Origin: a virus | DNA length: 33,220 nt | Strand: one strand, 5' to 3' | IMG/VR virus record: IMGVR_UViG_3300027721_000048 | Location: 1 to 33,220 of that record | In this document: in pieces, positions 1-33,220 of the stretch | Layout of the letters: every line of letters starts with the position of its first letter | Position numbering within the stretch: position 1 is the first letter of the stretch | Made by a program: the position numbers and the translations under genes | Notes under the pieces: model-generated | Told to the model about the DNA's origin: nothing | The model's input: the letters and a program-made list of their open reading frames with translations, nothing else | Databases searched by the model: none

Positions 1-66
1 GTTTATACCCCGCATGCGTACGCAACTTTATACCCGTACCCAGTATTGCCACGGGGGGGTGGTGTG
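1..66. other. Terminal intergenic region, candidate part of packaging (cos/pac) site
   Basis: Non-coding left end. It holds two copies of TTTATACCC (2-10 and 27-35; GGGTATAAA on the minus strand) flanking the overlapping palindromes GCATGC (12-17) and GCGTACGC (16-23), then a run of seven G (53-59 region). If the molecule is circular this stretch lies between the HNH gene and terS, the place where cos or pac sites sit in HK97-type phages. No exact terminal redundancy with the right end was seen, so the nature of the ends is inferred from position only. Confidence 0.4.
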
Positions 67-372
67 TTATGAGTTACCTTTGCGACTGTTGTGCATACGG
101 CAGAGGACACGAAGATTACTAATCTCCAGCCGTAGGTAGGGCGCATCACTTAAAGGAATGATGTGATCAACTGTTAAATCTTTATTGGTGCAACCTGGAA
201 TAGAACAGAAAGGTTGCTGCTGCCTTAGTTGCTTGCTTAGCTTGTTCCAACTGTAGTCATAGCCACGCTGCGTACGGGTGGGGCGGGCGCGTTCTTTAAT
301 GCGCTGACAATCAACACATCTACTTGCTCGCACTACTCGACCACATCCAGCACAAGGTCTAGGCAATACCAT
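67..372 (-). CDS. HNH endonuclease of the terminase-associated type
   Basis: The 101-residue protein has an N-terminal zinc knuckle (C7, C10, C19, C22) and an HNH core: C56 and C61, the DH pair D69-H70 followed by IIPL, N86, and C91/H94. This is the small-HNH pattern found next to terminase genes in many HK97-like phages, where such proteins (for example HK97 gp74) stimulate cos cleavage by terminase. On a circular map the next gene downstream is terS, which matches that role. The start at 372 is preceded by GGAG seven bases upstream and overlaps the end of the endonuclease VII gene by 14 bp, indicating translational coupling. The role in packaging is inferred from family and position. Confidence 0.85.
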   Translation of the reverse strand: MVLPRPCAGCGRVVRASRCVDCQRIKERARPTRTQRGYDYSWNKLSKQLRQQQPFCSIPGCTNKDLTVDHIIPLSDAPYLRLEISNLRVLCRMHNSRKGNS

Positions 373-733
373 CGTAACGCTCCAAGTATTCTATTGCATA
401 CGATAAGAACACAACTGAATCTTTGAACTGACCTAACCCTAAGTTGCAACCGTTGCACAACAATCCACGCACCTGATTGGTTTCGTGGTTATGGTCAACG
501 CTTAATCTTTTTGTTGTATCGTTTTCGTTGATTCCACAAATAGCGCAAGAGTTATTCTGTTCTTCAAGCAAACTGTTTCTATGAGTTGATGAAATGTTGG
601 TAACTCTTTTGTGATGGTTTCTGCAATCATTGCAAGTAGTTCTTCTTTTGTTAGGTGATCGTTTATCGTGATGAAACATTACTAAAGGTTTATCTATGTT
701 GCATTTGTTACAGACTTGCTTACTATTCATCAT
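359..733 (-). CDS. Recombination endonuclease VII-like HNH nuclease
   Basis: The 124-residue protein has zinc-binding pairs C8/C11, C34/C37, C63/C66 and C93/C96 around a core with D80-H81-N82-H83, then VRGLLC, CN and LG. That order (CxxC, VDHxHxT, VRGLLCxxCN, LGxxxD) is the endonuclease VII signature; T4 gp49 of that family resolves branched DNA before packaging. Its position just ahead of the HNH/terminase block fits removal of branches from packaging substrate. The gene could start at either of two adjacent ATGs (733 or 730); GAGG lies directly before the first, so the second has the better spacing. It overlaps the preceding small gene by 11 bp. Confidence 0.85.
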   Translation of the reverse strand: MMNSKQVCNKCNIDKPLVMFHHDKRSPNKRRTTCNDCRNHHKRVTNISSTHRNSLLEEQNNSCAICGINENDTTKRLSVDHNHETNQVRGLLCNGCNLGLGQFKDSVVFLSYAIEYLERYDGIA

Positions 734-902
734 CCTCTTGGACTGCCTCTAAATCTTCATTGACAACACAATAGCGATTGTAAGCATCAAGAGTTGAGTT
801 AGTTGCTCTTGTTAACAATGTTTCAATAGCATCAAATGACATTTGTTGGTCTGTCATTATGTCTGTTGACACATCACCAATTGTTACCGCAATGCTTAGC
901 AT
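723..902 (-). CDS. Small hypothetical protein (59 aa)
   Basis: This short acidic ORF fits tightly between neighbours: it overlaps the following endonuclease VII start by 11 bp and the preceding small gene by 7 bp, which is the strongest sign that it is real. The C-terminus ends in a run of acidic residues (DLEAVQEDDE). It has no cysteine pair, membrane segment or motif that I recognise. It is probably co-transcribed with the terminase-side HNH genes. Confidence 0.5.
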   Translation of the reverse strand: MLSIAVTIGDVSTDIMTDQQMSFDAIETLLTRATNSTLDAYNRYCVVNEDLEAVQEDDE

Positions 903-1042
903 CTAGTCAGCTCCAATCGGCTATCAAGTAAATCGTCAATAAACTTATCAACGATGTGCTTCTTAGAATCAATTGTGTTGGCGCGAGTATTGATAGCGTG
1001 TAATAACGCCTCATCTATCTCTTGTATTGTTTCGGTATCCAT
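896..1042 (-). CDS. Small hypothetical protein (48 aa)
   Basis: This is the first gene after the candidate late promoter and hairpin at 1064-1150. The protein is predicted to be mostly helical and charged (MDTETIQEID, then VDKFIDDLLDSRLE). GGATAGGT stands just before the ATG as a weak ribosome binding site, and the stop overlaps the next start by 7 bp. I recognise no family. Being first in the late transcript could mean it is well expressed. Confidence 0.5.
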   Translation of the reverse strand: MDTETIQEIDEALLHAINTRANTIDSKKHIVDKFIDDLLDSRLELTRC

Positions 1043-1063
1043 ACCTATCCCATAAATGAATAA

Positions 1064-1086
1064 AGCCCAAACCTATTGGCTGGGCT
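1064..1086 (-). terminator. Hairpin with T-rich tail, terminator or attenuator
   Basis: On the minus strand AGCCCA and TGGGCT form a six-base-pair stem around an 11-nt loop, followed by TTTATTCATTT. It could end the early operon after the gene at 1154-1885. Because a candidate promoter lies at 1118-1150, it may instead act as a leader attenuator for the late genes. Confidence 0.55.
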
Positions 1087-1117
1087 GATTAAGTGGATGG
1101 CAATACCTGTTAACGAA

Positions 1118-1150
1118 AGTGTAGCAAAGGATTTAGAACTTTTCTGTCAA
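1118..1150 (-). promoter_or_regulatory. Candidate late promoter (TTGACA / extended TGCTACACT)
   Basis: On the minus strand there is a perfect TTGACA at 1150-1145 and TACACT at 1123-1118 preceded by TGC, an extended -10 element. The spacer of 21 bp is too long for a standard sigma-70 promoter, so the extended -10 would have to do most of the work. It lies between the end of the replication genes and the start of the small-gene/HNH/terminase block. Confidence 0.4.
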
Positions 1151-1153
1151 GTT

Positions 1154-1885
1154 TTATCTGTTGGCAATGACTGCTGCCAAGTCATACATCTTGCCATTCT
1201 TGGCGATGCCATTGGCTTTGATTATCTTATGCACTTGCCGTTGGCTAATGCCTAACCATAGAGCTATGGCCTCAACATCTAAAAAGAACTTACGATTGGG
1301 ATTACTCATTGCTAATGCCACAAGTCTTAGCACTGTCCAGGATTGTTTGCACCCAAAGCAACTCACATCACTCATAAGGTTTTCGGCATCAATGACTACA
1401 TACTTGCCACACTCATCTGTTGGGCAAGGAATCCGTCTAGGTTGCTCAACAAATTGCTTTGCAGCAGCCATTCCTTTTGCATACTGCTCTTTAATCTCAT
1501 TGTAGAAATCTGCTGCCCATTCTTGGCCTAGTGTCCAATCAAGGTGAGCAAGTTGAAACACACAAGCGGTTTCAACCTCAAGGGCAGTTGTTGGTTGCTT
1601 CTTCAGCAGCGCAGGCGGTGTCAACTGCCTCGCGCTACGAATCTCTGACTCCCAACTGTGAAGGATGCCCAGTAACTCAATTGCCATTGAGTAATCTAAG
1701 GCGTTCACATTGACACCGATACTGCGCTCGGCGCTGACAGTGCCTGAGCCTGATCGCCCTGGCGTTATGTAGTCACCCGCCATTACCTGCAGGTTGGGGA
1801 TAGTTGTGAGCCACATAAATACCGCCTTATAACACCCACGGCAGGTGGTTGTCTCTGTCGGGCGTTGGCAGATGTTGCAGTTCAA
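1154..1885 (-). CDS. Zinc-ribbon protein with C-terminal helix-turn-helix
   Basis: The 243-residue protein begins with a CxxC-x8-CxxC zinc motif (C3, C6, C15, C18). A second treble occurs around residues 154-180 (CPTDEC, later CFGC). The C-terminal 60 residues hold a helix-turn-helix of the kind used to read DNA (IALWLGISQRQVHKIIKANGI), followed by a short wing. The middle is helical with no motif I know. It is the last gene of the early operon and starts with a 4-bp overlap on the previous stop. A role as DNA-binding regulator or replication accessory is inferred from the HTH; no named family is claimed. Confidence 0.65.
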   Translation of the reverse strand: MNCNICQRPTETTTCRGCYKAVFMWLTTIPNLQVMAGDYITPGRSGSGTVSAERSIGVNVNALDYSMAIELLGILHSWESEIRSARQLTPPALLKKQPTTALEVETACVFQLAHLDWTLGQEWAADFYNEIKEQYAKGMAAAKQFVEQPRRIPCPTDECGKYVVIDAENLMSDVSCFGCKQSWTVLRLVALAMSNPNRKFFLDVEAIALWLGISQRQVHKIIKANGIAKNGKMYDLAAVIANR

Positions 1886-2223
1886 AATGGCACCTTCTCA
1901 CTGGTTGTGGATAACTTTACCCGATTGAAGTAATCAGGTGCTTCTTCGGCAAATACGGTTAAGGCTCGGCAGGTATGGGTGGCAAGCACAATGGGGTCGG
2001 CAGCCGTCATTCGCCCAGCCGTTCTTCGGGTTGCCTCAAATGAAACGGCGGTGCGGTGGACTTGGTAGGTGCCAAGCCCTGATGTGAGTGCCAAGACTTC
2101 TTGCACAAGATTGAGTCGAGCCGTATCAAGTTTTACATCGCACCGACTGGATGCACTGACCCCTGCCCAAATAAGGTTGCCACATTTTTTGCAACTGATG
2201 GGTTTGAAATCTAACTCACTCAT
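1882..2223 (-). CDS. Hypothetical zinc-finger protein
   Basis: The 113-residue protein has one clear CxxC pair near the N-terminus (C11, C14, in SCKKCGNLIW) and further single cysteines near residues 28 and 84, so a metal site is plausible but incomplete. The remainder is helical and contains TYQVHRTAVSFEATRRT. It overlaps the next gene by 4 bp (ATGA), so the two are very likely translated together, and both have an N-terminal cysteine knuckle. I do not recognise a family. Confidence 0.6.
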   Translation of the reverse strand: MSELDFKPISCKKCGNLIWAGVSASSRCDVKLDTARLNLVQEVLALTSGLGTYQVHRTAVSFEATRRTAGRMTAADPIVLATHTCRALTVFAEEAPDYFNRVKLSTTSEKVPF

Positions 2224-2411
2224 TGCGTTCCTGTACCGAGTGTGATGGTGTACCTATCCGCTTTATTACATAAAGCGGAACGGTACGCACACCGATCACG
2301 CTCATAACTGCCTGTGTACCTAAAATAAAAAGGTACACAAAAGGTACAGTACGGAACACCATCAATTGTTGCTCTTTTTGATATTGCAAATGCCGTGGAC
2401 TGGTCGGACAT
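2220..2411 (-). CDS. Possible small cysteine-rich protein
   Basis: Starting at the ATG at 2411 this ORF gives 63 residues with a CxxC (YCTFC) and two further cysteines. It overlaps the end of the HNH gene by 50 bp and the next start by 4 bp, which suits a compact operon. Against it: no good Shine-Dalgarno is seen, and its sequence is dominated by a repeat-rich DNA stretch with seven GTAC sites and a perfect hairpin, so the ORF could be incidental to a DNA control element. Both may be true. Confidence 0.4.
   Translation of the reverse strand: MSDQSTAFAISKRATIDGVPYCTFCVPFYFRYTGSYERDRCAYRSALCNKADRYTITLGTGTQ
2233..2352. repeat. GTAC cluster with perfect inverted repeat (candidate origin or operator)
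   Basis: Seven GTAC tetramers occur in 120 bp (starting at 2233, 2250, 2283, 2316, 2333, 2344 and 2349), several within GTGTACCT or AGGTACA. At 2258-2278 a perfect 9-bp stem (CCGCTTTAT / ATAAAGCGG) with a 3-nt loop is bracketed by outward GTACC/GGTAC arms. The element lies 0.6 kb downstream of the prim-pol/helicase gene, so an origin or protein-binding site is plausible. Confidence 0.45.
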
Positions 2412-2826
2412 TCTCAAGGCAATCAAATCCGCCTTTTGAAATTGGAATGTGGTGATCTATATGAAGCCCAAACTCCCAGCCTTCAAACCGTGTAGCTCGC
2501 GGTGCATTAAAATCAATTGGCAATTGGCAAATGTGGCAATTCGTTCCGTATGTTTCAATGACCTGTTCAATGCTATAAGCACGAATACGGCCAAAATACT
2601 TTTGTGAATTGGCTCTGACCTTTTCAGGGTTTCGCTCACGCCATCTTTTATTTCTTGCTTTATGTGCTTCAGGATGGGCTTTATCGTAAGCATCACGGGC
2701 AATTTTCTTTGCCATTTTGCAAGGTTCACAATTGCTTTCGCCTCTTATGTAATGGGCAGCAGCACCTGCGGTTGTTCCGCATCTTGCATCTTCAGTTGCT
2801 TGTTTTTTGATGCTATTGTTTGGCAT
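2362..2826 (-). CDS. HNH endonuclease, free-standing
   Basis: The 154-residue protein has N-terminal cysteines (C16, C33, C36), a basic helical middle rich in R and K, and a C-terminal HNH domain: C97/C100, H122-I-D124-H125-H126, N139, H144 and C147. The arrangement LHIDHHIPISKGG...N..P.H..CN matches HNH nucleases, including homing-type free-standing ones. AAGGAG stands seven bases before the ATG. It is separated from the prim-pol gene by a 99-bp spacer with a hairpin, unusual in this overlapping operon, which suggests an inserted selfish nuclease gene. That origin is inference. Confidence 0.85.
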   Translation of the reverse strand: MPNNSIKKQATEDARCGTTAGAAAHYIRGESNCEPCKMAKKIARDAYDKAHPEAHKARNKRWRERNPEKVRANSQKYFGRIRAYSIEQVIETYGTNCHICQLPIDFNAPRATRFEGWEFGLHIDHHIPISKGGFDCLENVRPVHGICNIKKSNN

Positions 2827-2855
2827 ATCGAATCTCCTTCTTAGGTTCGGTCACG

Positions 2856-2882
2856 CCCCTGGCCGTTAGCGCGGTGCAGGGG
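2856..2882 (-). other. Intergenic hairpin between prim-pol and HNH genes
   Basis: CCCCTG and CAGGGG pair around a loop that can itself form a short CCG/CGG stem. No T-run follows on the transcribed strand, so it looks more like an RNA processing or boundary structure than a classical terminator. It sits in the 99-bp gap, one of the few gaps in this operon. Confidence 0.3.
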
Positions 2883-2925
2883 TCTTTCCTTATGGTATGC
2901 CAAGATACGGAACAATGCTTGAGCA

Positions 2926-5037
2926 TCAGTTGACCTTCAATTGTGTAATTTCGGCTTCCAATAGGTTGAAATGGCTTTTTCCTAATTCGGTCACATAAAG
3001 GACAAAAGAACGATCATTGCCACGGTTTTCTATCCAACCGCCAGCAAGCAAATCAGACAATCGCTCACCAATAACCTCTTTTGAACCAGTAACGCCTTCA
3101 GCAATGAATCGGCGAGTGCAACCAGGGTGATTGTGGATGAATTCAACAATTTCCTTTGACTTCTTGAATTCTTTGTTGCTCTCTAGCTCGTCCTCAAGTA
3201 ATGGCACACCAATCACATACTCCATCTGCGCCCTAGTTGAATCAATGGTGAAAACTGCAGCCTCTTGGGTTCTATCTGATTTGCGCCACATACCTGCAAT
3301 CTTGCGAACAAACCCTGGGCGATCTTTGGTAACTCTCATTGTGAGCGTTCCAGTTCTACCAGGGGCAAGTGCCTCAAGAGGCTCTACGAGATAGGCAGCG
3401 CCATCAATGGTGGCAAGTTTGGCTTGGCCGCCAATGGCAAACCGCCCGCGTGTTTCTGCATTTTTGGTGATGTGGTCAATAAGCACAACGGCAGCGCCAC
3501 TGGCGGTTGCCACTGTTCGTGGAAACAGGCGCATCCATCGGGTAATGGCATCGTTATCTTTGGACTCGCCACCCCACATTGTCAGGGATTCGGTTACGCC
3601 GTCAATGATGATAAGCGTGGCCGAATTTGGTTCAAGGATTGCCTGCCAATATGGGTCATCGGCATCCCTGGCACCTTCAGGGCGAATATAAGAAAAGTAT
3701 TGCAGTAGGTTAGCTCTTGAGACACCTAGCGCCTTGAGACGGTTAACAATGTCAATGGCATCTGATTCAAAATCAATGTAAATCACCTTTTTATCGTTCT
3801 TCAGGCACTCGGCAGTTGCAATTTGAGCAATCCACGACTTACCCGATTCGGATTCACCATAAATTGAGTGAACGCGACCTTCATAGATCAGGCCATGACC
3901 ATCTGTACGCTTGAGCAAGGTTGCAATGGGTGCTTGAAATAAGCCGTCATAATAATCTTTCAGCGCGATTGGCTTCCAACTTGATTCATCACCGCTTAAA
4001 TCAACTTCAATGGCTTGTGGTGGTGCTTGTAGTGTATTTATGGGCATCAGTGAATTGTTTGAATCAAAAGAATTCAGCGTTTGCGCCCCGTAGCCAAGAT
4101 TTCGCAAATTGTTGGCTGCTGCCTTGAAATCTCCACCGTGTTTGGTCATTGCATAAAACGCAAACTTGGAATATGAGGTTTCTGAATCAAATTGGGTGCT
4201 AGTTGAGAAAACATAGAACTTATCGTTGCCATTGAAGTTGGTGGTGGCACTGATGCCTTCATTCTTGCCTGGTCTGCGCCACACGGTTGATTCACCCTTG
4301 CGATAAACAACAGTCCAGCCCAAAGGTTGCAACAGTTCTTCCCAAGTGGTGCGGGCGTTGTAATCATCGCCAGGGGTGAGAATCCCATCGTGCTTTGCCA
4401 CAACTTCTTGTTGCAGATTTTCAGCTTTTGGCATCTCATCAAACATTGCAAAAATCGCGTGCAATGCTGATCTCTCAAGCATCGTAATTGTTGGAATTGT
4501 CTCAATTGAGCCACCTATAAGTGTCCAAGCACCACCCGAAGGATGAGTGGCACCGCCACTTGGCGCGGTGATTGTAAAGCCGCCTTCGCTTCGCGTTTCG
4601 GCCCATACATCCACACCGCCGTTTTCGCCAGGCTTACGGGCAAGTTTCGTGTTACCTGGCAAGGTGCCATCTGAAACCCGATAAAGCCAATGTAACCCGC
4701 CTGAAGGTGTCAATTCCACATAACCGCTATTGAGGCGCTGCCATAAATCGCCAAGCCCTGAGTTATTTGCAATTTCTGCAATTTCAAGGTGCATCTTTTC
4801 GGCAACTGCTCGACCTTCAAGTTCAAGCATTTCAAGGTTGCCTGATACCTTGCCAGTGATTACACCAATGCCATCAACGCCATCTTTGAACCACATTAGT
4901 AATTCATCAGCAATGGGCAGATGCTCTTGGAATCCTTGCCAAGCAAATGCAGGTCGTTTAGAACCATCATTGGCAGTTGGAACAACTGAAATGCCCTGAG
5001 CTAAAAAGCGCAAAGCAATTGGCAATAAGTTACTCAT
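2926..5037 (-). CDS. Bifunctional primase-polymerase / RepA-like helicase
   Basis: The 703-residue protein has an N-terminal prim-pol region (about 1-190) with acidic motif LELE (71-74), GGLH with H116, and GGVDVW with D143 followed by GGFTITAPSG. A linker leads to a RecA-type ATPase: Walker A GESESGKS (394-401), Walker B LIIIDG (475-480) and a downstream DHITK sensor stretch. The last ~80 residues look like a winged helix (SKEIVEFIHNHPG, IGERLSDLLAGGWIENRG). The combination matches phage and plasmid replication proteins that prime and unwind DNA. No DNA polymerase gene was found, so it should initiate replication using host polymerase. Its start overlaps the previous small gene by 8 bp. Confidence 0.85.
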   Translation of the reverse strand: MSNLLPIALRFLAQGISVVPTANDGSKRPAFAWQGFQEHLPIADELLMWFKDGVDGIGVITGKVSGNLEMLELEGRAVAEKMHLEIAEIANNSGLGDLWQRLNSGYVELTPSGGLHWLYRVSDGTLPGNTKLARKPGENGGVDVWAETRSEGGFTITAPSGGATHPSGGAWTLIGGSIETIPTITMLERSALHAIFAMFDEMPKAENLQQEVVAKHDGILTPGDDYNARTTWEELLQPLGWTVVYRKGESTVWRRPGKNEGISATTNFNGNDKFYVFSTSTQFDSETSYSKFAFYAMTKHGGDFKAAANNLRNLGYGAQTLNSFDSNNSLMPINTLQAPPQAIEVDLSGDESSWKPIALKDYYDGLFQAPIATLLKRTDGHGLIYEGRVHSIYGESESGKSWIAQIATAECLKNDKKVIYIDFESDAIDIVNRLKALGVSRANLLQYFSYIRPEGARDADDPYWQAILEPNSATLIIIDGVTESLTMWGGESKDNDAITRWMRLFPRTVATASGAAVVLIDHITKNAETRGRFAIGGQAKLATIDGAAYLVEPLEALAPGRTGTLTMRVTKDRPGFVRKIAGMWRKSDRTQEAAVFTIDSTRAQMEYVIGVPLLEDELESNKEFKKSKEIVEFIHNHPGCTRRFIAEGVTGSKEVIGERLSDLLAGGWIENRGNDRSFVLYVTELGKSHFNLLEAEITQLKVN

Positions 5038-5182
5038 TGTTGCTTACCAATTTATCTACTATTTGAAATCCTCTTGGTATGTGATTGTTGCAATAACGAC
5101 CACCCCAATCGCCAGCACTAGGACCCATTGCATAAACAGTTGCTTGCTTGTTACAACTCTCACAAACTTTTATCTCGCTCAT
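5030..5182 (-). CDS. Small zinc-knuckle protein (50 aa)
   Basis: This ORF encodes 50 residues with C7, C10, C31 and H34 arranged as CxxC...CxxH, which suggests a single zinc site. It overlaps the upstream gene by 4 bp (ATGA) and the prim-pol start by 8 bp. GGTGGGGG lies just before its ATG. Its function is unknown; several such one-zinc miniproteins occur in this operon. Confidence 0.6.
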   Translation of the reverse strand: MSEIKVCESCNKQATVYAMGPSAGDWGGRYCNNHIPRGFQIVDKLVSNNE

Positions 5183-5331
5183 TCCCCCACCTTCACAATC
5201 TTAAATCCTGCAATTTCGATTTGTCTGACAATGTAATTTGCCATTGAACTAGGTGATACTGGCAAGCCATACTCAAATGATGCCCATAACTCTTTTGCTA
5301 GGTGCGAAACTATCTCATCATTTTCTTTCAT
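5179..5331 (-). CDS. Small hypothetical protein (50 aa)
   Basis: This ORF overlaps the methyltransferase stop by 4 bp (ATGA) and the next start by 4 bp, an arrangement typical of translational coupling. The sequence is a mix of helix and strand (LAKELWASFEYGLPVSPSS, then VRQIEIAGFKIVKV) without cysteines or membrane segments. I recognise no family. Confidence 0.55.
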   Translation of the reverse strand: MKENDEIVSHLAKELWASFEYGLPVSPSSMANYIVRQIEIAGFKIVKVGE

Positions 5332-6812
5332 AGCGGCAACTCATCGGATTTATCTGCCAATGCAAAATCAATGCGTGCTTGTGCAATTGCCACATATTCA
5401 GCCGATTGATCTATTCCAATGAAATCAAAACCTTCATAGGCGCACGCCTTGCCAGTTGAACCTGAACCCATAAACGGGTCAAGCACTGTTCCGTTGGGCG
5501 GTGTCACCAGGCGAACTAGGTATTGCATCAGCGTTGTTGGTTTAACTGTTGGGTGTGTATTTGCTCGCGCTGCCTTAACTGCACCAAAGGCGCTTGCTGC
5601 TTGCTTTAAGCGTTGCGATTCCTCATCTTGGCCATAATTTTCAAGCGGCCTGCCACCACCACCCTGAGTTTCTTTAACCTCAAACCCATCAAGGCCTTCG
5701 TTCCTATCACGCTTGCTTGCCTTTGCGCAGTAAAAGAATCGGGCGGCGCTGCCACTGTCGGGATAAATAACACTTTCCTCATCTTCGCCATCTCCTGTTG
5801 AAAATGGTGAACGATTAGCCTTACGGCTGCGAGAGGTTGCTGCCTTCGTATCAGGAAACAACGCCACTACCTCATCGCTGCCATCGTGAATAAAGTTGGC
5901 GGGGAAGCGGCCAGTTTTTTCAGGTGTATCCCAAACTTTGTCACCGTGTTTACCATTTGATAATGCTTCACCTGTTGAAGCTGGCATCACCTCACTGCCA
6001 ACCCGCGACCCGTCAATGTTCAACCCGCCAGTGCCAAAGGTCAGCACATTGTTTGCAACGGTGCCTTCAAGCGGCTTGCGAGCAAGCACCATTGGTTCGT
6101 GTGCAGGTTTGAGTGCAGTGCCCCAGCCATCCCATTGCTGCGCGGCGGCAGTGGCAGGGGCGGTGATGTCCACATCTTGTGCCTGTCCACTTGCCCATTC
6201 GCCATCGCCAAATGCAGTGCCAATCCCTGATTTTTTACTGCCAACAACCTCGCGCTCTGCCTCAATGCGATCAACAAGTTCATCAACCCATTCAGGCACA
6301 TCGGCAATAAGTGGGCGAATCTTTCCCCAAAGTTCAACAGTTGGAATTGCTGGTTGCGATGCAGTTGTTAAGTAATGGCCGCCCATATTTGTTCCAGTAG
6401 CTTCATCTAATTGTTTTGCCTTCAAGCCTGTTGTTCGCATCCAATTGGTGAATTTCAACAAACGACCAGTTTCTCCGTTATTCTTATCAATCGCCTTGCT
6501 TACATCGTGCGACTTAGGAAAACCTGATCCATACACCCACATAATCTGATCGCGGATTTGAAACCCTGCATCCTCAATGGCAACGGCCATACGGTGATAG
6601 GTGCGAGAGCCACTAAAAGCAATCAGGTGGCCGCCTGGCTTAATCACTCGCAACGCCTCTTGCCATACTTCGATGTTAAAGGCAATGCCACTGGCATCCC
6701 ATGACTTGCCCATAAACCCAAGCTCATACGGCGGGTCAGTGACAATTGAATCCACCGAGTTGTCAGGCATCGCCTTCATTGCCTCGATGCAATCTGCGTT
6801 AATTAGTTTCAT
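5328..6812 (-). CDS. DNA methyltransferase, N6-adenine/N4-cytosine type
   Basis: The 494-residue protein has the catalytic DPPY motif at residues 26-29 near the N-terminus and the AdoMet-binding DPFMGSGST at 445-453 near the C-terminus, preceded by HPTVKP. The order catalytic motif first, AdoMet motif last is that of beta-class N6_N4 methyltransferases. The ~350-residue insert between them probably contains the target recognition domain. No restriction endonuclease partner was seen nearby, so it is an orphan enzyme, likely protecting phage DNA from host restriction or marking sites. GGGGGCA precedes the ATG. It abuts the second methyltransferase gene with no spacer. Confidence 0.9.
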   Translation of the reverse strand: MKLINADCIEAMKAMPDNSVDSIVTDPPYELGFMGKSWDASGIAFNIEVWQEALRVIKPGGHLIAFSGSRTYHRMAVAIEDAGFQIRDQIMWVYGSGFPKSHDVSKAIDKNNGETGRLLKFTNWMRTTGLKAKQLDEATGTNMGGHYLTTASQPAIPTVELWGKIRPLIADVPEWVDELVDRIEAEREVVGSKKSGIGTAFGDGEWASGQAQDVDITAPATAAAQQWDGWGTALKPAHEPMVLARKPLEGTVANNVLTFGTGGLNIDGSRVGSEVMPASTGEALSNGKHGDKVWDTPEKTGRFPANFIHDGSDEVVALFPDTKAATSRSRKANRSPFSTGDGEDEESVIYPDSGSAARFFYCAKASKRDRNEGLDGFEVKETQGGGGRPLENYGQDEESQRLKQAASAFGAVKAARANTHPTVKPTTLMQYLVRLVTPPNGTVLDPFMGSGSTGKACAYEGFDFIGIDQSAEYVAIAQARIDFALADKSDELPL

Positions 6813-7325
6813 TCATTGCCCCCTTGCAATGTAGTTGATGCCGCGCATCTCACACGGTTCTTGCATTGATAACGAACCTGGAAATAAATCCACTAAATCA
6901 TCTTCTTCATACACATTGAGCAAGTCCAAAATCCAATGATTAAAATAAGTTGGCTTGGCACCCTGCAACCCTTTACGCATTGCAATAACGCCTGAAATCC
7001 AATCTCTGACCATTGGCTTGCGCTTTCCATCAATGCGCCCACCATAAACAAGCACCGCTTCCCAGGCGTATTGAATCGTTGTTTGTCTAATTTGATGAAA
7101 TGTTTTTGTCCAGGCACATACACGAATGTTTGGGTCAATAAGCAAAAATTGTAAATCTTTTGGATTACACGACATTGCCCAGCCATCAGGATATTCTGCA
7201 ATGAGTTGCCTGATCAGATTTCTTTGATTTTCAACCTCATCCCACATAGGGGCTTCAGGATGCAGTTTTCCGTACATCTTTTTGCCCATTCCTAAGTAAG
7301 GTGGGTCAGCGTATGCAAACTTCAT
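6813..7325 (-). CDS. MT-A70-like adenine methyltransferase
   Basis: With the ATG at 7325 the protein has 170 residues and begins with the strand and catalytic motif FAYADPPY (D7-Y10), followed by LGMGKKMYG. A KPTYFNHW stretch near 125-131 and DLFPGS near 146-151 fit the substrate/AdoMet end of small N6-adenine methyltransferases. This start is chosen over the ATG four codons upstream because GGGGAG lies four bases ahead of it and because it forms a 4-bp overlap with the zinc-ribbon gene stop. Together with the larger enzyme directly downstream it makes a tandem of two methyltransferases that probably modify different sites. Confidence 0.75.
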   Translation of the reverse strand: MKFAYADPPYLGMGKKMYGKLHPEAPMWDEVENQRNLIRQLIAEYPDGWAMSCNPKDLQFLLIDPNIRVCAWTKTFHQIRQTTIQYAWEAVLVYGGRIDGKRKPMVRDWISGVIAMRKGLQGAKPTYFNHWILDLLNVYEEDDLVDLFPGSLSMQEPCEMRGINYIARGQ

Positions 7326-7489
7326 TTGCTCCCCCATCCGTCACCCTTAAAGATTGTGCCACCCAATGAATACTTGCGTTGCATTAACTTCTTCTTGCAA
7401 CCTTCGCAGATGATTCTCTTTTCATCATCCATTTCAAAAAACACTTCAGCAATATGCCCACAATCGCAAGTGAATTCATAAAAAGGCAT
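7322..7489 (-). CDS. FmdB-like zinc-ribbon protein
   Basis: The 55-residue protein starts MPFYEFTC and has C8/C10 with a following GH, then C28/C31, and ends SLGGTIFKGDGWGSK. That is close to the FmdB putative regulatory family (MPxYEYxCxxCG...CPxCG...GxxFKGxG). The first pair is CxC rather than CxxC, so metal binding may be altered. GGGGGAT lies upstream of the ATG. The stop overlaps the methyltransferase start by 4 bp. Its function in phages is unknown; transcriptional or protein-protein roles are only suggested by the family name. Confidence 0.75.
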   Translation of the reverse strand: MPFYEFTCDCGHIAEVFFEMDDEKRIICEGCKKKLMQRKYSLGGTIFKGDGWGSK

Positions 7490-7520
7490 TGCATCCCCCG
7501 TTCGTTCGTTAAGTCTTGCG

Positions 7521-7593
7521 TGGCGTTCAAGGAATCGAACCTTGAGGATGTATCCCCCGATACATTCCCGTCCTGTGAACCATCACAACGCCG
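7521..7593 (-). tRNA. tRNA-like element, degenerate (possible tRNA-Pro, GGG)
   Basis: On the minus strand GGCGTT and AACGCC form a six-pair acceptor-like stem; CAAGG-TTCGATT-CCTTG is a perfect T-arm with consensus loop; and ATGTAT/ATACAT forms the anticodon-like stem. The anticodon loop is six nt (CGGGGG), or eight if the T-A pair is opened, instead of seven. The D-arm is a compact GTGA-TGGT-TCAC hairpin that does not fit standard spacing. C1 and A72 would be unpaired. It could be a real divergent tRNA reading CCC/CCU, a frameshifting tRNA, or a decayed copy. Confidence 0.5.
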
Positions 7594-7597
7594 ATCT

Positions 7598-7626
7598 CTT
7601 GGGGCGGAAAGGACTAGAACCCCAAG
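7598..7626. other. Hairpin next to tRNA-like element
   Basis: CTTGGGG (7598-7604) pairs perfectly with CCCCAAG (7620-7626) around a 15-nt loop. It sits between the SSB-like gene stop and the tRNA-like element. No T-run follows in the minus direction, so it may be an RNA processing or stabilising structure; on the plus strand AGTTTTAG follows. Confidence 0.4.
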
Positions 7627-7631
7627 AAGTT

Positions 7632-8090
7632 TTAGTTAACTGGTTTTGCACCTAACTGCGCAAGCAATGCTTGAACGGCTGGGTCATTGATATTGGCAGC
7701 GGCAGGTGCTGCCGCAGGTGCTGATGCAACTGCAGGTGAGCCTGCAATAAATGCGTTTGCTTTAGCAACTGCATCTGCATCGCCTGTTGCATCTAGCAGA
7801 ATCCACGGCGCAGACTTTCCAGGCTTTGCCGTTCCCTGACCAATGCGTGCCAATACCTTTTGGCCAATCTTTGTTTTCAATGCGTTCTTCAAAGCTACAT
7901 TAAAGAACAACACTGATTCGTGATTGAAGCCTGTATCTAAATCATTGATGCGAACTTCAATTGCATCTGCATCACCGTGAACTGTTGGGATGCCAGTTTT
8001 GTATTCAATTGCTTCAAGAATCAATAGGTGGCCGTTAAGGTCTGCCACCTTTACTGATTCTGTGTTGCTACTTGGTGCTGAAAAAGCCAT
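7632..8090 (-). CDS. Probable single-stranded DNA-binding protein
   Basis: The 152-residue protein has a beta-rich N-terminal ~110 residues (HLLILEAIEYKTGIPT, AIEVRINDLDTG, ESVLFFNVALKNALK, KVLARIGQG, APWILLDATGD) and an Ala/Pro-rich flexible tail that ends in a short helix (VQALLAQLG). This is the build of phage OB-fold SSB proteins, with an ordered core and disordered tail, and the neighbours (Cas4/RecB-type nuclease, prim-pol) agree. The usual acidic C-terminal tip of SSB is missing. GGGGGAAA stands upstream of the ATG. The assignment rests on composition and context rather than a diagnostic motif. Confidence 0.5.
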   Translation of the reverse strand: MAFSAPSSNTESVKVADLNGHLLILEAIEYKTGIPTVHGDADAIEVRINDLDTGFNHESVLFFNVALKNALKTKIGQKVLARIGQGTAKPGKSAPWILLDATGDADAVAKANAFIAGSPAVASAPAAAPAAANINDPAVQALLAQLGAKPVN

Positions 8091-8121
8091 TTGGCTTTCC
8101 CCCGTTTCTTTTGGTTTGGTG

Positions 8122-8229
8122 TTAGTTTGTTTCTAACTCTGTTGGTGGTGTGAGTTCAGCCAATTCTTTGGCAATGTCGTTGATTGTCTTTGCAGGAATT
8201 CCGCAACCGCAACCATCACGCTCACACAT
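8122..8229 (-). CDS. Small cysteine-containing protein (35 aa)
   Basis: The ORF starts with an 8-bp overlap on the nuclease stop and encodes CERDGCGCG at the N-terminus followed by a short helix (TINDIAKELAEL). The close cysteines could bind metal. It ends 31 bp before the start of the SSB-like gene. I recognise no family; support is positional. Confidence 0.4.
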   Translation of the reverse strand: MCERDGCGCGIPAKTINDIAKELAELTPPTELETN

Positions 8230-8962
8230 CGGTATCGCCATTGCACGCAACCGATAAATCGGTGCTAAAAGGTCGGTAGTAAGGGCAATACATACACATA
8301 CGGCTCGGTGTTGCAGGAATCAACGGCCACATCGCAGGATTTTCCTCAACATCAATTGTAGATAGCAATGAATAGACTGAATCAAGGCGGGCAAGTGCAT
8401 CAAGTGCTGCCTGCTCATCGTAATCAAACAATTCAATGTGCATATCTTCAATGGAACCGCCAGTTGGCAGGTAGATCAGGCCGACTTTGTTAACAGTTAC
8501 GCCAGTTTGTGCCTTGCCGTAACCGTAAAGCTGAACCTGGGTAATCTGTTGGCTGGTAGCACCTTCACTGCGCTTGGCTTTGACACCTGCAGGTGAAGTT
8601 GTTTTCCAGTCCAAAACATAACCTTTTTCAATATCGTAAAGGTCAATGGTGCCTGAAAGGTTTGCTCGAATCTTTACTTTCTGCTCAACCTCGTATCGTT
8701 CAGGCATCTTGGCAAAGATTTCTTCAAGAAATGAATGGATGGCGGTGCCGACATTGGCAGCCCAGGAACCGCCACCCGATTCATTTGCCTTATCCCAATC
8801 CAGCAATTTGTAAGCAAGTCTGCGAACACACTCTTGGCCAACTTCACTTGGTCCGATATAAACCTGTTGGCTTCGTGGTGACCACTTACTTGCTTCGCTA
8901 ATTATGCCGCCGAGTTCAACGGCTAACTGTTGTGCTGGCGAGTTCAAAGGCGTAAAATTCAT
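8222..8962 (-). CDS. RecB/Cas4-type PD-(D/E)XK exonuclease with Fe-S cysteines
   Basis: The 246-residue protein carries the RecB-family nuclease motifs in order: G-x3-H76, D107 in GTIDLYD, D118-W-K120, and Q-x-Q-L-Y-G-Y at 142-148. In addition C45 precedes the nuclease core and C223, C226 and C240 follow it, which is the one-plus-three cysteine arrangement of Cas4 and AddB nucleases that hold a 4Fe-4S cluster. Cas4-like phage enzymes process DNA ends for recombination and replication. There is no cas1 or cas2 and no CRISPR array here, so it is a phage recombination nuclease rather than part of an adaptation module. The gene is 3 bp after its small partner. Confidence 0.8.
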   Translation of the reverse strand: MNFTPLNSPAQQLAVELGGIISEASKWSPRSQQVYIGPSEVGQECVRRLAYKLLDWDKANESGGGSWAANVGTAIHSFLEEIFAKMPERYEVEQKVKIRANLSGTIDLYDIEKGYVLDWKTTSPAGVKAKRSEGATSQQITQVQLYGYGKAQTGVTVNKVGLIYLPTGGSIEDMHIELFDYDEQAALDALARLDSVYSLLSTIDVEENPAMWPLIPATPSRMCMYCPYYRPFSTDLSVACNGDTDV

Positions 8963-8965
8963 TTG

Positions 8966-9283
8966 TTAATTGTCCTCGTTCACAATAGAGAATCTGCGGG
9001 AAGTAGATACTATCTCAAGAGCCTCTATTACTTGTGCAGGTAGGATTTCACGGGCGCGTTTGGTATCAAAGCGCCTTGATTCAACAAATGAGTAACGAAC
9101 AACTGGACGGTTTAAGAACATCCCAGTTTCGTTATCGCCTAATGCTCGCTCAATGTGTGCGCGAGCTACATCTGCAACTTCTTGCAGTTCCTTGATCTTG
9201 GCAACGGCAGATTTATACTGCTCAAGCCAAGCGGCAGTGTTGGCATCAAAATCCACCACGCCTGTTTCTATTTCTACGCTCAT
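8966..9283 (-). CDS. Small partner of the RecB-like nuclease
   Basis: The 105-residue protein begins MSVEIETGVV at 9283; GGGGG lies five bases before this ATG, so I prefer it to a TTG or GTG start further up. The first half is a helical coiled-coil-like segment (WLEQYKSAVAKIKELQEVADVARAHIERALG); the second half has GRPVVRYSFVESRRFDTKRAREILP and ends STSRRFSIVNED. A similar tail (basic strand, then RRFD and a STSRRF-type end) accompanies YqaJ/RecB-type exonucleases in other phages. A role as accessory to the neighbouring nuclease is inferred from this and from the 3-bp spacing. Confidence 0.55.
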   Translation of the reverse strand: MSVEIETGVVDFDANTAAWLEQYKSAVAKIKELQEVADVARAHIERALGDNETGMFLNRPVVRYSFVESRRFDTKRAREILPAQVIEALEIVSTSRRFSIVNEDN

Positions 9284-9294
9284 ATTGACCCCCA

Positions 9295-9726
9295 TCAATA
9301 GTATGAGTTTTTTAACCAAAAGGCTTTGGCAGCACACGGGCCACCTGAGCCATATTTGCGACCTATGTAGGCCAATGCTGCAATCGTTTGGGCAACAGTT
9401 GATTTACTGCGCTTCATTCCAAGATTGCGATAAGTACCATCTAACAACTGCCCCACACCTGATGCGGTGCTGGTTGGGTTGTCCTTATCTTGCCAAGCGC
9501 TTTCTTTTCCCATTACGAATGAAAAGCACTTGAACTGTTCAGTTGTAAGTAGCTCGCGAGCCACTTCTTTTGCATTTACCTGCATCAAATGTGGTCGCTC
9601 TTTGTAGATAACCAATTGAGGTATTGCAGGTGGTGCTGCGATTGTTTGAACCATCAATGAAGTGCTAACGCTAACCACCACGATCAGTGCGAGCCTTTTG
9701 ATGAGTCTTTTGTCTGTTGGTGTAAT
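9295..9726 (-). CDS. Exported lysozyme/transglycosylase-like protein, probable ATT start
   Basis: The mature part has ESAWQ (catalytic Glu about residue 75), NPTSTASGVGQLLDGTYRNLG and a C-terminal YIGRKYGSGG...AKAFWLKNSYY, the pattern of small lytic-transglycosylase/lysozyme-fold proteins of actinobacteria. In frame upstream of a GTG at 9681 is a basic-plus-hydrophobic signal peptide (KRLIKRLALIVVVSVSTS). No ATG, GTG or TTG exists upstream of that segment before a stop, but an ATT at 9726 has a perfect AAGGAG seven bases ahead. I therefore propose initiation at ATT, giving 143 residues and a 43-bp overlap with the WhiB gene. A start at GTG 9681 would lose the basic signal region. Confidence 0.65.
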   Translation of the reverse strand: MTPTDKRLIKRLALIVVVSVSTSLMVQTIAAPPAIPQLVIYKERPHLMQVNAKEVARELLTTEQFKCFSFVMGKESAWQDKDNPTSTASGVGQLLDGTYRNLGMKRSKSTVAQTIAALAYIGRKYGSGGPCAAKAFWLKNSYY

Positions 9727-10133
9727 GGTGCTGCTCCTTGTTCAGTTGCTGACCACTTGCTTACAACTCGCTTTGCATAACTAGGCGATGTATTCAATTG
9801 ACCTGCAATTTCGTTGACAGACAACCCTTTTTTATGTAGTTGAATAATCGTCAATGCCATACCTTTGAAGGTGACATTCTTATCCTTTACAACAACGGCA
9901 TCTCTTTCGGCTGGCGATTTGCCACCCCAAATACCGTGGGTTATTTGTTTTTCTAGTGCGTACTCCAAACACTCCTTTTCGTGAATACAACTCGCGCAAA
10001 TTGCTTTGAGTTGGTGCAGTCTTTCTGCCTCTTGTGTGCGGTTATCGGGAAAGAATAAATCTTTGTCCTCAATATCTGCACACTTGGCTTCATCAAAGCG
10101 GGGAAAATCAACAAAGAAATCAAATCCTTTCAT
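9684..10133 (-). CDS. WhiB-family Fe-S regulator with extra C-terminal HTH
   Basis: The 149-residue protein has the four Fe-S cysteines of WhiB proteins: C18, then C46-x2-C49-x5-C55, followed by GIWGG (67-71). WhiB proteins are 4Fe-4S transcription factors that bind the housekeeping sigma factor in actinobacteria; phage copies (such as TM4 gp49) can dampen host whiB genes. Residues 94-127 form a helix-turn-helix (LTIIQLHKKGLSVNEIAGQL...YAKRVVSKW), absent from the minimal phage homologues. The start overlaps the previous stop by 4 bp. It likely controls phage or host transcription early in infection and ties the phage to an actinobacterial host. Confidence 0.9.
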   Translation of the reverse strand: MKGFDFFVDFPRFDEAKCADIEDKDLFFPDNRTQEAERLHQLKAICASCIHEKECLEYALEKQITHGIWGGKSPAERDAVVVKDKNVTFKGMALTIIQLHKKGLSVNEIAGQLNTSPSYAKRVVSKWSATEQGAAPLHQQTKDSSKGSH

Positions 10134-10480
10134 TGCTTTTCACTAAGCCATTGTTGAAGGTCCTGGATTACCCAGGCTTTTTCAATCCCAGCGCTACGGC
10201 GCTTGAGAATGACATAATGCAATGGAACCTCGGATAAACCGCGAGCCTTTGCATAATTTTCTGCCTCAACTTCAGCTTCACGCCAAAATTCAGGCAAACT
10301 TATTGTTTTACGATTCTTGAGTTCAAGAATGTATTGCTTGCCAGCAATGATTGCGACTAGATCGCCTTCATCGTTCTTACCCGCCTTCACCAAACGCTCA
10401 CACAAGGCACCAGCACTACGAAGCCAACGCATAACATCGGTTTCAAATTGTGCGCCTTTGCGCCCATTTGGATTAGCCAT
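10130..10480 (-). CDS. PD-(D/E)XK nuclease, Holliday-junction-resolvase-like
   Basis: The 116-residue protein has the compact resolvase layout: basic N-terminus GRKGAQFE with E13, GD with D40, then E53-L-K55 in YILELKN, and a C-terminal VILKRRS strand. E...GD...ExK with this spacing is seen in archaeal Hjc-like and phage resolvase-like nucleases, which cut four-way junctions. It overlaps whiB by 4 bp. With the endonuclease VII-like gene the phage would have two possible branch-resolving activities, one early and one late. Confidence 0.75.
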   Translation of the reverse strand: MANPNGRKGAQFETDVMRWLRSAGALCERLVKAGKNDEGDLVAIIAGKQYILELKNRKTISLPEFWREAEVEAENYAKARGLSEVPLHYVILKRRSAGIEKAWVIQDLQQWLSEKQ

Positions 10481-10484
10481 TGAG

Positions 10485-10856
10485 TTACTTAACCGCCTTC
10501 AATGATGGGTAGTTGGTGCCAGCCTCACGGCTGATGCGGGCAAACTTAACTGCTCGAATCAAATCTTCAGCCAAAATAAGTGCTTCTTTTTCTGTCATAT
10601 TGCAAAGCAATGGTGCGTTCTCGCTCAAGTTATCGCGGGCATTATCTAGGTGTTCAAAGTAGTTTTCAGATTTAACTGAACGATCTGCAGAATGGCGCAG
10701 TAAGTCCAAATCATCTAGCGGGTATGCACCCACAACATCTTGCACTAAATCCTTTACTGCATCTTGTTCTTCAAGATATAAGGCAATACTGCCGTCTGAA
10801 TGAGTATGCACTGAAAATAGTGGGTCGCGTGGTTGCTTAAATTGATCTAAATTCAT
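10485..10856 (-). CDS. Hypothetical protein (123 aa)
   Basis: This soluble acidic protein has a beta-like N-terminus (PLFSVHTHSDGSIALYLEE) and a helical remainder ending KEALILAEDLIRAVKFARISREAG. It contains no cysteine motif and no membrane segment. It overlaps the small membrane ORF by 4 bp and precedes the resolvase-like gene by 4 bp. I recognise no family. Early-operon position suggests a DNA-metabolism or host-takeover role, which is inference. Confidence 0.6.
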   Translation of the reverse strand: MNLDQFKQPRDPLFSVHTHSDGSIALYLEEQDAVKDLVQDVVGAYPLDDLDLLRHSADRSVKSENYFEHLDNARDNLSENAPLLCNMTEKEALILAEDLIRAVKFARISREAGTNYPSLKAVK

Positions 10857-10945
10857 CGGCCTTCACCAATTTCAAAAGCTGCAATGATGATGAGATACAG
10901 GCAAATGATGCCGATAAATCCACACGCTAAGCCTAACCAAAACAT
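10853..10945 (-). CDS. Small single-pass membrane peptide (30 aa)
   Basis: This 30-residue ORF is almost entirely one hydrophobic helix (FWLGLACGFIGIICLYLIIIAAF) with a short charged tail. AAAGGA stands six bases before the ATG, and its stop overlaps the next start by 4 bp (ATGA). Its function is unknown; small early membrane peptides in phages often act on the host envelope. Confidence 0.5.
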   Translation of the reverse strand: MFWLGLACGFIGIICLYLIIIAAFEIGEGR

Positions 10946-11007
10946 AGTTTTCCTTTCCGTTCAAAGTAGGTGCGCACATACTACACACACTTGAACAGGG
11001 CAACCCG

Positions 11008-11541
11008 CTAGACTCGCTGAACTTCAATCTGAAAAGGTTTGGCGGTGTTGATGTCATATTTGGCGGCAATGGCAAGTGCCTTAAGGATTTCGGCCTTGCC
11101 GACATTTGGCACCGCCCCTGCCAATGCGCCAAGCGCGTAGGCAGAGCCTGAGCCAACCCCGTACAGGCCATCTTCAGATTGGGTAACGCTCAAGTCATCG
11201 CCAATTTCAAATATATTGCCAGCAAAGGCCAACAAGTATGAATAACTGATTCCTTCTTTGGTGTAATCAAATCCCTGCAACTTAAATGCAGCAATGATGC
11301 TTGGGATGATCTTTCGACCCATAAAGGTAACTGGATTGGTGCCGTCAAAGGCTGGCGGTGTCCAGTTATAGGTGAGAATGTCACCTGGCCTGCAATCACC
11401 GCTTACTGCCAAAAGGTACTTCTTCAGCTTTACGATCTTGGGTGTGCTGGGCGAGATGATGCGCTTATCGCCATCTGTTACCTGAGAGTCTGCCCCTAGA
11501 ATGGCAAAATCAGGCCCCTGGAAGGCTATTAGCGTGGTCAT
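11008..11541 (-). CDS. Proteasome beta/HslV-like Ntn-hydrolase peptidase
   Basis: Starting at the ATG at 11541 the protein is 177 residues beginning M-T-T-L-I-A. Removing Met leaves Thr1; Asp17 falls exactly in GADSQ, a lysine lies at 34 (33 in proteasomes, one-residue shift), and GSGS at about 129-132 matches the Ser129-Gly130 loop. AVSGD and YGVGSGSAYALGAL resemble HslV. Such enzymes form ring-shaped ATP-fed proteases; no ATPase partner gene was seen, so it may use a host unfoldase (Mpa/ARC type) or act alone. A TTG 16 codons upstream would add a short propeptide but falls inside the leader hairpin. It is the first gene of the leftward early operon. Confidence 0.8.
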   Translation of the reverse strand: MTTLIAFQGPDFAILGADSQVTDGDKRIISPSTPKIVKLKKYLLAVSGDCRPGDILTYNWTPPAFDGTNPVTFMGRKIIPSIIAAFKLQGFDYTKEGISYSYLLAFAGNIFEIGDDLSVTQSEDGLYGVGSGSAYALGALAGAVPNVGKAEILKALAIAAKYDINTAKPFQIEVQRV

Positions 11542-11569
11542 TGGCCAAGTGTAGGGTAAAGGCGTGAAA

Positions 11570-11618
11570 AGGCGTGGAAACCCTAGCAATTCCCCAATTT
11601 CTTCGGGTTCCCACGCCT
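11570..11618 (-). promoter_or_regulatory. Strong 5'-leader hairpin before the proteasome-like gene
   Basis: A 14-bp stem (11570-11583 with 11605-11618, one G-U position) encloses a 21-nt loop. The predicted transcription start at about 11619 puts the stem at the very 5' end of the mRNA. TTTTC follows the stem and a third copy of CACGCC (11561-11566 region) could compete for pairing. It could stabilise the RNA, attenuate, or switch. Confidence 0.6.
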
Positions 11619-11625
11619 AGATTTG

Positions 11626-11654
11626 AGCCTAACACGCCCAAAAAGCGTTATCAA
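11626..11654 (-). promoter_or_regulatory. Early leftward promoter
   Basis: On the minus strand TTGATA (11654-11649) and TAGGCT (11631-11626) are separated by exactly 17 bp, close to the sigma-70/HrdB consensus of actinobacteria. It drives the operon that begins with the proteasome-like gene. Confidence 0.7.
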
Positions 11655-11681
11655 ATCGTTACCAAAACACCCCCTTTGGGC

Positions 11682-11710
11682 TTGCGCTTGTATATACAGG
11701 GGCGTACTGT
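11682..11710 (+). promoter_or_regulatory. Rightward promoter with palindromic operator-like boxes
   Basis: TTGCGC (11682-11687) and TACTGT (11705-11710) have 17-bp spacing. The spacer contains the perfect palindrome TGTATATACA (11689-11698), and the downstream leader contains GGGAA...TTCCC (11721-11738) and GTTCCCAAGAAC (11733-11744). The -35 is 28 bp from that of the leftward promoter, so a protein bound between could regulate both. Confidence 0.5.
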
Positions 11711-11754
11711 TCTACTCATAGGGAAACGAACGGTTCCCAAGAACGGATAGCAAA

Positions 11755-11994
11755 ATGACAACAGTAGAAACAACAAAAGCAATTCGCGCAGAGCTAAAGG
11801 CAACATTCCCAACATACAAGTTTTCAGTTCGCAAGGTTCATTGTGGAACTGTTTACATTTCATACAACGGTGATAAGGAAATCCGTGAGGCCGTTAATGC
11901 AATTGCCAAGAAGTTTGAAGGTTGGTCAGAATTCAACACACAATATGTTTTTGTTAATCCTTGCGGTCCACTACTAGAAAAGGTAGGTGCATAA
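11755..11994 (+). CDS. Small protein, possibly LPD29-like
   Basis: The 79-residue protein reads IRAELKATFPTYKFSVRKVHCGTVYISYNG, then a helical part and a VFVNP end. This alpha-beta pattern resembles a small domain (LPD29 type) seen in proteins of phages and plasmids, but I give that match low weight. It is the first of five rightward genes and lies directly after the divergent promoter. The Shine-Dalgarno is weak (GGATAG). Being alone on the opposite strand with its own promoter suggests immediate-early expression. Confidence 0.65.
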   Translation: MTTVETTKAIRAELKATFPTYKFSVRKVHCGTVYISYNGDKEIREAVNAIAKKFEGWSEFNTQYVFVNPCGPLLEKVGA

Positions 11995-12117
11995 ATGTTC
12001 AGCACCAATTACACCTGCAAGTGCAATGCCTGCAAAGAAACATTTGAATCAGTAATGAAGGTCAATTTATGTCTGCCTTGTTTTGAGGCATACCTAGCGA
12101 ATTTGGAGAATAACTAA
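11995..12117 (+). CDS. Zinc-ribbon miniprotein (40 aa)
   Basis: Cysteines 8, 10, 13, 26 and 29 give a CxCxxC...CxxC pattern that can hold one zinc. The ATG follows the previous stop without a gap (TAA then ATG). It ends 1 bp before the next gene. Function is unknown; a DNA- or protein-binding role is possible. Confidence 0.6.
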   Translation: MFSTNYTCKCNACKETFESVMKVNLCLPCFEAYLANLENN

Positions 12118-12118
12118 A

Positions 12119-12292
12119 ATGGGTGCTATGAAATCTTTGGTAATTGATATTGCAGATACTATGTATCAAATCAGCCGTGATCTGAACGAAGCAAGCGAAT
12201 CAGGCGATTTTGACGAGATGAAGCAATCACTTCGCAGGGCAATTGTGAATTCTGCCCTGACCATTGCCCACATTGAAGAATTGGAGCGTTAA
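12119..12292 (+). CDS. Small helical protein (57 aa)
   Basis: The ORF encodes a predicted two-helix protein (MKSLVIDIADTMYQISRDLNEASES, then FDEMKQSLRRAIVNSALTIAHIEELER). GGAG lies 11 bases upstream. No family recognised. It is flanked by genes 1 bp away on each side. Confidence 0.55.
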   Translation: MGAMKSLVIDIADTMYQISRDLNEASESGDFDEMKQSLRRAIVNSALTIAHIEELER

Positions 12293-12293
12293 G

Positions 12294-12458
12294 ATGATTA
12301 CAAAGCGTGGCAAGCGTGTACGAGCAGTTGCAATTGCAGTTGGCATCATCCTAATTTGGCAGGTTGCCAGCAATCTTTGGTGGGTTGGCATTGATGCGCC
12401 TAGCGCAGAATTTCTTGGCTGGTGTTGGGGTTCAATGAGTGAGTGTGTGGTTCTATGA
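12294..12458 (+). CDS. Small membrane protein (54 aa)
   Basis: A basic N-terminus (MITKRGKRVR) precedes one hydrophobic helix (AVAIAVGIILIWQVASNLWWV), so the tail would lie outside the membrane by the positive-inside rule. The ATG at 12294 has GGAG seven bases ahead and is preferred to a TTG ten codons upstream. Its stop overlaps the next start (ATGA). Confidence 0.6.
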   Translation: MITKRGKRVRAVAIAVGIILIWQVASNLWWVGIDAPSAEFLGWCWGSMSECVVL

Positions 12459-12580
12459 CCCCATTGCGATCAATCCGCATTGATGCTGACTTGTGGCAAT
12501 CAGTTAAAGAAAAAGCGCGAAATGAAGGCACCACCGCCACCGCAATCATCATTCAAGCATTGCGTGAATACATCAAGTAA
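12455..12580 (+). CDS. Ribbon-helix-helix DNA-binding protein (41 aa)
   Basis: The protein reads LRSIRIDADLWQSVKEKARNEG, then TTATAIIIQALREYI: one beta strand followed by two helices, the ribbon-helix-helix fold of Arc/CopG-type dimeric repressors. It is the last gene of the rightward cassette. A natural target would be one of the palindromes in the divergent promoter 0.8 kb upstream, which would make it an autoregulator and switch protein. That link is inference. Confidence 0.7.
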   Translation: MTPLRSIRIDADLWQSVKEKARNEGTTATAIIIQALREYIK

Positions 12581-12591
12581 TTAAAGAAACG

Positions 12592-12627
12592 AAAAACCCC
12601 CCGCAGGAACGGCTGCAGGGGGTTTTT
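12592..12627. terminator. Bidirectional rho-independent terminator
   Basis: AAAAACCCCC...GCAG and CTGCAGGGGGTTTTT form a 15-pair stem with one C-A mismatch and a 6-nt loop, with A-run and T-run at opposite sides. It separates the convergent ends of the rightward cassette and the late leftward genes and can work in both directions. Confidence 0.9.
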
Positions 12628-12654
12628 CTATGGGGGCGATTTCGCGCCTAAGAG

Positions 12655-12951
12655 TTAATCTATATGTGTTGCAAGTTCAGCACAAATTGCAGCATAAGCC
12701 GCTAAATCAATTGCTGAATCTAAGTGCGTTGGCATTGCAGATAGTCGAGCAAGTTTCATTGCTGCCATACATAAAGCTGCAACTTCAGGTGGAACTGCAT
12801 CCCCTGGTTGCGCCGTTTCAACATATCGTTCTAAAACAATTCCTAATAAAACGCCAATGCGCTTATGGTTAATGCGTGGTTCATCGTAGGAAACATTGCG
12901 ATCACCGTATGTAAGGCGCTTGGCCTCATCTAATACTTCGCCTCTATTCAT
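12655..12951 (-). CDS. DUF6378-like phage protein
   Basis: From the ATG at 12951 the protein is 98 residues: NRGEVLDEAKRLTYGDRNVSYDEPRINHKRIGVLLG...AVPPEVAALCMAAMKLARL. The leading helix, YGDR, and closing cMaamKlaRl pattern are those of the DUF6378 family found in many phages; its biochemical role is not known to me. TGGGGGC lies six bases upstream, better than the start nine codons earlier. It overlaps the glycosyltransferase stop by 8 bp and is the last gene of the late unit, ending at the bidirectional terminator. Confidence 0.7.
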   Translation of the reverse strand: MNRGEVLDEAKRLTYGDRNVSYDEPRINHKRIGVLLGIVLERYVETAQPGDAVPPEVAALCMAAMKLARLSAMPTHLDSAIDLAAYAAICAELATHID

Positions 12952-14020
12952 CAATTGCCCCCATCTCATACCAGCCATCGCCCCAAAGGGTTAATAATCG
13001 CTGAAAGTAAGCCTCGTATTGAAGGCCGATAGTATCAAGGTTATAGAGCGATACGGCACGATTGCGGATTTTGGCGCGATCTAGGTATTTGACCCCTTCG
13101 GCTGCCTGCATAAATTCAGCCAAAGTACGGCATCTAAAGCCTGAAATCCCATCAGGATTGTTCTCTGTAAATGCGCCCCAATCAGTTGTGATTGTTGGCG
13201 TGCCACAAGCCTGTGATTCGATTACTACATTTCCAAAAGGTTCTACATAAAGGGTTGGTGCAAAGGTGGCGGTGGCACCGCCCATTAGCTTTGCGCGTTC
13301 TTCAGGCCCCACACTGCCTACAAACTCGCCATACCCGCTTTGCTCACCAGGCCCTGCCAAGACAAGCCGCTTGCCAAGTCGCTGGCATACTTCTTGGGCA
13401 ATTCGGTAGCCTTTGCGATCAATAAGCCGACCAATAAACAGGTAATACTCGCCCTGCTCATCGCCTTTGCCATCTCCCAATGGAAACATTTCAGGTTCTA
13501 AATACCCTGGAATGACCGCATCGTAGAACTGGCCATCTGCCGTTGTCGGGTTTTTCCACCCTGCATAAATTGAGTGCATCCAGGCATAAGACTCGAACAC
13601 TCGAAACTTGGCAAACACGCCGCCGTAGCCAACGCCAAACTCCACCGACATATGGGCAGGAAAGGCATCGGCAATTGGCTTTTGTGCGCTGCCGCCGATT
13701 AAGCAGATGAAATCTTCCTTTTCAATGCGATCTGCAATTTCAGCAATGGCCTTAGCATTGAAGGAATCCCAAAGCCACCCGTTAAACGGGAACTGGGTGT
13801 AATGAGCTACACCGTGAAGTGCAGCCTCTTGTTGCTTCTTTGACACGCAAGTAATCAGTTCAGTTACAGGTGCCTCAACCTCATCGCCAGCATACAAGAA
13901 TACTTCGTGGCCTAAGTTGTGCATCATAATACAAAAGCGGCGCACCTTTTCAGTAAAAGCGCACCCAGCAAACTCTTTTGTTACCTGTGTGTGTGGCAGT
14001 GCCACAATATGAAAACGCAT
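12944..14020 (-). CDS. Glycosyltransferase, GT-B fold (GT4-like)
   Basis: The 358-residue protein has a C-terminal half typical of GT4 enzymes: YYLFIGRLIDRKGYRIA, LVLAGPGE, and near residues 259-275 PTLYVEPFGNVVIESQACGTPTITTDWGAFTE, which includes the E-x7-E nucleotide-sugar motif. The N-terminal half has a Rossmann-like opening (MRFHIVALPHTQ) and GHEVFLYAG. It may glycosylate a virion protein, for example the adjacent fibre, or the host surface; DNA bases are another option. The ATG is preceded by a 14-bp palindrome that also precedes the other glycosyltransferase at 26362-27039. Confidence 0.85.
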   Translation of the reverse strand: MRFHIVALPHTQVTKEFAGCAFTEKVRRFCIMMHNLGHEVFLYAGDEVEAPVTELITCVSKKQQEAALHGVAHYTQFPFNGWLWDSFNAKAIAEIADRIEKEDFICLIGGSAQKPIADAFPAHMSVEFGVGYGGVFAKFRVFESYAWMHSIYAGWKNPTTADGQFYDAVIPGYLEPEMFPLGDGKGDEQGEYYLFIGRLIDRKGYRIAQEVCQRLGKRLVLAGPGEQSGYGEFVGSVGPEERAKLMGGATATFAPTLYVEPFGNVVIESQACGTPTITTDWGAFTENNPDGISGFRCRTLAEFMQAAEGVKYLDRAKIRNRAVSLYNLDTIGLQYEAYFQRLLTLWGDGWYEMGAIDE

Positions 14021-14021
14021 T

Positions 14022-14035
14022 GATTCCCCCGAATC
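14022..14035 (-). promoter_or_regulatory. Palindromic RBS element before glycosyltransferase
   Basis: GATTCGGGGGAATC ends two bases before the ATG: a 5-bp stem (GATTC/GAATC) with GGGG in the loop, so the ribosome-binding bases sit in the loop or are part of a closed structure. The identical 14 bases occur at 27041-27054 one base before the other glycosyltransferase gene. Confidence 0.55.
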
Positions 14036-14041
14036 TGTTGT

Positions 14042-14248
14042 TTATTCGACTATTTCAGCTTCTATTGGCTGTTGCCATTCGCCATCAGAGATGCGTGTCC
14101 AACCAATGCTAGCAAAAGAACCCGCAGGGACTACCTCTAAAGCAGTACCTTCATCTGGAGTGTACGGGCTAGCACCATCCCAAACAATACAGTTGATGCA
14201 TAACCCGTCGCTTAAACGATAAACTAAATATCTTTTAGATGTTGACAT
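14042..14248 (-). CDS. Small fibre-associated protein (68 aa)
   Basis: The sequence SKRYLVYRLSDGLCINCIVWDGASPYTPDEGTALEVVP...IGWTRISDGEWQQP looks like a compact beta domain as found in small proteins next to phage fibre genes and in tail-fibre accessory proteins. It lies 21 bp after the collagen-like fibre gene with its own start. Structural or chaperone function is inferred only from position. Confidence 0.5.
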   Translation of the reverse strand: MSTSKRYLVYRLSDGLCINCIVWDGASPYTPDEGTALEVVPAGSFASIGWTRISDGEWQQPIEAEIVE

Positions 14249-14269
14249 TGTTTTCTCCTATTTTGTATT

Positions 14270-17200
14270 TTAACCAAATACCCAAATTTTGATTTGTGCA
14301 TTTCCACCAGTACCACCAGCACCGCCGTTGCCTGAACCAGTAGCACCGCCACCGCCGCCGCCACCGCCACTTGCAGCACCAGCAGCACCAGCGCCCGCAG
14401 TGCCACCACTTAAACGACCACCGCCGCCGCCGCCGCCTGCACCAAAACCAGAGCCTGCTGTTCCTGCACCTCCGTTTTCTGCTCCACCTGCTCCTCCACC
14501 GCCTGTACTTGCAGCACCAGTTATACTTAATGCGTTATTAACATCAGTTTGACTAGTACCACCAGCGCGACCTGCGAAAGAAGAGGATGTTTGGGCTCCA
14601 CCACCACCGCCACCACCTGCACCGCCTAATAAACCTGTGCTTCCCTCTACAGGAACAGCAGTTGAACCAGTACCACCAGCACCAATTGAACCTTGTGTGA
14701 TGGCATACAAAGTAAAGGGACTGATATAACCAGTGCCTCCGGCCACGGTGCCAACAGTTCCTCCAGCACCTCGCCCACCGCCTGCAAAATAAAGAGGACC
14801 AAATCTACTTTGTCCTCCAAGAGTGCCTGGAGAACCAGCGACTGCATCAGCAGTTGAACCAGCACCACCAGCACCGCCTGCTCCAATTGTGTAAGTAATT
14901 GGGGAAGTAAACTCAGAGGCTGCACAAACAAAACGCGAGTACGCTCCACCGCCACCGCCGCCGCCGCCGCCTGTAGCAGCTGTTCCAGCACTTCTGCGCC
15001 CGCCACCGCCTCCGCCACCTGAACCGTGGAAGTCAACAATAAAGAGTTTTGCGCCTGCTGGAATTGTGTAGGTTGAGGATGATGTAAAAGTCTGTGAATC
15101 TAGTTGTGTCATACCACTACTAGCAGCCCACTTTATTCCAAGTGTTTGAGTTGAGTCAGCAGTAAGAACATGATTATTTGTTCCAACGCCAAGTCTAGCA
15201 ATGGCTGATGCACTGCGTGTTAGTAGATCGCCTTTAGTCGTAAGTGTTGTTGTGCCGCCTTCGGGTCCAGTCGCACCAGTTGCGCCTGCAGGTCCTGTTG
15301 CACCCGTAACACCAGTTGCACCTGTATTGCCTGTAGCACCAACTGGCCCAGTAGCACCTTCAGGACCCGTTGGCCCAGTTGCACCTGCAGGTCCAGTTGC
15401 ACCTGTTGCACCATCTAAACCTGCAACGCCAGTTGCACCTGTATCTCCTGTTGCACCAATAGGTCCAGTTGCACCGATTGGTCCAGTTGCACCAGCAGGG
15501 CCAGTGGCACCTGTTGCACCATCTGCGCCATTGGCACCGCTTGCACCTATCGGTCCAGTCGCTCCAATATCACCAGTAGCCCCAATAGGGCCAGTGGCAC
15601 CAACAGGGCCAGTAGGTCCAACATCTCCAGTTACTCCCTGCGGTCCAGTTGCACCAACAGGTCCAGTTGCACCTGTTGCTCCAACATCTCCAGTTATTCC
15701 TTGCGCTCCTGTAGCTCCAACGGCACCTGTTGCACCGATAGGTCCAGTTGCACCAATATCACCTTGTTCGCCTTGAATTCCTTGTGGTCCTGTTGGACCT
15801 GTCGCACCTGCAGGACCAGTTGCACCTGTTGCACCATCTATACCGTTGGCACCAGTAGCACCAGCAGGTCCAGTTGCACCTGTATCTCCTGTTGCACCAA
15901 TAGGTCCAGTTGCACCTATTGGACCAGTTGCACCAACAGGCCCAGTTGCACCAACAGGTCCAGTTGCACCAGTATCGCCAGTAGGTCCAACATCTCCAGT
16001 TACTCCTTGCGGTCCAGTTGCACCAACGGCACCTGTTGCACCGACTGGGCCAGTGGCACCCACATCGCCCTGAATACCTTGTGGCCCTGTTGCGCCAATT
16101 GGCCCTGTCGGTCCAGTATCTCCAGTTGCACCGATAGGTCCAGTTACACCGATCTCACCTTGAATTCCTTGAATACCTTGCGGTCCAGTAGAACCAACAG
16201 GTCCAGTTGCACCAGTTGCTCCATCTACACCTTGAATACCTTGAGGACCTGTTGCACCTGTTGCACCTGTTGCACCTACAGTTCCCGCAGGTCCAGTTGC
16301 ACCTGTTGCACCAATATCGCCTGCAATACCTTGTGGGCCAGTCGGTCCAGTTGCACCAATCACGCCAGTTGGACCTGTAGGGCCAGCAACTGTTGAATCA
16401 GCACCGCTTGCACCAGTGGCACCGATAGGTCCAGTTGGGCCAGTATCTCCCGTTGGGCCAACAGGTCCAGTAGCACCTGTTGCACCAGTAGCACCAACAG
16501 GCCCTTCAGGGGCTTGCAGTGATGTAATCACATAAGAATAATGGTTTGAACCTTGAGTGTAAAAAGAAAGTGTTTTGGCACCGCCAGCGCCACCAGTTTT
16601 GTAACCATATATTTCAACAATCATTCGATTTGTTGGGTCAACTGTAGTTGTTGGCAAAACAATTTCTGTTTGTAATTCAACAGGATTTGTTGAGTTATAT
16701 CCAACGGCAGTTGAATCTGTATTGCCAATTGTAGAAATAACTGTTCCGCTTGAATCGGCAAGTTTAAGTGTGCAATACATAGAAACTTGATCGCCATTTG
16801 CAGCTTTTAATGCGTACAAATAGAAACGCTGAACGCCTGCTGGGATAAGTGAAAAACCAAATTCAGGCGTAATGTAAGTTGAATATAAAATAGGTGTTGT
16901 ATCAACTGAATTTGTAGTGATATTTTCAGCAGCAACAACTGGTTCTTCACCTAATTGCTTATATGTCAAAATTTCTGTAGTTGATGCGTTGAAATAATAA
17001 AAACGGCCAGTTGTGTAACCTTGAGGACCAGTTGCACCAGTAGCACCTGTTGGACCGCTAACACCCGTGGCACCGACTGGGCCAGTGGCACCTGTAGCAC
17101 CAATAACGCCCGTGGCACCTGTCGGGCCTGGAACAAACGAATCAGCACCTGTTGGACCTGTAGCTCCGATTGGACCAGTTACACCTGTTGGACCAACAAC

Positions 17201-17758
17201 GCCTTGTGGACCTGTAGCACCAGTTGCGCCAACATCACCTTGAATACCTTGTGGACCTGTTACACCTGTTGGACCAATATCTCCAGTAACGCCAACAGCA
17301 CCTGTTGCACCAACTGGACCTGTTACACCGATTGGACCAGTTACACCAATCTCACCCTGGATTCCTTGAATACCTTGTGGACCTGTTGCACCGATTGGAC
17401 CAGTTACACCAATTGGACCTGTTACACCGATTGGACCTGTTACACCGATTGGGCCAGTTGGGCCAGTCTCGCCTGTATTTCCAGTTGCACCAATTGGACC
17501 AGTAGCACCAGTTGCACCTGTTACACCAGTTGCTCCAACTACACCTTGAGGTCCTGTTGCTCCAGTTACACCTTGAGGGCCTGTTGCACCTGTTACGCCT
17601 GCACCTGTTGCACCTGTTGCACCCGCTGGCCCTGTTGGACCTGTTGCACCGCCAGGACCTTGTGGGCCTTGAAGGTTTGAAATAATTACCTCGGCAGGTG
17701 AGGCAATTTCAGCAATTACATCGGTTGTGCTTGAAGATACATAGACAATTGAACTCAT
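14270..17758 (-). CDS. Giant collagen-like tail fibre with Gly-rich tip
   Basis: The 1162-residue protein has a short N-terminal attachment region (1-30), a first collagen-like block of Gly-X-Y triplets (to about 247, often GPTGATGPxG with Thr in Y), an inserted globular domain (about 250-420, beta-rich), a second longer collagen block (to about 860), a short linker containing [17 protein letters not shown], then a glycine-rich C-terminal domain with long Gly runs and [12 protein letters not shown]. Phage collagen-like fibres form trimers; poly-Gly tip domains are used for receptor contact in some phages. It begins with a 4-bp overlap on the upstream tail gene. Repeats make length variation by recombination likely. 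Confidence 0.9.
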
Positions 17759-18102
17759 CGAGTCACCTCTGCGCTAATTAAAAGTTCACCCTGCACCAAG
17801 CGTGTAACTGTTGCATTTGAAGCGATTAATTCAAGGTCATAAACATAAGTACCTGCAGGCAAAAGTGTTGTTTGCGTAGCAGTTTGATCTAAGCTGATTG
17901 TTCCAAGCGCTCCACCAAGAGTAATTCCACCATTGCTTGTTGTAAGAGAAAGGATTAATTCAGTATCTTCAACATCAACGCGTGCTTGAAGGCGAGCAGT
18001 GTAACCAGTGAGGTTAACCGCAACATTGTTGATTTTCCAAGTAAGCAAAAGATTGAAAGTTGCCCCTTGTTCAATCGTAAAATCTAAGGTACCTGCTGCC
18101 AT
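17755..18102 (-). CDS. BppU-like N-terminal-domain tail protein
   Basis: The 115-residue protein is all beta: [73 protein letters not shown]. This pattern (LTWxxxxxxxvdLTGyxarmqvR...LpaGxYvYDLel) is common in baseplate or fibre-base proteins of phages. It overlaps the collagen fibre start by 4 bp and probably forms the base or anchor of that fibre. Anchor role is inference. Confidence 0.65.
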
Positions 18103-18129
18103 TTATTTACTCCAAAAACTAGGGGTGGA

Positions 18130-18315
18130 TTACTTTGAGCCTCTGCCGAAATCTACGGCTGATGAATCTAGCCACTTCAAGATTGGACCTGCAGCGCCAG
18201 CAATGGCAGCCATTCCAAGAGTCTTTAGATCAGTCTCGCCCGCAAGATATAGGGCAATTGCTGCTGCCGCCGCTGCGCGAAACCAAGTTAATGTGATTTG
18301 TTTGAATTGTTCCAT
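18130..18315 (-). CDS. Holin, r1t-like
   Basis: The 61-residue protein has a hydrophobic helix near 12-26 (FRAAAAAAIALYLAG), a second weaker one at 31-47 (LGMAAIAGAAGPILKWL), and ends DFGRGSK. Two short membrane segments and the FGRGxK end are typical of r1t-family (class II) holins of actinobacterial phages. It lies 12 bp downstream of the endolysin gene. It would time endolysin access to the wall. Confidence 0.75.
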   Translation of the reverse strand: MEQFKQITLTWFRAAAAAAIALYLAGETDLKTLGMAAIAGAAGPILKWLDSSAVDFGRGSK

Positions 18316-18327
18316 TTGATTGCTCCC

Positions 18328-18825
18328 TTATTTTTTGCCGTGGACTTTGCAACAAGTGCAAACTTCGGCTTTGTATGCTTTTTTAGCAGGAATTGGCACA
18401 ATTTTAGCACCAAGTTGTGTAATTATTTTAGGCTGATTCATCCACCAAAACCAGGGTGATGTGTCTTTTGCCAATTCTTCTTTGATTGAAATATGAAGGT
18501 GCTTTGTGTGCTTGTTTGAGCCTGTGTATTTGCGGTTGCCTTCTTTGGCTCTTGCCTTTGACCAAATCTTTGAATTAAAGATTAAATACTCAACGCGCTT
18601 ATCATCTTTCAACTGCTCAAATATGTCAGCGCAATCAATGCCGTTCTTAGGGTCGTGGGTAAGGTCCACGGCTAAGCCTGTATTGTGATCTGAGTTCGGG
18701 TTTTGCTTGCGGTGGGCAGCAGATGGCAAAAGCCCGTCAGATGCCTTCTTGCGCAATGGCTTCAGGGCGGTGGCTTGGCGTAGCACTGCCAACGCCGCTG
18801 GTGTTGCTCTCGTTACTAATTTCAT
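18328..18825 (-). CDS. Endolysin, M15-type D,L-peptidase
   Basis: The 165-residue protein has the zinc motif SDHNTGLAVDL (H47, D54) and KHLHIS (H109, H111), the pattern of peptidase M15-like endolysins that cut the peptide stems of peptidoglycan. HDPKNGIDCADIF and RKYTGSNKHTKHLH are typical of the actinophage versions. The C-terminus has a basic extension ending CTCCKVHGKK that may help wall binding. No signal peptide is present, so it needs the holin. It overlaps the upstream membrane protein by 4 bp. Confidence 0.85.
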   Translation of the reverse strand: MKLVTRATPAALAVLRQATALKPLRKKASDGLLPSAAHRKQNPNSDHNTGLAVDLTHDPKNGIDCADIFEQLKDDKRVEYLIFNSKIWSKARAKEGNRKYTGSNKHTKHLHISIKEELAKDTSPWFWWMNQPKIITQLGAKIVPIPAKKAYKAEVCTCCKVHGKK

Positions 18826-19016
18826 TTAGTTTTTACTAACTCTAGGATTAGCTCCATTTGGGCTTCCAGTCTGTTAATGGAATCGCGCATTGAACTGCCA
18901 CCGTTGGGCTTGAGTTCGTTCAGGTAATGTTTTACAAGCCATCGCACTGAGCCTGCAAATGCAGAAACAATTGCGATAAGTGAAACAATAAGGCCTGCCC
19001 AGTTTGCTGGTGTCAT
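18822..19016 (-). CDS. Small membrane protein, second holin or antiholin candidate
   Basis: The 64-residue protein has one N-terminal membrane helix (WAGLIVSLIAIVSAFAGSVRWLV) followed by a charged coiled-coil (SINRLEAQMELILELVKTK). It stands immediately before the endolysin with a 4-bp overlap, the usual place for lysis regulators. GGGAGAA lies eight bases ahead of the ATG. One-helix proteins of this type act as holin partner or antiholin in other phages; here that is inference. Confidence 0.6.
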   Translation of the reverse strand: MTPANWAGLIVSLIAIVSAFAGSVRWLVKHYLNELKPNGGSSMRDSINRLEAQMELILELVKTK

Positions 19017-19032
19017 TTGCGCGGTTCTCCCG

Positions 19033-19143
19033 TTATGAGTTAGTTGTAAGTTGTGCTTTCAGCACTGCGTTTTCCTGGGCAAGTACGCCTATGGTTTCAC
19101 GCATATTTTTTAAGACTTCTTGAATGTCTATCTCTTGTTCCAT
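19033..19143 (-). CDS. Coiled-coil miniprotein (36 aa)
   Basis: This ORF (EVLKNMRETIGVLAQENAVLKAQL) is a single amphipathic helix with leucine-zipper-like spacing. Its ATG shares a base with the stop of the S74 fibre gene (TAATG), and AAGGGGGAA stands before it, so it is probably translated. Function is unknown. Confidence 0.5.
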   Translation of the reverse strand: MEQEIDIQEVLKNMRETIGVLAQENAVLKAQLTTNS

Positions 19144-20600
19144 TATTCCCCCTTGAGTGTGTCTATTTCAGCTTTGAGTTCTTTAATTGCAAGCATTAAG
19201 AAAACCGTTAGGCGGTCATAAGACAATGAGAATGGGTCACCTAGCGGGTCAAGAACAACTGCCTTTTCAAAACCACCGCCAATGTCTGCAATATCTTCAG
19301 CCAAGAAACCAATTTGAGATTCGTTAGGTTCGCCAGCGGTTGTGAAATCTTCGCTTGTCTTATAGGTGATTGGCTTCATCGCAAGCACCTTGTCAAGCCA
19401 ACCTGTTGTGTTGATGTACTCAATTTGCTCTTTGAATCTCTCAGAAGATGTAATAATTGCAATGCGACTGCCTGTAGTAACAACCACCATTGCAGTACCC
19501 GCACCCGTTGCAACGCCTGGGTAAGTTGTCTGATTGTTTAACGCAGTATTTCCATTGATGCTGACACCTGTGCCAGTTGCAATACCAATGCCGATTGTTG
19601 AACTTGCAAACATTGAGGCATTTGCTGAGCCTACGAACATTTGCGGAAATGTGCCGCCTGAGCCATCTGCCGTAGCTCCGTAGTGCATAAGCACACCGTT
19701 GCTTGAAAGCGGAAGTATGTGGCCAACATTGCTACCGCCATTTTTAAATGTTAGCGAGTTATTTGAACCGACTAAAGAAACAGAATTTGAACCTGAGCTG
19801 GTTTGAACTAAGAAACCAGTAAGCGTTCCAGCAACAAGTTTGTCAGTTGTAATTGTTCCCGCAGCAATCTGAGTTGCCGTAATTGTGCCTGTTGCAATGT
19901 TTGAGGCAGTAATCGTACCCGCTGCAATCTGAGTAGCAGTAATTGTGGCTGTAGCAATTTGAGATGCAGTAATTGTGCCAGCGGTAATCTTGCTTGCATC
20001 TAATGAACCAGTAGCAATTCGAGCTGCAGCCAAAGTGCCAGTTGAGATATTGCCAGCGTTGATGTTTGAAACTGTAATAACTGAAGCATCAATTGTGCCA
20101 GCCGTAATCTTGTTGGCTGAAATGCTTGCAAGTGCGTTATTGCCAAGAGTTACCGCAGTTCCCCAAGAGCCTGATGTAAAGCGGTAAATTTTGTTATCAT
20201 CATCTGTATCAAACCAAAGATCGCCTTCGGCGTAAGTTCCGCCTGTTGGTTGAGATGTTTGGCGGTACACGCGATTTTTGCCATCTGCCGTTGTCTGCGC
20301 TGCAGTTGCTGCTGACTGGGCGGCAGCGATAGCAGTATCCTGAACAGATACCCAAGCGGTGCCATTGTAATAGTATTGCTTATTGCCATCATCGGTATCA
20401 AACCAAATATCGCCTTCGCTGACACCTACAGTTGGCGCGGTTGTTTGATAAAAGGCTTTTGTTTTGCCATCAGCCAAAATAATAACTTCATCAAGTTGCT
20501 CGGTGGTTGCTGGCAGTACAGGCACAACATCGGTAACTGTAAAGTCTGCAGTAAGTGAAACTGTGATCGGGGTATTGGTAATTTGTGGACACAATGGCAT
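19143..20600 (-). CDS. Tail fibre/tip protein with C-terminal S74 chaperone
   Basis: The 485-residue protein has an N-terminal part with two copies of a GDxWFDTDDxNKxYxxxxxxW motif (about 58-82 and 124-147), then about 120 residues of heptad-like repeats (AGTITASQIATATITATQIA) expected to build a trimeric beta helix, and a C-terminal intramolecular chaperone domain: SERFKEQIEYI, KPITYK, IGFLAEDIADI, YDRLTVFLMLAIKELKAEI. S74 domains trimerise fibres and then cut themselves off at a serine at their N-terminal edge (SSERF region). GGGGG precedes the ATG. It is a receptor-binding candidate alongside the collagen fibre. Confidence 0.85.
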   Translation of the reverse strand: MPLCPQITNTPITVSLTADFTVTDVVPVLPATTEQLDEVIILADGKTKAFYQTTAPTVGVSEGDIWFDTDDGNKQYYYNGTAWVSVQDTAIAAAQSAATAAQTTADGKNRVYRQTSQPTGGTYAEGDLWFDTDDDNKIYRFTSGSWGTAVTLGNNALASISANKITAGTIDASVITVSNINAGNISTGTLAAARIATGSLDASKITAGTITASQIATATITATQIAAGTITASNIATGTITATQIAAGTITTDKLVAGTLTGFLVQTSSGSNSVSLVGSNNSLTFKNGGSNVGHILPLSSNGVLMHYGATADGSGGTFPQMFVGSANASMFASSTIGIGIATGTGVSINGNTALNNQTTYPGVATGAGTAMVVVTTGSRIAIITSSERFKEQIEYINTTGWLDKVLAMKPITYKTSEDFTTAGEPNESQIGFLAEDIADIGGGFEKAVVLDPLGDPFSLSYDRLTVFLMLAIKELKAEIDTLKGE

Positions 20601-20610
20601 CTGCTACCCC

Positions 20611-21738
20611 CTAGATTGTGATTGAGTACGGGTTGATGGCTGAAGTGGTATAAGAACAAACCCAATTGTTTTGGGTGATGGTGTGAGCCATACCTTCAAC
20701 CACAAGGTTCCACTGCCTACCTGAACGCACAACGCTTACTTGATCTGATAATTCTGTTGCTAAAAAGTCAGGATACAAAGCCCCATAAGTGCTAAGAGCC
20801 AAAGCGTTAAAATCAATGCGTTCAACATATGTTAGAGGTTCAGCCAATTTGCGTGATTCGTACAAAGCTAAGTTTTGAGCATTGCTATCGGTTGCAACAG
20901 GTGCATCAATAACAGTTTTGGCAATGCCATAAGCGCTAACACTTGGGTTATATCGTGATGTGTATTGCTTTGTGGTATTGGTGCGATCTACAACCGCCTG
21001 ATTTACAACAAAGTAAGTGCCAGGGTTGGTCAACAATTGCATATAACCAACAGTGTTGCTTGCTTGAGTATCAGTAAAAAGCAATTGAGTTGGGCGGCTG
21101 AACTTATCGGCCAACGGCACCAATGTTGCAACACCTGAGCGTGAGATATAGAAACGGCCAGCAATGGCATCAACTGCCTGATAGATCAGCGCCATACAAG
21201 AACGATTTTGAACCGTGGCAAGCATCCCAACAGTTCCAGTAAGGCTGGTTGAGCCTGTCCATCCAACATAATTAGTTAAAATTCTGCCAACGCGTGTGGC
21301 TGCGGTTTCGGCAAAGCCTGCAGTTGCCAGTGCTGGTGCCTGGGCATCGGCAATGTATGCAATGCCATCAACAAAGGTCATTGTTACGCTAGAAACAATA
21401 TCTAAATTAACTTGTGTTTCTTCCAAAAATCCGTAGTAAAGATTATAAGATGTGCCACCGATTGTTGCCACAATGCGCATTTGTAAGCCATCGCGCAAAA
21501 TGCTTACGCCGCCAACTACCCACGGGTTTGAACCGCTAGTGTTATCAGGGTCATAAAAGCCACTTGTGTTATTCAAAACAACAACTGAGATACCTGCCTG
21601 ATCGCGCTCATTTTGGCGTGTTCGACCACGGCGAATATCAATTTGAATTACATCTGTTGTTGTAACTGAAGTCCAAGTTCCACTTTTAAGAAATTGAACT
21701 GCTACCGAAGGCGAGGTTGTACCGTCAAATGCTGGCAT
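20611..21738 (-). CDS. Minor tail protein (tail tip)
   Basis: The 375-residue beta-rich protein follows the tape measure with a one-base overlap. It reads DVIQIDIRRGRTRQNERDQAGISVVVLNNTSGFYDPDN near the N-terminus, then LRDGLQMRIVATIGGTSYNLYYGFLEE, the pattern of the Dit/Tal-type minor tail proteins of actinophages, which start from a bound-fibre definition block. Residues 150-350 look like the Tal-type domain. Likely part of the tip complex that joins tube to fibres. Confidence 0.7.
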   Translation of the reverse strand: MPAFDGTTSPSVAVQFLKSGTWTSVTTTDVIQIDIRRGRTRQNERDQAGISVVVLNNTSGFYDPDNTSGSNPWVVGGVSILRDGLQMRIVATIGGTSYNLYYGFLEETQVNLDIVSSVTMTFVDGIAYIADAQAPALATAGFAETAATRVGRILTNYVGWTGSTSLTGTVGMLATVQNRSCMALIYQAVDAIAGRFYISRSGVATLVPLADKFSRPTQLLFTDTQASNTVGYMQLLTNPGTYFVVNQAVVDRTNTTKQYTSRYNPSVSAYGIAKTVIDAPVATDSNAQNLALYESRKLAEPLTYVERIDFNALALSTYGALYPDFLATELSDQVSVVRSGRQWNLVVEGMAHTITQNNWVCSYTTSAINPYSITI

Positions 21739-23237
21739 TATCTATCAAACGCCCCAACAGTTCCAAAGCTACGGCGGGTTGTGCGTTCAATGCCGTTCAC
21801 AATGGATGTAACTAGGTTTTCCTGAGTAATAACTGAACCAGCATTGTTAACATTTACAATAATTTTGCCGTTTGCATCTCTTGGGCCGTATAACTTACCA
21901 CCACCGCCGATTGCAATTGAAGCTGAACCTGAAAGCGCTTTTTGGCGTGCTGCCAATTCTTTCATAGCGTTTGCGGTTGCAATATCCATAACTGATTTTG
22001 TATTTTTGTTAACGGCAGTTGTGTTTTTGTTGATTGACTTAAGATATTCCTCAAGAGTTTTGTCAGATGTAATTGGGTCGGTAATAAAATCACGATTGTT
22101 TGCATTACCACGCGGGCTGATGCCTTTTTTACCAGCAACTGCACCAGGCTTCATCATATTGTTAAGTGTATAAGCGCCAAGCCCAACTGTTGCAAGGGCT
22201 GCAGCACCTAACGCAATGCTTACACCTGATGTAGCAAAAGCATTTGCAATTGCTGCACCAATTGCAGTTGTGCGCAATAGTGCCATCGCGGTTGTAATTG
22301 TTCCAATTGCAGTAACAAATGCAGCAATACGACCTACTACAAACATTCCAGCAATAAGCACTGCCATACTTTTAACGATGCCCATATTGTTTGAAATCCA
22401 ATTGGTAAAGTTAATTGCAGCTCCGAGTAAAATAACCGCAAAATCTGCAGCCACAGCAAATGAGGCTGCCAACTTCTTTTGATTTGTTTCTACAAACTCA
22501 TTGACTGCAGGCAGAATCTTGGCAGTTACAACCTCTGCAAATTTTTCTAGCACTGGAATTAAGGCATATCCTAATTTGTCAAGAACCTGCTTAAATGCTA
22601 GATCAAGTTTCTTTAATCTAAACTCAAGAGTTTCCGCACGCTTTTCAGCCTGCCCCTTAAAGGTTGCCCCAAGAGACTTCAAAATTGCGTTTAAGTCTTT
22701 TGCCTTAACTGCATCGGCATCAAGTGGAACGCCAAGTTTAGTTAAAGCGCCAACATTGCCACCAATGGCCTTAGCAAGTGCGATTGAAACGGCACCTAAA
22801 TCTTTAGTTGTGCCTGCCGAAATATCTAAAGCAAGGCTTTGCAGTTGCTGGGCTGCAGTAACATCTTTAGTGGCTTGTGTAAGAGTTTGCAAAGAAGGAA
22901 TCAACTCGGCATTGTCAACGCCAACCAATAATTCTAGTTTGTCAAGATAAGTAACAGTTGCTGCAATAGCTTGATCTGTAGCACCTGTTGTGTTACGCAA
23001 AGCGGTAGCAAGGGCAACCTGTTGTTTCTGATCTTCCATTGCGCCTTGAACTGCATCCTTGCCAATTTTGATTGCAAAAGCGGCTGATGCTGCTGCTGCT
23101 AATCCAAATGCTTTTGCAGATTTCTTAGCAAAACCATCAAAACTTTTACCAAGTTTTGCAATATCTTTTTGAGCAGTTTTTGAACCTTTATCAGAATACT
23201 GGGTAAGGATGCGAGCTACAACTGCGCCAACTGCCAT
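21738..23237 (-). CDS. Tape measure protein
   Basis: The 499-residue protein is helical, Ala-rich, with hydrophobic membrane-like stretches around 255-360 (FAVILLGAAINF, SMAVLIAGMFVVGRIAAFVTAIGTI, IALGAAALATVGLGAYTL) and a C-terminal part rich in Lys and Thr. This is the tape measure layout, and it sits in its normal place after the chaperone genes. At about 1.5 angstrom per residue it predicts a short tail of about 75 nm, assuming no processing. Residues 60-230 contain VALATALRNTTGATDQA as seen in prophage tape measure domains. Confidence 0.85.
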   Translation of the reverse strand: MAVGAVVARILTQYSDKGSKTAQKDIAKLGKSFDGFAKKSAKAFGLAAAASAAFAIKIGKDAVQGAMEDQKQQVALATALRNTTGATDQAIAATVTYLDKLELLVGVDNAELIPSLQTLTQATKDVTAAQQLQSLALDISAGTTKDLGAVSIALAKAIGGNVGALTKLGVPLDADAVKAKDLNAILKSLGATFKGQAEKRAETLEFRLKKLDLAFKQVLDKLGYALIPVLEKFAEVVTAKILPAVNEFVETNQKKLAASFAVAADFAVILLGAAINFTNWISNNMGIVKSMAVLIAGMFVVGRIAAFVTAIGTITTAMALLRTTAIGAAIANAFATSGVSIALGAAALATVGLGAYTLNNMMKPGAVAGKKGISPRGNANNRDFITDPITSDKTLEEYLKSINKNTTAVNKNTKSVMDIATANAMKELAARQKALSGSASIAIGGGGKLYGPRDANGKIIVNVNNAGSVITQENLVTSIVNGIERTTRRSFGTVGAFDR

Positions 23238-23792
23238 TTATGCACGCTCCTTATTCAAGTGTTTTTGTAGATCGGCTTTTGCTTGTTCAAGCGCACGCGC
23301 TACATTTTCTTCAATTCTTGCTCTGTCTTTATCTACAACGCGCCATACTACACGCGAAGCCTTGCCAAATCTGTTGCCAAGAGTACGCAAAAATTGTTGA
23401 CCTGAACCGCCACCAAATCCTGCCTTTGTTTTCTTGCCAGCAACTTCAAAGATTGCACCTGCTGCAGATTTATTGAGCAAAGCACCAGCACTTGTTGTGT
23501 AATCGCCACGAACTTTGCCTTGCGCCTTTGTCTTTGTAATTTTGCTTTTGATTTCTCCAGCGTTCCAGCCTGGCCAACCTTTACCACCACGAACACGGCC
23601 TTTGGCAGCATCTGCCTTACGCCAGCCACTCATCGGTGGGTCCTCACTGATAATGTTACGAGCATCTTTTTGAGCGCCAGCAAGTTCAGTATTGATAACT
23701 TTGTTAAAACGCTTCACGGCATCTTTATCAAACTGTTTAAGCGCATCAATGGTTTCTTTGATGCCAGTTAAAACAATTACATCATCAGCCAT
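23238..23792 (-). CDS. HK97 gp10-like tail protein
   Basis: The 184-residue protein begins with a helix rule (IKETIDALKQFDKDAVKRFNKVINTELAGAQKDARNII) as in HK97 gp10-type head-tail/tail completion proteins, followed by a basic Gly/Lys-rich middle and helical C-terminus. Usually such genes lie before the tube gene; here it lies between chaperone and tape measure, which lowers certainty. It starts with an 8-bp overlap on the frameshift extension of the chaperone. Confidence 0.5.
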   Translation of the reverse strand: MADDVIVLTGIKETIDALKQFDKDAVKRFNKVINTELAGAQKDARNIISEDPPMSGWRKADAAKGRVRGGKGWPGWNAGEIKSKITKTKAQGKVRGDYTTSAGALLNKSAAGAIFEVAGKKTKAGFGGGSGQQFLRTLGNRFGKASRVVWRVVDKDRARIEENVARALEQAKADLQKHLNKERA

Positions 23793-23937
23793 TGGTCTTA
23801 GCTCGTTCCTTTAGGTAAATCAACATCGCTTCAAAGATGCCTTCAGGGGCATCAAGTAATTCATTTGGAGAAATTGAAGTTTCGCAGGCCACCGCAGCAA
23901 CCGTATATATCAGGCTGTTGCGGTGGATTCGAAAGAA
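23785..23937 (-). CDS. T extension of tail assembly chaperone (-1 frame)
   Basis: This open segment in the -1 frame relative to the G gene has no good start of its own and encodes YTVAAVACETSISPNELLDAPEGIFEAMLIYLKERAKTNG, a helical alpha domain like the T part of tail chaperones. The two frames overlap only at 23937-23910, so the slip must be there; TCTTTC (23936-23931) lets tRNA-Phe move from TTC to TTT. A GT fusion of about 138 residues would result. Confidence 0.75.
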   Translation of the reverse strand, partial: FFRIHRNSLIYTVAAVACETSISPNELLDAPEGIFEAMLIYLKERAKTNG

Positions 23938-24203
23938 CTATCGGCTTCCAATTCTGCACTTACAATACTATCCAAATACTCAGGACCAAAAAGTTTTACT
24001 GGTGTTCCACCATTATTTTGAGCATCAATCTGTTGGCATTTCCAAGCAAGCCAATAAATATGTTCAACTTTTTGTTGTTCACCCAATAACTTAGGCATCC
24101 CTGCACCAAAGTTTTGTTCAAATGCAACAATAATGCGAGGCGTTAACTTGTAAATAGCCTCAACACCATTAGTTGTTTTTACCTTGATTGCTAATCCATC
24201 CAT
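23910..24203 (-). CDS. Tail assembly chaperone G
   Basis: The 97-residue protein (DGLAIKVKTTNGVEAIYKLTPRIIVAFEQNFGAGMPKLLGE...EHIYWLAWKC) is typical of the small soluble chaperone that coats the tape measure. It follows the tail-tube genes and precedes the tape measure, exactly where G and GT lie in lambda-like phages. AGGGGGA stands before the ATG. The last 10 codons (DSSFESTATA) overlap the T frame, where ribosomes are expected to slip. Confidence 0.8.
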   Translation of the reverse strand: MDGLAIKVKTTNGVEAIYKLTPRIIVAFEQNFGAGMPKLLGEQQKVEHIYWLAWKCQQIDAQNNGGTPVKLFGPEYLDSIVSAELEADSSFESTATA

Positions 24204-24221
24204 CTTTTCCCCCTTAGTTGA

Positions 24222-24656
24222 TTACGGTGTAATTGATTTTGCGATTGGACCTGAGATCGGCCAAGTTGCCGAAACCGTGGCCAATTCGCCTACTGCGCCT
24301 GAAACCGCTTGCCATTCTGAAACAAGCGCGTTAAAGGTAAATTTTGGATTGCTTGCGCTAACTGTAGTGTTAACTGGGCGAATTTCCATTGCTGCAATTA
24401 AACCAACAGTTCCATTTGTTGTGGTAGTTCCATTGATTAGTTCTTCAAGTGCATTGTCTGCATAATCTTGATTAAACTCAAGTGTAATTGAGTTATCAGC
24501 AAGTCCAGCAACGCGAGTACGAGCTGCACCTGTAGTTGAAATTCCCGTGGTGTCAATAACATCATATGATGTTGCAAGCGACACTGAGGTTACATATTGG
24601 CTGATGTCGTTGCTTGCAAATACGACATAAGCATTTGTTAATACTAAGCGTGGCAT
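24222..24656 (-). CDS. Major tail (tube) protein, copy 2
   Basis: The 144-residue beta-rich protein is a paralogue of the gene just upstream. Both share TSVSLxTSxDVxDTTG, ARTRVAGLADNSxTxEFNQD and SEWQAxSGAVGELATxSATWPISG. The fold fits tail-tube proteins of siphoviruses. Which copy makes the tube is not decided by sequence; the other could be a minor or alternate subunit. Confidence 0.75.
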   Translation of the reverse strand: MPRLVLTNAYVVFASNDISQYVTSVSLATSYDVIDTTGISTTGAARTRVAGLADNSITLEFNQDYADNALEELINGTTTTNGTVGLIAAMEIRPVNTTVSASNPKFTFNALVSEWQAVSGAVGELATVSATWPISGPIAKSITP

Positions 24657-24659
24657 CTA

Positions 24660-25079
24660 TTAAACCGCCTTTGTGATAACGCCTGAGATCGGCCAAGTTG
24701 CAGAAATTGTGGCTAACTCACCAACGGCACCTGAAAGGGCTTGCCATTCTGAAACAACCGCAGAAAATGAGTAACTAGGATTGCTTGCACCAACTGCTGC
24801 TGATGTTGGCTTTACTACACAAGTTACATTTGTTCCAACAAGTGATGAACCAACTGCATTGATTGTTACTTCAGGTGCAGATGTTGCAAAATCTTGGTTA
24901 AATTCAAATGTGACTGAGTTATCAGCAAGACCAGCAACACGGGTACGCGCCCCTGCTGAAGCCATACCTGTAGTGTCAACAACATCTTCGCTTGTTGAAA
25001 GTGACACGCTCGTAATAAACTCGCTGAGATTGATGCCGTTGATTACAACTGAAGCATCTGTTAGGACTATACGGGCCAT
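24660..25079 (-). CDS. Major tail (tube) protein, copy 1
   Basis: The 139-residue protein aligns along its length with the copy 3 bp downstream, differing mainly between residues 65 and 100. Tandem position, equal length and mostly conservative differences show an old duplication. It follows the small connector gene and precedes the chaperone, as expected for tube proteins. Confidence 0.75.
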   Translation of the reverse strand: MARIVLTDASVVINGINLSEFITSVSLSTSEDVVDTTGMASAGARTRVAGLADNSVTFEFNQDFATSAPEVTINAVGSSLVGTNVTCVVKPTSAAVGASNPSYSFSAVVSEWQALSGAVGELATISATWPISGVITKAV

Positions 25080-25247
25080 TTATTTTGTTTCCTCTACTGT
25101 TGCTGGTTTAGTTGTTACTGTTTTCTTGAGATGTTCACCTGCAACTAGGGCATCTGCGTTCAGTCCTAGTTCAAGCAATTCTTTGTCTGTAATTGTTTCG
25201 CCTTTTTTCTTCGCCTCAAATTTATCTGAGGTAACTGTGTAGCTCAT
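25080..25247 (-). CDS. Small protein before tail-tube genes (55 aa)
   Basis: I start it at the ATG at 25247 because AAGGAG lies five bases before; six more upstream codons exist but lack such a site. Sequence SYTVTSDKFEAKKKGETITDKELLELGLNADALVAGEHLKKT is a compact charged domain. Similar tiny genes between connector and tube genes occur in actinophages; function is not known. It abuts the first tube gene directly. Confidence 0.6.
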   Translation of the reverse strand: MSYTVTSDKFEAKKKGETITDKELLELGLNADALVAGEHLKKTVTTKPATVEETK

Positions 25248-25255
25248 TTTTCTCC

Positions 25256-25654
25256 TTATCCCCAAACGGTGAGACGGTAACGGTATGAAAGAAACTCAAT
25301 ATCGCCTGCGGAATAAGTACCCGCTTCGGCTGATGTGACTCGCAAGGTATTGCAAGCCCCACCAAGAGTTAGATCAGATTCAATTGCTGCCTTGATTGAG
25401 TAATCCCCGCTACCTGCAAGGTACTTATCAAGTTCGTTTTGGCCTGAACGCTCTGTGAAGCGCTGAACCAAAACAACAACATCTAGGTTTGCCTGGTCAA
25501 GTCCACGGGCATTGTTCAAGTCAAAGGTGAAGTCCAACTGGCCAACAATGGCTGCGGGGGCAACTGGCACCGTAGGAACCAACTCGTAGGTACGCATACC
25601 TTTAATCGCCTCTAGGTTGGCTTTTAAGCCGTTTCTAACCTCACTTGGTAACAT
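25256..25654 (-). CDS. Tail terminator/neck-like protein
   Basis: The 132-residue protein begins LPSEVRNGLKANLEAIKGMRTYELVP, has VGQLDFTFDLNNARGLDQANLDVVVLVQR and ends IEFLSYRYRLTVWG. The pattern (helix, paired strands with DVVVLV, terminal strand with xxVxG) is that of tail-terminator proteins of the lambda gpU/HK97 type. It overlaps the connector gene by one base. Assignment is by position and shape. Confidence 0.55.
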   Translation of the reverse strand: MLPSEVRNGLKANLEAIKGMRTYELVPTVPVAPAAIVGQLDFTFDLNNARGLDQANLDVVVLVQRFTERSGQNELDKYLAGSGDYSIKAAIESDLTLGGACNTLRVTSAEAGTYSAGDIEFLSYRYRLTVWG

Positions 25655-26262
25655 TATACGGCCAAGCCGTTGTTCTTGCGTAGGGGGCGCAGTAGCGCCT
25701 CAACATCGGCATCTAGCTTTGCAGCCAAACGCACTGTTCCTAAATCTGTATTACCAGCAATTCCAAATGGTGACTGGTTACGAAGGAACAGGCGAGAGGC
25801 TTGAATTTTTGCTGCGGTCTTTACTTCGTAAGGCACTGTTGACCATCCAAAAACACCCTTAACCCGTATGGATTGAGGCAAGTTAAATGGGAAAACATAA
25901 GAACCAACTGCTAATAAGCGGTTCATTGGCCACCCGCGAGAAGGATTATTGACTGGTTCAAACATTGCATCGCTTGCATCCCACACTGTTTGGTACAAGC
26001 GGTCAAAATTATCATCGGTTGCAATTTCACTGATGCTTACAAAATCATCAATCGGTGCAATGTAATAATCGGTTGGGGTGTAATAGCGAGTGGCTGGCAG
26101 TAACTCAGTGCCATCCTTGTAAAAGAAACGGCCACAATAATCATCTATTTGGCGTGAGGCGGTTGCAATCGCCAATTCAAGGGCTGCATTGTCAATTGAA
26201 TCCTCAAGATTGAGTGCATCCTTAACTTCATTCAGGGTTACATACCCGTTAGTGATCGCCAC
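25654..26262 (-). CDS. Head-tail connector (gp6-like)
   Basis: The 202-residue protein starts at GTG (26262) with YVTLNEVKDALNLEDSIDNAALELAIATASRQIDDYCGRFFY, the signature helix pair of HK97 gp6-type connectors that bind under the portal. Later VKGVFGWSTVPYEVKTAAKIQASRLFLR is also typical. An oligomeric adaptor ring between portal and tail is expected. The GTG start is embedded in the preceding small ORF (14-bp overlap). Confidence 0.8.
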   Translation of the reverse strand: MAITNGYVTLNEVKDALNLEDSIDNAALELAIATASRQIDDYCGRFFYKDGTELLPATRYYTPTDYYIAPIDDFVSISEIATDDNFDRLYQTVWDASDAMFEPVNNPSRGWPMNRLLAVGSYVFPFNLPQSIRVKGVFGWSTVPYEVKTAAKIQASRLFLRNQSPFGIAGNTDLGTVRLAAKLDADVEALLRPLRKNNGLAV

Positions 26263-26374
26263 GCTTGGTTCTCGTTTCTACTTTGGGAAGCATTGCGCGT
26301 TCCAGTTGTGGAACGGCGGTAGCGGTTTCCTTTGATTTTACCTTAATTCTTAAAATTCTTTTTATGCGTTCCAT
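26249..26374 (-). CDS. Small basic protein (41 aa)
   Basis: ERIKRILRIKVKSKETATAVPQLERAMLPKVETRTKRG is very basic at both ends. Overlaps: 13 bp with glycosyltransferase stop and 14 bp with connector start, which argues for real coupling. No family recognised; a role in DNA binding or head joining is possible. Confidence 0.5.
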   Translation of the reverse strand: MERIKRILRIKVKSKETATAVPQLERAMLPKVETRTKRGDH

Positions 26375-27039
26375 ATGTCGTGCTGCCTATCATCTAACCA
26401 GTAGCTCTTTGAGTGAGGCAGTATCGCGCCTGTGTTGACATAAATTGGAAAACCTAGTGAGCGAACACGGCGGCAAAATTGTAAATCTTCGCCTATCCAT
26501 TCACCGTTGATAGGTCCATCCCAAAACCAGCACCAATCTTTGCCCTGGTGTGGGTCGGCATCTGCCTGAATTGCCTCAAGAACGCTGCGGTGGATAAGCA
26601 AACATCCAGTACCTGCAGCATCTACTTGAAAAACTGAATCTTTATCGTACTTGTTTAACGGCAAGAAGCCTTCAGGGGCATCTTGAAAAATTGTTGGCAC
26701 TGGTTGTGGGTATGGGTAGCCTGTTTCAAAACTGGCAAATACCAAACCTGCTACAACTGGGCGCTCTGTATCGTGGGCAGTTTCGACTAACTTATCAAAT
26801 GCCTCAACAGATAGTTGCTCATCTGAATCCATCATCAACAACCAGTCAGATTTGGTTTCTAAGAATTGCTTGACCAAACGATTGCGTTGCTTTGAAAGCA
26901 ATCCTGAACCCTTGATGCGAATAAATGGGCCAAGTCGTGATGATCGTGACTGAGCAACCTGAATCAAACTAAATGCAAACCCGCCGTTAACTGTTCCTGG
27001 GTCACAACTGCCGATTGAAACTTTATGTGCTGACTTCAT
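26362..27039 (-). CDS. Glycosyltransferase, GT-A fold (GT2-like)
   Basis: The 225-residue protein has LLSKQRNRLVKQFLE, then WLLMMDSDEQL with the D71-S-D73 metal motif of GT-A enzymes, VVAGLVF, AAGTGCLLIHRSVLE and GEWIGEDLQFCRRVRSLGF, which contains the catalytic ED. It lies between capsid and connector genes, so glycosylation of capsid or tail proteins is a reasonable guess. Before its ATG is the same 14-bp palindrome found before the GT-B gene. The insertion of such a gene inside a head module is common for late-acquired genes. Confidence 0.85.
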   Translation of the reverse strand: MKSAHKVSIGSCDPGTVNGGFAFSLIQVAQSRSSRLGPFIRIKGSGLLSKQRNRLVKQFLETKSDWLLMMDSDEQLSVEAFDKLVETAHDTERPVVAGLVFASFETGYPYPQPVPTIFQDAPEGFLPLNKYDKDSVFQVDAAGTGCLLIHRSVLEAIQADADPHQGKDWCWFWDGPINGEWIGEDLQFCRRVRSLGFPIYVNTGAILPHSKSYWLDDRQHDIWNA

Positions 27040-27040
27040 A

Positions 27041-27054
27041 GATTCCCCCGAATC
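27041..27054 (-). promoter_or_regulatory. Palindromic RBS element before glycosyltransferase
   Basis: GATTCGGGGGAATC is identical to 14022-14035. It lies one base before the ATG and directly follows the capsid terminator hairpin, so the two structures may control how much of this gene is made. Confidence 0.55.
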
Positions 27055-27063
27055 ATTTAAGAA

Positions 27064-27105
27064 GTAAGAGGCGGGCCAGTCGGGGGAGAAAGACCCGCCT
27101 CTTAC
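27064..27105 (-). terminator. Terminator-like hairpin after major capsid gene
   Basis: GTAAGAGGCGGG and CCCGCCTCTTAC make a perfect 12-bp stem with an 18-nt loop; TTCTTAAA follows in the transcribed direction. It lies 18 bp after the capsid stop and would shield capsid mRNA or reduce read-through. Confidence 0.75.
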
Positions 27106-27122
27106 AATTGTTTAACTTTCGA

Positions 27123-28475
27123 TTAGAAAGTTGGAGCTACTAAACCAGTACCGCTAATGATTGAAGCGGCCTTTGGATAACGCTCTGCTGAGAAGGCACC
27201 AAATCCATAAACAACAGACTTGATTGTGAGAGATGAAGCACCAGTTGCATCAAATGACAATGCGAATGGTGAACCTGGTTGCTCCCAAAGGTGCATTTCA
27301 GGTGCTGCTACGCAATAGATTTCATCCTGATTTGTTGCTGCGCCGTATGTTGTTCCAACATTTGCATCAGAAATGATTGGCAAGCCCATCATTGAGTAAC
27401 CTGAGTTTGCATATGCTGCTGCGCCTGCGCCTGCTGCTGAACCGTTCATTGGTCCTTGTGCGTTTGGCACTACCAATGGGCGGCCTGTTGAATCTGTTGC
27501 TGCTAGCAAAAATGCTAGGCGGCGTGGGTGCATAATCCAGTGTGTAGGTGTCTCAAAGACATTGCTCTGAATTTGCTGAATTGCATCAGCCAACTTTGGA
27601 TATAGCAAAGCAACTGTTGGTGTTGTTGCAGTAAATGTTACTGCGTTTCCACCTGAGTTACGGATTCCCTTGAACTGGCCGTTTGAGCCTGTTCCGTTGA
27701 GAACCTGAGCATCAACTGTTGTGTGCCATGAACGAATTAGATCAGCAACAACGAATGTGTCAATGCCTGTTCCGCGCTCAATTGCTTGGCGTGATAGGTC
27801 CTGCTGACCTGCGATTGTGCGTACAGGAATTGATAGCAGTGTGTCATCAGCATCTGTCTCTGATACTGCAGTGTTCTGTGTTTCTTGAACTGCAGTTGAA
27901 GTTCCAGTTGTCATACGAGAAATCTCTAGTGACATACCTGAAACTGGAAGTGTGTGCTTTGCAGTTGCGAAATCTGCAGTTGGTCGGCCTGCGCGTGCGA
28001 AAGGTGCAGCGAGGTCAACTAGGTACTGAGGAACAACTAAACCAGCGAAGTTTGATGTATCAACATCACGGCGCTCGATTGATTCTTCCTTTGTGTGGCG
28101 CGCTAGGCGCTCTTGTGCGTTGTAATCTCCGCGAACCTGAGCGTTGAATACATCCTTAACGAATGAAACTCCAGCTTCAGGTGAGTATGTGCGTGCTTCG
28201 CGTGTAACTGTTGAGCCACCAACGCGAGGTGTGATTACTGCTGCAACTGATGAGCGCATTTCTGCAACCTTTGCATCTGCTGCTGCCTGTGTTGTGAACT
28301 TTTCGATCTTTGCATCTAGTGCGCGTGCTTCTTCTACGAGAGCATCAACCTTATCGGTTTCCTCTGTAGTTAAGTCGGTGCGTGATTCTGCGGCTACTGC
28401 CTCAAGAACTGCATCCATTTCTGCCTTAACTGCATCACGGCGCTCAAGAGCTACATCAAGGTATGACTTTGACAT
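27123..28475 (-). CDS. Major capsid protein, HK97 fold
   Basis: The 450-residue protein has an N-terminal coiled-coil delta-like region (1-~110, YLDVALERRDAVKAEMDAVLEAVAAE...), expected to be removed by the S78 protease, then the HK97 core with AGLVVPQYLVDLAAPFARAGRPTADF, LSRQAIERG, WIMHPRRLAFLLA and GLPIISDANV. AGGAG is five bases ahead of ATG. It is isolated by a spacer with hairpin in front and a terminator-like hairpin behind, which fits high separate expression. Confidence 0.9.
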   Translation of the reverse strand: MSKSYLDVALERRDAVKAEMDAVLEAVAAESRTDLTTEETDKVDALVEEARALDAKIEKFTTQAAADAKVAEMRSSVAAVITPRVGGSTVTREARTYSPEAGVSFVKDVFNAQVRGDYNAQERLARHTKEESIERRDVDTSNFAGLVVPQYLVDLAAPFARAGRPTADFATAKHTLPVSGMSLEISRMTTGTSTAVQETQNTAVSETDADDTLLSIPVRTIAGQQDLSRQAIERGTGIDTFVVADLIRSWHTTVDAQVLNGTGSNGQFKGIRNSGGNAVTFTATTPTVALLYPKLADAIQQIQSNVFETPTHWIMHPRRLAFLLAATDSTGRPLVVPNAQGPMNGSAAGAGAAAYANSGYSMMGLPIISDANVGTTYGAATNQDEIYCVAAPEMHLWEQPGSPFALSFDATGASSLTIKSVVYGFGAFSAERYPKAASIISGTGLVAPTF

Positions 28476-28561
28476 TATTCTCCTATGAGTGTTTGTTTGT
28501 GTGAGGTGGTGGCAATGCTCTCCACGGCGCTTTTAGGGTGTGGGATTTGCTCCGACTTCGC

Positions 28562-28581
28562 TCTGCTACTTTTGTAGCAGA
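28562..28581 (-). other. Hairpin after protease gene
   Basis: TCTGCTAC-AAAA-GTAGCAGA is a perfect 8-bp stem with a 4-nt loop just after the protease stop, in the 109-bp spacer before the capsid gene. No T-run follows, so it may be a processing or stability element that separates capsid mRNA. I see no other coding potential in the spacer. Confidence 0.5.
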
Positions 28582-28584
28582 AAT

Positions 28585-29535
28585 TTATTTTGTGTTGTTA
28601 ACGATTGCTTGCGCTAGGCGCAGGGAAATTGAACGCGGTGCAGTTGCTACAGGCTCAACAGGCACTTCTTCAACAACAGGTTCTTCAACTTCAATTTCTT
28701 CTTCAGGCTCTCCACCTGTAAGCATCGCCATCATTTCAACGGCCTTCATAATGTAATCGTGGCCTTCGCTTAAATCTTGGAAGATTGTATTGAGAACCGC
28801 TAAGGATTCCCCTGTAATCTCACGACCTTCTTTGATTGCTTCAATTGCGGTGCGTAATGCCTCACGCGCCTCAACTGTTGTTGTTGGGTAGGCAGGGTAA
28901 GTAACCACTGAAACATCTCCATCTGCTAGTGAAACTTCAGTTAGTGTGCGAGTTGTGCGATCTTCGCTCCACTTTTGACGAATGACACGGAAAGCAAAAC
29001 TCATTTGGTCAACATCTCCGCGCTCAACTAACTTGTAAAGATCGCGGCCTTCGTTGGTGTCTGCAATTTGTGCATCCATATACAAACCGCGATCATCTTC
29101 AGTTAGTGTAAGTGTGCCGTTCTTTGTGCGAGCTAGTGGCAAACCTTCGTGATTGATAAGCAAGCGCACATCAGGTGTCTCGCTCAAGGTCTTACGAAAC
29201 GCGCCAGGGGCGATTGTCTCAATAAATGGTAGGGGAACGCTGGCATCATTGAACACTGCAGCGTATCCGCGAAGTGTCATTGTGCCATCTTCGGCTTGTC
29301 TTGCTTCAACATCGCGCACTGTAAATGTACGGCGTTCAATCTTTTTCATTTTGCTCCTTGAGTTAACTTCCCCGCCTGGTTCAATATCTTCAGAAATTGA
29401 AACTGCAACCATCTGATCTATTGCATCTTGCTTGTTATCGTGGCAAACAACTGTTGTATATGAACCATCTGATTCTTGTTTTACAGTTGCCCATCCTGAA
29501 CAATCGGATTGATTATTGCTGACAAAGTAAGGCAT
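28585..29535 (-). CDS. Prohead protease, S78 family, with internal start
   Basis: The 316-residue protein carries LRGYAAVF, INHEG with catalytic H129, MSFAF with S179 and DGDVSVVTYPAYP, the S78 (HK97 gp4) pattern; it cleaves capsid delta domains in the prohead. The first 60 residues form a separate small domain (DCSGWATVKQ...CHDNKQDAIDQMVAVSISEDIEPGG) also known fused to proteases or MuF in actinophages. Inside the gene an ATG at codon 63 (29349) has AAGGAG four bases ahead, so a shorter core protease is likely also made. The C-terminus is acidic (PEEEIEVEEPVVEE), scaffold-like. Confidence 0.9.
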   Translation of the reverse strand: MPYFVSNNQSDCSGWATVKQESDGSYTTVVCHDNKQDAIDQMVAVSISEDIEPGGEVNSRSKMKKIERRTFTVRDVEARQAEDGTMTLRGYAAVFNDASVPLPFIETIAPGAFRKTLSETPDVRLLINHEGLPLARTKNGTLTLTEDDRGLYMDAQIADTNEGRDLYKLVERGDVDQMSFAFRVIRQKWSEDRTTRTLTEVSLADGDVSVVTYPAYPTTTVEAREALRTAIEAIKEGREITGESLAVLNTIFQDLSEGHDYIMKAVEMMAMLTGGEPEEEIEVEEPVVEEVPVEPVATAPRSISLRLAQAIVNNTK

Positions 29536-30929
29536 TATTTGACCTCATAAACTGCTTCAGGATTTTCAGGGTCAATTGTTGAAATCTGTTGCAATTGACT
29601 TGAAGGCAAACCAGTGTGCTTCATATCAGGCAAGCCAACTGCCTGTGTTACCGCTGCTGGGTCAAAGCCAACTTGAATCAATGCTGCAGCAATTTCGGTG
29701 CGTAGCTTGAGGCCAACATCCTTAGCATCTGAAGCATCAATGTTTTGTAGTGGCACACGGTACTGATCGCCACTTTCAATTGGTGCCATATCTTCGTAAG
29801 CGTGAACATCGTTGAGTGAAAGGAATCCTTCACGCAATCCCTTTGTGTAAGCATCGTAGCGCTCGTTTGTTGTACCGCGTAGCAGTGCATCAAGGTTAAA
29901 GCGAATGAATCCGTCAGGTTCAGGTAGCAATGTTGAAAGTGATTGCTCAATTCGCTCCAAGATTGGGCGCAATGAATACTGAACGAATGAAAGGTTTTGT
30001 GCTTCAACAGATGCAAATGACATTGCACCCGCTACTGGATGGCCAAGAAGTGCCAATGGAACGCGGTAAATGCGAGCAATTTCTTCCACACTAAAACGGC
30101 GAGTGTCTAGCAACTGCGCATCTTGGGCGTTAATCTGTAGCGGCTTGAAGGCTGCACCGCCTGAAAGTATGCCGATCTTGCCAGCGCGGTATGGGCCAGT
30201 GTGGGTAAGGTTCCAATCACGGCCAATGTCTGATGCCTGTTCTTCGGTTAACTCACCTGGTACTTCAATCACACCGCCAGGGTTTGCGGCGTTGCCAAAG
30301 TATGAGGCGGCATAAACATCGGCTGCCATAGCCGCGCCAAGTGTGGTGCGGCAGGCGGCGATTGGTGAAAGGCCGTAGCGCTGACCTGGTAAGCGAAAAT
30401 CAGGGATATGCAAAAGTTCTTTATCTGTTAGGCGTTCTTCATATACGCCTTGTGTATCTCTAACCTTTACATAATAGATTAAAGGCTCACCTGCGCGTGG
30501 GCGTTCAATGCGCACACCGATTGGGTCAAGCACATATAGCTCTTGAACATCGCCCATATCATCGCGCACTGTCAAGATGTAAGCGTTGCCTTCAAGTTTG
30601 AATGAGGTAACAATCTGCTCGTAAAACTCAAGGCGTGTTGTTTCAGGGTTTGGTCGTGTAACCCACGCTGGTTGATCGCCATAAACTGTTGTGTATGAAA
30701 GGCGCTCGCGGTCACGGCGCACATAAGCACCAACTGGTAATGAACTTATTGTATCTGACAATAGGCGCACGCAGGAATAAACCGTGGACATACGAATTGC
30801 AGTTTCTGAATCTACAGTTACGCCAGCAAGAGATTGGAATTGTGGACGGCCTGGAATCAGTGGCTCGACATATTGATTGTTGGCAGATCGCTTAGAACCT
30901 GACCCCGCCAAACGCTTTGATAAACTCAT
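29535..30929 (-). CDS. Portal protein, HK97 type
   Basis: The 464-residue protein includes TVYSCVRLLSDTISSLPVGAYVR, the helix that begins SPP1/HK97-type portals, NAYILTVRD, ELYVLDPIGVRI, LLHIPDF and LDTRRFSVEEIARIYRVPLALLG, all typical of Phage_portal. It is the dodecameric ring at the head vertex through which DNA passes. It is one base overlapped with both the small membrane protein and the protease. Confidence 0.95.
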   Translation of the reverse strand: MSLSKRLAGSGSKRSANNQYVEPLIPGRPQFQSLAGVTVDSETAIRMSTVYSCVRLLSDTISSLPVGAYVRRDRERLSYTTVYGDQPAWVTRPNPETTRLEFYEQIVTSFKLEGNAYILTVRDDMGDVQELYVLDPIGVRIERPRAGEPLIYYVKVRDTQGVYEERLTDKELLHIPDFRLPGQRYGLSPIAACRTTLGAAMAADVYAASYFGNAANPGGVIEVPGELTEEQASDIGRDWNLTHTGPYRAGKIGILSGGAAFKPLQINAQDAQLLDTRRFSVEEIARIYRVPLALLGHPVAGAMSFASVEAQNLSFVQYSLRPILERIEQSLSTLLPEPDGFIRFNLDALLRGTTNERYDAYTKGLREGFLSLNDVHAYEDMAPIESGDQYRVPLQNIDASDAKDVGLKLRTEIAAALIQVGFDPAAVTQAVGLPDMKHTGLPSSQLQQISTIDPENPEAVYEVK

Positions 30930-31069
30930 TAGTTAGCCTTCTCTGTAATCCATACTAGAAAAACACCTGCAACAATTAAAGCTAATGGCACTGAAATCAT
31001 TGCAAGGCCAGTTGTTGCAAGCGTTACGCCCACAACTTCAACTGCAATTGATAGATCAATCTTCTTCAT
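30929..31069 (-). CDS. Small membrane protein before portal (46 aa)
   Basis: This ORF has a hydrophobic stretch (IAVEVVGVTLATTGLAMISVPLALIVAGVFLVWI) long enough for one or two membrane passes, and ends TEKAN. It fits between terL (8 bp) and portal (TAATG overlap). Tiny membrane proteins at this place occur in several actinophages; function is unknown. Confidence 0.65.
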   Translation of the reverse strand: MKKIDLSIAVEVVGVTLATTGLAMISVPLALIVAGVFLVWITEKAN

Positions 31070-31077
31070 TATGCTCC

Positions 31078-32607
31078 CTATACCTGAATTGAAAAGAATC
31101 TTGCAACTGGTGCTGGCGGTTCGGCTGGTTGAGTAGCGCGATCATAGCCAAAGATTGAAGCAACTGCGGCATCCACCTTGCGGCGGCTACTTGCTTTTGC
31201 AACCATCACACCACGGCTAGATTGTTTTGTTACGCAGTTTGCAACATGGCGTGCAAGTCGTTCATCTCCATCGTGGGTGAATGATTCATTCACAACGGCT
31301 TCGTAGAACTTTTGTGTTGCGGGTACCATATTTGCAGCACTGTTGGGGTAACTAACAACTGGCAAGCCTTCTTCATCAAGAACCATAAAAGTTCGTTGCC
31401 ATCGTGCGGGGTCGAATACGATTTCTCTAACATTGAATCGTTCATCTCTGAATGTGCTAACAATCGTTTCTTCAACCTCTGCAACTGGGATGTGCCAACC
31501 TTGTTCAGCATCATCGGGGCGTTCCCATAATCCAACAACCATCAGGTGAGGCTTTTCGCCACCCAATAACCACATCACTAGCGCGGTTGAGTCGTTTGAA
31601 AACGCACCATCAAAAGCCAAAATAACTTCTTCGCCAGGTTCAGGAAATCTATCTGTGTCTTTCAGCGCTTCCCACGCACCTGTTGGCAACCATGCAACTG
31701 AAGTATTTACCCAACAGTTGAGGCGCTTGGTTCTAAATTCAGCTTCAGGCGTGCGAAGAACTGCCGATTGCATTTCTTCTTTGTCAAGCAAATCATCATA
31801 ACCTGGGTTTGCCTCAAGCCAATTTGATTCGTCACGGTGATCGGTTTCAGGTTGTGTTGGCTCCCACCACGAAAAGAAAAATGATGGGTCTTTCTTCTCA
31901 CCCTTTACAACCTGTTGGCCGTATTGGTAAAGCGAGTAACACAATGAATCTTGGCCGTTGCTCTGTGTCTTAACACCTGCAGTTGTGATGCCAAGAAGAA
32001 GTGAGTCGGCTCTAGCACCACCAGCAAGGCTAAGCACATTCCAAAGTTCCCACGAAGGTTGGGCGTGAACCTCATCAAAGATTACAAGCGGTGAAGGGTT
32101 AAGGCCTTCTTTAGAATAAGCCTCTGCGGAAAGTACGCGGTACACGCTGCCTTTATCTTTGAACTCAATGGCATCGCGGTAAAGCGTGAACATTGATGAT
32201 AGTTCTTCATCAAGTTCAATCATTCGCTTGGCAGTACCAAACACAATGCGTGCCTGGTCGCGGTCTGCCGCGCAAGAATAAATCTCTGAACCATTGCCGC
32301 CAAGTGTTAAACCAGCCAAGCCCATTGATGCTGCCAAAGCTGATTTGCCATTCTTGCGTGACATTCCGATTAGGGCAGTGCGGTGTCTGAATCTGCCATC
32401 TTCACGGCGGGCAAGAGTGTGCTTCAATAATTCCTTTTGCCATCCGCGCAGTTCAATTAACTTACCTGCAGGGGATGCAACAGAATCCTTTGTTACTCGA
32501 CAAACGGCTTCGGCAAAGTTTGCATATAACTCGCCATCGCCACGAAGCTGATCTTCAATTGGTACTTCAGTTAACCAGCGCGGTGGCCATCCAGAGATGT
32601 CAGACAT
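31078..32607 (-). CDS. Terminase large subunit
   Basis: The 509-residue protein has an ATPase with Walker A-like GMSRKNGKS (81-89) and Walker B LVIFDE (174-179), followed by the coupling motif GITTAG, and a nuclease domain beginning ILAFDGAF with D333, then FDPARW. It matches HK97-like TerL (Terminase_1). It cuts concatemers and pumps DNA into the prohead through the portal. It overlaps terS by 8 bp. Confidence 0.95.
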   Translation of the reverse strand: MSDISGWPPRWLTEVPIEDQLRGDGELYANFAEAVCRVTKDSVASPAGKLIELRGWQKELLKHTLARREDGRFRHRTALIGMSRKNGKSALAASMGLAGLTLGGNGSEIYSCAADRDQARIVFGTAKRMIELDEELSSMFTLYRDAIEFKDKGSVYRVLSAEAYSKEGLNPSPLVIFDEVHAQPSWELWNVLSLAGGARADSLLLGITTAGVKTQSNGQDSLCYSLYQYGQQVVKGEKKDPSFFFSWWEPTQPETDHRDESNWLEANPGYDDLLDKEEMQSAVLRTPEAEFRTKRLNCWVNTSVAWLPTGAWEALKDTDRFPEPGEEVILAFDGAFSNDSTALVMWLLGGEKPHLMVVGLWERPDDAEQGWHIPVAEVEETIVSTFRDERFNVREIVFDPARWQRTFMVLDEEGLPVVSYPNSAANMVPATQKFYEAVVNESFTHDGDERLARHVANCVTKQSSRGVMVAKASSRRKVDAAVASIFGYDRATQPAEPPAPVARFFSIQV

Positions 32608-33061
32608 TCTTCTTTTGCTGCTCTAACAACTGGGCCAACTTGCCCTTAGCCGTTACTTCAGCAACCCCCAACTTACTGCGATCAATTGGCGTTAAGCCAA
32701 GCAATGAAAGCAATTTAATAATGTCACCTTCAACGGTGTTTAACATTCCGAACAAAGGGTTCGCGTATGCGTAACCCTTGTCGGTGTAAAGAACAAAATC
32801 TGATTGAGCCATCTTTGCTTGTAGCTCGTACTTCTTGTCCATCTTCTCACAAAGTTCAATCAGCAACTTACTATCACTGGTTGCAATCCACGGTGCCATC
32901 TCGCGCACATCTGCCCACAATTTCTTGCCAGCATCGCTAAGGTGCAATGGCGCATCGCTTTTAATTTGTGGCAGTGCAATCACATTCTTTAGATCAGGCA
33001 GTTTTTGTTTGCCTGGGTTTCCGTTCTTGCGTTTAACTTCATTCGGTTTTGCTGCGCTCAC
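32600..33061 (-). CDS. Terminase small subunit, P27 family
   Basis: The 153-residue protein starts at GTG and contains KLPDLKNVIALP, LSDAGKKLWADVREMAPW, FGMLNTVEGDIIKLLSLLGLTPIDRSKLG. The end LGLTPxxRsxLG is the P27-type TerS hallmark. TerS finds the packaging site, usually close to its own gene; here the 10-bp iterons at 33141-33180 are right upstream. Confidence 0.85.
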   Translation of the reverse strand: MSAAKPNEVKRKNGNPGKQKLPDLKNVIALPQIKSDAPLHLSDAGKKLWADVREMAPWIATSDSKLLIELCEKMDKKYELQAKMAQSDFVLYTDKGYAYANPLFGMLNTVEGDIIKLLSLLGLTPIDRSKLGVAEVTAKGKLAQLLEQQKKNV

Positions 33062-33080
33062 TTGTTTCCATTTCGCTCAG

Positions 33081-33104
33081 GAATCTAACGCCCCCGTTAG
33101 TTTC
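33081..33104 (-). promoter_or_regulatory. Hairpin upstream of terS
   Basis: CTAACG-CCCC-CGTTAG (33085-33100) is a perfect 6-bp stem, extended on both sides past one mismatch (GAA/TTC). It lies 20 bp before the terS GTG in the leader. It could be part of the packaging site or a leader control structure. Confidence 0.4.
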
Positions 33105-33140
33105 GATTACCTTGCTTTTTCAAATTCGGACATTTCAGAC

Positions 33141-33180
33141 AAACCAGTTCAAACCAGTTCAAACCAGTTCAAACCAGTTC
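33141..33180. repeat. Four tandem AAACCAGTTC iterons, candidate terminase-binding site
   Basis: AAACCAGTTC occurs four times head to tail without variation, followed by AAACC of a fifth copy. Ten-bp spacing puts all copies on one helix face. It is 80 bp upstream of terS and 40 bp from the window end, with no ORF over it. Iterons at this place are recognised by TerS in several phages, which makes a cosB/pac role likely. Confidence 0.75.
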
Positions 33181-33220
33181 AAACCCGCCACACCCCACAC
33201 TTCGGCAACCTGCGTTTGCA

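Follow-up and report, generated by a model that had tools for sequence, protein, structure and literature searches.

A proteasome-type threonine peptidase at the head of an actinophage operon, with a predicted leaderless promoter

Proteasome homologues have already been described in phages. A survey by Fuchs, Alva and Lupas in 2021 reported 22 new proteasome homologues, including the PPH and AAH types found in phages, for which neither an AAA+ partner nor a function is known (PMC8665760). No Actinobacteria-specific phage with an AAH appears in that survey (PMC8665760). Because of this work, the idea of a phage proteasome is not new. Here, we analyse one such gene in a viral DNA stretch of 33,220 nucleotides (positions 1 to 33,220 of IMG/VR record IMGVR_UViG_3300027721_000048), hereafter the window, together with its relatives, its predicted structure, its promoter, its neighbours and the proteasome content of its plausible hosts.

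The gene lies at 11008..11541 on the minus strand and is assigned, from profiles, alignment and predicted fold, to the proteasome-like (group I Ntn-hydrolase) threonine peptidases. The 177-residue product of the open reading frame 11541-11008 begins with MTTLIAFQGPDFAILGADSQVT. Numbered without the Met, it carries Thr1 (codon 11536-11538), Thr2, Asp17 (11488-11490), Lys34 (11437-11439), Gly47 at the oxyanion position (11398-11400) and Gly129-Ser130-Gly131-Ser132 (Ser130, 11149-11151); Lys34 corresponds to Lys33 of HslV, displaced by a one-residue insertion. An earlier note, made from the letters of the DNA, had proposed a proteasome/HslV-like Ntn-hydrolase with Thr1, Asp17, a Lys at 34 and a GSGS motif at about 130, and with no need of a propeptide. 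The residues are indeed in those places, and the M-T-T start, with M1, T2 and T3 conserved, is consistent with maturation without a propeptide.

Profile searches place the protein in the proteasome family at large. It matches PF00227 with an E-value of 7e-6 and 26.2 bits, against a gathering cut-off of 22.4 (Pfam), and phrog_1040, ‘peptidase HslV family’, with 2.9e-24 over residues 1-175 (PHROGs). As a single-sequence query it has a marginal PDB match to HslV 1m4y (0.0016); a profile built from 64 relatives matches the PDB sequences of HslV at 4.8e-10 and of BPH at 6.5e-10. The two HslV equivalog models in NCBIfam score the protein at 29.1 bits against a cut-off of 137 and 25.3 bits against 157.75, and with scores so far under the curated cut-offs we ruled out that it is an HslV orthologue. 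The bacterial 20S beta model (20S_bact_beta, TIGR03690, NCBIfam) is absent from its matches up to E=1.

The structure prediction and structural search proposed as checks in the earlier note point in the same direction. AlphaFold2, given a 64-row alignment that includes distant viral relatives, produced a monomer with a pLDDT of 93.1 and a pTM of 0.88; with only 22 near-identical relatives the pLDDT was 48. Foldseek against the PDB returned BPH (5ovs) as the top match (E 2.2e-11, TM 0.76), followed by HslV and then by 20S beta subunits. There are 1036 PDB matches at E<=0.001, and the best 50 listed are all BPH, HslV or 20S subunits, as befits a four-layer proteasome-like fold. The top matches among viral models are other phage proteins, several of them named HslV, proteasome or Ntn hydrolase. 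The proposed Ntn-hydrolase identity has thus held up, through PF00227, phrog_1040 and the predicted fold, and by its sequence and model we place the protein in the HslV/BPH group, as a proteasome-type threonine peptidase with its catalytic residues intact and with predicted activity.

The model also bears on a different chemistry. One proteasome-like homologue, connectase, is a protein ligase (PMC8665760), and the window protein might by the same token act mainly as a ligase or a specific amidase. In connectase, two helices are inserted between S3 and S4 and the first helix pair is missing (PMC8665760), whereas in the model nothing of the kind is inserted and the oxyanion strand is followed by helices at 50-59 and 70-88. 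We consider a ligase or amidase role improbable.

One scan of IMG/VR found 57 full-length close relatives, and a wider scan gave more than 100 candidate loci. With the Met counted, T2, T3, D18, K35, G48 and G130-S131-G132-S133 are invariant in a close alignment of 22 rows, and M1, T2, T3, D18, K35, G48, G130 and G132 are still invariant in 64 rows in which identity falls to 31%. Thr1, Asp17 and the Lys, the residues whose absence from homologues would have told against the earlier proposal, are accordingly kept throughout the 22 and the 64 rows. The positions by which the proteasome-like family is recognised (Thr1, Asp17, the Lys33 equivalent and the oxyanion Gly47) are all present, and as T2, D18, K35 and G48 they are invariant in three alignments. 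Pairwise dN/dS between the window gene and its relatives is ~0.02-0.2, which indicates purifying selection. A catalytically dead subunit, whether decayed or a decoy, is hard to reconcile with these ratios and with catalytic positions that are all invariant; nothing was found in its favour, and we regard it as extremely unlikely.

In the tree, the window lineage forms its own clade of actinophage proteins with a support of 97/97, and the deep branches are weak. The protein is 29% identical to a Yinghuangia protein of the presumed AAH type, a resemblance to be read with those weak deep branches in mind, and because of them we assign the window protein to neither PPH nor AAH. Scanning genome contigs with the close alignment gave no cellular relatives, and another alignment matched only two Yinghuangia genomes. 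A viral scan with the Pseudoalteromonas relative as query gave no match. Candidate cellular copies of the clade in actinobacterial orders were rejected: they showed only C-terminal matches, and those cross-checked were 20S beta genes. Separately, a related proteasome-like gene flanked by transposase genes is present on the conjugative Paraburkholderia phymatum plasmid pBPHY02 (NC_010627.1).

Upstream of the gene, a predicted -10 box, TACACT, occupies 11548..11553 on the minus strand, 6 nt before the ATG, and was recognised by comparing 60 upstream regions. In all 60, a TANNNT motif ends 6 nt (43 regions) or 7 nt (17 regions) before an ATG or GTG, against a shuffled expectation of ~11% each, and a Shine-Dalgarno-like motif is found in none of these regions. 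The spacing between box and start is unique among the 47 window genes; a sigma-70 consensus scan missed this promoter, the box being visible only by comparison. Ahead of the ATG, the reading frame is not kept and differs from one relative to the next. Because the upstream frames differ and the box recurs in 60/60 regions, the ATG at 11541, the start chosen in the earlier note, is supported. In actinobacteria, a -10 box at such spacing marks a leaderless transcript, whose first nucleotide is the A of its start codon. The TANNNT box at 6-7 nt and the missing Shine-Dalgarno motif therefore lead us to predict that the peptidase mRNA starts at its start codon and is leaderless.

The peptidase heads a leftward operon whose gene order is kept in 15/15 long related contigs. 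Directly after it, at 10853..10945 (minus strand), comes a micropeptide gene of 30 codons with a single predicted transmembrane segment, MFWLGLACGFIGIICLYLIIIAAFEIGEGR, and its own Shine-Dalgarno sequence, GGAAAGGA. A short hydrophobic open reading frame of ~30-41 aa, diverged in sequence, follows the peptidase immediately in 17/17 loci examined. The earlier note makes no mention of this gene. Next is a conserved 123-aa protein (10485..10856, minus strand; 15/15 contigs) to which no function is assigned and which has no Pfam or PHROG match. The operon continues with a RusA-like Holliday junction resolvase (10130..10480, minus strand; PHROGs and synteny), a WhiB-type regulator (9684..10133, minus strand; PF02467, 6e-16; 15/15 contigs), a transglycosylase-like gene, a PD-(D/E)XK exonuclease and a primase-polymerase. 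The transglycosylase-like protein (9295-9681, minus strand; phrog_12661, 1.7e-11; 15/15 contigs) is encoded inside this early replication operon and not with the lysis or tail genes.

Upstream, the operon is bordered by a small divergent gene with an LPD29 domain (11755..11994, plus strand; PF18847, 1.2e-12), and the preceding late operon ends in a strong intrinsic terminator with a 16-bp stem (12591..12628, minus strand). The 15/15 synteny and the terminator bear out the earlier claim that the peptidase is the first gene of its operon; that this operon is expressed early is something we infer. Two further features of the surroundings may be recorded. Where the late and early operons meet, the LPD29 gene and two further small genes (12119-12292 and 12264-12458, both plus strand) form a short island that runs opposite to the surrounding genes; one of the two may encode a membrane protein. 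The window also encodes a large collagen-like tail fibre and two glycosyltransferases (14270-17758, 12944-14020 and 26362-27039, all minus strand), possibly for modification of the host surface or of DNA.

The earlier note had also stated that the phage has no unfoldase gene, and our searches agree. PF07724, the model for an HslU-type partner, has no match in the window and none over the cut-off in 25 phage records, and PF00004 has no match in the window, a record that may be incomplete, or in its 14 long relatives. In the E7/F5 and DSL-LC01 groups PF00004 does match, and the two matches inspected there were rejected as partners: the AAA match in phage F5 reads as a RecA/DnaB-like replication ATPase, and that in DSL-LC01 is a MoxR-type AAA_5 protein beside a cobalamin-biosynthesis gene.

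Relatives occur in cultured phages. Microbacterium phages carry distant homologues; in phage WaterT the peptidase lies among the small genes left of the terminase, outside the structural genes and separate from the capsid maturation protease of that phage. A Pantoea relative matches 199 phage records, most of them from T5-like phages that infect Salmonella or Escherichia coli, and in the T5-like Salmonella phage S124 and in AAS21 the proteasome-like gene sits between thymidylate synthase and RNase H. Some homologues are named ‘peptidase HslV family’ in RefSeq. The Planktophila phages E7 and F5 are likewise in culture (PMC10202952). Their homologues (OX376640.1, E7, 7500-8033; OX376641.1, F5, 17158-17691), unannotated in the deposited records OX376640 and OX376641, are ~33-36% identical to the window protein, have the same catalytic residues and come from phages that infect Ca. 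Nanopelagicales. Rather than heading an early operon, the E7/F5 gene adjoins the portal in the head module.

It is this last arrangement that brings up virion assembly, in which the peptidase would trim head or scaffold proteins. In 26/26 contigs that carry the head module, the E7/F5 homologue directly follows the portal, and a PHROGs scan of nine F5 proteins matched none of them to a head maturation protease. A prohead protease often sits directly after the portal. The homologue of the E7/F5 lineage might be the head protease of that lineage. The window phage, by contrast, encodes a separate HK97-type head maturation protease (28585..29535, minus strand; phrog_80, 3e-62), so the peptidase is not needed for capsid maturation here; in 15/15 contigs its gene comes first in the replication operon, and WaterT also carries both proteases. 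For the window lineage we rate a role in virion assembly as very improbable, and because the E7/F5 copy sits in the head module by the portal, the role of the homologue may differ between lineages.

The identity of the host matters for any partner that the peptidase might find in the cell. The terminase is 48% identical to that of the Pontimonas phage phiPsal1 and close to those of Streptomyces phages, and phiPsal1 has a similar early gene set with no detectable homologue of the peptidase. From the WhiB gene and the terminase similarity, the window virus is, by its sequence, an actinophage; its exact host is not proven. PF00227 proteins are present in 311/395 Actinomycetes genomes, and genomes of 1.2-1.5 Mb are prominent among those listed without one. 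In one actinobacterial order of small, low-GC genomes (1.2-1.5 Mb, 42-48% GC, rhodopsin in 35/41), traits that suggest Nanopelagicales, 196/201 genomes have no PF00227 protein of any kind (20S alpha or beta, or HslV), and 59/61 have no ARC/Mpa match over the cut-off. Five larger relatives in the same order (1.6-1.9 Mb) keep 20S genes. This pattern in the small-genome order is what one would expect if the proteasome was lost as the genomes were streamlined. In a second small-genome family, PF00227 is missing from 41/43 genomes; a representative of this family correlates best with the window in tetranucleotide profile, which is weak evidence for a host, given that F5, the control phage, showed no marked affinity to the small genomes.

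For the plausible hosts covered, these counts do not bear out the earlier suggestion that the likely hosts use proteasomes; the hosts of the window phage have probably lost 20S, HslV and ARC. The same note had proposed that the peptidase taps host Mpa/ARC or replaces a host beta subunit. For such a joining of the 20S beta ring, or feeding by Mpa/ARC, speak the 311 Actinomycetes genomes with PF00227 proteins and the beta-like fold, but since the plausible hosts lack 20S, HslV and ARC, and since sequence and fold are nearer to BPH/HslV than to 20S beta, we judge it very unlikely indeed, except where the host is a larger-genome actinobacterium.

Our leading account, held tentatively and at a little under even confidence, is that the gene encodes an autonomous, BPH-like compartmentalised threonine peptidase made at once on infection. 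Host RNA polymerase would read the peptidase first in the early operon, from the leaderless promoter, and methionine aminopeptidase would free Thr1. By analogy with BPH, the subunits would assemble into an unfoldase-independent ring, and early in infection this ring could degrade host proteins that are unfolded, nascent or of a particular kind. We infer that the subunits form a ring, that the protein is an active peptidase which needs no host unfoldase, that it is made early and that the micropeptide has a recruiting role. Autonomy is favoured because partners are absent from the phage and from the probable hosts. What speaks against this autonomous account is that many compartmental peptidases show little activity unless an activator is present.

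The main rival, which we consider unlikely, is that the phage peptidase borrows and redirects a housekeeping AAA+ unfoldase of the host (ClpC, ClpX, FtsH or similar), so as to be fed with host proteins. FtsH-type AAA+ matches are present in 61/61 small genomes in the ARC/Mpa model search, the window has no unfoldase that we could find, and interaction with housekeeping genes was raised for unfoldase-less homologues by Fuchs et al. in 2021 (PMC8665760). On the other hand, HslV and 20S each use a dedicated interface to dock to an AAA+ partner of their own, and BPH, the closest structure, is described as apparently unfoldase-free (PMC8665760).

An extension of the autonomous account gives a part to the neighbouring gene: speculatively, the micropeptide might recruit the peptidase to the membrane. 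The two genes could then form a device in which the 30-41-aa micropeptide anchors a peptidase ring at the host membrane or feeds it there; the ring would restore compartmentalised threonine proteolysis to a host lacking 20S, HslV and ARC and remodel the host proteome in the first minutes after infection. We see this as a long shot.

The literature cited assigns no function to phage proteasome homologues (PMC8665760), and the window lineage, with its invariant active site, its place at the head of an early operon and its conserved, predicted leaderless promoter, makes the question of function testable. The cells in which the peptidase works probably have neither a proteasome nor HslV or ARC of their own, so that host partners are for the most part excluded. 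Relatives are found in phages already in culture: E7/F5 on a Planktophila isolate, the Microbacterium phages and, as a tractable laboratory system, the T5-like phages that grow on E. coli and Salmonella. If the peptidase alone does degrade host proteins, it would exemplify a protease of the proteasome type that serves as a tool of host takeover without an unfoldase.

With PPH and AAH, the window protein has in common a group I HslV/BPH-like fold, no propeptide, a compact subunit, occurrence in tailed phages and no known AAA+ partner. Whereas PPH is described as a group I protein of ~140 residues without helix H2, the window protein has 177 aa and, in its model, two helices. The family phrog_1040 also holds the relatives from E7/F5, DSL-LC01, Pseudoalteromonas J2-1, Vibrio and Pantoea; many members have a C-terminal extension, and of the 277 profile positions the window protein covers only 14-156. 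BPH (PDB 5ovs/5ovt/5ovu), the best match among solved structures and among the best profile matches, needs no unfoldase as far as is known; it is only ~20% identical to the window protein and is a bacterial housekeeping gene, not a viral one. HslV (ClpQ) resembles the window protein in Thr1, Asp17, the Lys, the GSG motif and the MTT start (TM ~0.7), but differs in the equivalog score (29 bits against 137) and in its HslU partner, whose gene is absent from the phage. To this known type of gene, the locus adds a conserved, predicted leaderless promoter, a conserved micropeptide neighbour and hosts that are probably proteasome-less.
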